A DNA stretch of 49,594 nucleotides from Candidatus Gastranaerophilales bacterium (lineage in GTDB: Bacteria; Cyanobacteriota; Vampirovibrionia; Gastranaerophilales; Gastranaerophilaceae). The notes below the pieces were generated by a model. It saw nothing but the letters and a program-made list of their open reading frames with translations. It made no database searches and was not told where the DNA came from. Position 1 is the first letter of the stretch, and each line of letters starts with the position of its first letter. Positions 1-49,594 of the stretch are shown here, piece after piece. Where the stretch lies: assembly GCA_944323705.1 (NCBI GenBank), contig CALUTM010000008.1:1-49594 (forward strand), given 5' to 3'. Position numbers and translations under genes: made by a program.

Positions 1-50
1 ATTCAGAAGGAGCAAAGCGACTGAAGAATCTCTTAAATTTTAACTTCTTA

Positions 51-78
51 TTCACTTAATCACCCCGTCACTTAGTCT
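51..78. repeat. TCACTTAR octamer repeat copy
   Basis: Tandem TCACTTA-type units with a period of about 8 (TTCACTTAATCACC, GTCACTTAGTC). This is one of at least seven copies in the window, all outside recognised genes. Confidence 0.6.
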
Positions 79-87
79 CTTTTTAAT

Positions 88-110
88 GTCGGGCAATGCC
101 CGACCTACAG
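88..110. repeat. GTCGGGCA palindromic repeat copy
   Basis: GTCGGGCA-A-TGCCCGAC is a perfect 8-bp inverted repeat with a one-base loop, followed by CTACAG. Related copies lie at 227-250, 325-350, about 30559-30592 and about 33632-33650. The consensus is CTGTAGG-YCGGGCA-n-TGCCCGAC. Confidence 0.6.
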
Positions 111-226
111 TATTTATTATAAAAAGCCGGATTGCTTCGGACTAATCGTCCTCGCAAAGACAGTAATGGAGATTCTTCGGACTCACTAAAACGGCTATTT
201 TCGTCCTCTGAATAACGTAAGATTAG

Positions 227-250
227 CTGTAGGTCAGTGCACTGCCCGAC
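227..250. repeat. GTCGGGCA-type palindromic repeat copy
   Basis: CTGTAGGTCAGTGCACTG followed by CCCGAC. It is an imperfect palindrome preceded by CTGTAGG, in the opposite orientation to the copy at 88-110. Confidence 0.55.
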
Positions 251-259
251 AAAAATCTA

Positions 260-322
260 TTCACTATTCACTTAGTCACTTTTTTAACCACTACTCACTA
301 CTCACTACTCACTATTCACTAA
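260..322. repeat. TCACTAY heptamer / TCACTTAR octamer array
   Basis: Runs of TCACTAC/TCACTAT with a 7-base period (four consecutive units at about 294-322), preceded by TCACTATTCACTTAGTCACT. No spacers or coding potential. The downstream sequence (325-350) is another CTGTAGG-type palindrome copy. Confidence 0.65.
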
Positions 323-417
323 CTTGTAGGCTGTGGCAATGCCCGCCCTGGGGCTTTGAGAAAGAAATGCCGGAATACTTGTCCCGGCAAAACCTTTCTT
401 ATACCAATATCTTACAT

Positions 418-2952
418 CTAATCTTTTATTTTTAATACTGCCAAAATATCGCTATCGATACTTTCGCAATCACTTCCGTTTAGTTTATTTTCCGCATTAT
501 CATCTTCAGGAATTTTATCTACCCAAGCTACCAGCCTATCATAAGCCGAACCATCGTCTAAGCCATTTAACTTACAATATTCTATTACTAATTGTACAAT
601 TCTTTTGATAGCCTTATGTTTACTTGATTTAAAGTCATATTCTTCTATAATTTGTTCACAAATTGTGTCTGTTCCACATCCTTCCTCTTCTGTGTAATCT
701 TCAATAAAATCTTTGATATTATATACATTAACATAATCAAACAGTATTCCGGCGGCTCTTGTTTCTTCTTCGCCGTTAGTACGTCCCATTAAATCTTCTG
801 CGAACTGCTTTCCGAGGGTCTTCTTATTTCCGGTAGACCAATTTTCAGAGCTGCTAAGAGCTTCAATGTGTTTATCAAGCATATCCTTTGTGATTACTGT
901 ACCTTTAGGAAGTTTTACAATTTTAATAGTTCTTTTACCTTCCTCGGTTGTTACGATAGATTTCAATTTACATTCGGCTGCTAGTACAATTTCACCCTTG
1001 TTGTTTATTTCCATTGTTACATCCTTGCTAGGCAATGTGTAAATACCATTGTCAGCAACTTGACAAGAATAAGTCTCGTCTAATAATTTTACGCTTGCTT
1101 TTTTTGCTTCATTATGTTTTTTTGCTTCAACATTTTCTGCGGAAGGAAATTCATAGCTGCCGTCCAACTCTGTTACATCATCGCTTGTGAGTACACTCAG
1201 ATGTTTTGAACTTCCGTCAGCAAATTTAACATTGCCGTCATTTGATACCGTACCGTTTATTTTAACGAGTTCATTATCCTTTATCATATAGTATTCTTTT
1301 TTACCGTCAGCATTGTTATGTTTTGAGGTATAAACAGTTATACCCTTTGATTTTGCGGCGGACAAATCACTGTACTTAGCAATCTTTCCGTCTTTAATCA
1401 ATTTATCGACTTCAGCGAATGCTTTGTTATAATTTTGAATATCTTCTGCGGTAATGTTTATTTTTTCTACATCAGCAAGTTTCTTTGTAGAACCGTCAAG
1501 CATTGTGCAATTTCCGTCTTTGTCTATTGCTTTTACGTCTTTCAGTTCTACAAGGTTTTCACCGTTTGCCATATAGAAATGTTTTTCTGCGTTATTTGAA
1601 GTTGTTTTTGTTTTAAATACATTTTCATTTGCAGATTTTTCCAAAACAGCCGCATCAACTAAAGCTTCAAGCTTTTCTTCGGGTGTTTCGCATTCACCGT
1701 CAATATCATGAGAAGGTGTTTCTACCTCTTCTTCAGGAATATTATCGGTTTCTACACCGTCAAGATTAATTCCTTCCGCTTCAAGATCTTTCTTTGTTTC
1801 TTTAACAATCAAATTGTCATCAACAAAATCTTTGTCAGTAGAAGAAATGTTGTTGAGGAAGCTGTATTTTGACTTAGCTTCGTTTCTAACCATTTCAGCC
1901 TGCATTAATCTGACGATTGCATAAAGTGTTTCAAATTTATCTGCAACAGCGTTTACGTTATCTTTTGTAAATTTATCGTAATCTGCATTGTCTTTACCTA
2001 AACCTGCAACAGCTTTTTCCAAATTCTGCATAGCTTCTCTCAAATTTTCGCAATCAGAATCAATCTCGGATTCCATTTCAGCTGCTTTGCTTATCAAACT
2101 GCTTGCGAGATTTCTTACAATCTGCCTGTCTACTTCTTTTTCAGCATCGTCGGAATGTATATGGTTTGCACACATACGCAAAATACTTCTGTTTTCGCCT
2201 TCTGTATGTGAATCATTCCAAATGCTTATTACTTGTATTATTTCGTCTTGATTAACTCCTGCACCATAAGTTGCAGCAAGAGTATCCCACTTACCCGCAG
2301 CTAATTCCGTAGATATTTTAGAGAGGTTAGTGCGGATTGTTTTGGTTTCATCGCTGTCATTTTTCTTTGATTTGCTGAATTTGTAACCTGAATTTTCAAG
2401 AGCTTCTTTATATTCGGGAAGTTCTAATAAAGCTTTTTCAAGCTTCTTAGAATTAAGAGTCTTATAGGCTTCCTTCAATGCAAGAAGTTTTTCATCAGAA
2501 GTACCTGTTTTACCCAAAGCATCCTTTATTGCTTGAGTTTCACCGTACATATCTTTGTATTTATTAATCAAAGCTTTTAAAGCATCGTATTCGAGGTTGT
2601 CGGAAGATGTGCTGCTGTTTCCGCCGTTATTTCTCCACGGATTAAAATTACCCCATGGGTTGTTCCACATATTGCCCCAGTTGAATCCGCCGTTATTTCC
2701 GCCCCAATTCATCCAATTACCATTATTAAAAGACTGTATAGTCTGTTGGATGGCTAACATAGGATTGAGTAAATTATTACCCCAGGTGACAAATTCAGGA
2801 AATTCATAACAAGCCGTATTAATTGACGGAGTCATAAATAGCATACTTTTTGTTCTATTTTTTTGAAGCTGTTGATTCCAAAGAAGATTTATTGAATCAG
2901 ACGGCCATTGACTTGTCATTGCATGATTTATTCCTGAATAATAAAATGTCAT
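418..2952 (-). CDS. Large cytoplasmic-type protein of unknown function, internally duplicated
   Basis: 844 aa, not recognised. There is no signal peptide or membrane segment. Residues about 78-115 are extremely Asn/Trp/Gly-rich (repeated NWG, NNGG, WGNM). Residues 120-400 are charged and probably helical; 400-425 are acidic. Two copies of a ~50-residue unit lie at about 448-497 and 541-590, both reading roughly K-x-x-(Y)-YM-x-(N)-x-E-LV-x-(I/L) ... DG-(N)-x-x-DGS-x-K-L. An acidic C-terminal region follows from about 740. The start ATG has AGAGGA about 12 nt upstream; a second Met at residue 12 is possible. It is transcribed alone, divergent from the RHH gene. A structural or secreted-effector role is possible but not shown. 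Confidence 0.75.
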   Translation of the reverse strand: MTFYYSGINHAMTSQWPSDSINLLWNQQLQKNRTKSMLFMTPSINTACYEFPEFVTWGNNLLNPMLAIQQTIQSFNNGNWMNWGGNNGGFNWGNMWNNPWGNFNPWRNNGGNSSTSSDNLEYDALKALINKYKDMYGETQAIKDALGKTGTSDEKLLALKEAYKTLNSKKLEKALLELPEYKEALENSGYKFSKSKKNDSDETKTIRTNLSKISTELAAGKWDTLAATYGAGVNQDEIIQVISIWNDSHTEGENRSILRMCANHIHSDDAEKEVDRQIVRNLASSLISKAAEMESEIDSDCENLREAMQNLEKAVAGLGKDNADYDKFTKDNVNAVADKFETLYAIVRLMQAEMVRNEAKSKYSFLNNISSTDKDFVDDNLIVKETKKDLEAEGINLDGVETDNIPEEEVETPSHDIDGECETPEEKLEALVDAAVLEKSANENVFKTKTTSNNAEKHFYMANGENLVELKDVKAIDKDGNCTMLDGSTKKLADVEKINITAEDIQNYNKAFAEVDKLIKDGKIAKYSDLSAAKSKGITVYTSKHNNADGKKEYYMIKDNELVKINGTVSNDGNVKFADGSSKHLSVLTSDDVTELDGSYEFPSAENVEAKKHNEAKKASVKLLDETYSCQVADNGIYTLPSKDVTMEINNKGEIVLAAECKLKSIVTTEEGKRTIKIVKLPKGTVITKDMLDKHIEALSSSENWSTGNKKTLGKQFAEDLMGRTNGEEETRAAGILFDYVNVYNIKDFIEDYTEEEGCGTDTICEQIIEEYDFKSSKHKAIKRIVQLVIEYCKLNGLDDGSAYDRLVAWVDKIPEDDNAENKLNGSDCESIDSDILAVLKIKD

Positions 2953-3129
2953 AATACAAATATCCTCTTTTTTATACTCTTATATATATAAAGTAGATAA
3001 ATTCTTTGAAATTGCGTTTTTAATTATTTTTCTTAACAATTCTTTACATGTTTAGTTTGCTGAAATAAAATCTGTTAATTTTGGATTTCTTTCGTTGCCG
3101 TTTTACAAAAATATAAAACTGATATACTC

Positions 3130-3157
3130 TTGCAATAAATTATTTGTATGATATAAT
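3130..3157 (+). promoter_or_regulatory. Promoter of the ribbon-helix-helix gene
   Basis: TTGCAA (-35), 16 bp, TATAAT (-10) with an extended TGA element. It lies about 25 nt before the ATG at 3182, which has a GGAGGG Shine-Dalgarno. Confidence 0.65.
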
Positions 3158-3181
3158 GGAGTATTACTGTATGGAGGGAAT

Positions 3182-3370
3182 ATGGCAAGAGTATTAATTT
3201 CAATGTCTAATGATTTTCTTACCAAAGTCGACAGTGTCGCAAATTCTGAACAAAGAACCAGAAGTGAATTGATTAGAGAAGCACTTCGTGTTTATATAAA
3301 ACGTAACAAAATATCCAACAATCTCAAAGCTGAAGAGAATGCAAATATTTTAACCGAACTGCTCGGGTAA
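3182..3370 (+). CDS. Ribbon-helix-helix (CopG/Arc-like) DNA-binding protein
   Basis: 62 aa. The N-terminal strand MARVLISMSNDFLTKVD followed by a helix-turn-helix with RSELIREALRVYI is the classic RHH layout (beta strand, then two helices), as in CopG and NikR N-domains or antitoxins. No toxin partner follows it. The next 220 bp hold a perfect 22-bp palindrome (3392-3413), which could be its own operator or a terminator stem. A strong promoter and GGAGGG ribosome site precede it. The family assignment is firm; targets are unknown. It could be an orphan antitoxin or a transcriptional regulator of the divergent 844-aa gene. Confidence 0.85.
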   Translation: MARVLISMSNDFLTKVDSVANSEQRTRSELIREALRVYIKRNKISNNLKAEENANILTELLG

Positions 3371-3391
3371 TAAACTGTCACAATAATAAAA

Positions 3392-3413
3392 ACTGACTCA
3401 AATTTGAGTCAGT
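3392..3413. promoter_or_regulatory. Perfect 22-bp palindrome downstream of the RHH gene
   Basis: ACTGACTCAAA/TTTGAGTCAGT, perfect over 11+11 bases, followed by only a weak T run (TATTTTCTC). Either an operator for a dimeric repressor or a poor terminator. The remaining bases to 3545 show no gene. Confidence 0.5.
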
Positions 3414-3545
3414 ATAACTATTTTCTCTAATAATTTTGGGAGGAGATTTGGGGATAGTTGATACATGGCATGCTACTATAAATTTTTAAATCATGATATG
3501 TCATGTCAAAAAAGTTTTACAAAAATTTACAATTCCTATTGCCGC

Positions 3546-3568
3546 ATTCACTTATTCACTTTCACAAA
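3546..3568. repeat. TCACTTAT repeat copy
   Basis: ATTCACTTATTCACTTTCAC, two to three units of the TCACTTA-type repeat in the leader of the TPR gene. Confidence 0.45.
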
Positions 3569-3569
3569 C

Positions 3570-3578
3570 TGTTATAGT
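3570..3578 (+). promoter_or_regulatory. Extended -10 element of the TPR gene
   Basis: TGT-TATAGT ends 11 nt before the ATG at 3590 and no Shine-Dalgarno is present. The transcript leader would be only about 5 nt or absent. Confidence 0.45.
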
Positions 3579-3589
3579 AATATATTGTT

Positions 3590-5713
3590 ATGAGAAAAAA
3601 AATATTCATTTGTTGTTTGGTTATATGTGCGGGGTTAATGCAGCAGCCTGTTTTTAGTGCACAGACCGGGGCTTTTGCACAGCACTACAATGCCGCACAA
3701 AATTACTTAATGCAAAGCCAATATTCTTCCGCTATCGTTGAATTTAGAAAAGCTTTGAGAATTAATTATCTTGATAATTCGGCAAGAATAGGGCTTATTA
3801 ATGCATACCTTGCAAGGGCGACTTACTATGCCAATCAGGAAAAAAATTATGACAAAGCGGCAAATGATTTCAGGAGTGCATTATGCTATCTGAAAATATA
3901 TCCCGAAAAAGAACAAACCGTTCAAAACTCTGCGGGTATGATAGCCTCCGCAACCGAGAATTTAAATCAATGTTTAAAAGTAATAAGTTTTGATACAACC
4001 GCATCTTCAAGATACAAACGTGCGGAAGAATTGCGGGCTATGGGAAATTTCTCCGCCTCTGTTTATGAATTTTCACAGGCGGCGAAAAACGAAAAACTTG
4101 CAGGAGACGCCAACATCCAAATAGCGGATTTACTAAAGCTCCTCGGAAACGAGCCGCGGTCTGCGTATTATTATCAAATTGCGTTGGATTTGAAACCCAA
4201 TGACGGAGTTTTGAGGATGAAATATGCAAGAACCCTCGATAAATTGGGACGATATGATGAGGCGGTTACACAATATAATGAAGCTCTTGCAAACTCAAAA
4301 GGTGATATGGAGGTTTTGTACGCATTAGAGAGAATATATCTCAAAAAACTTGCCCAAACACCAAGCGATGCGGAACTTAATGCAAATTTAGGTGCCATAA
4401 AACAGGCTCAGGGGGATTTTGAGACCGCACTGAGTTATTACGGAAAAGCCGAACAGATTAACCCGAGCAATGTTACGACAAGGCTTAACGTCGGAACACT
4501 TTTTCAACAGCGAAGAGAGTATCAAAAAGCCATCCAGTCTTATGATTCAGTTCTGACCTTGTATCCAAACAACACACAGGCACTTCTTTATAAGGCTCAG
4601 GTTTTTAAAGAAATGGGCGATAACAAAACCGCAATGAATTTATATAAAAAGATTTTGTCCATAGATCCTAATCACTCTGCTGCAAAAGCTGAAATAGCGG
4701 GCGTTATGAAAGAGGCACTTTCACCTTCCGAATATATTGACTATATGGCGAAAAACGGCAGTGCAAGCGAATTGTATGATTATGCATACAAATTACATCA
4801 GGATAACAAAATTGATGAGGCTATTAACGGATACAAAGCGGTTATTGAAAAGGACAACACAAATGTTAATGCGTACGTTAACCTTGCAATCTGTTATGCA
4901 TCAAAAAATGATTACAATAGTGCAGTAAGCACCCTAAATACGGCAAAAACAAAATTTCCCGCAAACAACCTTGTTTTGAAAACATTACAAAGCGTTCAGC
5001 AGGACTCTGCCTCCTCTAAGCTTGCAGTTGCTTCGCAAAGCTATGAAAACAAAGATTATCAAAGAGCGGTTCAGCAGTATTTGGCAATAAATCCTGCAAC
5101 GGAGGACTCACTGCTCGGAGCTGCGGCATCTTATCAGGCACTTGGAGATTATAACAGTGCAATAGAGTATTACAAAAAAGCAGAGAACATTAATCCGAAT
5201 AACGCGGAAATACCTTATTACATCGGTTATCTGTATTCAGAACAACAGAACTGGGCTCTTGCCGAGACATACTTAAAAAAAGCCGTTGCCAAAAACCCCG
5301 ACTCGGAGGCAAAAAATTTGCTTTCTTATGTCACCCAAAACGGCTCTGTATCTATTCTTAACGAAGGAATAGATTTGTATGAAAAAAATAACTACCCGAG
5401 TGCTTTGGCAAAATTTAACGAGGTTTTGAAAAAAGAGGCAAATAATGCTTACGCATATTATTACAGGGGATTAATATACGATGAGCAAAAACAAACTAAA
5501 CTTGCAATAAACGACTATCTTAATGTCTTAAAATATTCTAATGAATTCCCGATTGCTAATTATATGCTTGCTGTAGATTATGATATTCTGAATAACTACA
5601 AAGATGCATTCAGGTATTATCAAAAATTTATTTCGGTTTACACAACCGATGACGAGTATTTAAAATATGCAAAGTCCAGAATTGAAGAATTGAGACCTTA
5701 TGCCGGCGGATAG
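3590..5713 (+). CDS. Exported tetratricopeptide-repeat (TPR) protein
   Basis: 707 aa. Residues 1-23 form a signal peptide (MRKK, hydrophobic core, cleavage probably after VFSA). The rest is about a dozen TPR units of 34 residues, with recurring A-x-x-x-Y-x-x-A-L and P-x-N/D signatures (for example about residues 185-365 and 475-560), ending in a further TPR block. Such proteins act as periplasmic or envelope scaffolds; no catalytic domain is visible. The ATG has no ribosome site. The 3' end overlaps the dihydrouridine synthase start by 14 nt, so the two are probably co-transcribed, though no functional link is obvious. Confidence 0.85.
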   Translation: MRKKIFICCLVICAGLMQQPVFSAQTGAFAQHYNAAQNYLMQSQYSSAIVEFRKALRINYLDNSARIGLINAYLARATYYANQEKNYDKAANDFRSALCYLKIYPEKEQTVQNSAGMIASATENLNQCLKVISFDTTASSRYKRAEELRAMGNFSASVYEFSQAAKNEKLAGDANIQIADLLKLLGNEPRSAYYYQIALDLKPNDGVLRMKYARTLDKLGRYDEAVTQYNEALANSKGDMEVLYALERIYLKKLAQTPSDAELNANLGAIKQAQGDFETALSYYGKAEQINPSNVTTRLNVGTLFQQRREYQKAIQSYDSVLTLYPNNTQALLYKAQVFKEMGDNKTAMNLYKKILSIDPNHSAAKAEIAGVMKEALSPSEYIDYMAKNGSASELYDYAYKLHQDNKIDEAINGYKAVIEKDNTNVNAYVNLAICYASKNDYNSAVSTLNTAKTKFPANNLVLKTLQSVQQDSASSKLAVASQSYENKDYQRAVQQYLAINPATEDSLLGAAASYQALGDYNSAIEYYKKAENINPNNAEIPYYIGYLYSEQQNWALAETYLKKAVAKNPDSEAKNLLSYVTQNGSVSILNEGIDLYEKNNYPSALAKFNEVLKKEANNAYAYYYRGLIYDEQKQTKLAINDYLNVLKYSNEFPIANYMLAVDYDILNNYKDAFRYYQKFISVYTTDDEYLKYAKSRIEELRPYAGG

Positions 5714-6665
5714 TAAAGTTAAAAATTTAATTTCAAGCAGAGTTTCACTGGCACCGATGGCGGGAATTACCGACTATGTTTTGCGGTCTCTTGTCCGGGA
5801 ATATTCTCCCGACTGTCTTGTAACAACGGAGATGATAAGTTCGGAAGCGTTGAATCAGGTCAAAGACACCGTAATTACCGCACGTGACGAAAATCACTCA
5901 CCGATATCATATCAGCTTAGCGGACATAAGCCGCAAATGATTGCAAACTGTGCCAAATACCTTGAAAAATTTGCCGATATGATTGATATAAATATGGGTT
6001 GCCCCGTAAACAAAGTTGTAAAAGGCACTGACGGATGTGCTCTTATGAAGCACCCGGACTTGGCTGCGGAAATTGTAAGAACGGTAAAATCCGAAATTTC
6101 AATCCCGCTCAGCGTAAAATTCAGACTGGGCTATACTTTTGACGAATTAAACTTTGTAGAATTCGGTCAGACAATGCAAGAAGCAGGTGCTGATTTTATC
6201 ACAATCCACGGCAGAACCCGTTCTCAGATGTACGGAGGAAAAGCCGATTGGAAAAGGATTGCAGAGTTAAAACGTAACGTGGATATTCCCGTATTTGCTA
6301 ACGGAGACGTTATCTCACCAGAAAGTGCCGCCGAATGCCTTGAACAGTCGCAGGCGGACGGAGTAGCTGTCGGAAGAGGAGCTCTGGGAGACCCGTCCTT
6401 ATTATACAGAATAGAACAATACATTAACAGGGGAATTTATTTACCCCCGCCGACTCTGGAAGAAAAAATTGAAACTCTAAAAAAACATATCCTCAAAGAG
6501 ATTGAACTCAGAGGAGAAGACGTTGGTATTAAATTTTGCAGAAAGTTTATCCCGTACTATCTTGTCGGATTTCCGGGAGCATCCAAACTCCGGGGTGAAT
6601 TGGTGCTTATGGAGGACTTTAAGAAGATTTGTTCAACACTGGATGGTATTCTTGTTAAATTCTAA
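5700..6665 (+). CDS. dus: tRNA-dihydrouridine synthase
   Basis: 321 aa, FMN-dependent TIM barrel that reduces uridine to dihydrouridine in the tRNA D-loop. Seen in order: APMAGITD near residue 18 (FMN site), MGCPVNK with the catalytic Cys101, SVKFRLG, IHGRTRSQMYGG (FMN/substrate loop), NGDV and VGRGALGDP (phosphate binding). Length and motifs fit the DusB-like family (COG0042); which tRNA position it modifies cannot be decided. It starts inside the end of the TPR gene (translational coupling). Its 3' end overlaps fmt by 11 nt tail-to-tail. Confidence 0.93.
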   Translation: MPADSKVKNLISSRVSLAPMAGITDYVLRSLVREYSPDCLVTTEMISSEALNQVKDTVITARDENHSPISYQLSGHKPQMIANCAKYLEKFADMIDINMGCPVNKVVKGTDGCALMKHPDLAAEIVRTVKSEISIPLSVKFRLGYTFDELNFVEFGQTMQEAGADFITIHGRTRSQMYGGKADWKRIAELKRNVDIPVFANGDVISPESAAECLEQSQADGVAVGRGALGDPSLLYRIEQYINRGIYLPPPTLEEKIETLKKHILKEIELRGEDVGIKFCRKFIPYYLVGFPGASKLRGELVLMEDFKKICSTLDGILVKF

Positions 6666-7572
6666 GTCCGTTTGCCCAGTCTTTGGCTAACATTTCACCC
6701 TTGCCCTCAGGTTTAACCTTTATAAGTCTCAACAGCCCCTTACCTGTTTTTACGTCTATTCCCGCTTTCGAAACCCTTACAAAATCACCCGCAAGACCCT
6801 CTGCATCCTCATCAAGCGGTATCGTTTCCATTACTTTAATAATCTTGTTATTATGTTCAAAATACGCTCCCGGGCACTTGTAAACCCCGCGTACGAGATT
6901 ATGAATTTCCTCCGCCGATTTATTCCAATCAATTTTGCACTCTTCTTTCTTAAGTTTGTCGGCAAAACAAACCCCTTCTTCGCACTGACAAGTCGGCTTT
7001 ATGGTTCCGGCTTTTAATCCGATAAGAGTTTCTTCCAACAATTGGGGAGATTTTTCCGCACATATATCAAAAAGCTCGACGCAATTCATATTCGGGGTAA
7101 TATCTATCGGATAGGTGAGACATATATCCCCGCAATCCAACCCTAACTCGGTAATCATTGTACAAATCCCCGTCTGCGTTTCCCCGTTCATAATCGCACG
7201 CTGAATAGGATTTGCTCCGCGATATTTGGGTAGTAGAGAAACATGAAGGTTTACCGTTGCATATTTGGGAATATCCAAAACCTCCTGCGAAAGAATTTGT
7301 CCGAAGGCGAAAGTCACAAAAAAGTCCGGTTTTAATTCCCGTAAACTTTCAATAACATCAGGCTCTTTCCTGATTGATTTCGGCTGAAAATACTTTATTC
7401 CATGCTCCAATGCAAATTGCTTTACAGGGCTTGGCACAAGTTTATGACCGCGTCCCGAAGGTTTGTCAGGCTGAGTTACAACCGCCATGACATTAAACTT
7501 GTCGGAATTATAAAAATGCTCTAACGACTTAAGTCCGATATCAGGTGTTCCGAAAAATACTATATTAATCAT
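6655..7572 (-). CDS. fmt: Methionyl-tRNA formyltransferase
   Basis: 305 aa. Transfers a formyl group from 10-formyl-THF to initiator Met-tRNA. Visible: N-terminal FFGTP nucleotide-like fold, the catalytic set Asn108, His110 (NLHVSLLPKYRGANPIQ) and Asp146 (LDCGD), and a C-terminal OB-like domain ending GKGEMLAKDWANG. It follows def with an 8-nt overlap, the standard def-fmt pair in which Fmt adds and Def removes the N-formyl group. Length is normal for the family. Confidence 0.96.
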   Translation of the reverse strand: MINIVFFGTPDIGLKSLEHFYNSDKFNVMAVVTQPDKPSGRGHKLVPSPVKQFALEHGIKYFQPKSIRKEPDVIESLRELKPDFFVTFAFGQILSQEVLDIPKYATVNLHVSLLPKYRGANPIQRAIMNGETQTGICTMITELGLDCGDICLTYPIDITPNMNCVELFDICAEKSPQLLEETLIGLKAGTIKPTCQCEEGVCFADKLKKEECKIDWNKSAEEIHNLVRGVYKCPGAYFEHNNKIIKVMETIPLDEDAEGLAGDFVRVSKAGIDVKTGKGLLRLIKVKPEGKGEMLAKDWANGLRI

Positions 7573-8155
7573 TCTTTTCTGTTTTTTCCTTCAAAAGTAT
7601 GTCGATTTCCTCTGAAAGTTTCGGTTCGTCCAAGATTTTATCCAATTCTATACTCGGAAGATTGCATTTTTTCAAAACTTCTTCCGCCTCAAACCGATTT
7701 ATAACATGGTCAATAAAAAGTATTCCGTCCAGATGATCAAATTCATGCTGAATCGCTCTTGCAAGCAGCGTCCCGTCCTTTGCCTCAAGTACAAACGAGC
7801 GTCCGTGTCTGTCAAGTGCTTTAACCATAACATTTGCATATCGTTTTACATCCGTAAACGCTTCGGGAAAGCTCAAGCAGCCTTCGTGGCTGATTACTGC
7901 ACCCGATTTTTTAATAATTTTAGGGTTGATAAAAACCATCGGATTGAGCGGTTCATCACCAGTAGAAACATCTATTACAAATACTCTGTAATTTTCTCCG
8001 ATTTGAGGAGCCGCAAGACCTACGCCGTTTTGGGCATACATCGTATCCAACAAATCCGCAACCAGATTTTTTATTTTTTGTGAAACCTTATGCACCTCTT
8101 TTGAAGTCTCTCGCAGTGAAGGCTCACCATACTTTACAACTTTTCTTATTGACAT
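7565..8155 (-). CDS. def: Peptide deformylase
   Basis: 196 aa metalloenzyme that removes the formyl group from nascent proteins. All three signature motifs are present: GVGLAAPQIG (Gln51), EGCLSFPE (metal ligand Cys93) and QHEFDHLDG (metal ligands His137 and His141, catalytic Glu138). The C-terminal extension after IDH is rich in Glu/Lys. A good Shine-Dalgarno (AGAGGT) precedes the ATG. First gene of a def-fmt operon, divergent from the small secreted protein at 8225. Confidence 0.97.
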   Translation of the reverse strand: MSIRKVVKYGEPSLRETSKEVHKVSQKIKNLVADLLDTMYAQNGVGLAAPQIGENYRVFVIDVSTGDEPLNPMVFINPKIIKKSGAVISHEGCLSFPEAFTDVKRYANVMVKALDRHGRSFVLEAKDGTLLARAIQHEFDHLDGILFIDHVINRFEAEEVLKKCNLPSIELDKILDEPKLSEEIDILLKEKTEKND

Positions 8156-8209
8156 ATTATTACCTCTAAAAGTAGTTTAACATAAAAAAGAGATGTTTTC
8201 GAAAAAAGA

Positions 8210-8218
8210 TGGTAAAAT
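8210..8218 (+). promoter_or_regulatory. Extended -10 of a predicted leaderless gene
   Basis: TGG-TAAAAT, then six bases, then ATG at 8225, with no Shine-Dalgarno. Transcription would begin at or within a base of the start codon. Confidence 0.55.
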
Positions 8219-8224
8219 ATAAAC

Positions 8225-8578
8225 ATGAAACGAATTTTAATAACACTGGTTATACTCCTTGTCTCTGCAAACCAAATTTTGGCATCCGCAATGAAAATCT
8301 ATGATAAAGACGGTTTTCGTTTGGGCGTATGCAAAAAAAACGGAGAGCAATTTGAAGCATACGACCTGAACGGAAAAGCTATACTAAAGGACGCCCTTAA
8401 TAATAATGTACCCGCAAACGAGTTATATTTTTACGACCGAAACGGTAACCTTATAAGATTTTCAAACGAAAAACGCACCATAGCTCCCGTAAATATAGAG
8501 ATTACAGAGCCTGAGCACGTAATATTAAAAGGTCCTATCTACGGCAACTATCGCCGAAAACTCCAAAAATCCCTCTGA
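8225..8578 (+). CDS. Small secreted protein of unknown function
   Basis: 117 aa. A clear signal peptide (MKRILITLVILLVSANQILA, cleavage about residue 20) is followed by a ~95-residue domain with repeated 'YDxxG' turns (IYDKDGFRLG, YDLNGKAI, YDRNGNLI). This suggests a small beta-rich periplasmic protein with YD-repeat-like hairpins. Not recognised. The -10 box abuts the ATG, so the mRNA is probably leaderless. The last 31 nt overlap trkH tail-to-tail. Confidence 0.7.
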   Translation: MKRILITLVILLVSANQILASAMKIYDKDGFRLGVCKKNGEQFEAYDLNGKAILKDALNNNVPANELYFYDRNGNLIRFSNEKRTIAPVNIEITEPEHVILKGPIYGNYRRKLQKSL

Positions 8579-10008
8579 AACAGTACTAAAACAGGGATTA
8601 ACTCAAGACGCCCTATGTACATATCAATTATAAAAATGGTTTTAGTAAGCCAATGCAGCGGCTCAAAACTTTCTAACGGTCCTATCGCACCAAAGCCCGG
8701 TCCGATGTTCCCAACCGCACTCACTGCCCCCGTAATTGCAACAACAGTATCTTTTTCGATTATGGCGGTCAAAAATGCCGAAACAGCCAATATTGCAAAA
8801 TAGAAAGATATAAACATCAACGTTTGATACAAAACATCTCTGGGAACCGAATAGTTATTAATTTTTATATCAACCACCGCTTTGGGATGGAGTATCTTTG
8901 TCATCTCAATTTTCATTATTTTAAAAATCAAAAGCCACCTGACTACCTTTAACCCGCCGCCCGCAGAACTTGCACAACTGCCGCAAAGCATAGAGGCAAA
9001 AAGTATAATCTTACTTGCATAATCCCACTTTGTAAAATCTTCACTGCAAAAGCCCGTTGATGATATCAATGTAGAAATTCCGAAAAAAGCATTTGTAAGA
9101 CTCTTAGTGAAATCGTAATGCAAATTCAGACAAAGTGATAAAGTTAATGCCAGAGAAAGAACAACAACAACCCCGAAGTAAACCCGAAACTCTTCATTCT
9201 TAAACAGAATTAAAGGATTGAACTTCGTCCAGGCTCTATATTGTAAATTAAAACTTACCCCCGCAAAAAACATAAAAAATGTTATAACCCAAAGCGTAAG
9301 ATTGGAAAAACCTATAATGCTTTGTGCATTAGGAGAAAGTCCCCCGCCTGATATTGATGACAGAGAATTACATACAGCCTCAAATCCCCCCATGCCGGAT
9401 AACTTTAATAATATGATTTCTAAAACCGTCAAACCCGCATAAACCTTCCATAAAGCCGCCGCAGTGTTTTTAATCCTCGGAGTAAATTTTTCTTCCGCAG
9501 GTCCGGGAGCTTCGGCAGAAAACATCTGACGCCCCGCAATCGCAAACTGAGGCAAAATGGCAATAAATAAGACGATAATACCCATACCGCCAAGCCATTG
9601 GGTTAATGACCGCCAAAAGAATAGGGCTTTCGGATAATTAAAATGCGTAAAAATGGTTGAACCCGTAGTTGTAATACCAGAAACCGCTTCAAATAATGCA
9701 TCAATTGGATTTATGCCAAAAAATAAATACGGAATTGCCGCAAAAACTCCCGCAAAAAGCCAAGAAAAAGTTACAACACAGAGTCCCTCTGACTTTTTAA
9801 TGTCATTAATTGATTTGATGTTTTCCGCCCCCTTAAATGCCTTGCGTATGGTTACAGCCAACATAAAAGCGGCACTTGCTGCTATTAAAAACGGAAATAC
9901 GGCATTGCTTTCATGATAATAAAACGCAATGAGAAGCGGAATTAACAATACTATGCCGAAATACATAATAGTGAGGCTGAAAGAGTATGCTAAATAACTT
10001 AATCTCAT
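8548..10008 (-). CDS. trkH: Potassium uptake channel subunit TrkH
   Basis: 486 aa integral membrane protein with about ten hydrophobic segments. The four pore-loop motifs expected of the SKT family are visible: SGITTTGST, SSISGGGLS, STLISSTGFC and SAVGNIGPGFG, each giving one selectivity-filter Gly. It forms the K+ (or Na+) conducting dimer gated by the cytoplasmic TrkA ring encoded just upstream. Start overlaps the trkA stop by 4 nt (ATGA), so the pair is translationally coupled. Length matches E. coli TrkH (483). Confidence 0.95.
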   Translation of the reverse strand: MRLSYLAYSFSLTIMYFGIVLLIPLLIAFYYHESNAVFPFLIAASAAFMLAVTIRKAFKGAENIKSINDIKKSEGLCVVTFSWLFAGVFAAIPYLFFGINPIDALFEAVSGITTTGSTIFTHFNYPKALFFWRSLTQWLGGMGIIVLFIAILPQFAIAGRQMFSAEAPGPAEEKFTPRIKNTAAALWKVYAGLTVLEIILLKLSGMGGFEAVCNSLSSISGGGLSPNAQSIIGFSNLTLWVITFFMFFAGVSFNLQYRAWTKFNPLILFKNEEFRVYFGVVVVLSLALTLSLCLNLHYDFTKSLTNAFFGISTLISSTGFCSEDFTKWDYASKIILFASMLCGSCASSAGGGLKVVRWLLIFKIMKIEMTKILHPKAVVDIKINNYSVPRDVLYQTLMFISFYFAILAVSAFLTAIIEKDTVVAITGAVSAVGNIGPGFGAIGPLESFEPLHWLTKTIFIIDMYIGRLELIPVLVLFQRDFWSFRR

Positions 10009-11348
10009 CCGATATCCTCAAAAAATTCTCTTATTATCGGAGCATTTGCACTTGTAGTGAAAATTATCAAATTATCCCCGCTCATAACCTGAGTTGCACC
10101 GTTTGGAATTATAATTCTTTTTCTTCTCTGTATTACCCCGACAATAGCCTTTGCAGGAAGTTTCAAATCCATAATTTTCTTGGTCTGATAATTCTCCGGC
10201 AGTTCAATTACTAAAACCTCTCCCCTGCCCTGCTCTACTGTTGCTAAAATGCCAATATTCGTTTCTCTGATATTATTCTTGACTTCGTTTAAAGCTGCCG
10301 TTTTTAAAGAAACCGCAATATCTATACCAACCTTTTCAAAAAGTGATACATTGGTGCTTTTTGTGACTCTTGAAATTATTCTTGCCGTTCCCAAATGTTT
10401 GAGCAGCAAAGAACAAAGAAGATTTTTTTCATCGTTATCGGTAACACTTACAACAACGTCCGATGAAGCAACATCCTCTTCGTTCAACAGTTCCAAATCC
10501 GTTCCGTCACCGTGAATAATAAGAGTGTTATCAAGCACCTGAGCCAAAAACTCGCACCTGTCCTCATTTTTTTCAATAATTTTTAATTTAAGTTTTAAAT
10601 TTTCCAAATTCTTGGCAAGCTTTAATCCGACGCTGCCGCCACCGATAATTGTAACAGTTTTTACGAATTCCTTTTCATGGAAAAATTTGCCCGCAAGTAT
10701 ATCCAACGAATTCGAAAGCCCCATAAAAATAACTTTGTCATCCTCATACAAAGTCGTCTCACCGTTCGGAATAAACAATTCGTCCCCGCGGGTTATCCCG
10801 ACTATTAACGTGTCTTTAGGGAAATCACAATTCTTAACCATACTGTTTACAAGCATGGAATTTTTAGCAATCTTATACTCCAGAAGTCTTGCTCTTCCCG
10901 CGGCAAAATTTTCCACGTCAAGAGCCTTCGCAACCGTTATTATTCTGAAAATTTCCTGAGTTAAAAGCTCCTCGGGCCAAATAATATTATCTATATAAAA
11001 ATCGCAATTATACTCTGCATCTTTTGCAATACCAAGAGATGATTTGTATTCCTCTTTTCGTACAAAACAAAGTGTTCTTACGGTACTTATTCTCTTTGCC
11101 GTAAGGCAGGCAACTATATTAAGCTCATCAGAATCCGTACAGGCAATTAATACATCCGCAGATTTAATGTCCGCCTGCTTTAAAATTTCTATATTAGAAG
11201 CATTACCCGCAATAAACCCTACGTCAAGTTTATTAAAGGCATCAATTTTATATTGTTCCTCGTCAATTACGGTAATATCATTATCAGTGTAGAACTCCGA
11301 GGCAATCATATAGCCGAGTTCATTTGCACCAAAAACTATTATCTTCAT
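10005..11348 (-). CDS. trkA: Trk potassium uptake regulatory NAD-binding protein
   Basis: 447 aa with two tandem RCK units. The first Rossmann fold begins IIVFGANELGYMIA (a slightly degenerate GxGxxG); the second begins TIIGGGSVGLKLAK near residue 233. Each is followed by a TrkA-C domain. TrkA forms the cytosolic ring that binds NAD(H)/ATP and gates TrkH. Promoter TTGACT-17-TTAAAT (11356-11384 on the minus strand) ends 7 nt before the ATG and no Shine-Dalgarno is visible, so translation is predicted to be leaderless. Confidence 0.94.
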   Translation of the reverse strand: MKIIVFGANELGYMIASEFYTDNDITVIDEEQYKIDAFNKLDVGFIAGNASNIEILKQADIKSADVLIACTDSDELNIVACLTAKRISTVRTLCFVRKEEYKSSLGIAKDAEYNCDFYIDNIIWPEELLTQEIFRIITVAKALDVENFAAGRARLLEYKIAKNSMLVNSMVKNCDFPKDTLIVGITRGDELFIPNGETTLYEDDKVIFMGLSNSLDILAGKFFHEKEFVKTVTIIGGGSVGLKLAKNLENLKLKLKIIEKNEDRCEFLAQVLDNTLIIHGDGTDLELLNEEDVASSDVVVSVTDNDEKNLLCSLLLKHLGTARIISRVTKSTNVSLFEKVGIDIAVSLKTAALNEVKNNIRETNIGILATVEQGRGEVLVIELPENYQTKKIMDLKLPAKAIVGVIQRRKRIIIPNGATQVMSGDNLIIFTTSANAPIIREFFEDIG

Positions 11349-11355
11349 AGCTCAT

Positions 11356-11384
11356 ATTTAACTTCAAATCAGCCCCGAAGTCAA
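11356..11384 (-). promoter_or_regulatory. trkA promoter, predicted leaderless
   Basis: On the minus strand TTGACT (11384-11379), 17 bp, TTAAAT (11361-11356), then 7 nt to the ATG at 11348. Near-ideal spacing places the transcription start at the start codon. Confidence 0.65.
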
Positions 11385-11394
11385 TGCCGAAAGT

Positions 11395-12045
11395 TTAGTC
11401 CAGTTGTTTAATCGTAGCAACGATTTTGCCGATAAGAATTAAATCAAAAACCGATTTCCCGCTTATTGTACGCACCCTGTATTCTGGATTATCGGATTTG
11501 ATAATTATTTCATCCAAGTTTTTTGAAAGACGTTTTACAAAAAATTCATTATTGTAACAAAAAACATAGATCTTATTATCCTGAATTTGGTTTCCCGTCC
11601 AGTGCTCTACAATAAGTTTGTCGCCGTTATCAATTGTAGGTGACATACTGTTTCCAGAAGCATTAATCATTGAATACAACTTACTTTTTGAATACCCGCT
11701 AATCATTGAAGTTGCAATCGGCAGTTTTGTCTTTTCGCTCGAAAAAACTATACTCCCCGAACCGCAGCTTGCAAAAACATCCGTATAATAATCTATATAT
11801 GCAATGTCGGATAAGGTATTGAATATATCTATTTTAAAAAACTCCTCGACACGCTGAAGTTCGGAGACCGTAACCTCACTCTCATTCTTTATTCGGTTAC
11901 TTATTGTCTGTCGCGTAATCCCCAAGCTCTCAGCCAGCATAGACTGATTTACGGACATGCCGATACGGTTTGATATTATTAAAATTAACTCATCAAGTTT
12001 CATTGTTTCACCAACCTGCAAAATAGTACTTGACATCTGTATCAT
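11395..12045 (-). CDS. XRE/cI-type repressor with S24 (LexA-like) self-cleavage domain
   Basis: Up to 216 aa. N-terminal helix-turn-helix (MLAESLGITRQTISNRI), linker with a Cys94-Gly95 pair (ASCGSG) and a C-terminal S24 domain with nucleophile Ser133 (GNSMSPT) and general base Lys171 (FFVKRLS). Cys-Gly is a known cleavage site in UmuD and P22 c2-type proteins, so RecA-stimulated autocleavage is plausible (inference). Start uncertain: ATGs at 12045, 12036 and 12003. Promoter TTTTGT-17-TATGAT would make the 12036 ATG leaderless; the 12003 ATG has a weak GGTG site. Divergent from two small genes across candidate operators. Confidence 0.85.
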   Translation of the reverse strand: MIQMSSTILQVGETMKLDELILIISNRIGMSVNQSMLAESLGITRQTISNRIKNESEVTVSELQRVEEFFKIDIFNTLSDIAYIDYYTDVFASCGSGSIVFSSEKTKLPIATSMISGYSKSKLYSMINASGNSMSPTIDNGDKLIVEHWTGNQIQDNKIYVFCYNNEFFVKRLSKNLDEIIIKSDNPEYRVRTISGKSVFDLILIGKIVATIKQLD

Positions 12046-12050
12046 ATCAT

Positions 12051-12113
12051 CTTACAATAAAGTACAAAATGTAAGCTTTCTTTTGATATTTAAGCATACA
12101 TTTTTAAATATGT
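12051..12113. promoter_or_regulatory. Candidate operators between repressor and divergent genes
   Basis: Two dyads: CTTACA (12051-12056) with TGTAAG (12070-12075), which overlaps the repressor's own promoter, and ACATTTTTAAATATGT (12098-12113, one mismatched pair), which covers the -10 (TAAATA, 12105-12110) of the rightward promoter (-35 TTGATA, 12083-12088). This layout resembles the OR region of temperate phages. Confidence 0.5.
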
Positions 12114-12144
12114 CAACGTTTAAAGACTAAGGCAGAGGGTATAA

Positions 12145-12354
12145 ATGGGCTATCGCTACAATGTATCATGCAGTGAAACAATGTCAAAGAATTGGACACC
12201 CACAGCAATAGACTGTTATAAATCAGGGTGCAGATGTTCTCAATGCAATCTTTATAAAATATATTTTGCCGACAGTATAACGAAGTGCAAAATGAAAGAT
12301 ACTGTAATTGAACTGGTACGAAAATTTGGAGCCCCGAAGGAGGAAGAACTGTGA
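12145..12354 (+). CDS. Small cysteine-rich protein, possibly zinc-binding
   Basis: 69 aa. Cysteines at 9, 24, 29, 31, 34 and 48 include C-x4-C-x-C-x2-C (CYKSGCRCSQC) followed by KCKMK and a helical VIELVRKFGAP. Small proteins of this CxxxxCxCxxC...KCxMK...LVRxxGxP type occur in mobile-element-rich gut bacteria; function unknown. AGAGGG precedes the ATG. It overlaps the next gene by GTGA and is controlled by the promoter under the candidate operator, so it is the likely first target of the divergent repressor. Confidence 0.75.
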   Translation: MGYRYNVSCSETMSKNWTPTAIDCYKSGCRCSQCNLYKIYFADSITKCKMKDTVIELVRKFGAPKEEEL

Positions 12355-12641
12355 GCGGATATTCAAGCATAATTAACGGAAAAAAGGGCGGACGCCCGAA
12401 ATGCGATAATTCAGTCAGAATTGAACTACCGAGTGTGGAATTTGTTATATTAACGCCGAAACAATACGGCTCATTAGTCGAAAAATATGGTTATGAACTT
12501 CTCTATAAGGCTTTGTTAATTTTGGAAAATTGGCTTAAAACAAGCCCGAAAGGAGAAAAGTATCGCGGTAAAAATAATTATGCACACTTTCGCTCTGACG
12601 GTTGGCTTATAAATACCGCAAAAAACTCAAAAGAATTGTAA
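12351..12641 (+). CDS. Small phage/ICE-type DNA-associated protein
   Basis: 96 aa starting with GTG that overlaps the upstream stop, with a strong AGGAGG just before it. Basic N-terminus (NGKKGGRPK), then LTPKQYGSLVEKYGYELLYKA and K-Y-R-G-K-N-N-Y-AH-F, resembling C-terminal tails of phage replication/organiser proteins (LTxEExxxLxxxYGxxxxxxAIxxLxxYxxxxGKKYKSHxxxIxxW). That resemblance is by eye. It probably works with the Cys-rich protein; the pair looks like a reduced prophage or integrative-element early operon. Confidence 0.7.
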   Translation: MSGYSSIINGKKGGRPKCDNSVRIELPSVEFVILTPKQYGSLVEKYGYELLYKALLILENWLKTSPKGEKYRGKNNYAHFRSDGWLINTAKNSKEL

Positions 12642-12716
12642 CTTAGGTTTTAAAAGCAGCTACCCCATTGGTATGTAAAAAATGCCGGTTTTTCTTGTAA
12701 ATTCCCAAGAAAGCCC

Positions 12717-13385
12717 CTAAATATTAACCAATTTACGCATCCCATCGAAAAGAGCCGCCGTTGCATTTACTCCCCTGTTAAAGCACTCCTGTTGTATATG
12801 TTTCCACTTTTTCTTGTTAAATCGGCTTACTTTAAAACGAGGGTCGCTAGAAAATAATGCTGTTGACCTGAATAGTTCCGATAAACTTGTAAAGCTGAGT
12901 TTTTCAGGCTTATATCCCTCTTCAAGTTCTTTTAATCTTGGTGTTGCACCGTATTTTTCCCCCTGCTCAAAATTAGAGTGTAAATAATAATCTCTAATTT
13001 TTTGTATAATACTGCCCGCCTCCGTATGCATCGGCATTGAAACATCCTGAATATAATGCATGGCATAGCCTACGTATCTGTAAAAAGTTTCTTTATCAAC
13101 GGAATTCAATGCTTTGCTAATATGCGACAAATACCTCGAAAGAGCATTATTTTGTCCGCTTGCTCCTAAAAAGTAGCCGGGCTTTTTCTTTGTCGGGAAA
13201 TAAAAATGAGCATTATTGCAGCGTCCCAGCTCTTCCTTTATAAAATCCGGCATTTGTGAAAACCTGGCAAGTTGCCTTACGTCGGAAGGAGACAAGCCGC
13301 TGTCCCGCAATGCTAGCAGCGTCATATTCAAATGTGTGGTTTTATTCCATTTAAATGTAGGTTGATTAAACTTTTCTATATGCAT
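12717..13385 (-). CDS. Zinc-dependent phospholipase C-like protein
   Basis: 222 aa. The pattern W-x4-TH (WNKTTH, residues 13-18), ARFSQMPDF, NNAHFYFP and, centrally, GYAMHYIQDVSMPMHT matches the alpha-helical zinc-dependent phospholipase C / S1-P1 nuclease superfamily, where Trp, His, Asp and Glu residues bind three zinc ions. Unlike secreted relatives it has no signal peptide, so it is either cytoplasmic or exported another way. It starts 5 nt after the ychF stop with no clear ribosome site, suggesting coupling. Substrate unknown. Confidence 0.75.
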   Translation of the reverse strand: MHIEKFNQPTFKWNKTTHLNMTLLALRDSGLSPSDVRQLARFSQMPDFIKEELGRCNNAHFYFPTKKKPGYFLGASGQNNALSRYLSHISKALNSVDKETFYRYVGYAMHYIQDVSMPMHTEAGSIIQKIRDYYLHSNFEQGEKYGATPRLKELEEGYKPEKLSFTSLSELFRSTALFSSDPRFKVSRFNKKKWKHIQQECFNRGVNATAALFDGMRKLVNI

Positions 13386-13390
13386 TTTAT

Positions 13391-14488
13391 CTAAACTGCA
13401 AACCGGAAATGAACAATATCTCCGTCTTGCATAACATAATCTTTTCCCTCAAGACGTGTTACACCTTTATCTTTGCAAGCCGTATAAGAGCCGTTTTCTA
13501 CAAAATCCTTATACGCCGTAACTTCCGCTCTGATAAAACCTTTTTCGAAATCGGTATGGATAACCCCTGCTGCCTGCGGAGCCTTTGTACCCTCGGTAAT
13601 TGTCCAGGCATGAACTTCTTTTTCACCCGCGGTAATAAATGTTATAAGATTCAAAAGTTCATATACTGACTTTATCATCTTATTTATTCCGCTGTCACTA
13701 ATGCCAAGCTCCGCTAAATACTCCTTCGCACCCTCTTCGCCCAAATCAACGAGTTCTTCTTCTATACGGGCACAAATAATAACCATATTGGCACCGTGTT
13801 TTTTAGCATATTCTTCAACACGTTTTGTATAATCATTTCCGTCTTTTAAATCAAATTCCGAAACATTGGCACAGTATATTACGGGTTTAACGGACATAAG
13901 GTTAAGAGGCTTGATTACACTGATTTCATCATCGCTAAAGTGCTCTTTCAAATTAATAAATGTCCCGTCTTGCAATAACTCATTAAGTTTTTTAAGAGCC
14001 CCGTCCTCCAAGACCGCATCCTTATCGCCGGATTTAACCTGTTTCGCAATTCTAGCTGCACGCCTTTCTACAGAAGCCAAATCCGCAAGTGCAAGCTCCG
14101 TATTAATGGTTTCTATGTCGGAAATAGGATCAACTTTTCCCTCGACATGGATTGTATTTTCATCATCAAAGCATCTGACAACCTGAATAATCGCATCAAC
14201 TTCCCGGATATTATGCAAGAACTGGTTACCCAAACCTTCACCTTTACTGGCACCCTTAACAAGTCCAGCAATATCCACAAATTCTATTACGGTCGGAATA
14301 ATTTCTTTTGATTTGCACAAGTCCGACAAAATCTGCAGCCTTTCGTCAGGCACCACAACAACTCCGACATTCGGTTCAATCGTACAGAACGGATAATTTG
14401 CACTTTGTGCGTTTTTAGCAGAAGTCAGTGCATTAAATAAAGTTGATTTCCCTACATTCGGGAGTCCTACAATTCCGGCTCTTAACAT
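13391..14488 (-). CDS. ychF: Ribosome-associated ATPase YchF/OLA1
   Basis: 365 aa, normal length. P-loop GLPNVGKST near the N-terminus, switch region VEFVDIAGLVKGASKGEGLGN, the NVSE motif that replaces NKxD and gives ATP preference, then a coiled-coil insertion and the C-terminal TGS-like domain (TACKDKGVTRLEGKDYVMQDGD). YchF binds ribosomes and is linked to the oxidative stress response. AAGGGA precedes the ATG. The phospholipase-like gene follows directly. Confidence 0.96.
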   Translation of the reverse strand: MLRAGIVGLPNVGKSTLFNALTSAKNAQSANYPFCTIEPNVGVVVVPDERLQILSDLCKSKEIIPTVIEFVDIAGLVKGASKGEGLGNQFLHNIREVDAIIQVVRCFDDENTIHVEGKVDPISDIETINTELALADLASVERRAARIAKQVKSGDKDAVLEDGALKKLNELLQDGTFINLKEHFSDDEISVIKPLNLMSVKPVIYCANVSEFDLKDGNDYTKRVEEYAKKHGANMVIICARIEEELVDLGEEGAKEYLAELGISDSGINKMIKSVYELLNLITFITAGEKEVHAWTITEGTKAPQAAGVIHTDFEKGFIRAEVTAYKDFVENGSYTACKDKGVTRLEGKDYVMQDGDIVHFRFAV

Positions 14489-14769
14489 AAATAAATCCCT
14501 TTCAGTCTACTTATGATTGATTGTATTATAAACATAAACGAGAATAAAGGATAATTTTTCACTTCGCTGTCGAAGATTGATTGTTTTTTTATTTTAAGAT
14601 ATTAATATCAATTTATAACTTTTGCCGAAACATTGTGAAAGAGGTTGTTTTATCATGTTCAAGAATATTCATAATATTAGCCTTATTTTATAAAAACAAT
14701 CAGAAATAAAACTTAACAATTTGGTTTAAATTCAACAAAATTGCTTGCATTCGGATTTTTAGCAAATAT

Positions 14770-14797
14770 TATAATATTATAATACCGCAAGGTATTG
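14770..14797 (+). promoter_or_regulatory. infA promoter -10 and 5'-UTR GNRA hairpin
   Basis: Two overlapping TATAAT boxes (14770-14775, 14778-14783) are followed by AATACC-GCAA-GGTATT (14781-14796), a 6-bp stem with a GNRA tetraloop near the mRNA 5' end. The upstream ~280 bp to ychF shows no gene. Confidence 0.5.
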
Positions 14798-14823
14798 TTT
14801 GAAAGCCGAAAATAGAGGACAAT

Positions 14824-15039
14824 ATGGCAAAAGACGTAATAGAAATAGAAGGTACGATTCTGGAGTCCATGCCGAATGCAATGTTTAAAGTAAAACTTGA
14901 GAACGGGCATGAAATTTTGGCTCACATCTCGGGAAAAATAAGAAAAAACTTTATCAGAATATTACCGGGTGACAGAGTAAAGGTAGAAATGACTCCTTAC
15001 GATCTTACTAAAGGCAGAATAACTTTCAGATTGAAATAA
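14824..15039 (+). CDS. infA: Translation initiation factor IF-1
   Basis: 71 aa OB-fold protein. [12 protein letters not shown], then [21 protein letters not shown] and the C-terminal [15 protein letters not shown] are hallmark IF-1 segments. It binds the 30S A site and modulates start-codon selection, relevant here because several genes appear leaderless. AGAGGA lies 8 nt before the ATG. First gene of the translation cluster; secY-adk-map, often upstream, are absent. Confidence 0.97.
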
Positions 15040-15092
15040 TATCGGTCACATTTAAGACTTACAAATTAAACAAGAATATAAAGGAAAGAAAA

Positions 15093-15206
15093 ATGAAAAC
15101 GAGATCATCAGTAAAACCTATGTGCGACAAATGCAAGGTTATCAGAAGAAAAGGCCGCGTTGCGGTAATTTGCGAAAACCCTAAACATAAACAAAGACAG
15201 GGATAG
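15093..15206 (+). CDS. rpmJ: 50S ribosomal protein L36
   Basis: 37 aa, too short for most ORF lists. Reads [14 protein letters not shown], then [19 protein letters not shown], ending QRQG. Zinc ligands Cys11, Cys14, Cys27 and His33 are all present, so this is the zinc-binding (C+) form. AAAGGA precedes the ATG. It lies between infA and rpsM as in most bacteria. Confidence 0.96.
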
Positions 15207-15264
15207 ACTAGTGAACGGTGAATAGTGATTAGAATTTCTCCTATTCACTACTCACGAGTCACTA
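15207..15264. repeat. TCACTAY inverted repeat between rpmJ and rpsM
   Basis: AGTGAACGGTGAATAGTGA faces CTATTCACTACTCACGAG and TCACT, so the transcript can fold into a long hairpin. Same unit as the arrays at 260-322 and 16188-16268. Confidence 0.6.
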
Positions 15265-15310
15265 AATAAGTAGTAATTAGTAGAACATAAAGTATAAAGG
15301 AAACAAAAAC

Positions 15311-15679
15311 ATGGCAAGATTAGTTGGGGTAGACTTACCTCGTAACAAAAGACTCGAAGTCGCTTTGACCTATATTTACGGTATAGGACCGACAAGAAGT
15401 AAAAAAATTCTTGAAAAAACAGGTATTTCACCTGATTTAAGAACAGATGACTTAACGGATGATGATATTAAACAATTGCGTAATGCGTTATCCGAATACA
15501 ATATTGAAGGTGACCTGAGACGTGAAGTAACAATGAGTATCAAACGTCTTCAGGAAATCAATTCTTATAGAGGTATGAGACACAAAAGAGGTTTACCTTG
15601 CAGAGGTCAGAGAACAAAAACTAACGCAAGAACAAGACGCGGCAAGAAAACCGGACCTATCGCAGGTAAAAAGAAATAG
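15311..15679 (+). CDS. rpsM: 30S ribosomal protein S13
   Basis: 122 aa, normal length. Helix-two-turn-helix region [18 protein letters not shown], then [18 protein letters not shown] and the basic tail [18 protein letters not shown] that contacts P-site tRNA and head rRNA. AAAGGA upstream. Set apart from its neighbours by repeat-bearing spacers of 104 and 114 bp, wider than usual for this operon. Confidence 0.98.
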
Positions 15680-15720
15680 TTGTACAAGAGGTGTATAGGT
15701 TATAAGAAATAAATTCTTAA

Positions 15721-15751
15721 TCACTTAGTCACCTAGTCACTTAATCACTAA
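15721..15751. repeat. TCACTTAR octamer copy between rpsM and rpsK
   Basis: Four direct units with period 8: TCACTTAG, TCACCTAG, TCACTTAA, TCACTAAA. Not an inverted pair here. Confidence 0.6.
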
Positions 15752-15793
15752 AACAAAGATTGAAATATAAACAAAAATAAAGGAAATAAGAAA

Positions 15794-16180
15794 ATGGCAA
15801 GACCAAAAACTACAAAGAAAAAAGAAAAGAAAAATGTATTACAAGGTGTTGTACACATTCAGTCAACATTTAATAATACAATAGTAACTTCTACAGATAC
15901 TCAGGGTAATGCTATTGCTTGGGCAACCGCAGGAGCTACGGGCTTTAAAGGTGCCAGAAAAGGTACTCCGTTTGCCGCTCAATCAGCAGCAGAATTGGTT
16001 GCTAAAAAGTCAATAGATCAAGGTATGAAGAAAGTAGAAGTTCACATTAAAGGACCGGGCTCAGGCAGAGAAACTGCAATCAGAGCTATTCAAGCAGCAG
16101 GTTTGGAAATTACGTTAATCAAAGACGTAACACCTATTCCTCACAACGGATGCCGTCCGCCTAAAAAGAGACGTGTATAG
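15794..16180 (+). CDS. rpsK: 30S ribosomal protein S11
   Basis: 128 aa. [20 protein letters not shown], the [14 protein letters not shown] loop and the C-terminal [18 protein letters not shown] are diagnostic. It binds the 690 and 790 loops of the 30S platform. AAAGGA lies upstream of the ATG. Confidence 0.98.
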
Positions 16181-16187
16181 TAGATAG

Positions 16188-16268
16188 GGTGACTAGTGAA
16201 TAGTGACTAGTGAATAGACAAAAATATATAAATTTCTATTCACCACTCACTACTCACTATTCACTAAG
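16188..16268. repeat. TCACTAY inverted repeat between rpsK and rpsD
   Basis: GTGACTAGTGAATAGTGA and a further unit face CTATTCACCACTCACTACTC and more units across a ~20-base AT-rich loop. This gives a potential stem of about 30 bp in the operon transcript. Confidence 0.6.
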
Positions 16269-16273
16269 TAAAA

Positions 16274-16320
16274 GCGGGGGCTTGCTCTTAAGCCAAAAGA
16301 ACAAACCACAGATGCCCCGC
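16274..16320 (+). promoter_or_regulatory. Structured leader upstream of rpsD (candidate S4 autoregulatory site)
   Basis: Outer stem GCGGGG (16274-16279) with CCCCGC (16315-16320) encloses an inner hairpin GGCTT/AAGCC. The fold ends 7 nt before the AAAAGGAGA ribosome site of rpsD. S4 represses its own synthesis in E. coli and B. subtilis by binding a leader RNA; that this is such a site is inference. Confidence 0.35.
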
Positions 16321-16341
16321 ACAAGAAAAGGAGAATTAATA

Positions 16342-16944
16342 ATGGCAAGATATACAGGACCAACTAATAAATTATTCCGTAACTACGGAGTTAAGGATTT
16401 GTCAAACAGAAAGTTAACAAGTTCAATGACTCAAACTGCATCAGGACAACACGGTGCGGTAAGAAAGAAACTTTCCGAATATGCAATCCACTTAAACGAA
16501 AAACAAAAAATCAGATTAACATACTTAGTAAGCGAAAAACAATTCGCAAAATATTACCGTGAAGCTGCCAGAAAGAAAGGTGTTACAGGTACAATTCTTT
16601 TACAGATTCTTGAATCAAGACTTGATAATATTCTTTACAGAGCAGGTTTCGGTGTTACACGCAAACAATCAAGACAAATCGTAAACCACGGTCATGTATT
16701 GGTTAACGGTAAAAAAGTAGATATTCCATCATATTTGGTAAAAGCAGGCGATGTAATTACAATTAAATCAAGAAGCAACGAATACTTAAAAACAATCATG
16801 AGTTCAATAGACTTGTCTTGTGCTCCTGCTTGGGTTACAGTAGATAAGGATGCTTTGAAAATTACATTTGAAAGAATTCCTCAAAGAGAAGAATTAGATC
16901 CTGATTTCAAAGAACAACTTGTTATAGAGTACTATTCAAAATAG
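16342..16944 (+). CDS. rpsD: 30S ribosomal protein S4
   Basis: 200 aa. MARYTGPTNKLFRNYGV, then the S4 RNA-binding domain LESRLDNILYRAGFGVTRKQ with VNHGHVLVNGKKVDIPSY. It lacks the N-terminal zinc cysteines (C- form). The start at 16342 has AAAAGGAG at 8-nt spacing. A longer frame opening at 16210 reads through repeat DNA and is rejected. S4 nucleates 30S assembly. Confidence 0.97.
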   Translation: MARYTGPTNKLFRNYGVKDLSNRKLTSSMTQTASGQHGAVRKKLSEYAIHLNEKQKIRLTYLVSEKQFAKYYREAARKKGVTGTILLQILESRLDNILYRAGFGVTRKQSRQIVNHGHVLVNGKKVDIPSYLVKAGDVITIKSRSNEYLKTIMSSIDLSCAPAWVTVDKDALKITFERIPQREELDPDFKEQLVIEYYSK

Positions 16945-16963
16945 GCTGATAGGAGAAAAAAAT

Positions 16964-17965
16964 ATGGAATTAAAAATTAAAACAGTTAATACTATGACCA
17001 GCTCTGACGGTTCACAATACGGTAAATTTACCATAGAACCATTGGAAAGAGGCTTTGGAACAACTATCGGTAACGCACTCAGACGTGTATTACTATCAAG
17101 CTTAGAAGGTACTGCTGTAACTTCTTGCAGAATTGAAGGTATCACTCACGAATATACTGCAATTCCGGGCGTTCTTGAAGATGTAATCGATGTTATGTTA
17201 AACCTCAAAGGTTTGGCAATCAAAACAGACTCAAAAGAACCTCAACAATTGAGAATTGATATTGATAAGCCGGGTCCCGTGCTTGCCAGTGATATTCAAC
17301 TTCCTGCTGGCGTAAAGGTAGTTAACCCCGACTGGTTGATTTGTACAATCGCAGACGGCGGTTCTTTCCACGCAGATATAATGGTAGAAACAGGTAAAGG
17401 CTATGTAGCCAATGATGTTCCGAGAAATTCAAAATCAGGAGCTCCTATTGATATGCTGCCGATAGATGCAACATTTATGCCTATTAAAAGAGTAAGTTAC
17501 GAAGTAGAAAATACTCGTGTAGGTGACAGTATTGACTTTGACAAATTAACCCTTGAAATTTGGTCAAACGGTACCGTAGATGTTGCCACTGCCCTTACAC
17601 AAGCTGCAGACCTGTTGATTGAACACTTCGTTCAAATATCATCAATAACAGGCAAAACATCTCACAAAGATGTTGAAGAAAAGGCTGTAGAAAAGGAAGA
17701 AGTACCGGAAACATCCGAACAGGAACCGTCAATAACAATTGATGAATTGGAATTGTCAGTAAGAGCATATAACTGTTTAAAAAGAGCAAGCATCAATTCT
17801 ATGGCGGAACTCTTGAAGAAATCTGAACATGATTTATTGAATATCAAAAACTTCGGTAAAAAATCCTCTGATGAAGTAATCGAAAGATTGCATCACTTCG
17901 GTTTAGACCTTGCTCCGAACCCGGAAGTTGATGAAAACGGTATGGTTATCGAATCAGCAGAATAA
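16964..17965 (+). CDS. rpoA: DNA-directed RNA polymerase subunit alpha
   Basis: 333 aa. N-terminal dimerisation domain (EPLERGFGTTIGNALRRVLLSS) and C-terminal UP-element/activator-binding domain (LSVRAYNCLKRASINSMAELL, then NFGKKSSDEVIERL). They are joined by an acidic linker around residues 228-254 rich in Glu/Lys. AGGAG precedes the ATG 19 bp after rpsD. Confidence 0.98.
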   Translation: MELKIKTVNTMTSSDGSQYGKFTIEPLERGFGTTIGNALRRVLLSSLEGTAVTSCRIEGITHEYTAIPGVLEDVIDVMLNLKGLAIKTDSKEPQQLRIDIDKPGPVLASDIQLPAGVKVVNPDWLICTIADGGSFHADIMVETGKGYVANDVPRNSKSGAPIDMLPIDATFMPIKRVSYEVENTRVGDSIDFDKLTLEIWSNGTVDVATALTQAADLLIEHFVQISSITGKTSHKDVEEKAVEKEEVPETSEQEPSITIDELELSVRAYNCLKRASINSMAELLKKSEHDLLNIKNFGKKSSDEVIERLHHFGLDLAPNPEVDENGMVIESAE

Positions 17966-18000
17966 TAAAGATTAATTAAATATAATAAAGGAAAGTAAAA

Positions 18001-18429
18001 ATGAGACACCAGACAAAAAAACATACGCTTGGTAAAGCACAAGACCAGAGAAAGGCTTTGTTGCGTTCATTGGCTACCGAACTTTTTGTTCACGGTGAAA
18101 TTAAAACAACTATGGCAAGAGCGAAAGCACTTCAACCATACGCTGAAAATGTTATCACTATGGCAAAAAAAGGTGACCTGAATTCAAGAAGACTGGCAGG
18201 TAAATATATCTTCGATAAAGAAATCGGTCAGTTCATTGATACCGCAACGGGTGAAGTATTTGAAACGCCTCAAGAAGGCAAAAAATTGGCAAAACAAACT
18301 GTTTTGAGAAAATTATTCAGCATCATCGGTGTTAAATATTCATCAAGACAGGGCGGTTATACAAGAATATACAGACTTCCGCCTCGCAGAGGGGATGCTT
18401 CTGAAATGGCATTAATTCAATTGGTATAA
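18001..18429 (+). CDS. rplQ: 50S ribosomal protein L17
   Basis: 142 aa. MRHQTKKHTLGKAQDQRKALLR matches the universal N-terminus; the C-terminal GGYTRIYRLPPRRGDASEMA is also diagnostic. An internal insertion of about 15 residues (FIDTATGEVFETPQEG) sits in the middle, between the conserved halves. AAAGGAAAG upstream; truA begins 3 nt after the stop. Confidence 0.97.
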   Translation: MRHQTKKHTLGKAQDQRKALLRSLATELFVHGEIKTTMARAKALQPYAENVITMAKKGDLNSRRLAGKYIFDKEIGQFIDTATGEVFETPQEGKKLAKQTVLRKLFSIIGVKYSSRQGGYTRIYRLPPRRGDASEMALIQLV

Positions 18430-18432
18430 TTA

Positions 18433-19254
18433 ATGCGTTACGCTCTTGACGTCCAGTATAGAGGTAAAAATTATTCGGGAAGCCAAATACAATTTCAAGG
18501 CGGCAGAATGATTGATTCTCCTACAATACAGGGCGAGTTAGAGAAAGCACTCAGCACATTGATACACGTTAGCAGCCGAAAGCAGAAACGGGAAGAAGAA
18601 AATCTTACCGCAGAAGCTTCGGCTAATGACGAAAATAATACAAGACCGATTAAAACAATCTTCTCCGGCAGGACGGATAAAGGTGTTAATGCTTTAGGAC
18701 AAGTAGTTCATTTTGATACGGATAAAGAAATTGTTGCTTCAGATTTTATCTATCACATAAATGAAATACTTCCTAATGACATCTCCGTCAATAATTTGAG
18801 AATTGTACCCGCATCATTCCATGCTCAAAAATCTGCTAAATCGAGATATTATAGGTATGAACTTATAAACAGGCGATATAAACAGGCTTTTGATGATGAT
18901 ATTTTAAGGATTAAATATAATCTGAATATTGAACGTATGCAAAAAGGGCTTGATTACCTTTTAGGTGAACATGACTTCTCAAGTTTTAAAAGTGCCGGAA
19001 CGCTAAACCCGAGCAAAGTTTGTTTTATAACGAGAGCCGAAGTCGAAAGACTTGGCGATAGGGTTTTTATACATATTGAGGGAAACAGGTTTCTTTACAA
19101 TATGGTAAGAACGATAGTCGGTACGCTTCTTGAAATAGAGGGGCACAATCTGTCTGCAGAACACATGAAGAATGTTTTGGAGGCAAAGGACCGCCGTAAG
19201 GCGGGACAAACAGTGAGTCCGTACGGGCTTACGTTGATAAAGGTAGAATATTGA
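18433..19254 (+). CDS. truA: tRNA pseudouridine(38-40) synthase
   Basis: 273 aa. The catalytic Asp is in [29 protein letters not shown] and the C-terminal [19 protein letters not shown] motif are also present. Between the first strand and the catalytic loop a ~28-residue Lys/Glu/Asn-rich insertion (around [14 protein letters not shown]) is unusual and probably a surface loop. It modifies the tRNA anticodon arm. Placement rplQ-truA-rplM-rpsI is common in cyanobacteria and Firmicutes. Confidence 0.96.
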
Positions 19255-19273
19255 AAATACACGGAGAATAAGC

Positions 19274-19711
19274 ATGAAAACATATTCGGCAAAACCTCTT
19301 GAAGTAGAAAGAAAATGGTATCTTATCGATGCTGAAGGCGAAGTTTTAGGTCGTCTAGCAGTAAGAATTGCCAACATCTTAAGAGGAAAGAATAAACCTG
19401 AATATACTCCCAATGTTGATACAGGCGATTTCGTAATCGTTATCAATGCAGAAAAGGTTGTAGTTTCAGGTAATAAAGAAACAGATAAAATATATTATCA
19501 CCACACGGGTTACCCGGGCGGCTTAAAAGCAGCTTCAGTTAAAGAAGTTCGCGAAAAAGACGCTACTAAATTAATTGAAAAGGCTGTCAAGGGAATGTTA
19601 CAACACAATACTCTCGGGGCACAACAATTTACTAAGCTAAAAGTATATTGCGGTTCCGAACACCCGCATGCAGCACAAAAACCTATCGAGCTACCGAAAG
19701 GGGGTAACTAA
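19274..19711 (+). CDS. rplM: 50S ribosomal protein L13
   Basis: 145 aa. [20 protein letters not shown] and [20 protein letters not shown], then [14 protein letters not shown] and YHHTGYPGG. It is an early-assembly 50S protein. The stop overlaps the rpsI ATG by one base (TAATG), giving tight coupling with S9 as in most bacteria. Confidence 0.98.
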
Positions 19712-20109
19712 TGGCTGAATCTAAAGAAATTATGGCTACAGGTCGCAGAAAATGTGCCATTGCCGTTGTTAAACTGGTAAAGGGCAAAGGCAGAATTTTT
19801 GTTAACGGTAAAACATTAGCAGCTTATATCGGTAACATGCCTGCAGTTGAGATGATGATATACAGACCGCTTGTTTTAACTGAAAATCAGGATAAATATG
19901 ATGTAAGAGTTAAAGCAGTTGGCGGCGGAATCGTTGCACAATCAGCAGCTATCAGACATGGTATTTCACGAGCATTATTGAAAGTTAATGAAGAATACAA
20001 AAATGTATTACGTTCGGAAGGCTTATTGACACGTGATGCAAGAGTTAAAGAACGTAAAAAATATGGTAGAAAAAGAGCTCGTAAGAGATTCCAATTCTCA
20101 AAACGTTAA
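19711..20109 (+). CDS. rpsI: 30S ribosomal protein S9
   Basis: 132 aa. Contains ATGRRKCAIAVVKLVKGKG and ends with the basic tail KERKKYGRKRARKRFQFSKR that reaches the P-site tRNA anticodon. Last gene of the cluster, followed 2 nt later by a strong intrinsic terminator. Confidence 0.98.
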   Translation: MAESKEIMATGRRKCAIAVVKLVKGKGRIFVNGKTLAAYIGNMPAVEMMIYRPLVLTENQDKYDVRVKAVGGGIVAQSAAIRHGISRALLKVNEEYKNVLRSEGLLTRDARVKERKKYGRKRARKRFQFSKR

Positions 20110-20111
20110 TC

Positions 20112-20144
20112 AAAAAAAGCGGAAACATTGTTTCCGCTTTTTTT
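20112..20144. terminator. Intrinsic terminator after rpsI (bidirectional)
   Basis: A7-GCGGAAAC, loop ATT, GTTTCCGC-T7: an 8-bp GC-containing stem extended by A/T pairs. T runs on both strands suit rpsI (+) and the TIGR04076 gene (-), which ends at 20143 inside it. Confidence 0.9.
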
Positions 20145-20468
20145 ATTTATTATTATCTTTCGGAGCCTCTATTTTAAATATCACAGGACGCAGTCCGTCA
20201 TTACAGGAACATATAGCGACGCCGGGTTTTCTTATCCAATCACCATAATAAAAAAGTTCATCTTTACAACCTCCGTGAGCAAGAGTAAAAACATACTGAT
20301 AAATAGCTTTCCAGGCTTCGTTACAAAAACCTTGCGGACATTCCCAATCAGCATAAAATACTTGTCCCTCTTTTAGCATAGGACAGGCAGATAAACCTTC
20401 TATGCCGTATTCTTTTGCAAGCTCCTCGTCAAAGTTCCGTTTTAAAACAGTTATTTTGCATTTTTCAT
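20143..20468 (-). pseudogene. TIGR04076-family protein with a one-base frameshift at codon 3
   Basis: The open frame from 20379 gives 78 aa (EGQVFYADWECPQGFCNEAW and the C-terminal NDGLRPVIFKIE), matching the TIGR04076 family. Upstream, the same frame stays open and encodes KCKITVLKRNFDEELAKEYG, the usual family N-terminus, but has no start codon. An ATG at 20468, overlapping the hydrolase stop as ATGA, is one base out of frame. Adding one A to the A5 run (minus strand, 20461-20465) would give Met-Lys-Lys-Cys-Lys-Ile. So either a fresh frameshift, a sequencing or assembly error in a homopolymer, or slippage. Family function is unknown. Confidence 0.75.
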
Positions 20469-21118
20469 AAAAACCTGTTATGCTCCTTTTCCCATTCTAC
20501 CGAAGTAATTTTCCCGTGTCCCGGATAAATCATAGTTTCAGGGGGGAGGGTAAAAATTTTGTTTTCAATACTGTCAACGATTTGGTCAAAATTTCCGCCT
20601 TCAAGGTCACATCGTCCTACAGATTCCCGAAAAATAGTGTCCCCCGAGAAGAGCTTATTTTCGGCAAGGTAGCAAACGCCGCCCTGAGTATGCCCGGGTG
20701 TATGAATAACCTTAATTTCCATATTCCCGAGTTTAAGAATATCACCGTCATTTACATAAATATCGATTTTGGGTATTGTAATCGGCGGCATACCGAACAT
20801 TGATAAATACTGATTGGCTTTCTCCAACCAACCCAAATCAGCTTTGTGCATCACAACAAGCGGCTTTTCCTCTTGGTTGTTTTCACCGTCAGGAATGGTC
20901 AGAGAAGTTGTTAATCCGGGTCTTATTCCTGCAATGTGGTCAAAATGCCCGTGCGTAAGTAATATATATTTAAGCTTTGCTCCCTGTGATTCCAATTCCC
21001 GCCTTATATCATCATCCACTGCCGAACAATCAATCAGGGCAGCATCCTTAGACTGCTCATCAGTTATAAGGTAATTATTATTATCAATCGGCGGCTCAAT
21101 AAAAGTTTTTAAAATCAT
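20465..21118 (-). CDS. MBL-fold metallo-hydrolase (glyoxalase II-like)
   Basis: 217 aa. Zinc motif THGHFDHIAG, then HTPGHTQGGVCY, FSGDTIFRESVGRCD and the terminal YPGHGKIT give the full metallo-beta-lactamase ligand set. Closest in layout to short hydroxyacylglutathione-hydrolase-like enzymes (COG0491). The substrate is unknown; it lacks the long C-terminal glutathione domain of true GloB. The promoter is an extended -10 (TGT-TAAAAT, 21130-21125) exactly 6 nt before the ATG with no Shine-Dalgarno, so predicted leaderless. The stop overlaps the next gene by ATGA. Confidence 0.9.
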   Translation of the reverse strand: MILKTFIEPPIDNNNYLITDEQSKDAALIDCSAVDDDIRRELESQGAKLKYILLTHGHFDHIAGIRPGLTTSLTIPDGENNQEEKPLVVMHKADLGWLEKANQYLSMFGMPPITIPKIDIYVNDGDILKLGNMEIKVIHTPGHTQGGVCYLAENKLFSGDTIFRESVGRCDLEGGNFDQIVDSIENKIFTLPPETMIYPGHGKITSVEWEKEHNRFL

Positions 21119-21124
21119 AAGATA

Positions 21125-21133
21125 ATTTTAACA
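21125..21133 (-). promoter_or_regulatory. Extended -10 of the MBL-fold gene, predicted leaderless
   Basis: On the minus strand TGT-TAAAAT, six bases (TATCTT), ATG at 21118. Same arrangement as at 8210 and 36128. Confidence 0.6.
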
Positions 21134-21230
21134 CAAGTTTATTAATTAGAAAACGGGCTAGCTTCATCATAAAAGGCGAATCTGCTTATATTATCAGGTA
21201 AAGCATACTGTTAACTTTTCTATATATAAA

Positions 21231-21259
21231 AGAAAGGACTCTTTTTAAGAGCCCTTTCT
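21231..21259 (-). terminator. Intrinsic terminator after the glycosyltransferase
   Basis: On the minus strand AGAAAGGGCTCTT, loop AAA, AAGAGTCCTTTCT then TTTATAT. The single odd pair is a G-U wobble only in the minus-strand RNA, which fits the direction. Confidence 0.8.
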
Positions 21260-21267
21260 ACAATAAT

Positions 21268-24003
21268 TTATCCTACACAAGACAGGTTTCCGTTTTTCTT
21301 CTTTTCTTCAAATTTCGGAGAGAACCAACCTGCCTTATATCCGGCAAATCCGAGAGCTGCAACTCCAACTGCACTGCCTGCAATGATTGATGCCTTTTTA
21401 TGAGCCTTAAACCATTGCTTGATACTCTTAAATGTGTTTGTAGAAACTTCTGTACCAGTACTTGTACCTGTACCTGATTCTAGATTCAACTTTGATAAAT
21501 CTAATTTTAAAGCTTCGTCTTTTAATAAATTTTTACCTTTTACTTTAAAATGTAATTCTTCATATAATTTTTGAGTTGAGCTTCCATCTGGATTCATCCA
21601 ACCGTTTTCTTTCCAAGTCGTTTTCAAGTCAACATGATTCTTCCATAATTTTTCTGCGATGTCTGTGTTTCTATCTTTCATAGCTCTTTCCATACATTCT
21701 GCTATTTCATCTGATATGATTGAATCACGAAGTTTTTGTAGAGCTTTTTTATAATCTTCATGACCATGTAATTGTCTTTCAAATAAACTCTCGGGGATAT
21801 CAGCACCTATTTTTGACTTGTAATCTTTTTTAAGTTTTTTAGAAACATCTTCTTTTACCTTATTAAAAGCAGCTTGTTCATCTTTTGAGGCAATTTTTAA
21901 TGCATCTGCCTCAGGCATATAGTATTCATGTTTACCTTTATAACCATTTATATATTTTGCATGCTCGCTATCAGTAGGATCAAAAACCTTCTGATCCATG
22001 CCTTGAACTTTTGGCACAATAGGAATACAGCCTTTTTTCATTGCTTCCAAATCTGTTAATTCGCATGGTGCAAACCTAGAAGCCAGATTGGCATAATCAG
22101 CGGCTGCAGCAAAACTGCTTCCCGGAGTCCATCCATCAAGAAGTAAAATTCTTCCTCTAAACATTTCATCTTTATTTAAATCTGTTACAAGTTCAGTAAC
22201 TTCTTTTAGATTTTTCATATCGCCGCCAAATACGTAGATAGAATTTTTATCACCAGTTTTTTTGACATATTTTACAAATGCTTCTAAACCGGTATCCATC
22301 CCCTTTTGAAAATCTCCACGTCCCCAACTTGTAAACATAGCAACATCTTGTCCCTTTTCAAGCATATCAAGATATTTTTTATCAATTCCACCTAAAATTT
22401 TAAAGTTTCTACCAGTTCCTCCTGTAACTGCAGCAGAAAAGCCACTGCCAGCATCAAGCCATTTTTTATCTTTTTCACTAAAAAGCTGCGAACCGATAAA
22501 ATCATTATTTAATCTTTTAAGCAAACTAATTTTATTTTGCCTTTTAATTTCTCTTATATGTTTTAAATCGTACTTTTTATTTTCATCAAACGCTAAAAAT
22601 TTTGGAAGTGTAACTTCTTTTCCATCTTTTAACTTTATTTTGCAATCTTTTTGATAGTATTCTTGTAACCCGTCTGTTGTAAAACCAGATGCATTAGGAT
22701 CCATTAAAACATTAATAATACCGTCAAAGATATTTTTTTCGCCCAGTTCTTTCAACCTCTTATATAAAGCTGGTGATACAAGTTCATTTTCTGCAATACT
22801 TTTGAAATACTTATTTGACACAGTGGTAAAACGGGGTAAAAAACCTTTGTCTCCGTATGCAATAGAAAACATTACGGCATTTGTCTGTCCTCTGGCATCT
22901 AATATCTCTTTAGGAAGTAGAGATTTCAAAAATGCATCTTCTTTACCAAGTTTCAATGCTTCTGTATATTCTTTACTGTCAATAATTTTCTTTATTTCTC
23001 CAGGTTTTGCAAGTGCTACCACTGCATCTTTTGTACCTAAAGAATACATGTAGCCGTCACATAAGTTGTGACCAATTGAAGTCACGACCTTGTCTTGCCA
23101 ATATGGATTACCACTTGCATTTAATTCAGCTACGTAGTGTACTAAAGGCATTGCCTGACCATCATGACACATTATATATTTGGGATCGAATCCCATTTTT
23201 TCTTTTAAATACGGCAGCAATTCAGCAGTAGCCTTAGCTTCCTTCGGGTATGGCAATCCTTGCCAGCCAACAGATAAACTTTTAGCCAAACTGTCACCCG
23301 TTGCCGTTGAATAACTTCCATCGGCGTATGGTTTAGCCATACTTGCCGTAGCATCTACATATGTAAATGTAATGTCAATTTTATTAATCATATCATCTGT
23401 CCAGCGATTTTTACGCATCAAATTTTTCATTTTTTCATCTTTTTTGACTTTGTAAATACCGACCGGAACATCATTTTCTAAGCCCCAACTAATCTTAGAA
23501 GTCTTTACTTCATCTAATATAAATGCTTTTTTTGCGTGTTCATCTTGTTTTAAAAAATCAGCTAAATCTACATCTTTACCAATTGCTTCATTCGTTGCAA
23601 AAACAGAACCCTCATAGCTTTTAAAAGGGTGATCAGACGGCAAATTTGTTGGAATTCTTCTTAATGTAACACCATCTTGCTTAATACCTACTATTTCTTT
23701 TGTATTTGGATTAATATCCGGAACATATTTTACATCTTGATTATATAAAGGAATATTTTCAATTATTTTATCAAAACCCTCATGATTGAAAAAGAGGTCA
23801 TTTCCTACAGTGGCAACACCACCGCTCCCAAAACCCAGCATGTTAATTTCAGAGATTTGATGAAATAAATGTTTTGGATTCCCGCCTCTAAACGATATTA
23901 CGCTCATTCCATTCGGTATAGGGTCTGCATTTTTTACACGTACACCTCTGTTTTTTTCAACCCTTAAGGCAGAATAATCAGCACCAATTGCATTAATTTT
24001 CAT
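21268..24003 (-). CDS. Starch/glycogen-synthase-like glycosyltransferase with C-terminal membrane anchor
   Basis: 911 aa from the ATG at 24003, which has AAGGAG 9 nt upstream (an in-frame GTG at 24021 would put that site inside the gene). GT-B features resemble GT5 synthases: N-terminal GGNPKHLFHQISEINMLGFG, central YIMCHDGQAMPLVHY, TTVSNKYF, and SRFAPCELTDLEAMKKG with IPIVPKVQGM around 642-670 (cf. SRFEPCGL...YG..PIV...GG). Residues about 670-860 are an extra Lys-rich helical region. A Thr/Ser/Gly linker leads to a hydrophobic segment (ASIIAGSAVGVAALGFAGY, about 870-894) and a basic tail. Residues 37-43 (SFRGGNP) carry the N-terminal motif seen in nearby unknown proteins. Acceptor and product are unknown. 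Confidence 0.75.
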   Translation of the reverse strand: MKINAIGADYSALRVEKNRGVRVKNADPIPNGMSVISFRGGNPKHLFHQISEINMLGFGSGGVATVGNDLFFNHEGFDKIIENIPLYNQDVKYVPDINPNTKEIVGIKQDGVTLRRIPTNLPSDHPFKSYEGSVFATNEAIGKDVDLADFLKQDEHAKKAFILDEVKTSKISWGLENDVPVGIYKVKKDEKMKNLMRKNRWTDDMINKIDITFTYVDATASMAKPYADGSYSTATGDSLAKSLSVGWQGLPYPKEAKATAELLPYLKEKMGFDPKYIMCHDGQAMPLVHYVAELNASGNPYWQDKVVTSIGHNLCDGYMYSLGTKDAVVALAKPGEIKKIIDSKEYTEALKLGKEDAFLKSLLPKEILDARGQTNAVMFSIAYGDKGFLPRFTTVSNKYFKSIAENELVSPALYKRLKELGEKNIFDGIINVLMDPNASGFTTDGLQEYYQKDCKIKLKDGKEVTLPKFLAFDENKKYDLKHIREIKRQNKISLLKRLNNDFIGSQLFSEKDKKWLDAGSGFSAAVTGGTGRNFKILGGIDKKYLDMLEKGQDVAMFTSWGRGDFQKGMDTGLEAFVKYVKKTGDKNSIYVFGGDMKNLKEVTELVTDLNKDEMFRGRILLLDGWTPGSSFAAAADYANLASRFAPCELTDLEAMKKGCIPIVPKVQGMDQKVFDPTDSEHAKYINGYKGKHEYYMPEADALKIASKDEQAAFNKVKEDVSKKLKKDYKSKIGADIPESLFERQLHGHEDYKKALQKLRDSIISDEIAECMERAMKDRNTDIAEKLWKNHVDLKTTWKENGWMNPDGSSTQKLYEELHFKVKGKNLLKDEALKLDLSKLNLESGTGTSTGTEVSTNTFKSIKQWFKAHKKASIIAGSAVGVAALGFAGYKAGWFSPKFEEKKKNGNLSCVG

Positions 24004-24194
24004 AAACGACTCCTTACACACTATCTATATATATAAAAAACCACACACAAAAAAATTTAACTGAAAATCCCCATTTGTTAAGAAATATTAAGTAAATTTT
24101 TGTTAAGCAATTTCATAATATATATTACCAAAAGCAAAATTTTATTTCAATAGGTAAAAATAGGAAATTTTATTGCGAATTGTAAAGAACATGC

Positions 24195-24224
24195 TTTACA
24201 AAAAAACTTATACGATTGTATACT
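24195..24224 (+). promoter_or_regulatory. Promoter of the 24244 gene
   Basis: TTTACA (24195-24200), 18 bp, TATACT (24219-24224), then an AAGGAG ribosome site before ATG 24244. The preceding 24022-24180 stretch is AT-rich with repeated TTGTTAAG and no gene. Confidence 0.55.
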
Positions 24225-24243
24225 AAACAAAAGGAGTTTTCTT

Positions 24244-24714
24244 ATGAACATATCACCAATCAATAGTTCTCCAAACTTTACAGGGTTATGGGGAGCCGAA
24301 AGAAAAGAACAAATTTTTAATGACAAAATGTATCTGACGTTGACAAGCAAGTCTTACTACCCTTTTAAAGCAGAACCTGCCGAGGAAATTGAAAAAATTA
24401 AGCAATGTCTTGAAAAAGAATGTGCTTTGGTTACACACGAAATAGACGGCACTACAGTACAAAGCGAGATAGAATTCCGGGTACATAAACCTCTTGAATT
24501 CTCAGAACAAGAGTTTGTAAATTATCAGAAAAGCAAAATCGGGGCAAAATCGCCGCAAGAGTTAACGCATCCCATTGAAAAACAACTTGTGGAAAGAAAA
24601 TTATTTGATTATTTAAACTTTTCGGATGAATACGTTAATGAATTGACGAAGCAGAAAAGCTTAAAATATAAGATGCAGACATTCTTTAACAAGTTTAGGG
24701 GGAGGGTTTTGTAA
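24244..24714 (+). CDS. Unknown protein with N-terminal NFTG motif
   Basis: 156 aa, not recognised. Starts MNISPINSSPNFTGLWG, a polar Ser/Asn-rich leader ending in NFTG, followed by a mixed alpha/beta body with a basic helical C-terminus (KQKSLKYKMQTFFNKFRGR). No signal peptide or membrane segment. AAGGAG before the ATG. First of a run of four small genes (to 26184), three of which share the leader style. Probably lineage-specific. Confidence 0.7.
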   Translation: MNISPINSSPNFTGLWGAERKEQIFNDKMYLTLTSKSYYPFKAEPAEEIEKIKQCLEKECALVTHEIDGTTVQSEIEFRVHKPLEFSEQEFVNYQKSKIGAKSPQELTHPIEKQLVERKLFDYLNFSDEYVNELTKQKSLKYKMQTFFNKFRGRVL

Positions 24715-24762
24715 ATTTAAACCTTTATAAACGCCGGAATTAAAAAGAAAGGAATTCATAAT

Positions 24763-25155
24763 ATGCAAGTATCGTCAATTAATAACCACTCAAATACAAA
24801 TTTTCAAGCTAATTTGCATATTACCAAAGAAGCAAAATCTTTTATGCATAATAGCCTTAATACTTCCAAATGGGACATTTTCAAGCTTGAATCCAAACTC
24901 TCAAATCGGTTGGCAAGTGAAACGCCTGCGGCAGACACTTGTGTAATCGATAAAATAAGTAAGAGTTTACAAGATAAACTTCCGCTAAGTCCATTCAACT
25001 ACGGAGGAGAAAAACCGCAGTTTGAAGTAAGAATTCAAGATAAAGTGACAGGGTTTTATCTTAATACGGAAAGATCAATATCACAAATTGTAGAGGATAT
25101 GTATAATGCGTACAAGCATGTGCGATATCTGAAACATTATGCACCTAATAAATAA
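24763..25155 (+). CDS. Unknown protein with N-terminal NFQA motif
   Basis: 130 aa, not recognised. Leader MQVSSINNHSNTNFQANLHI resembles the preceding protein's (Ser/Asn-rich then NF-x-G/A). The body has ITKEAKSFMHNSL and PQFEVRIQDKVTGFYL, then a C-terminal helix. AAAGGAATT upstream of the ATG; 48 bp after the previous gene, so probably the same transcript. No cysteine or metal pattern stands out. Confidence 0.7.
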   Translation: MQVSSINNHSNTNFQANLHITKEAKSFMHNSLNTSKWDIFKLESKLSNRLASETPAADTCVIDKISKSLQDKLPLSPFNYGGEKPQFEVRIQDKVTGFYLNTERSISQIVEDMYNAYKHVRYLKHYAPNK

Positions 25156-25268
25156 TAAACTGTTAAGTTTTGTAACAATACTTTCCACTTAACACTGTCG
25201 ATAGGCAATTTTTCGTAAAATCATGACTTTATATTAGTAAGGTTAGAAAAAGATAGGTTAGGTAGGTC

Positions 25269-25901
25269 ATGATTAATAATATTGCAACCATGGACACTCG
25301 TCCGCAGATGGCTGTTGCAAAACCGACGGCATCTGTAACAAGCATGGGTATGCCGCCCATACTCGGATTTAAAACTCCGCCATTAAAAGAAAAAGCTACA
25401 ATTCGGGTTAAAAAATTGCGGAGAGGAGACAATATTGCAATCGTTGGTGATATTGACGATGATTACGTTGATATAGTGGAAGAGAAAATCAACTTACCCG
25501 ACAAGGAGGAACGTAATTTCTTTAGCTCTCCTACACTGATTACTCCGACTTTTAAACGAAAGGTTAAGTATTTAAAAAATTGTTATATAATTGACTACAT
25601 ACAATCTCCAAAACCATTCTGCGGATTGGGAACGGAGGCTGTAAAAAACCTTGCGGAAAAGGCTATGTTTGATCCAAAAACGGAAGGGAGGATTGTGACG
25701 TTTTCCGCTCCCATGATACAAGATGCCTCTCCGGCAATATTTTTCTATAAGCTCGGATTTAGGTTTACAAATCCGGAGTCCAACGATTACATTGAAGAAT
25801 GTTTGAGGAAGAAAATACCTGACATTCCGGCTCAAACGGGAATGATGTATTTACCCAAATCACGCTTGCATAAGCTTTTAAGATATGGAGAACTGTTCTA
25901 A
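25269..25901 (+). CDS. GNAT-like acetyltransferase with lineage-type N-terminus
   Basis: 210 aa. Residues 1-45 are a Met/Ala/Thr/Pro-rich leader ending ILGFKTPP. The second half has the GNAT acetyl-CoA loop-like FCGLGTEAVKNLAEKA and, after a strand, ASPAIFFYKLGFRFTN, the typical 'S/N-x-A-x-x-FYxKxGF' ending. So a Gcn5-related N-acetyltransferase is likely, with an unidentified substrate. AGGTAGGT precedes the ATG; a second Met at residue 8 is possible. The next gene begins at or just after its stop. Confidence 0.7.
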   Translation: MINNIATMDTRPQMAVAKPTASVTSMGMPPILGFKTPPLKEKATIRVKKLRRGDNIAIVGDIDDDYVDIVEEKINLPDKEERNFFSSPTLITPTFKRKVKYLKNCYIIDYIQSPKPFCGLGTEAVKNLAEKAMFDPKTEGRIVTFSAPMIQDASPAIFFYKLGFRFTNPESNDYIEECLRKKIPDIPAQTGMMYLPKSRLHKLLRYGELF

Positions 25902-25902
25902 G

Positions 25903-26184
25903 ATGATAGAAGCACATTATTCTACTGAGACAAAAGTTAAGCCCCCGAAACTTATTGCAGAGGCACCGGGGACTATTCCCAAGCATCAAGTGTTTTCCGA
26001 CATAGAAGCTACAAAAAAATTTCAGACAATAAATAACGATATATATGAAGGTACAAAAAAGGAGAAGAAGAAGAAAAATGAATTTAATAAGTCGCTTTAT
26101 CTTAAGATTTTTGGCGGAGTTGCTTTGCTTGCAGCAGTTATCGCCGGTATTGGTAAAATCAGAAAATTCTTTAGAAAATCTTAA
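25903..26184 (+). CDS. Small membrane-anchored protein of unknown function
   Basis: 93 aa from ATG 25903 (GGAG 12 nt upstream; a further ATG at 25885 lies inside the previous gene and lacks a site). A Pro/Lys-rich soluble region and a KKEKKKKNEF stretch are followed by one membrane segment (LKIFGGVALLAAVIAGIGKI) and a basic tail RKFFRKS, a C-terminal anchor topologically like that of the glycosyltransferase at 21268. Co-transcribed with the acetyltransferase-like gene. Confidence 0.65.
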   Translation: MIEAHYSTETKVKPPKLIAEAPGTIPKHQVFSDIEATKKFQTINNDIYEGTKKEKKKKNEFNKSLYLKIFGGVALLAAVIAGIGKIRKFFRKS

Positions 26185-26237
26185 TTAGGTAAATATTTAT
26201 TTTTACGCTAAAATTAGGGGGTGAAAGAGAGGTAAAT

Positions 26238-28073
26238 ATGTGCGGTATTGTAGGATATGTTGGAAATAAAAAGGCTGTGGATATACTGATTGACGGACTG
26301 ACAAGTCTTGAATACCGGGGCTATGATTCTTCGGGGATTGCAGTAAATATTGACGGAAAGGTTGAACTCTTTAAAGCTGCTGGAAAACTACAAAACCTTA
26401 AAAATATCGTTGAAAAGAATTACAATGAAATATCCAAATCGACAATAGGCATCGGACATATTCGTTGGGCAACACACGGAGCTCCTACGGTAGAAAATGC
26501 ACACCCGCATTCGTGTAACTGCGGTAAGGTAGCCGTTGTTCACAACGGTATTATAGAAAATTTTAAGGATTTAAAAGAAAGACTTGAGAAAAACGGATGC
26601 ACATTCCGTTCCCAGACTGATACGGAAACTATCGCACACCTTGTTGCTACAAAATTCGGAGAAACTCATAATTTAACAGAGGCGGTCAGACTTGCTACAA
26701 GAGAAATTGAAGGTGCTTATGCACTTTGTGTTATTCATCAGGATGTCCCGAATACGATTGTAGCAACAAGAAGAAATGCTCCGCTTGTAGTAGGCTTAGG
26801 TGAGGGAGAAAATTTTGTCGCATCGGATGTTCCGGCTTTAATTCAATATACGAAAAAAGCCATGTATCTTGAAGATAATCAGATTGTCACACTTACACCC
26901 GATTCCATAAAACTTATTGATATTGATAACAACAAGGTTGAACAAAAGGTTGAAACACTGCCTTGGGAGCCTGTAGCATTAAGTAAAATGGGATATAAAC
27001 ACTTTATGCTAAAAGAAATTCATGAGCAGCCTGATGTAGTCAGAAACGTTCTTTCGGGAAAACTTAGAGCGATTGATGAAAATGTCGTTTTAAAAGAGGT
27101 AACATTAGACAAAGAAAAACTTAAAAACTTAAGCCGTATACAAATCGTAGCTTGCGGAACTTCTTTACATGCGGCTATGGTCGGCAAATACATTATAGAA
27201 GAATTATGTGAAATTCCCGTTGATGTAGAGCCTTCAAGCGAATATATTTACAGAAAAACTATTACGGACAAAAACACACTTGTAATAGGAGTTTCGCAGT
27301 CAGGTGAAACTGCCGATACAATTACGGCAATCAGACAGGCAAAGAGTAAAGGTTCGCATATTTTGATTATTACGAACAGACCGGACTCTACGATGGCAAG
27401 AGAAGCAGACAGTCTTGTTCCTGTTAATGCGGGGATAGAGGTTTCCGTAGCTGCCACAAAATCATACACGGCACAACTTATTTCTTTCTACCTGATTGCA
27501 ATTTATATGGCAGAAGTTAAAGGCATGGGCGATTTGAGTGATTTGAAACATGAGTTAATAATTCTCCCGCAAAAAATTGAAAAAGTTCTTGCTCATAAAG
27601 AAGATATACAAAGATATGCAAAGGCTTTTGCCAACTCTAAAGATTTTATTTTCATCGCAAGAGGTATCAACTATCCTACGGCTTTAGAGGGTGCGTTAAA
27701 ACTTAAAGAAATAAGCTATATAAATGCAACGGGATATACGGCAGGGGAACTTAAGCACGGGCCTATTGCAATGCTTGACGAATCTATGCCTGTACTTTCA
27801 ATTCTTATGTCGGGAAAAGTCTATGACAAAATATTGTCAAATTCGGAAGAGGCAAAAGCAAGAAATGCCAGAATGATTGCACTTACGGACTCAATGGATG
27901 ACAAGCTCAATGAACTTTTCGATTGTATTATTCGTATACCGAAAATATCGGAAATTTTATCACCTGCACTTGCAGTTGTTCCTTTGCAGCTTCTTGCCTA
28001 TTATATAGCGGAATTTTTGGGTAAGGATGTAGACCAGCCGAGAAATTTGGCAAAATCTGTAACGGTAGAGTAG
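26238..28073 (+). CDS. glmS: Glutamine-fructose-6-phosphate aminotransferase (isomerizing)
   Basis: 611 aa. Makes glucosamine-6-phosphate for peptidoglycan and LPS. N-terminal glutaminase with nucleophile Cys2 (MCGIVGYVG), GIGHIRWATHGAPT and SQTDTETIAHL; two SIS domains (CGTSLHAAMVGKY, SQSGETADTITAI, RGINYPTALEGALKLKE); C-terminus QPRNLAKSVTVE. AGAGAGGTAAAT precedes the ATG. The 5' region is too short for a glmS ribozyme. A 54-aa gene and ahcY follow within 180 bp. Confidence 0.98.
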   Translation: MCGIVGYVGNKKAVDILIDGLTSLEYRGYDSSGIAVNIDGKVELFKAAGKLQNLKNIVEKNYNEISKSTIGIGHIRWATHGAPTVENAHPHSCNCGKVAVVHNGIIENFKDLKERLEKNGCTFRSQTDTETIAHLVATKFGETHNLTEAVRLATREIEGAYALCVIHQDVPNTIVATRRNAPLVVGLGEGENFVASDVPALIQYTKKAMYLEDNQIVTLTPDSIKLIDIDNNKVEQKVETLPWEPVALSKMGYKHFMLKEIHEQPDVVRNVLSGKLRAIDENVVLKEVTLDKEKLKNLSRIQIVACGTSLHAAMVGKYIIEELCEIPVDVEPSSEYIYRKTITDKNTLVIGVSQSGETADTITAIRQAKSKGSHILIITNRPDSTMAREADSLVPVNAGIEVSVAATKSYTAQLISFYLIAIYMAEVKGMGDLSDLKHELIILPQKIEKVLAHKEDIQRYAKAFANSKDFIFIARGINYPTALEGALKLKEISYINATGYTAGELKHGPIAMLDESMPVLSILMSGKVYDKILSNSEEAKARNARMIALTDSMDDKLNELFDCIIRIPKISEILSPALAVVPLQLLAYYIAEFLGKDVDQPRNLAKSVTVE

Positions 28074-28078
28074 TTGAT

Positions 28079-28243
28079 ATGCAGGTAGTATCGGAACTGA
28101 TTGAGATACCAAATAATCACAACCCCTCTGTAGAATATATAGAAGGGGAGTTAACAAAGCGTAACATTAATCCTCTAAGATGGGCGGTTGTGCATGTTAG
28201 TGATAGAATATATACAGTAAGTGTTGCTAATTTAAAGGAATAG
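28079..28243 (+). CDS. 54-residue protein between glmS and ahcY, unknown
   Basis: 54 aa: starts MQVVSELIEIPNNHNPSVEY, then EGELTKRNINPLRWAVVHVS, ending YTVSVANLKE. It begins 5 nt after glmS and ends 9 nt before ahcY, filling the gap exactly, which argues for a real gene in a three-gene transcript. No strong ribosome site, so it may be translated by coupling. Not recognised; predicted as a small alpha/beta protein, no Cys. Confidence 0.6.
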   Translation: MQVVSELIEIPNNHNPSVEYIEGELTKRNINPLRWAVVHVSDRIYTVSVANLKE

Positions 28244-29518
<1,275 letters not shown>

Positions 29519-29672
29519 GGGGGTAAAAGAAGTCTGTAGCCATTACGCTCAACTGGTCCGCATGTCAGAAAAGGGGGGTAAAAGAAGCCTGTAGCCATTA
29601 CGCTCAACTGGTCCGCATGTTGAAAAAGGGGGAAGAAGTCTGTAGGTTTCACGTCCAATTACTCCGCATTGA
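29519..29672. repeat. Three tandem ~51-55 bp repeats downstream of ahcY
   Basis: Each unit reads (A)GGGGGTAAAAGAAG, then YCTGTAG, CCATTACGCTCAACTGGTCC, GCATGTTGAA. CTGTAG occurs at 29534, 29589 and 29640; the third unit is diverged. A partial copy ends the window (49553-49594). Minus-strand reading frames here (repeated NGY/LLPP) are artefacts of the repeat. Confidence 0.8.
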
Positions 29673-29690
29673 ACAATCAGGTTAAAGTAA

Positions 29691-29727
29691 AAAGAATGGC
29701 GGATATTTTTAATATCCGCCATTCTTT
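29691..29727. terminator. Bidirectional terminator between ahcY and pflA
   Basis: Perfect 17-bp stem AAAGAATGGCGGATATT/AATATCCGCCATTCTTT with loop TTT. T-rich on the minus-strand side (TTCTTTTTACTTT), serving both convergent genes. Confidence 0.85.
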
Positions 29728-29749
29728 ACTGCTACATGGTTCCGCATAT

Positions 29750-30502
29750 TTATCCTGCGGCTTTTTCCCTCATTTCTTTGTAAGCCTTCATTATAATATT
29801 TCTTGCTTCTAATGCCTGTTCATGAGTAAGCGGCGGAACTCCCTTAAGCGGGTAATCAATCCCCAGATTCTCATATTTTGGTACCGCCATATCGTGATAT
29901 GGAAGTACATCAAGAGCCGCAATATTATGAAGACCCGCTAAAAATTTACCCAGTTCGGTTAAATATTCTTCTTTAAATGTTATTCCGGGTACCACGACAT
30001 GCCTTACCCACATTGGCTTCTTAATGTCGGAAAGATATTTTGCAAACTCCAAAATGTTCTTATTGGAATGTTTGGTAAGTTTTATGTGCTCCTCATCATT
30101 TATGTGTTTAATATCTAAAAGTACAAGGCTCGTGTATTTTAAGAGTTCATCAACTTTTTGTGTATTATCTTTGTTGAAAAGAACTCCCGAGGTATCAAGA
30201 GCGGTATGCACACCTTTTTCCCGAGCCTTTTTAAACAGCTCTGTTACAAATTCCATCTGGCACATCGGCTCACCGCCCGTTACCGTGATTCCTCCGGCAC
30301 AAAATTCTTTAACCCCTTCATACTGCTTCAAAATATCCTCAACTGACATTTTGTGATTCTCTTTGAATTCCCAAGTGTCGGGATTATGGCAATACTGACA
30401 TCTTAGCGGGCATCCTTGCGTAAAAACGACAAATCGAATCCCGGGTCCGTCAACAGTACCGCAGCTTTCTACCGAATGTATATTTCCATAAACTTGTTCC
30501 AT
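29750..30502 (-). CDS. pflA: Pyruvate formate-lyase-activating enzyme (radical SAM)
   Basis: 250 aa. The radical-SAM cluster motif C31-x3-C35-x2-C38 is in TQGCPLRCQYCHNPDTW; GGEPM and the TALDTSG/LLDIKH segments follow. It abstracts H from the conserved Gly of the glycyl-radical domain, here carried by the separate 84-aa protein (30662-30916), so it must recognise a free domain. AAGGAG 9 nt before the ATG. Lies third after pflB and the radical-domain gene, past a terminator. Confidence 0.95.
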   Translation of the reverse strand: MEQVYGNIHSVESCGTVDGPGIRFVVFTQGCPLRCQYCHNPDTWEFKENHKMSVEDILKQYEGVKEFCAGGITVTGGEPMCQMEFVTELFKKAREKGVHTALDTSGVLFNKDNTQKVDELLKYTSLVLLDIKHINDEEHIKLTKHSNKNILEFAKYLSDIKKPMWVRHVVVPGITFKEEYLTELGKFLAGLHNIAALDVLPYHDMAVPKYENLGIDYPLKGVPPLTHEQALEARNIIMKAYKEMREKAAG

Positions 30503-30558
30503 AGTATTTTCTCCTTATTACATAATTATAGTATAAAAATACTATTAAAAAATTTAGC

Positions 30559-30592
30559 TGTAGGGCGGGAAAAGTGTCAGCATTCCCGCCAT
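30559..30592. repeat. CTGTAGG/GGCGGGAA inverted repeat
   Basis: CTGTAGGGCGGGAA and TTCCCGCC form an 8-bp hairpin; a diverged member of the GTCGGGCA palindrome family, between pflA and the radical-domain gene. Confidence 0.45.
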
Positions 30593-30605
30593 CATAGGTA
30601 ATACA

Positions 30606-30642
30606 AAAAGCGGGTCAAATGAAAATCATTTAACCCGCTTTT
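30606..30642 (-). terminator. Terminator after the glycyl-radical-domain gene
   Basis: 17-bp stem AAAAGCGGGTTAAATGA with TCATTTGACCCGCTTTT (minus strand) and a T5 run. Its only non-Watson-Crick pair is a G-U in minus-strand RNA. It separates pflB plus radical domain from pflA. Confidence 0.85.
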
Positions 30643-30661
30643 AAATATTATTTTTAATTCC

Positions 30662-30916
30662 TTAGCATCCGCAGCTGTTGCCTAAAGAAGCGTGGAATGT
30701 TCTTGAGATAACATCATCTTGTTGTTCTTTTGTAAGCTTAATAAAGTTTACTGCATAACCTGAAACTCTAACTGTAAGTTGAGGATATTTTTCAGGGTGT
30801 GCTTGAGCATCAAGCAATGTTTCTCTGTTAAATACGTTTACGTTGAGGTGGTGTCCGCCTTTTTCAACATAACCGTCTAAAAGATTTATTAAATTTTCTT
30901 CTTGTTGAGTAGTCAT
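30662..30916 (-). CDS. Stand-alone glycyl-radical domain of pyruvate formate-lyase (split PFL, small subunit)
   Basis: 84 aa. It aligns with the C-terminal end of [19 protein letters not shown], then [17 protein letters not shown] with the radical glycine Gly53, then [15 protein letters not shown]. The upstream 693-aa PflB lacks exactly this region. Related to the autonomous GrcA/YfiD/phage cofactor, but shorter (GrcA is about 127 aa) and here the only copy of the domain at the locus. It ends LGNSCGC, with Cys82 and Cys84 not found in E. coli PFL. Own ribosome site AGAAAGGCG. Possible call as grcA; the context favours an obligate second subunit. Confidence 0.92.
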
Positions 30917-30952
30917 TTTTATCGCCTTTCTTGTTTTATTATTTTAAACTAA

Positions 30953-31032
30953 GGTGACTGAGTGACTGGGTGACTAAGTGACCGAGTTTTAAATCTCCTA
31001 GTCACTTAATCACTTATTCACTTAATCACTTA
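30953..31032. repeat. TCACTTAR inverted repeat at the pflB break
   Basis: Units GTGACTGA, GTGACTGG, GTGACTAA, GTGACC face CTAGTCACTTAATCACTTAT and TTCACTTAATCACTTA, a potential stem of about 30 bp. The repeat begins immediately after the pflB stop codon and occupies the whole gap to the radical-domain gene's leader. Confidence 0.75.
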
Positions 31033-33114
31033 CTATTGGCATGTTCCTTCGCAGCATCCGCAGTCAAGATGGATATCCAGGTCGCCCATAAATACTTCAT
31101 CTTTACCTAAAGCGTTAGGAATGATAGAGAAAGTATTTGAGATACCGTCTTGAGCATCATTGAACGGAAGCTTAGCAACTGAGGCTAATGAAGCAACTGC
31201 ACCGTGAGAATCACGTCCGTGCATCGGGTTAGCACCGGGAGCCAGAGGAACACCGGCCTTACGTCCGTCAGGTGTGTTACCTGTTTTCTTACCGTAAACA
31301 ACGTTTGAAGTAATTGTTAAGATTGACATTGTAGGAATAGAATTTCTATAAGTATAGTGTTTTCTAATCATGTTCATGAATTTCTTAACAATGTTAACTG
31401 CAAATTGGTCTACTCTGTCATCGTTATTACCGTATTTCGGATAATCACCTTCAACTTCATAGTCAACTACAATACCATCTTCATCTCTGATTGTTTTAAC
31501 TTTTGCATACTTGATTGCAGAAAGTGAGTCAGCAACAACTGAAAGCCCTGCAATACCGGTTGCAAAATATCTCTTAACATCTCTGTCGTGAAGAGCCATT
31601 TGAGATCTTTCATAGCAATATTTATCGTGCATGTAGTGAATGCAGTTAAGAGTATTAACATACAAGCCTGCAAGCCATTCCATCATATCTTCATATCTTT
31701 CCATAACTTCATCAAAGTCAAGGTATTCAGATGTGATAGGTCTGAATCTCGGACCAACTTGAGTTTTTAATCTTTCATCAACACCGCCGTTGATTGCATA
31801 TAACAAGCACTTAGCTAAGTTAGCACGAGCACCGAAGAACTGCATTTCTTTACCGACAACCATAGAAGATACACAGCAAGCGATTGCATAATCATCACCG
31901 TGAGTAACTCTCATCAAATCATCGTTTTCGTATTGAATAGATGAAGTTGTAATAGAAATATGAGCTGCGTATTGTTTGAAGTTGTGAGGTAATCTCTTAG
32001 ACCACAATACTGTCATGTTCGGTTCAGGTGCAGTACCTAAGTTTTCAAGAGTTCTTAAGTATCTGAAAGAGTTTTTAGTAACCATGTGACGTCCGTCAAT
32101 ACCAACACCACCGATTGATTCAGTTACCCAAGTCGGGTCTCCTGAGAACAATGAATTGTATTCAGGAGTTCTTGCGAATTTAACCAATCTTAATTTCATG
32201 ATGAAATGGTCGATTAACTCTTGAGCTTCTGATTCAGTAAGAGTTCCGTTTCTCAAATCTCTTTCAATAAAGATATCCAAGAAAGTAGAAGTTCTTCCTA
32301 AACTCATAGCAGCACCGTTTTGTTCTTTTACTGCTGATAAGTAACCGAAGTATAACCATTGAACAGCTTCTTTAGCATTCTTAGCCGGTTGAGAAATGTC
32401 GTAGCCATAAGTTTGACCTAAAACTTTCATTTCTTCCAAAGCTCTGATTTGTTCAGCGAGTTCTTCTTTTAACTGAATTTTATCAGGAGTCATTTCACCA
32501 TCTACAGAAGCATGTTGTTCTTTTTTATCTTCGATTAATCTGTCGATACCGTAAAGAGCAACTCTTCTGTAATCACCAATGATACGACCTCTGCCGTATG
32601 CATCGGGAAGTCCTGTTAAGATAGCGGCATGTCTAGCAGCTCTCATTTCAGGAGTATAAACATCGAATACACCTTGATTGTGAGTTTTTCTGTATTTAGT
32701 AAAGATTTCAGTAACTTCAGGGTCAACTTCATAACCGTAGGATTTGCATGAAGTTTCAGCCATTCTGATACCGCCGAACGGTTGAAGCGAGCGTTTAAGC
32801 GGTTTGTCAGTTTGAAGACCTACGATTTTTTCCAAATCTTTATCGATATAGCCTGCACCGTGTGAAGTGATTGTAGATACAATTTTTGTATCCATATCTA
32901 AAACGCCGCCGTTTTCACGTTCTTTTTTGAACAATTCGCAGCATTCTTGCCACAATTTTGTTGTAGCTTCAGTTGGACCTGCCAAGAAGCTTGAATCACC
33001 GTCATAAGGTGTGTAGTTTCTTTGAATAAAATCTCTTACGTTGATTTCTGACTGCCATTTGCCGCCTACAAAATCAGTCGTAGAAGATTGTTTTTCCAAT
33101 GTTAATTCTGACAT
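31033..33114 (-). CDS. pflB: Pyruvate formate-lyase catalytic subunit, lacking the glycyl-radical domain
   Basis: 693 aa. Cleaves pyruvate + CoA to acetyl-CoA and formate under anoxia. The active-site cysteine pair Cys413-Cys414 is in [15 protein letters not shown], with [10 protein letters not shown] and [20 protein letters not shown] as in E. coli PFL (760 aa). Homology stops at [16 protein letters not shown]; the last 17 residues are a new tail ending CGCCEGTCQ (four Cys). The Gly-radical segment is in the next gene. Strong AAGGAG; a TGTCCTTAAGGACA palindrome lies at 33137-33150 upstream. Confidence 0.95.
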
Positions 33115-33136
33115 TTTAGTAATCTCCTTGTCTTTT

Positions 33137-33150
33137 TGTCCTTAAGGACA
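33137..33150. promoter_or_regulatory. 14-bp palindrome in the pflB leader
   Basis: TGTCCTTAAGGACA, perfect, about 23 nt upstream of the pflB start. Candidate operator or short mRNA hairpin just before the ribosome site; the regulator is unknown. Confidence 0.4.
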
Positions 33151-33398
33151 CCTTTCTACTACTTTATTTAATTATTATTATACCCCGTAAATAAAATATA
33201 GTACAGTTGTTTTTACAACAATTATTAAGATTTTATTAAGGAGGGGGGGATAAAAACGGTTGAACGTAAAACTGTCAATATCAAGCCAGATAAATCTCAA
33301 GAAGATAATGTTTTCGGTAATCAAAGATTACCAAAACCTAGCATAGAAAAAGTTCGGGCGGGCTGGCGGGTGAAACCCAACAAAAACGACTAATTCTA

Positions 33399-33496
33399 CG
33401 TCATTCAGAGGGCGAAAATAGCCATTTAGTGAGCCCGAAGAATCTCGTTATTATGTAAAAGAGATTCATCAGTCGTTTCACTCCTTCTGAATGACG
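33399..33496. repeat. Intact 98-bp MITE-like element
   Basis: Terminal inverted repeats CGTCATTCAGA (33399-33409) and TCTGAATGACG (33486-33496). The inside contains GAAGAATCTC and GAGATTC arms. The 1-230 region holds the same arms in reverse. The whole stretch 33151-33644 has no convincing gene; it also holds TTTACCCCC (33533) and a GCATTGCCCGACTAC palindrome piece (33632-33650). Confidence 0.7.
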
Positions 33497-33644
33497 GTAT
33501 AGACGGTATATTGTTAAGATTCTTCTATTACATTTACCCCCGCCCTCTGGTAAGAATGATAAATGATTGACACCTCACCCTAACCCTCTCCTGTTAGGAG
33601 AGGGAACGTTTACATTTGCTAAGCAAGATCGCGGCATTGCCCGA

Positions 33645-34196
33645 CTACTTTATTCCATTAATAATTTTTTCTAACTGTCTTACCGCATTATCAATTTCAT
33701 CATTTACCACCTGATATTCAAATTGCTTTGAATTTTCAAGCTCTGATTTTATGGAAGCAAGACGCTTTTGAATAGCCTCTTCAGTTTCCGTATGCCTTCC
33801 TCTTAGGCGGGATTCCAATTCTTCCATTGATGGCGGGGTTATAAAAATCAATGCCGCCTGCGGAATAAGTTTTTTTACATTTAGTGCACCTTTGGTATCT
33901 ATTTCTAAAATCAAATTGTCGCCATTTTTCAGGCATTCTTCGACAAAAGATTTTCTTGTACCGTACAAGTTTCCTGAAAATTCCGCCCATTCCAAAAAAT
34001 CATCTTTAGATATTGCTTCATTAAATTCCTCGGGGGTTAGGAAAAAGTAGTTTTCTCCGTGGACTTCTCCGTCACGTTTTTTGCGTGTTGTGCAAGATAT
34101 TGAGAGTTTAAAATCGGGGTGCTTTTTTAAAAACTCCTTAATTACGGTTCCCTTACCAACTCCGGAGGAGCCTGATATTACTACTAATTTTGCCAT
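33645..34196 (-). CDS. gmk: Guanylate kinase
   Basis: 183 aa, slightly short but complete. P-loop SGSSGVGKGTVI, SCTTRKKRDGEVHGENYFF (GMP-binding), DFLEWAEFSGNLYGT, EIDTKGALNVK and RLASIKSELENSKQFEY. Converts GMP to GDP. Its ATG overlaps the stop of the upstream decarboxylase (TAATG), an uncommon partner; gmk usually follows yicC/remA or precedes rpoZ. Confidence 0.95.
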   Translation of the reverse strand: MAKLVVISGSSGVGKGTVIKEFLKKHPDFKLSISCTTRKKRDGEVHGENYFFLTPEEFNEAISKDDFLEWAEFSGNLYGTRKSFVEECLKNGDNLILEIDTKGALNVKKLIPQAALIFITPPSMEELESRLRGRHTETEEAIQKRLASIKSELENSKQFEYQVVNDEIDNAVRQLEKIINGIK

Positions 34197-36061
34197 TACT
34201 TTTCCTCCAGACTTTTATGAACAACAGTTTCGTAATCAATTTTAACTTCTTCTCTGCTATCGCAATAATGTGCAGGTATTGAGCCCTTATGCGTTTTATT
34301 ATCTGTGCTATTTGGAATTTCGTCAGCGTTGGGGCTTGAACTTGTGCTCCCATCATTTACCCCATCATTATGCTGATCGATTGGCAGGTTCGAATTACTG
34401 TTTATATTTACCCCGTCATTTACCCCTCTATTTACCCCTCTATTTACCCCGGAGTTCATAAACTTAAGCACGGTAAGTTTAGGCATATCCATAGGTTCGG
34501 TGCAAATTTCTATATAGCACAACTTATTCATAATTTGGGTAACTTTTAATGCTTTATCAAAATCATCTGCCGTACTGACTTTGGTTGACCAAACATCGCC
34601 TTCAAAAACACGGGCGAACTTGGCATAATTCATTTGCATAATATCGTTAAATTTATCGTCGGGGCTGTTTGAAAGTACCCGTTCAACAGTGTATCCCTGA
34701 TTATTCAGTACTATAATTATCGGCTTTACGTTGCGTCTCAGCATATTACCGATTTCCATTGCCGTAAGTTGATGTGAGCCCTCTCCCGTAATCAGTATGA
34801 CTCTTGAGTTAGGTTTTGCAAGGCATACGCCCAATGCGGCAGGTGTCGCCCAGCCGATTGAGCCCCACAATGTTTGGGTTTGTAATTCGGTGTGGGGGGG
34901 AAATTTCATCAATGAAACCCCGTGAGGAATAATTCCCGTCTCTGCAATCACTATGTCATTATCTTTTATAAATTCCTGCAACCTCGGGTAAATATAACTT
35001 GATGTTAAATCGTTTGAGGAAGCTTGAGGAATATCATATCCGATTTTAGGTTTTTCAAATTCAATTTCCCGTCTTTCAACAAGTTCGGAAATCTTTTCCA
35101 ATATATCACTCATTTTGACATTGTCGTATTTTTTGCCTTCCACGCAGGTATAGGTTCCATATATTGCTATATGATTATCAATTTTATATGGAAGGTCAAA
35201 TCCGAACGAGTTTAAATCACTGTAGATTGGTCCGACGGCAATCAGGCAGTCAGTGTTTTCTACCAAGTTGCGTGCAACGGGATTGGCATATTTTGAAAAA
35301 TAACTGCCCGCATACTTTTCGTAATCCATATTAATCAGGTTTGTGCCCATGAGGAAATTTGTAGTCGGAATGCCGCTCTTCTCCACAAATTCTTTGTATT
35401 CAATACGTGCATCAAATCTTTTTATAAGAACATCGCCGAGAATTACGGGAGAAGAGGATTTGTTAACTTTTTCCGCAATATGTTTTGCTGCTGCCTCCAG
35501 ATTATCCGCATCGCTAATCCAATCATAATTAACTTCTCTGTCGGAAATTTCCAATTCTGCTATGTCGAGCGGAATCGCAACATAAACGGGTTTACGTTCT
35601 TTGACGAACACTTTTAAAATTCTGTCTATTTCAATTTTTGCGTTATCTCTTGTAAGATATGCGGAAGCGGCAGTTACCGACTTATGTGCTTCATAAAAAG
35701 CGTAGTAATTAGGCTCCTGAAAATTGTGGTGTACACATGCCTTATTCTCAATACACTTTGTCGAGGGAATTCCAACTATAGTTATTACGGGAACATTTTC
35801 TGCCATGGAACCTGCAATCGCATTAATTGCACTTAGTTCGCCGACTCCGTAGGTGGTTATTATAGCCCCAAAACCCCGCATCCGTGCGTATCCGTCAGCC
35901 GCGTAGCCCGCATTAAGCTCATTCGTGCAGCCTATCCAGTGCGTATTGGGGTTGTTCTCTACCGCGTAAAGAAGATTGAAATTATAATCACCGGGGAGAC
36001 CAAAAAAATCATTTATTCCAAGCTCCTCAAGCTTTTTTACCAAATAGTCGGCTGTATTCAT
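34196..36061 (-). CDS. Pyruvate/indolepyruvate decarboxylase with a repeat-derived C-terminal tail
   Basis: 621 aa ThDP enzyme of the PDC/IPDC family. GLPGDYNFNLL, catalytic Glu48 in TNELNAGYAADGYAR, TTYGVGELSAINAIAGS, the His111-His112 pair (CVHHNF) of 2-keto-acid decarboxylases, and the ThDP/Mg motif GEGSHQLTA ... NNQGYTVER. Residues to about 535 equal a full-length family member. Residues 536-621 are a low-complexity tail (repeated GVNRGVND, then Ser/Asn/Asp-rich) built on a 12-nt GGGGTAAATRRA repeat. It would produce acetaldehyde or an aryl aldehyde. Strong GGAGGAG; -10 TATAAT upstream. Confidence 0.88.
   Translation of the reverse strand: MNTADYLVKKLEELGINDFFGLPGDYNFNLLYAVENNPNTHWIGCTNELNAGYAADGYARMRGFGAIITTYGVGELSAINAIAGSMAENVPVITIVGIPSTKCIENKACVHHNFQEPNYYAFYEAHKSVTAASAYLTRDNAKIEIDRILKVFVKERKPVYVAIPLDIAELEISDREVNYDWISDADNLEAAAKHIAEKVNKSSSPVILGDVLIKRFDARIEYKEFVEKSGIPTTNFLMGTNLINMDYEKYAGSYFSKYANPVARNLVENTDCLIAVGPIYSDLNSFGFDLPYKIDNHIAIYGTYTCVEGKKYDNVKMSDILEKISELVERREIEFEKPKIGYDIPQASSNDLTSSYIYPRLQEFIKDNDIVIAETGIIPHGVSLMKFPPHTELQTQTLWGSIGWATPAALGVCLAKPNSRVILITGEGSHQLTAMEIGNMLRRNVKPIIIVLNNQGYTVERVLSNSPDDKFNDIMQMNYAKFARVFEGDVWSTKVSTADDFDKALKVTQIMNKLCYIEICTEPMDMPKLTVLKFMNSGVNRGVNRGVNDGVNINSNSNLPIDQHNDGVNDGSTSSSPNADEIPNSTDNKTHKGSIPAHYCDSREEVKIDYETVVHKSLEEK
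34407..34454. repeat. 12-nt tandem repeat inside the decarboxylase gene
   Basis: TTTACCCC recurs at 34407, 34419, 34431 and 34443 (exact 12-nt period) and again at 34356. On the coding strand GGGGTAAATRGA gives Gly-Val-Asn repeats. The same GGGGTAAA core starts the ahcY-downstream repeats and the repeat at the window end. Confidence 0.8.
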
Positions 36062-36127
36062 CGTCTCCTCCCTCTGTGTATTGAGATTATAATAGCATGG
36101 TGAAAAAGATAAATAAAGTTTAATTTA

Positions 36128-36136
36128 TGTTAAAAT
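36128..36136 (+). promoter_or_regulatory. Extended -10 of the acyltransferase gene, predicted leaderless
   Basis: TGT-TAAAAT, six bases (CTTCTT), ATG at 36143, no Shine-Dalgarno. Confidence 0.55.
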
Positions 36137-36142
36137 CTTCTT

Positions 36143-37213
36143 ATGGATAAAATTTTTTCGGATAAGATTAACATATTGAAGGCTCTTGCCATCACGCTTG
36201 TTGTGTCGGGACATTTGGAGTTTAGACTTTTTGACATGTTTCCTCCATATTCGTTCCAACTTGCGTTATTTTTCTTTATTTCCGGCATGTTGTTTAAGGA
36301 TAAGTATCTTGACAGCGTTGCGGAATTTATTCGCCGCAGGGTAAAAAGTTTGTTGGTATTATACTTTTTGTACTCGGCTTTTTATGCCGTAGTAACAGTA
36401 GTGATAGCTAAATTGACGGGCAAATTCTGGGGGATGGAGTTAAGTTGGAAAAATTTCTTTATTACGCCGTTTCTGAACGGGCATCAATTTGACCTGTCTT
36501 GTCCTATGTGGTTTGTAACGCAGCTTTTTATAACTATGATTACTTTCCTCTTTTTCCAGAGGATGTTCAGAGAGAAAAACGAATTGTTCCATTTTATAGT
36601 CTATACTGTTATGGGATTTGCGGCTATTCCTCTGTCCAAAATGTTTGAGTTGACACCGATTTTTTTAATTATTATAAGGACTATGTTCTCATTGTTTTTC
36701 GTATATTTGGGTCATCTTTATACCAACAAAATACACGGAAATTATAATATTTTTACCCCTAAGATTTTGGGTGCAGTAATATGTTTACAGGCAGTTTTGT
36801 GGCATTTTAACAGGGATTTTGACCCGGTACACGGTATAGGGTTGAGTTATGTTCTTGTTTGGGCAAGGTTTGACAGTCAAATTGTTGTGCCTGTGCTGAC
36901 AAGTATTACGGGAATTTGGTTTTCGTTGTTTTTTATAAATGTTACTTATGATTATTTGAAGAATATAAAATTTATAAAGCTTGTGGGTGAAAATACTTAT
37001 CACATAATGGCGAATCATCTGTTCGTTATGTATATTATTACCGCAGTAATCTTGAAAATAAACGGAATACCCATGAGTGAAAGAAATCTGCACAATATCT
37101 ATTGGATATTTAATCCGGTACAGAATACTTATTTATATTTTGTTCTTACTATGCTCATTACAACTTACACGGGAGTGGGGCTGAAGTATATTAAGTCAAA
37201 GATATTACGATAA
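36143..37213 (+). CDS. Acyltransferase 3 family membrane protein
   Basis: 356 aa with about ten hydrophobic segments. N-terminus NILKALAITLVVSGHLEFRLF carries the conserved His of the Acyl_transf_3 (OafA/NodX-like) family, followed by FFISGMLFKDKYL and a conserved Arg cluster (IRRRVKSLL). These enzymes O-acetylate surface polysaccharides or lipids in the inner membrane. Substrate unknown. -10 box 6 nt before the ATG and no ribosome site. Tail overlaps rsmG by 23 nt. Confidence 0.88.
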   Translation: MDKIFSDKINILKALAITLVVSGHLEFRLFDMFPPYSFQLALFFFISGMLFKDKYLDSVAEFIRRRVKSLLVLYFLYSAFYAVVTVVIAKLTGKFWGMELSWKNFFITPFLNGHQFDLSCPMWFVTQLFITMITFLFFQRMFREKNELFHFIVYTVMGFAAIPLSKMFELTPIFLIIIRTMFSLFFVYLGHLYTNKIHGNYNIFTPKILGAVICLQAVLWHFNRDFDPVHGIGLSYVLVWARFDSQIVVPVLTSITGIWFSLFFINVTYDYLKNIKFIKLVGENTYHIMANHLFVMYIITAVILKINGIPMSERNLHNIYWIFNPVQNTYLYFVLTMLITTYTGVGLKYIKSKILR

Positions 37214-37796
37214 GATTTCTTTCATAAACCTCATCAAGAGGTAATGTATAATCAATGATTTCTTTTACGCTTGCTTGGAATTTTGCAAGGACGGGTTTTG
37301 CTTTTTCTATTTCTTCAAGGGCTTTTTTGGATTTGTATGCAACAAAGTAGCCTTCATTCTTTAAAAGCGGAAGAGCGTATTCGCAAATCTTACTCAAATC
37401 TGCCACTGCTCGGCTTGTAATTATGTCAAACTTTTTGTCATTAAGATTTTCGACTCTGGCGCAGATTACGGACAGGTTTTTAATGTTTAATGCCTCTTTT
37501 ATGTTCATAATTGCGTTGATTTTTTTGCGAATACTGTCTATCCCCACAACCTCCAGTTCGGGATGCTCAATTGCGATTGGTACACAGGGAAAACCGCCCC
37601 CGCAGCCTATATCAAGAAGTGTAGCGTGCATGAATTTGTGTTTTTGAAAAAACAAATTGATGGCAAGTGAATCATAGATATGTTTTTCGTACAAAAATTT
37701 TTCATCATTTTTTGAAATAAGATTAAGTTTTGAATTTTCTGCCAAGAATATTTTTGCATATTCTCCAAAATCACTTTTTATATCAAATTTAGCCAT
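37191..37796 (-). CDS. rsmG: 16S rRNA (guanine527-N7) methyltransferase
   Basis: 201 aa from ATG 37796 (an upstream TTG at 37808 would extend it by 4). SAM-binding LLDIGCGGGFPCVPIAI, then GIDSIRKKINAI and ITSRAVADLSKICEYALPLLK are RsmG hallmarks. It methylates G527 of 16S rRNA (loss gives streptomycin tolerance in other bacteria). Start overlaps the stop of the ATPase-TPR gene by 8 nt. Confidence 0.94.
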   Translation of the reverse strand: MAKFDIKSDFGEYAKIFLAENSKLNLISKNDEKFLYEKHIYDSLAINLFFQKHKFMHATLLDIGCGGGFPCVPIAIEHPELEVVGIDSIRKKINAIMNIKEALNIKNLSVICARVENLNDKKFDIITSRAVADLSKICEYALPLLKNEGYFVAYKSKKALEEIEKAKPVLAKFQASVKEIIDYTLPLDEVYERNLIVISLT

Positions 37797-40041
37797 ATTT
37801 ATTCTCAATTTCCTGAAAAACTGTTTTATCCATGCGTAATTTCATATCATTAATTCTGCGATCTATCTTTGAGATGTCAATTGATGCTGCAAGGTTTTGT
37901 GCAATTTTTCTTGCTTTAAAATATTCGGTAAGTGCCTTTTTATTCAGTGAGACATTATTATAATAATAATCTCCGAGAGCAACTGAGGATTCGACTATGT
38001 AAAAATCTTCATTAATAAATTCCGCACTCTGTTTCGCCTCCAACAGAAAATCCAAAGCTTTGGGATTATGTTCTTTTACATAGATCTTTGCAAGAAAAGA
38101 GGCATTATAGTATATGCCGTCATAATTGTTATTTGATTTTTCGATATCATAAGCTTTTTTAAAACAATTTTCGGCATCCGAAAAATTATCGTTATCATAG
38201 TAGCAGGAAGCCATATTTGAATATGCAAGAGCTCTGTATGGATTATTCTCCTGTATCATTATACACTTTGAATAATATTCAAAAGCTGTCTTGTAATCTT
38301 CTCTGTCATCGTTTGCAAGTGCATATTTAAAGTATAATTCCGCAAGAGTCTCGGGTTCCGTATTCTCATCCAATGATGTAAGTGCTTTCTCGTAGTATGA
38401 ATAAGCTTCATTCGCATTATTTGCCGCCGCATAAATATTGCCCAAAAGTGTGCAGGCAGAAACCATTAGTGACTGGGGAGTGTCAACGGAATAAATAACT
38501 TTTTTTGCGGTTTCTATTGCCAATTCGGATTTGTACATTAAAAAGTATAAATCAGTGAGTTCATAGTAGAGGTAATTTAAGTTGATGACTTCGTTATTCT
38601 GTTTGTAATAGATTTCTGCAAGTTCATAATAGTGTCTTGATTTTTGGTATTCTTTAATCTCTTTATACAATCTTGCAAGTGCAAGCCTTGCCTCGACAAT
38701 AGTATGCGAATCAAGCCCCGAAGAATCCAAAATCCTTTGATACTCCTCGATAGCCTCTGTGTTTTTTTTCTCTTCCGTAAGTTTTCTTGCAAGGCTAAGC
38801 TTTGAATCCAAACTGTCAGGCTCTTTGGCGGGCTCTTTTTCCTGCGGGTGACTTTCTTCTTTAATCTCTGTCGGCGGAATATTCTCCTCTCGGTTTCCTG
38901 ACTCAATAGCTTTGATACAGTTATTGTGGTATTCAATTTCGGCTCTTAGTGCTTGCCTTGATATCATAATCTCACGGGTTTGCAACGGCTCTTTTAATTG
39001 TTTTTCATAAATACTTATAATATATTTATGGAGTTTTATTTCTGTCTTGGCGGGGATTGAAATATCAATATTTTGCAAAAAATAATCTTGAACATAGATG
39101 GTTTCGCCCGATTGAAAAATCATAAGGTTGGATTTTAAATACTCAATCGAAAACTCGTCATAAAGTTCAAAAACCGCAAGAGCATTCATTGTTAAACCAT
39201 GGCGTATCGTTCTTAAAAACCAGAAAAAGTTTCTTATAGTGGTTGGAATAAGATTTACATAAGTAAGACCCAAAAAGGAATCAAAACTCAAGCCGGAGAG
39301 AGTATACTTTTCCAAAAATTCGTTCAGAGATATTTTCATTGCCTGAATAATCTTTACGGATAAAGCTGTATAATAGTAATAACCTCTTGTATATTTGTAA
39401 AAGTCATCCAAGGTAGTATCTGAACATTTTATTTGATAAGATTCCAAGAATTCTTTAAAAATTTCTGTCGAAAAAGCCTTTAAGAAAATTTTTCTGTCCG
39501 TTTTTACTTCACCTGCAGTTCCCTGAAGCATTGCCCTGGTCGATAATATAACTTTGATATTAGGATTCTTTATCGTTTGATTAATAAGGTCTACAACTAA
39601 TTTTACATTTTCATCCGAAATGTCATCGTATGAATGCAAAATAATTATGAAAGGTTTTTTGATTGACGAAATATATTGCTGAAATTTTACTGCAAGTGTT
39701 GTTATTTTTGTATTAAGATTTATCGCTTTGGTTGCTGACAGTTTATCTATTGTATCTATGAAAGCGAGCAGTATATCGTCGCAAACTGTTGAAGCTTTGC
39801 AGTAGTATTCAAGCTTTACGGTGTTTTTATCCAAAAATTCGGAAACATAATTAATAAACTGCCTTTTCCCGGTTCCTAAAAAGCCGTGTACATGAAGTAT
39901 AATGTCATCAGAGGCAATAAAATCTATAGCTTTTATGATTTCCGCATAGTTATTTTTCTGCAAAAAAGGATTTATTTTGTCAGATTCAGGCAAAATAATA
40001 TCTTCTATATCAATGGAACTGTTCAGAAACTTGTAATCCAT
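37789..40041 (-). CDS. P-loop ATPase (AAA/STAND-like) with C-terminal TPR repeats
   Basis: 750 aa. Residues 45-180 form a P-loop ATPase: Walker A-like GFLGTGKR (53-60; Arg replaces the usual Ser/Thr), Walker B-like FIIILHSYDD (131-140) and sensor KVILSTRA. A winged-helix-like middle follows. A charged linker (about 395-420, Lys/Glu/Pro-rich) leads to ~8 TPR units (425-740). This is the layout of STAND/AfsR/LuxR-type signalling ATPases, without a recognisable effector domain. Promoter TTGCAA-17-TAAAAT ends 6 nt before the ATG (leaderless). Overlaps rsmG. Role unknown. Confidence 0.75.
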   Translation of the reverse strand: MDYKFLNSSIDIEDIILPESDKINPFLQKNNYAEIIKAIDFIASDDIILHVHGFLGTGKRQFINYVSEFLDKNTVKLEYYCKASTVCDDILLAFIDTIDKLSATKAINLNTKITTLAVKFQQYISSIKKPFIIILHSYDDISDENVKLVVDLINQTIKNPNIKVILSTRAMLQGTAGEVKTDRKIFLKAFSTEIFKEFLESYQIKCSDTTLDDFYKYTRGYYYYTALSVKIIQAMKISLNEFLEKYTLSGLSFDSFLGLTYVNLIPTTIRNFFWFLRTIRHGLTMNALAVFELYDEFSIEYLKSNLMIFQSGETIYVQDYFLQNIDISIPAKTEIKLHKYIISIYEKQLKEPLQTREIMISRQALRAEIEYHNNCIKAIESGNREENIPPTEIKEESHPQEKEPAKEPDSLDSKLSLARKLTEEKKNTEAIEEYQRILDSSGLDSHTIVEARLALARLYKEIKEYQKSRHYYELAEIYYKQNNEVINLNYLYYELTDLYFLMYKSELAIETAKKVIYSVDTPQSLMVSACTLLGNIYAAANNANEAYSYYEKALTSLDENTEPETLAELYFKYALANDDREDYKTAFEYYSKCIMIQENNPYRALAYSNMASCYYDNDNFSDAENCFKKAYDIEKSNNNYDGIYYNASFLAKIYVKEHNPKALDFLLEAKQSAEFINEDFYIVESSVALGDYYYNNVSLNKKALTEYFKARKIAQNLAASIDISKIDRRINDMKLRMDKTVFQEIENKYG

Positions 40042-40047
40042 AAAAAG

Positions 40048-40076
40048 ATTTTAAATGATATTTATATAATTTGCAA
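40048..40076 (-). promoter_or_regulatory. Promoter of the ATPase-TPR gene, predicted leaderless
   Basis: Minus strand TTGCAA (40076-40071), 17 bp, TAAAAT (40053-40048), six bases, ATG 40041. No ribosome site. Confidence 0.65.
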
Positions 40077-40090
40077 ATATCTGGTATAAT
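40062..40090 (+). promoter_or_regulatory. plsY promoter
   Basis: TTATAT, 17 bp, extended -10 TGG-TATAAT (40082-40090). GGAGGATGG ribosome site follows before ATG 40111. It overlaps the divergent ATPase-TPR promoter. Confidence 0.55.
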
Positions 40091-40110
40091 GAAGAAATGG
40101 AGGATGGAAG

Positions 40111-40719
40111 ATGCTTGGAAAATTATTTGAATTGGGATTGACCGTTGCGATAGCCTATTTAATAGGTTCAATACCTACGGGGTATCTGATAGTGAAAGCT
40201 AAAACGGGTCAAGATTTACGCACAATAGGCTCGGGTTCTACGGGAGCGACAAACGTAAAAAGAGTGCTCGGTAAGAATTACTTTTTTATTGTTATGTTTC
40301 TGGATGCCTTAAAAGGGATTATATCCGTACTTTTAGCGGAACATTTTATATCTGCGGGAGCTTCTTTAGGGCTTGCTCCTGTGTTTGCGGCAATTGCGGT
40401 TATTGTAGGGCACAGTAAATCGGTATTCCTGAATTTTCAAGGGGGAAAATCCGTTGCTGCGGGCGTGGGGACAATTCTTGCTCTTAACTGGGAAGCCGGA
40501 TTAACAATTGCTTTTGTATGGGGAATTGTTACCTATGCGACAAAGTATGTTTCCGTAGGCTCAATCGTTGCATTGCTACTATCGCCGTTTTTAATGTATT
40601 TCTTCAATGCTCCGATTGCGTATGTCGCATATTGCTTTCTCGGTGCCGTGTACATCGTATATCTGCATAGAGAAAACATAAAACGTTTGATTGCGGGAAA
40701 TGAAAATAAAGTCAGATAA
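40111..40719 (+). CDS. plsY: Glycerol-3-phosphate acyltransferase (acyl-phosphate dependent)
   Basis: 202 aa membrane enzyme making lysophosphatidic acid from acyl-phosphate. The three PlsY motifs are GSIPTGYLIVKAKTG, LRTIGSGSTGATNVKRVLG and GHSKSVFLNFQGGKSVAAG. About six membrane segments. Followed by a terminator shared with the convergent glucan phosphorylase-like gene. Confidence 0.96.
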   Translation: MLGKLFELGLTVAIAYLIGSIPTGYLIVKAKTGQDLRTIGSGSTGATNVKRVLGKNYFFIVMFLDALKGIISVLLAEHFISAGASLGLAPVFAAIAVIVGHSKSVFLNFQGGKSVAAGVGTILALNWEAGLTIAFVWGIVTYATKYVSVGSIVALLLSPFLMYFFNAPIAYVAYCFLGAVYIVYLHRENIKRLIAGNENKVR

Positions 40720-40733
40720 AAAATGTGTATTAA

Positions 40734-40763
40734 AAAATCCCTCTCTAAAAAGAGAGGGATTTT
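40734..40763. terminator. Bidirectional terminator between plsY and the phosphorylase-like gene
   Basis: AAAATCCCTCTCT, loop AAAA, AGAGAGGGATTTT: a 13-bp perfect stem flanked by A and T runs on the two sides. Confidence 0.92.
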
Positions 40764-40771
40764 CATTCTTA

Positions 40772-42463
40772 TTACTTGATATTTGAATATGTCCAAGCAT
40801 CAAATGTCGGCGTTTCAGAAATGTTTAATTCCTTTTTCTTTTCTCCTGCCGAACAATCATCGTGTGCGATGGGTTTATACAATCTGTTGTAATATTCGAT
40901 AACCATTCTGTCGGAATTGAAATAAGCTTCAGCTGTTCTGATAGCCTGTCTCATCATCCTTGCCCATTCCTGCTTGTTGTTATAATAAGTAGGAATAATC
41001 TGGTTTTCAATAATATCCATCATACATCTGTGGTCAGCCCAGTGTCTTTCTTCCCAAGGCATATCATCATCAAGTTCAGGATATTCAACAGTATAACCGT
41101 TAATGCCCGGGAATGTACCTTCAACTGTCCATCCGTCATACGTTGAAAGGTGGATTGCACCGTTAGCATTGGCAGACATACCTGAAGTTCCTGATGCTTC
41201 AAACGGTCTCAGAGGAGTATTTAACCAAACATCGGTACCTCTCTTGAGCATTCCTGACAATTGTAATTCATAGCCCGGTAATACAACAACATTCTTTAAT
41301 GAGTGAGAACGATTTAACAGTTTGTTAAACATCTCTTTACCCATAACGTCATCCGGGTGGAATTTACCTGCAAATATAATTTGAACTTTATTTTCATCCA
41401 AAAGCTTATTGATTCTGTCTTTATCCATCAAAATCAACCAAGCACGCTTGTAATCCGCGAACCTTCTTGCCCAGGTAATTGTCAATACATCCGGGTCAAA
41501 TCTTTTACCCGCTACGTTTGCAATATACTTGAACAATTTAACTTTCATTTCTCTCTTGGAAGCAAGAAGTTCGTCAAATGACTTATCACCGGTCATTCTC
41601 TTATCCTGCCAGTAGTGCAAGTTTACGGCATTAGTAATTGCTCTAATCGGGCATCTGCCGTCAACCCATTCCCACATTTTGTTAGCAACCAAACCGTGAA
41701 GTTGTGATACGGCATTGGCAATTCTTGACATTCTTAAAGCTGCAACGGTTAAAGAGAAGTTTTCACCGCCGAGTTGAATTGCACGTTCTCTTGTCGCACC
41801 TGCAAAGAAGCCGCCTTCAAGCAATGTGTCAACCCAGTGTACTTCGTTACCTGCCGCAACAGGTGTGTGAGTTGTAAATACGGTTTTCTTTCTTACTTCT
41901 TCCAAATTACCGTTGTATTGTCTCAATAATTCAAATGCTGCAGGAAGAGCATGACCTTCGTTCATGTGTACGACGTCAAAGTTATAACCTGCTGCCTGAA
42001 GTACTCTTATACCCGCAATACCGAGAATTGTTTCCTGAGCAATTCTGATTCTTTCGTTGCCGTCATACAGTTTGTGAGAAATACTCTTAGCCCAGTCGCT
42101 GTTGCCGTCGATATCAGTCGTCAGCAAGTATACAGGACAAGTGCCGAATAATTCGGGGTCTACTCTGTATGCTTTTACTTTTACTTTTTCACCAAAAGTG
42201 TCAACATCTACCGTAATTCCGGTGTCAACAAGAAAATCATAGTATTTTCTGATATAAGCTACTTCAACATTGCCTGAATGATCGATTCTTTGATCATAAT
42301 AACCATATGACCATAACATAGTTACACCAACCATCGGCATCTGTAAATAACCGGCAGACAACATGTGTGAACCTGCCAAAAATCCTAAACCACCTGAATA
42401 AGTTTTAAGTGATTGGTCCATTGCTATTTCCATAGAGAAATAGGCTACGTTTGGTAATGTCAT
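40772..42463 (-). CDS. Alpha-glucan phosphorylase-like protein (GT35-like), PLP lysine replaced
   Basis: 563 aa, of the short alpha-glucan phosphorylase type (TIGR02094-like). YFSMEIAMDQSLKTYSGGLG, YGYYDQRI, VVHMNEGHALPAAFELL, VFTTHTPVAAGNE, TWARRFADYKRAWL and NTPLRPFEASGTSGMS are present. In phosphorylases the last motif is EASGTSxMK with the Lys that holds PLP; here it is Ser430 (GMSANANGA). So the usual PLP-dependent phosphorolysis is doubtful and it may be a PLP-free glucosyltransferase or a non-catalytic glucan binder. AGAAGG upstream. It may act on the same glucan as the 21268 enzyme. Confidence 0.82.
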   Translation of the reverse strand: MTLPNVAYFSMEIAMDQSLKTYSGGLGFLAGSHMLSAGYLQMPMVGVTMLWSYGYYDQRIDHSGNVEVAYIRKYYDFLVDTGITVDVDTFGEKVKVKAYRVDPELFGTCPVYLLTTDIDGNSDWAKSISHKLYDGNERIRIAQETILGIAGIRVLQAAGYNFDVVHMNEGHALPAAFELLRQYNGNLEEVRKKTVFTTHTPVAAGNEVHWVDTLLEGGFFAGATRERAIQLGGENFSLTVAALRMSRIANAVSQLHGLVANKMWEWVDGRCPIRAITNAVNLHYWQDKRMTGDKSFDELLASKREMKVKLFKYIANVAGKRFDPDVLTITWARRFADYKRAWLILMDKDRINKLLDENKVQIIFAGKFHPDDVMGKEMFNKLLNRSHSLKNVVVLPGYELQLSGMLKRGTDVWLNTPLRPFEASGTSGMSANANGAIHLSTYDGWTVEGTFPGINGYTVEYPELDDDMPWEERHWADHRCMMDIIENQIIPTYYNNKQEWARMMRQAIRTAEAYFNSDRMVIEYYNRLYKPIAHDDCSAGEKKKELNISETPTFDAWTYSNIK

Positions 42464-42694
42464 AATTTTAAACCTTCTTTAATCTAATGTGTACTACTAA
42501 AGGACTAAACGTCCATTCAAATTATATACCAACAACATAATCCATAATCAATGTTTTTATCAAAAATCTAATTCCAAAAAATTATCCAAATCTCTAAAAC
42601 TCAATAATAGTACTACTTGCCGAATTGTTAAGAAATGTAACAAAATAGCTCTAAAGAACTAGTTATAAAGTGTAATATATACCCTTATAAACTA

Positions 42695-42719
42695 AGAGCT
42701 TATGTTTTCCATAAGCTCT
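42695..42719 (-). terminator. Hairpin downstream of the cupin gene
   Basis: AGAGCTTATG, 5-base loop, CATAAGCTCT; minus-strand T run is weak (TTAGTTTAT). The rest of 42464-42690 holds no gene; note TTGTTA/TAACAA arms at about 42627-42645. Confidence 0.55.
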
Positions 42720-42726
42720 CTTCGGG

Positions 42727-43032
42727 TTAAATTTTTATTAATAAAAATTTACTGTCTTTTAGGGCTAAAACTTTGTGTTCCATATCTTTTTTAAACATTA
42801 AAATTTCGCCTTTATCAAGCTTAAACTTTTCAGCATCAAAATGCAGCTCAATTTCACCATCCAACACAAAAACTGCCACATCAGCCTTTGATGTGTGGGT
42901 GTCGATTATTTCGTCTTTCTTTATGGCAATGATATTTAGAGAGCTGTCTCCGTTTGCCATCAATTCTTTGTGTTCAAATTTTCCGCCCTCAAGGTTGACA
43001 ATGTCTTTTGCTTTCAAAATATTATAGAACAT
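42727..43032 (-). CDS. Small cupin-domain protein
   Basis: 101 aa. One double-stranded beta-helix: IDTHTSKADVAVFVLDGEIE (motif 1, only one His of the usual HxH), GEILMFKKDMEHKVLAL (motif 2 His). The ligand set is incomplete, so a metal-dependent activity is uncertain; it may be a sensor or binding protein. AAGGAG 8-9 nt before the ATG. Single-gene transcript between the phosphorylase-like gene and the DXS-like gene. Confidence 0.82.
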   Translation of the reverse strand: MFYNILKAKDIVNLEGGKFEHKELMANGDSSLNIIAIKKDEIIDTHTSKADVAVFVLDGEIELHFDAEKFKLDKGEILMFKKDMEHKVLALKDSKFLLIKI

Positions 43033-43166
43033 AGTATTCTCCTTTCGTTTATATTAGAGCAACAACCCGTCTTTATATCATCCGACATGAGGATAATTTT
43101 AGTGGTCGACTTGACTGAGAGCTGCTATTAGAGTGTATTATAATTTTATATATGAAAGGAGCAGAT

Positions 43167-44933
43167 ATGGAAAAGACACTTAGTATTCTTGATAAAGTTA
43201 ATACACCTGAGGATTTAAAGCAACTCGGTATTTCTGAGATGAATATTCTTGCAGAAGAAATAAGGAAGATTATTTTAACTAAGGTTAATACGACGGGCGG
43301 ACATTTGGGACCTAATTTGGGTATAGTAGAAGCTACAATTGCATTGCACTATGTTTTTAATTCGCCTGTCGATAAAATAGTTTTTGATGTCTCTCACCAG
43401 TGTTATCCGCACAAAATTCTTACGGGCAGGAAGGAAGGTTTTACGGATGCGGATAAGTATCAAAAGTATACCGGCTATACCGCACCGGAAGAGAGTCTGC
43501 ATGACTTGTTTAAGGTCGGACATACTTCAACGTCAGTCAGTTTGGCGTTGGGCTTGGCTAAGGGCAGAGACTTGAGGGGCGATAAAGAAAATGTTATTGC
43601 CCTTATAGGCGACGGTTCTTTAAGCGGCGGAGAAGCTTTTGAGGGGCTTGACAACGCTGCCGTGTCAGGCAGTAATATTATAATTATCGTAAATGATAAT
43701 GAAATGTCCATTGCGGAAAACCACGGTGGTCTGTATTCCAATTTAAAACTCTTGAGAGAGACAAACGGGCTTGCTGAGTGTAATTTCTTCAAAGCGTTGG
43801 GATTTGAATATCACTACGTTGACGACGGGCATGATATCGAAAAGTTGATTAATGTATTTCAAAGCGTTAAGGATACGAATCATCCTGTACTTATCCACAT
43901 GCACACGATTAAAGGAAAGGGGCTTGAGGTTGCTGAGTCGGATAAAGAACATTACCATTGGATTGTTCCGGGGACGTTGGACAGGGCAGAGGATTTTGTT
44001 GCGGAGAATTATGAAGATTACGGAACCATAACGGCTGATTATATTGAAAAGAAATATCAGGAAGACCCTTCCGTGATTGCCATTTCCCCTGCAACTCCTG
44101 CAGTATCGGGATTTAGTAACGCTTTTAGAGACAAAGCGGGAATCCATTATACAGATGTTGGCATTGCGGAAGAACACGCAGTCGCATTCTCTTCCGGTAT
44201 TGCAAAAAACGGCGGGAAACCGATACTCGGTATTATGAGTTCTTTTATACAAAGAGCCTATGACCAACTTTCTCAGGACTTGGCACTGAATAATAACCCT
44301 GCCACTATACTTGTTTTCTGGGGGGCAATCAGCGGTGCCGATGCAACTCACCTTACTATGTTTGATATTCCTTTGATAAGTAATATTCCGAATATGGTTT
44401 ATTTGGCTCCAACGAATAAGGAAGAGTATTTGAGAATGCTTGATTGGTCGGTCGGACAAAATGAACACTCAGTTGCAATTCGAGTTCCTTGCGGTGAGGT
44501 TTATTCGGTTGGAGTTGAAGATAATACGGATTATTCGATTCTTAATAAATTTAAAGTTGTGGAGCAAGGTTCAGAGGTTGCAATTATCGGGCTCGGGAAC
44601 TTCTTCCGTCTCGGAGAAGATGTGAAGAGGGTTTTGGCTGAAAAAACGGGGCTAGACGCAACGTTAATTAACCCGAGGTTTATTACGGGTATTGATGAGG
44701 AATTGCTTGAGACGTTAAAGTTAAATCATAAAATTGTCATAACGCTTGAAGACGGTGTGTTGGACGGCGGATTCGGTGAAAAGATAGCAAGATTTTACGG
44801 TAATTCTGATATAAAAGTCTTGAATTTTGGGGCGAAAAAAGAATTTCCCGACAGAGTACCGCTTGACGAACTTTACCAACGTTATCATTTGACACCTGAA
44901 CTTATAACCGAAGATATAAAAGCTTGCCTGTAA
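43167..44933 (+). CDS. 1-deoxy-D-xylulose-5-phosphate synthase-like ThDP enzyme
   Basis: 588 aa from ATG 43167 (AAAGGAG 8 nt upstream; an ATG at 43152 would place that site inside the gene). ThDP-family motifs: GGHLGPNLGIVEATIALHYV, DVSHQCYPHKILTGR, GHTSTSVSLALGLA, GDGSLSGGEAFE (Mg/ThDP) and GIAEEHAVAFSSG (catalytic Glu). It is shorter than classical DXS (about 620-640) and diverges at usual DXS positions: GYTAPEESLHDLF replaces the glycine-rich GFPKxxESxxD region, and GADATHLTMFD replaces the GxDGxTHxGxFD loop. So a DXS paralogue with possibly altered substrate is likely. A terminator overlaps its stop codon. Confidence 0.8.
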   Translation: MEKTLSILDKVNTPEDLKQLGISEMNILAEEIRKIILTKVNTTGGHLGPNLGIVEATIALHYVFNSPVDKIVFDVSHQCYPHKILTGRKEGFTDADKYQKYTGYTAPEESLHDLFKVGHTSTSVSLALGLAKGRDLRGDKENVIALIGDGSLSGGEAFEGLDNAAVSGSNIIIIVNDNEMSIAENHGGLYSNLKLLRETNGLAECNFFKALGFEYHYVDDGHDIEKLINVFQSVKDTNHPVLIHMHTIKGKGLEVAESDKEHYHWIVPGTLDRAEDFVAENYEDYGTITADYIEKKYQEDPSVIAISPATPAVSGFSNAFRDKAGIHYTDVGIAEEHAVAFSSGIAKNGGKPILGIMSSFIQRAYDQLSQDLALNNNPATILVFWGAISGADATHLTMFDIPLISNIPNMVYLAPTNKEEYLRMLDWSVGQNEHSVAIRVPCGEVYSVGVEDNTDYSILNKFKVVEQGSEVAIIGLGNFFRLGEDVKRVLAEKTGLDATLINPRFITGIDEELLETLKLNHKIVITLEDGVLDGGFGEKIARFYGNSDIKVLNFGAKKEFPDRVPLDELYQRYHLTPELITEDIKACL

Positions 44934-44945
44934 CGGCAAGCTTTT
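44918..44945 (+). terminator. Terminator overlapping the DXS-like stop codon
   Basis: AAAAGCTTGCC, loop TGTAAC (contains the TAA stop), GGCAAGCTTTT then T/AA. An 11-bp stem starting within the last codons. Confidence 0.9.
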
Positions 44946-45030
44946 TAACCGGATAGTATTATATTGGTTGTGCTTTGACCCGAGCTTTATGAAATATTCA
45001 ATCGTATTACAGGGTTTGTCTGCTCTCAGT

Positions 45031-46089
45031 CTATTTTGCCTGTAAAGTCAATAATTCATCAATCTTTTCTTTTAACTGTTCCGAAAAGTTGAACAAATCG
45101 TCAATTGAATCAATGGGAATTTTTTCTTCTTTTTTATTCTTATAAAAACCTATATATTTTTGTGAACGGTTAAAATACAGTTTGCATATTACTTTCAAAA
45201 AATTGCCATCCAGTAAAATACTGAAATGGTTTATACCGTCTTTGTATGTCACTCTTGAGGCGTCAAAATTCTCAAGTTTTCTTAATATTCCTTTGACTAT
45301 TGCAAAACCTTCAAGTTCTTCAATTGTCGTCATAATTTTATTCTTGTTTTCTTTCGTCTCCTGCTTAGAGCTTAGACTGAAATCAAGTGAGGTTTTCATT
45401 ACTTTTGACATAAAAAGATTGAAGGCTTCAATAGTTGTATTTTTGTGCTTTTCAATTATTCTATCCGTTATACGCCCTTCACAAACCCCCGATTTATTAA
45501 TTAAATATCTTATAAAATCATCGCTTGGCGTTTTATATTCGTTTTCAATAACTTCTTCAAACCTTTTGATATATTTTAAATCTCCGGCATTAGAAAAGGC
45601 TTTATCAATATCGAAATGTTCTTTTGAGAACTCTTGCAAAGTCTCAATCTGATTTTCTTTAAAATCTTGCAGATTAAATACAAAAAACGGCTCACTGTCC
45701 AGTTTGCCGCTTGTTTCAATATCGGAGAAGAATTTATATACGATTCCGTTTGTGAGGATAATAAACTTTGCATCCGTCACGCTAAAATATCTTATAAGCT
45801 GCGTTGCGTGTTTCTTTATATCAAGAGCTTTGTTATCGACTTTCTTGCATTCAATGAGAATAATGGGTTTATTGTCTTTTAATATGGCATAATCGACTTT
45901 TTCGCCCTTTTTAATACCTACATCCGCAATGTATTCAGGTATAACTTCCATAGGATTAAAGACGTCATATCCAAGTGCATTGATAAACGGCATAATTAAA
46001 GCATTTTTTGTTGCTTCCTCTGTCTGCAAATTTTCTGCCATGGTTAAAGTACGTTCTTTAAGCTGATTAATTTTCTCAATAAATTCCAT
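45031..46089 (-). CDS. Orphan restriction endonuclease-like protein (type I R N-terminal family)
   Basis: 352 aa. Residues 1-100 have the HSDR_N/PD-(D/E)xK nuclease core: Asp66 in KVDYAIL, Glu80-x-Lys82 in IILIECKKV, after the usual VIPEYIADVG. The remainder is helical with a C-terminal domain (YKDGINHFSILLDGNF, YFNRSQKYIGFY). Such COG4748-type proteins are often found without methylase or specificity subunits, as here. Probably DNA defence, possibly inactive as a full type I system. AAAGGAG before the ATG. Divergent from an XRE regulator. Confidence 0.8.
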   Translation of the reverse strand: MEFIEKINQLKERTLTMAENLQTEEATKNALIMPFINALGYDVFNPMEVIPEYIADVGIKKGEKVDYAILKDNKPIILIECKKVDNKALDIKKHATQLIRYFSVTDAKFIILTNGIVYKFFSDIETSGKLDSEPFFVFNLQDFKENQIETLQEFSKEHFDIDKAFSNAGDLKYIKRFEEVIENEYKTPSDDFIRYLINKSGVCEGRITDRIIEKHKNTTIEAFNLFMSKVMKTSLDFSLSSKQETKENKNKIMTTIEELEGFAIVKGILRKLENFDASRVTYKDGINHFSILLDGNFLKVICKLYFNRSQKYIGFYKNKKEEKIPIDSIDDLFNFSEQLKEKIDELLTLQAK

Positions 46090-46218
46090 ATTTTCTCCTT
46101 TTAAGCTAGTTATTTGACAATATCTTTAATATCTGATTTCAAATTTAACACTATTTATCTCTTTAGCTTTTTCTTGTCCAACTGAATATTCATTTCACTC
46201 TAACTACACAAAGAAATA

Positions 46219-46256
46219 TATACATATATATTAACATAAATAGGAATATATGTATA
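46219..46256. promoter_or_regulatory. Inverted repeat in the 46.1-46.3 kb divergent intergenic region
   Basis: TATACATATAT (46219-46229) and ATATATGTATA (46246-46256) are perfect 11-bp arms. A second pair CTACTT/AAGTAG (46309-46327) overlies the putative XRE promoter (TTGGAC-17-TTTAAT, 46291-46319). Candidate binding sites for the XRE protein. Confidence 0.45.
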
Positions 46257-46343
46257 CCTATATCTAAAAAGGGGATGTAAAAATAGTTAATTGGACGTCA
46301 TATATATACTACTTTTAATATAAGTAGCGAGGTATATTCCCTT

Positions 46344-46679
46344 ATGTTTTATGACAAAGAATTTTTAGGCAAAAAGTTTAAAGAATACAGAAAGAAGGCG
46401 AATCTTACTCAAGAAGAACTTTCGGAAAAGATAGGAATTGCAGAAAAACATTACGGCAAATTGGAAAGAGGTGTTTTTATGCCAAGTCTTGAAACTTTTT
46501 TCAAGCTTACTGATACATTAAAGATTCCTTTGTCCGAATTTGGTACACAAACCTCCAGAATAGAGAATACAAACAGGGATAGATTATTAAGAGAGATATA
46601 TTCTTCAAGTGATAACGAGTTGGAACTGTATTTAAACATTATTGATTCAATAAAGAAATATAATAATTCAAAAAAATAA
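46344..46679 (+). CDS. XRE-family transcriptional regulator
   Basis: 111 aa. The HTH_3 domain KFKEYRKKANLTQEELSEKIG-like core, then IAEKHYGKLERGVFMPSLET spans residues 8-65. The C-terminal helix (LRREI-like LLREIYSSSDNELELYLNII) is probably for dimerisation. Resembles small regulators of restriction systems or SinR-like proteins. Divergent from the restriction-like gene with inverted repeats between, so it probably controls that gene and itself. GAGGT 11 nt before the ATG. Confidence 0.85.
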   Translation: MFYDKEFLGKKFKEYRKKANLTQEELSEKIGIAEKHYGKLERGVFMPSLETFFKLTDTLKIPLSEFGTQTSRIENTNRDRLLREIYSSSDNELELYLNIIDSIKKYNNSKK

Positions 46680-46835
46680 TATTCTAAGATGAATTACTGT
46701 CAATTCTGCGATGCGTAGAATTGAGGGAATTTTGATGACTGAATGGTAAGGTGAAATTTGAACCATTTTTGAAACAATTTGCAATAAAATAGACAAAATG
46801 GCTCAAATTATTTATTTGATTGATTTTATAAAAAG

Positions 46836-47507
46836 TTACTTAGCTTGTATAGTTTTTGAAAATTCAACAAATGATTTTTTTCTTATTGTATCTGCATGAA
46901 CTTTTAGTTCTTTTGGAATTCCTGCAGGATATTCTTCAAAACAAGCGACTACTGTATGTATACCATTAATTCTTGCGACCTTTATAGCGGGTTTAATATC
47001 TGTATCTTTTGATAGTAAAATTATTTTATCTACTCTATTTTCATACGAAAGTTGTGCAATATCTAATCCGATTAACATATCAACTTGTTTTTGATTTATT
47101 GAAATTGTGCCATCTTCACAAACATTGCTAATTTTTAATATTCCTTTACGCAAAGCAACATATTCTTCTAAAGATATTGTGTCTATAAATTTTCTTGCCT
47201 TATTGTATATTGAATCGTATTTTGTTTTATTATCATTATATTTTTGTTTGACATTATTCTTTGTTTCTTCTGAAATATTACGTCTGTTTAATTCTTCTTC
47301 AATATCACTTTGACTCAAAGGTGGGGCTGTATAGATAAAAATTCTGTACAATTCTTCTTCGTCTTTATTGACAAAATATTTGATAGAAGATAGTAATTGT
47401 TTATTATTATTGTAATTAAAATTTGTTACACAGGTTTTCTTTGTAACAGCCTCTAATTCTTGTCTGTAATTATCCCAATCTATAAAAATAGCTGTTTTCT
47501 TTTTCAT
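46836..47507 (-). CDS. NYN-domain (PIN-like) ribonuclease-family protein
   Basis: 223 aa. NYN fold signatures: TAIFIDWDNYR at the N-terminus (first catalytic Asp), KQVDMLIGLDIAQLSYENRVD (second acidic cluster) and IILLSKDTDIKPAIKVARING with THTVVA-like IHTVVACF (third Asp pair). An Asn/Lys-rich linker spans about 85-115. LabA/DUF88-type proteins are RNases or RNA-binding factors and occur in defence islands. AAAGGGGAG ribosome site. Two hairpins precede it (47529-47576). Confidence 0.85.
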   Translation of the reverse strand: MKKKTAIFIDWDNYRQELEAVTKKTCVTNFNYNNNKQLLSSIKYFVNKDEEELYRIFIYTAPPLSQSDIEEELNRRNISEETKNNVKQKYNDNKTKYDSIYNKARKFIDTISLEEYVALRKGILKISNVCEDGTISINQKQVDMLIGLDIAQLSYENRVDKIILLSKDTDIKPAIKVARINGIHTVVACFEEYPAGIPKELKVHADTIRKKSFVEFSKTIQAK

Positions 47508-47528
47508 TTCTCCCCTTTGTAATTTAAA

Positions 47529-47576
47529 ACCGCCCTAAACTTTATCGGGCGGTACGTTTCCATACTAAGCGTATGG
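47529..47576 (-). promoter_or_regulatory. Two hairpins in the NYN gene leader
   Basis: ACCGCCC (47529-47535) with GGGCGGT (47547-47553), and CCATAC (47560-47565) with GTATGG (47571-47576). On the minus strand the GC-rich stem is followed by TTTTAAATT just before the ribosome site, so it could act as an attenuator or end an upstream transcript. Confidence 0.4.
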
Positions 47577-47880
47577 CACATTATCATTATTGCATATTTT
47601 AAATTAAATTTCAAGTGTTTTTTTACTAATTTATTGATTCATTTAATTATTTAGTTAATAAATTGTCGAAAAATATAATACCAAGAAAAGAGGAAAAATT
47701 ATTACAAATAAAAAACAAAATTACATTATCAATTTTGACAGAAAAAATATTCAAAAGAGGAGCAAAAATATTTAATTTGTAAATTTATAGATTTATTTTT
47801 CGTTTGATGAAAATTGAAACAGAACAATATGCGAAAAAACAAAAACTAAAAAAGAACAAAAACAAATCAAAAATGATTTT
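47577..47880. other. AT-rich stretch without a convincing gene
   Basis: Very AT-rich. A short frame from ATG 47807 (25 codons, Lys-rich) ends after an A5 run, beyond which the frame of 47881-47976 continues, suggesting a decayed small gene of about 56 codons broken by a one-base shift. Confidence 0.4.
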
Positions 47881-47976
47881 ATGAATTTTGGTTCAAAAGT
47901 ATTAAAAGGAGTTTTAAATAGTTCTACGGTTGATAAAACCAACACTCGAACTTTTGAAAACCTTACAGATGTCTGA
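47881..47976 (+). pseudogene. Remnant of a small gene (31 codons), counterpart of 49016-49237
   Basis: Open frame MNFGSKVLKGVLNSSTV to NTRTFENLTDV. Its 3' end (ACTCGAACTTTTGAAAACC) parallels the 3' end of the 73-aa gene (ACTCGAACCTCTAGAAGCCC), and both lie about 130 nt before a hairpin-linked small ORF. The 5' part appears frameshifted. Confidence 0.35.
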
Positions 47977-48045
47977 CAAATTGATGATTTTTAGGGTTCT
48001 ATTTTAGTAACAAATATAGAGGCAAAAAGTGGCATTTTTCATGAT

Positions 48046-48075
48046 AAAAGAGACTTTCAATTGGAAGTCTCTTTT
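48046..48075. terminator. 15-bp hairpin directly before small ORF 48076
   Basis: AAAAGAGACTTTCAA with TTGGAAGTCTCTTTT, no spacer bases and one wobble pair. It looks like an intrinsic terminator but an ATG follows immediately. Confidence 0.7.
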
Positions 48076-48219
48076 ATGGTGGGGGTAAAGCGTCGAAGTT
48101 CGAACTTTTTGAGATACATAAAAGAGCTGCTTGAAATACTTAAAGACACTGAAACAGTGCTATTTCTAGAACGATTAGAGCTTTTCAAACAAACAAGAGA
48201 TAATGTTTGTTTATCTTAA
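48076..48219 (+). CDS. 47-residue protein, copy 1 of a duplicated small ORF
   Basis: Starts MVGVKRRSSNFLRYIKELLE, then ILKDTETVLFLERLELFKQT and a short tail. A paralogue of 43 aa lies at 49337 with conserved FLRYIKEL, TVL-x-LER and LFKQT. Conservation is stronger in the protein than expected for non-coding DNA in the second half (several third-position changes). No ribosome site; directly behind a hairpin. Predicted two-helix protein. Function unknown. Confidence 0.5.
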   Translation: MVGVKRRSSNFLRYIKELLEILKDTETVLFLERLELFKQTRDNVCLS

Positions 48220-48222
48220 AAA

Positions 48223-48894
48223 CTAATTATCGACTTTTTCACTTACCCAACGTTTAAGACAATAAATTATATATTTTGTAATATCAATAAAACAACATAA
48301 TGCTTCTTCTAAATAGTCTTCTTCTATTTTTATTTTTCCATCTTTATGTATAGCAATTTTTACATTTAAACAACCATTCTTATTATCTGTATTGTTCACA
48401 GTAGCATGAAAAGATACCCCAGACATATGAATAAATTTTGATGTTTGTTTATAAACTCTTGAGACCCAATCAATATTAAATGTTTGTTCACAATATTTGC
48501 ATAGAAATGAATCTGTTAAATTTTGTTTGATATTTTTACCTTTATTATTTGTAATCCAAACTTGTAATTTATCTATTCTTTCCCCTTCTAAGAAAGTATG
48601 CATATATCTATTTCTACTATTTTTATCAAGAATTAATACGGCAAAAAATCTTAATAAGATATCTAGCTGGACTCGAATAAGAGCAAATGCTATTAAGTAA
48701 TTTTCGGCATTAATTAAATCCCAAAAAGCTGAAATGTTTGCCAAAGCTTTATTCGTTGCTCCAATAAATACGAAATCAGCGTTATAGATTACAGAAGAAA
48801 CATTCAAGTTACTTTTGTAAATTGAAAGCAAGGTTTCTTTTTGTTTTACTAATTCATTTTTCAAATTGTTAATATTGTTATTTGTGTTTATCAT
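48223..48894 (-). CDS. Helical protein of unknown function in the accessory island
   Basis: 223 aa, not firmly recognised. Mostly helical: an N-terminal coiled segment (NNLKNELVKQKETLLSIYK), a central AFALIRVQLDILLRFFAVLIL, then KFIHMSGVSFHATV (conserved-looking His/Ser) and a C-terminal Cys-containing helix. This pattern loosely resembles DUF5677/HEPN-like proteins linked to abortive infection, by eye only. Ends 3 nt from the convergent small ORF and lies between the two duplicated modules. Confidence 0.6.
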   Translation of the reverse strand: MINTNNNINNLKNELVKQKETLLSIYKSNLNVSSVIYNADFVFIGATNKALANISAFWDLINAENYLIAFALIRVQLDILLRFFAVLILDKNSRNRYMHTFLEGERIDKLQVWITNNKGKNIKQNLTDSFLCKYCEQTFNIDWVSRVYKQTSKFIHMSGVSFHATVNNTDNKNGCLNVKIAIHKDGKIKIEEDYLEEALCCFIDITKYIIYCLKRWVSEKVDN

Positions 48895-49015
48895 TTAATA
48901 TCACTTTATAATTTAACATATACTAATCTTATTAGCATAAATATTTTTTTATTAAAATAACTGTTTTAAATATATTTTTTCTTTACTTTTGAAAAAATAT
49001 TATTAAAAAAATAAC

Positions 49016-49237
49016 ATGCCAAGAAAACAAAAAGAAATAAAGGTCATAATCACATTTGACGATAAAGAATATTCGGAAGAAGAAACTGCAATTCTATATC
49101 AACAATTTTTTGAGTGTTTAGCAAAAATCAAAGGAGTAAAAATTCCGGAATATACCGGAAAGGCTTTTGCTAAGGCATTTAGAGCCAAAGAAAAAACATC
49201 TAAAGAGACTCGAACCTCTAGAAGCCCAGATGATTAA
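49016..49237 (+). CDS. Small charged protein upstream of module 2
   Basis: 73 aa. MPRKQKEIKVIITFDDKEYS, then EEETAILYQQFFECLAKIKG and a basic tail ending TRTSRSPDD. Beta-strand plus helix layout; not recognised. The end of the gene (ACTCGAACCTCTAGAAGCCC) resembles a tRNA T-arm read backwards. No ribosome site; TATTAT lies about 15 nt upstream of the ATG. Followed by a terminator hairpin and the second small ORF. Confidence 0.55.
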   Translation: MPRKQKEIKVIITFDDKEYSEEETAILYQQFFECLAKIKGVKIPEYTGKAFAKAFRAKEKTSKETRTSRSPDD

Positions 49238-49306
49238 AGACTTTAGCCTGTTTTTGAAAATTTTGGGTTTTATTCTGTTTTTGCTGCAAATACTGTAAAC
49301 ATGCAT

Positions 49307-49332
49307 AAAAAGAGCCTCAAAAGGCTCTTTTT
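49307..49332. terminator. Terminator hairpin before small ORF 49337
   Basis: AAAAAGAGCCT, loop CAAA, AGGCTCTTTTT: an 11-bp stem with a T run, 4 nt before the ATG. Equivalent position to the hairpin at 48046. Confidence 0.8.
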
Positions 49333-49336
49333 AGAA

Positions 49337-49468
49337 ATGGTGGGGATAAAGCGGCAAAGTTCGAACTTTTTGAGATATATAAAAGAGTTGATAGAAGAAC
49401 TCAAAAAATCAGACACTGTCTTACTTTTAGAACGCTATATACTTTTTAAACAAACGTATATCGCATAA
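49337..49468 (+). CDS. 43-residue protein, copy 2 of a duplicated small ORF
   Basis: Starts MVGIKRQSSNFLRYIKELIE, then ELKKSDTVLLLERYILFKQT, ending YIA. Paralogue of 48076-48219. The first ~52 nt of the two genes are nearly identical; the rest diverges at DNA level but keeps the peptide pattern. Function unknown. Confidence 0.5.
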   Translation: MVGIKRQSSNFLRYIKELIEELKKSDTVLLLERYILFKQTYIA

Positions 49469-49483
49469 GAAAATAAAATAAAC

Positions 49484-49515
49484 TGTCATGCTGAACTTGT
49501 TTCAGCATCTTACTA
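49484..49515. repeat. Dispersed hairpin repeat
   Basis: TGTCATGCTGAACTTGTTTC followed by AGCATCTTA: ATGCTGAA and TTCAGCAT pair across CTTGT. Resembles the widespread intergenic TCATGCTGAAC-type repeats. Confidence 0.5.
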
Positions 49516-49552
49516 ACTTGAAGTTTCTGTTTCCAACTGGTAAGATCCCGAA

Positions 49553-49594
49553 AGGGGTAAATAAAATTTGTAGGTTTTACGCTTAACTGCTCCG
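49553..49594. repeat. Partial copy of the ahcY-downstream repeat, cut by the window end
   Basis: GGGGTAAATAAAATTTGTAG, then GTTTTACGCTTAACTGCTCC and G. Matches the unit at 29519-29672 (GGGGGTAAAAGAAG..CTGTAG..ACGCTCAACTGGTCCG). Confidence 0.65.

What the first reader, a model, noticed from the sequence alone, without database searches (positions are those of the whole stretch)
21268..24003. Membrane-anchored, highly extended starch-synthase-like enzyme
GT5-like landmarks are preserved but the protein is about twice the usual length (~480), with an extra C-terminal helical domain, a Thr/Ser/Gly linker and a terminal membrane segment. The usual start-of-fold Lys-x-Gly-Gly-Leu motif is replaced by a GFGSGG region, so donor binding may differ.
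Basis: partly seen in the sequence, partly recalled or inferred. Interest (0 to 1): 0.5.

Follow-up and report, generated by a model that had tools for sequence, protein, structure and literature searches.

The report
Giant membrane-anchored starch-synthase-like enzyme
A gut bacterium of the Gastranaerophilales group carries, besides an ordinary glycogen synthase, an oversized and probably membrane-tethered relative whose sugar-donor pocket has been rebuilt in two linked places, so it may build a different sugar product.

Summary
The ORF at 21268-24003 (minus strand) encodes 911 aa, 1.9 times the genome's own 480-aa GlgA. Profile comparison places it in the GT5 type of GT-B: hhalign 99.6%, E 5e-25 over 413 columns; PDB starch synthases to 7e-23. 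AlphaFold models were too poor to test the fold.

Two corrections. The extra length is spread over six places, and the 'extra helical domain' lies before the GT-B crossover helix. KxGGL keeps Gly-Gly and loses Lys and Leu, but a bigger donor-site change was missed: EPCG became APCE. By homology those residues hold donor-sugar O3 and O4. In 42 long rows they switch strictly together: 28 A..E, 13 E..G, none mixed, one degenerate. Most other mapped ligand residues are conserved (11 of 15); dN/dS against a close ortholog is 0.056.

Long relatives with an N-terminal leader and C-terminal hydrophobic segment were found in the phylum sample only in the window's own family. Best reading: a tail-anchored, retaining glycosyltransferase descended from glycogen synthase, with altered donor choice. 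New variant of a known kind; product unknown.

The parts
21268..24003 (-). long GT5-like gene, 911 aa plus stop
24010..24015 (-). AAGGAG ribosome-binding site
   Evidence: sequence
23869..24003 (-). N-terminal leader, residues 1-45, begins MKINAI
23878..23898 (-). leader motif ISFRGGN, residues 36-42; F38 is among positions conserved in at least 90% of the 42 long rows
23815..23850 (-). residues 52-63: E52 (Glu9 of E. coli GlgA) to the GFGSGGV loop that replaces KxGGL
23164..23814 (-). acceptor-domain stretch, residues 64-280, with about 98 residues more than GlgA
23050..23163 (-). residues 281-318: D281, H312, N313, Y318 (Asp137, His161, Asn162, Tyr165 of E. coli GlgA)
21904..22362 (-). donor-binding Rossmann domain, residues 548-700
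22303..22320 (-). RGDFQK, residues 562-567 (Arg300 and Lys305, phosphate site)
22045..22080 (-). SRFAPCELTDLE, residues 642-653: paired change of Glu377 to Ala and Gly380 to Glu
21664..21915 (-). helical insertion, residues 697-780, before the crossover helix
21544..21651 (-). probable GT-B C-terminal crossover helix region, residues 785-820, with W797
21433..21480 (-). Ser/Thr/Gly-rich linker, residues 842-857
21334..21393 (-). hydrophobic segment, residues 871-890, basic flank upstream
21271..21321 (-). C-terminal tail ending GNLSCVG; [GQ][HNY]LS end in 15 of 15 genus-level rows, window included
20465..21118 (-). downstream metallo-beta-lactamase-fold hydrolase, same strand, kept near the gene in 12 of 15 genus-level loci

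Best explanation
The gene encodes a retaining GT-B glycosyltransferase descended from GT5 glycogen/starch synthase. It is held by a C-terminal hydrophobic segment at the inner face of the cytoplasmic membrane, with the catalytic domains in the cytoplasm where nucleotide sugars are. Acceptor-side residues and the diphosphate-binding Arg and Lys are kept, so it should still transfer a sugar with retention onto a glycan. The donor-sugar pocket has been rebuilt: the Glu that holds O3 became Ala and the Gly whose backbone holds O4 became Glu, and Lys15 is gone. It therefore most likely takes a donor other than ADP-glucose, for example a C4-epimer or otherwise modified sugar, and makes a membrane-associated or envelope glycan, not storage glycogen, which the ordinary GlgA of the same genome can make. 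Shown: descent, residue changes, their pairing, conservation, relatives. Inferred: activity, anchoring and topology, donor, product.
For: Profile-profile match to GlgA, 99.6% over 413 columns, E 5e-25, and to PDB starch/glycogen synthases, nine distinct sequences at 7e-23 to 7e-14, with collinear weaker blocks. Of 15 published ligand positions that could be mapped, 11 are at least 80% conserved in 42 long rows, against 57 of 911 columns (p 2e-11; 11 of 21, p 5e-9, if the six unmapped ones count as failures). dN/dS against L038 is 0.056 overall and 0.021 in residues 46-700. The EPCG/APCE positions are strictly paired, 28 and 13 with none mixed, with at least two changes forced by well-supported branches. 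In a solved starch synthase a Glu carboxylate holds donor O3 and a Gly nitrogen three residues on holds O4 (PMC6086201, passages); that these are the same two positions is my inference from motif spacing and from the Glu377 and Gly380 roles in PMC6210743 and PMC7137382 (passages). The paralogue on contig 3 has a like swap (APFE) and overlaps a second galE-type gene, although the genome has a full GalE elsewhere. Canonical GlgA and GlgC are present. C-terminal hydrophobic peak of 1.4 or more in 34 of 42 rows.
Against: No activity data and no usable fold model (pLDDT 39.5 and 50.0). The hydrophobic segment of the window protein is weak (1.59), 4 of 12 canonical GlgA rows reach 1.54-1.74 inside the catalytic part, and positive charge also follows the segment in many relatives, so anchoring and topology are not proven. 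Glu377 is recalled to be essential in E. coli GlgA, so its loss could mean loss of activity. Tyr355, which stacks on adenine, is W or F in 39 of 42 rows. The galE link concerns a paralogue without a membrane segment; no epimerase was recognised beside the window gene (neighbours were compared by similarity, not all by family search). The conserved neighbour is an MBL-fold hydrolase and no glycan operon surrounds the gene.
Confidence: 0.5

Rival explanations
1. A catalytically dead relative that binds glucan or nucleotide sugar at the membrane and acts as scaffold or sensor.
For: Lys15, Glu377 and Gly380 are all changed. The contig 1 paralogue has lost still more (N..T in place of E..G), so decay may occur in the genome.
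Against: Glu9, Asp137, His161, Arg300 and Lys305 equivalents are kept in 40 or 41 of 42 long rows, Asn162 in 42 and Asn246 in 35; dN/dS 0.021 in the core; wherever Glu377 is lost to Ala, a Glu stands three residues on.
Confidence: 0.22
2. A membrane-tethered glycogen synthase isoform that still uses ADP-glucose.
For: Acceptor-side residues and phosphate site are kept; glgC and glgA are present in the genome; the relatives L024, L025, L026, L027, L028 and L030 keep EPCGL and Lys15.
Against: The donor O3/O4 contacts are replaced in the window protein and in 28 of 42 long rows, always as a pair; canonical GlgA over the cut-off is already present in 92 of 98 genomes of the order.
Confidence: 0.18
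3. A secreted or surface-exposed protein: the leader and tail are sorting signals and the enzyme does not work in the cytoplasm.
For: Leader motif in 37 of 42 long rows and LS-type tail in 15 of 15 genus-level rows; similar leaders on unrelated proteins.
Against: No hydrophobic signal peptide at the N-terminus of the window protein (its highest peak outside the C-terminal part is 0.83); glycosyltransferases need cytoplasmic nucleotide sugars (established knowledge); leader enrichment across families is only modest (18 of 334 families against 23 of 791 internal segments).
Confidence: 0.1

Closest known systems
GlgA, bacterial glycogen synthase (CAZy GT5, TIGR02095)
   Same: order of motifs; Glu9, GG, Asp137, His161-Asn162, Tyr165, Asn246, Arg300, Lys305, SR-x-x-PC-x-L
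   Different: 911 aa against 480, six lengthened stretches, leader and C-terminal hydrophobic segment, KxGGL and EPCG altered, far below the family cut-off
[quoted passage not shown]
   Same: GT-B fold (for the window protein by homology only); GlgM shares the His, Asn, Arg and Lys donor residues with GlgA (PMC7137382, passages)
   Different: GlgM keeps the Glu (Glu289) and Gly (Gly292) that are replaced here
Plant and algal starch synthases, GBSS
   Same: best PDB sequence matches, 6gng at 7e-23
   Different: donor loop EPCGL intact in the two GBSS alignments shown; their added domains are N-terminal or starch-binding (recalled)

Membership tests
GT5 glycogen/starch synthase (GlgA, TIGR02095) | score over curated family cut-off | tested here: not met
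   44.5 bits against 328.45; Pfam Glyco_transf_5 13.9 against 22.7
GT5 glycogen/starch synthase (GlgA, TIGR02095) | near full-length homology with conserved motif order | tested here: met
   hhalign 99.6%, 413 columns; collinear blocks
GT5 glycogen/starch synthase (GlgA, TIGR02095) | KxGG(L/M) loop | tested here: not met
   GFGSGGV: GG kept, Lys and Leu lost
GT5 glycogen/starch synthase (GlgA, TIGR02095) | Arg300 and Lys305 phosphate site | tested here: met
   R562 and K567, 41 of 42 long rows each
GT5 glycogen/starch synthase (GlgA, TIGR02095) | Glu377 and Gly380 donor-sugar site (EPCGL) | tested here: not met
   A645 and E648
GT5 glycogen/starch synthase (GlgA, TIGR02095) | acceptor-side Glu9, Asp137, Tyr165 | tested here: met
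   E52, D281, Y318
GT5 glycogen/starch synthase (GlgA, TIGR02095) | ADP-glucose alpha-1,4-glucosyl transfer | not testable with these tools
   needs an enzyme assay
GT-B fold | two Rossmann domains and a crossover helix in a structure | tested here: inconclusive
   models of pLDDT 39.5 and 50.0; Foldseek found no match at E 0.001; the best weak hit was a phage chaperonin, with glycogen synthase and other GT-B chains among the next ones
Tail-anchored membrane protein | single hydrophobic segment near the C-terminus, basic cytoplasmic flank | tested here: inconclusive
   segment from residue 871, peak 1.59, net charge +5 before and +3 after it; 34 of 42 long rows at 1.4 or more; hydropathy only, no topology predictor, and 4 of 12 GlgA rows also pass

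The most novel reading that the evidence does not exclude
Gastranaerophilales have turned glycogen synthase into a family of giant membrane-tethered glycosyltransferases in which a two-residue donor-loop switch (EPCG to APCE) has flipped more than once to change the transferred sugar, giving a lineage-specific, non-glucose alpha-glycan on or at the membrane of gut bacteria.
Probability: 0.25. Interest if true: 0.65.

Novelty: new variant of a known kind. Interest (0 to 1): 0.42.

Why it matters
The protein falls below the curated cut-offs of the models it matches, so it would probably be left unnamed, yet relatives sit in at least 43 of 192 sampled genomes of the order, where a normal GlgA is the rule (92 of 98). 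A strictly paired two-residue change, which the tree puts at two or more events, in a well-studied loop of starch synthases gives a testable rule for donor choice in GT5-like enzymes. It also points to a possible undescribed envelope glycan in uncultured gut relatives of cyanobacteria.

Tried and rejected
Structure route: AlphaFold on all 911 residues with 5 sequences (pLDDT 39.5) and on residues 478-830 with 4 sequences (pLDDT 50.0) failed; Foldseek on the second gave no match at E 0.001. I used profile comparison instead.

Start-pattern search: MKINxI in the own genome gave 3 hits against 2 for the reversed control, so that exact start is not a genome-wide signal. Leader enrichment across families is modest: 9 of 330 against a shuffle mean of 3.9, maximum 12; 18 of 334 families against 23 of 791 internal segments. 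A plain FxG count showed no N-terminal excess, and an open trimer count did not single out the leader motif.

Virus origin: no relative confirmed in viral contigs. Context as a guide to function: an MBL hydrolase near the gene in the genus and a nucleoside transporter-like gene beside it in 4 of 24 loci, neither decisive. A search for the E377A mutant found nothing in the held library; its severe effect, and that PDB 3cop is this mutant, are recalled, though the alignment shows Ala at that place. No paper on this family was seen in the listings of searches.

My first conservation test used 16 positions, two of them my own additions (Asn162, Ser374), and left out seven published ones: 13 of 16, p 2.7e-14. 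I redid it with published positions only and report that.

Rows dropped: from the homologues found I left out five (two duplicates, three partial or truncated) before the 42-row set, which also holds eight rows loci; loci are the best matches only (30 per call). L084 and L003 were left out of the tree. The tree warns of long branches, notably the contig 3 paralogue, so the switch count is at least two, not surely three.

Full report
The gene. The reported interval is a single open frame on the minus strand, with ATG at 24003, an AAGGAG site upstream and a stop at 21268, 911 residues. Four close relatives come from named records: two are titled Candidatus Gastranaerophilales (L038, 90% identical; L041), two are 'uncultured bacterium' (L039, L040). 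The genome is 1.93 Mb in 87 contigs, 99% complete.

What it is. On its own the protein scores under the cut-off of the models it matches: Pfam Glyco_transf_5 13.9 bits (cut-off 22.7), Glyco_trans_1_4 18.1 (27), TIGR02095 glgA 44.5 (328). With relatives it is clearer: all 18 members of alignment A2 match TIGR02095 at E 0.001, 37 distinct PDB sequences match at E 0.001 or better (many are receptor fusions to one archaeal glycogen synthase), best granule-bound starch synthase 6gng at 7e-23 with weak collinear blocks in the acceptor domain and a strong donor block, and hhalign against 11 ordinary GlgA gives 99.6% over 413 columns. Structure prediction did not work, so GT-B rests on homology.

Where the extra length is. 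Between matched residues, window against own GlgA: before Glu9 51 against 8; Glu9-Asp137 229 against 131; Asp137-His161 31 against 30; His161-Asn246 119 against 84; Asn246-Arg300 131 against 54; Arg300-Glu377 83 against 76; Glu377 to the crossover-helix Trp 152 against 80; after it 114 against 16. The confident part of the models is helical, about residues 700-760, inside the insertion before the crossover helix.

Active site. E. coli numbering and roles are from PMC6210743 and PMC7137382 (passages) and PMC6086201 (passages). Glu9, Gly18, Asp137, His161, Tyr165, Asn246, Arg300, Lys305, Leu381 and Thr382 are kept as E52, G62, D281, H312, Y318, N431, R562, K567, L649 and T650, and N313 stands for Asn162. 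Lys15 is lost (G59), Leu19 is Val, Tyr355 is Trp (W625), Glu377 is A645 and Gly380 is E648. Across 42 long rows, window and two paralogues included, 28 read A..E, 13 E..G, 1 N..T and none is mixed; all 12 GlgA rows read E..G. Lys15 varies separately (K in 16 of 42). On a tree built without the loop columns, the A..E label needs three changes, two of them forced by starred branches. Of 15 published positions that could be mapped, 11 are at least 80% conserved against 57 of 911 columns. dN and dS against L038 are 0.049 and 0.866 overall, 0.015 and 0.732 in residues 46-700.

Ends. The leader mostly starts M[KRQ][IVL] and ends in a motif like [ILV][SA]F[KRTGS]G a few residues before the first strand; the motif was found in 37 of 42 long rows, and F38 is among the positions conserved at 90% or more. 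Near the C-terminus a hydrophobic segment follows basic residues: 34 of 42 rows reach 1.4 on the Kyte-Doolittle scale in the last 220 residues. The eight misses are L039, L040, L014, L015, L018 and L077 at 1.28-1.39, the paralogue L002 (0.76) and L078 (0.04); L003 passes only through a peak inside its catalytic region, and 4 of 12 GlgA rows reach 1.54-1.74, so the number alone does not prove a membrane segment. All 15 genus-level rows, window included, end in [GQ][HNY]LS plus a few residues.

Distribution. 43 of 192 genomes of the order have a match at E 1e-10, among them 12 genus members, own included, and no genus member appears among the listed misses (129 misses are not listed). With the profile, 53 of 292 genomes of the phylum match at 1e-20, all in the window's family. 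The DNA pattern for SRFAPCEL occurs in 17 of 386 genomes of the phylum, all in that family, in none of the 213 outside the order (my count of the listing); the reversed control gives 0. The pattern is exact, so members with SRTAPCEL, SRWAPCEL, SREAPCEL or SRGAPCEL are missed. Ordinary GlgA over the cut-off is in 92 of 98 genomes of the order; 57 of 98 (my count) have two or more glgA-type matches at 1e-10, split pieces and short GT4-like frames included, and many of the listed ones below the cut-off lie in frames of about 650-1150 aa (capped list). Other phyla were not searched.

Same genome. Besides GlgA (contig 35) there is an 869-aa relative on contig 3 with APFE in place of EPCG and no hydrophobic end, and a 610-aa, strongly altered one on contig 1. 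The contig 3 gene, read from its first ATG, overlaps by 31 bases a galE-type epimerase that just passes the GalE cut-off (267.5 against 262.3), bears a similar leader, and comes in addition to a full GalE on contig 12. This hints at a UDP-galactose-type donor for that paralogue and, by the shared swap, perhaps here.

Neighbourhood. Of 15 genus-level loci (L009-L019, L038-L041), an orthologue of the window's MBL-fold hydrolase (20465-21118) follows the gene directly on the same strand in 10 (L009, L010, L012, L014, L016-L019, L039, L040) and after one gene in 2 (L013 a small leader-bearing gene, L015 a GT2 gene); L011 lacks it within its short flank, and L038 and L041 end too soon. In the 18 loci from outside the genus and the two own-genome paralogue loci, the neighbours differ.

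Judgement. Descent from GT5, the altered donor loop and purifying selection are shown. That it is active, faces the cytoplasm, is truly anchored and uses another donor is inferred.

Noticed in passing
window 24244-24714, 24763-25155; L006 5765-6823; L136 11157-12167; L007 5863-7383; L048 242-544: Unrelated proteins, among them a GalE-type epimerase and a GT2 enzyme, start with a similar short leader (M-x-I ... [ST]F[KTQ][GAS] or close to it). Possibly a lineage-wide N-terminal tag; statistical excess is modest.
   Followed up: partly
L006 3186-5795 and 5765-6823 (contig 3): Second long GT5-like gene (869 aa, APFE) overlapping a second galE-type gene.
   Followed up: partly
L007 3783-5615 (contig 1): 610-aa GT5-like protein whose donor loop is strongly altered; maybe a dead relative.
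   Followed up: no
L118, L124, L125, L129: A gene of one family lies beside the long GT gene in 4 of 24 loci, three genera; the L118 copy is a Na+-dependent nucleoside transporter by Pfam, the others were not scanned.
   Followed up: partly
window 418-2952: 844-aa protein with an Asn/Gly/Trp-rich start and no family over a Pfam cut-off.
   Followed up: no
window 40772-42463: Glycogen phosphorylase-type protein (563 aa, Pfam Phosphorylase) in the same window as the GT5-like gene.
   Followed up: no
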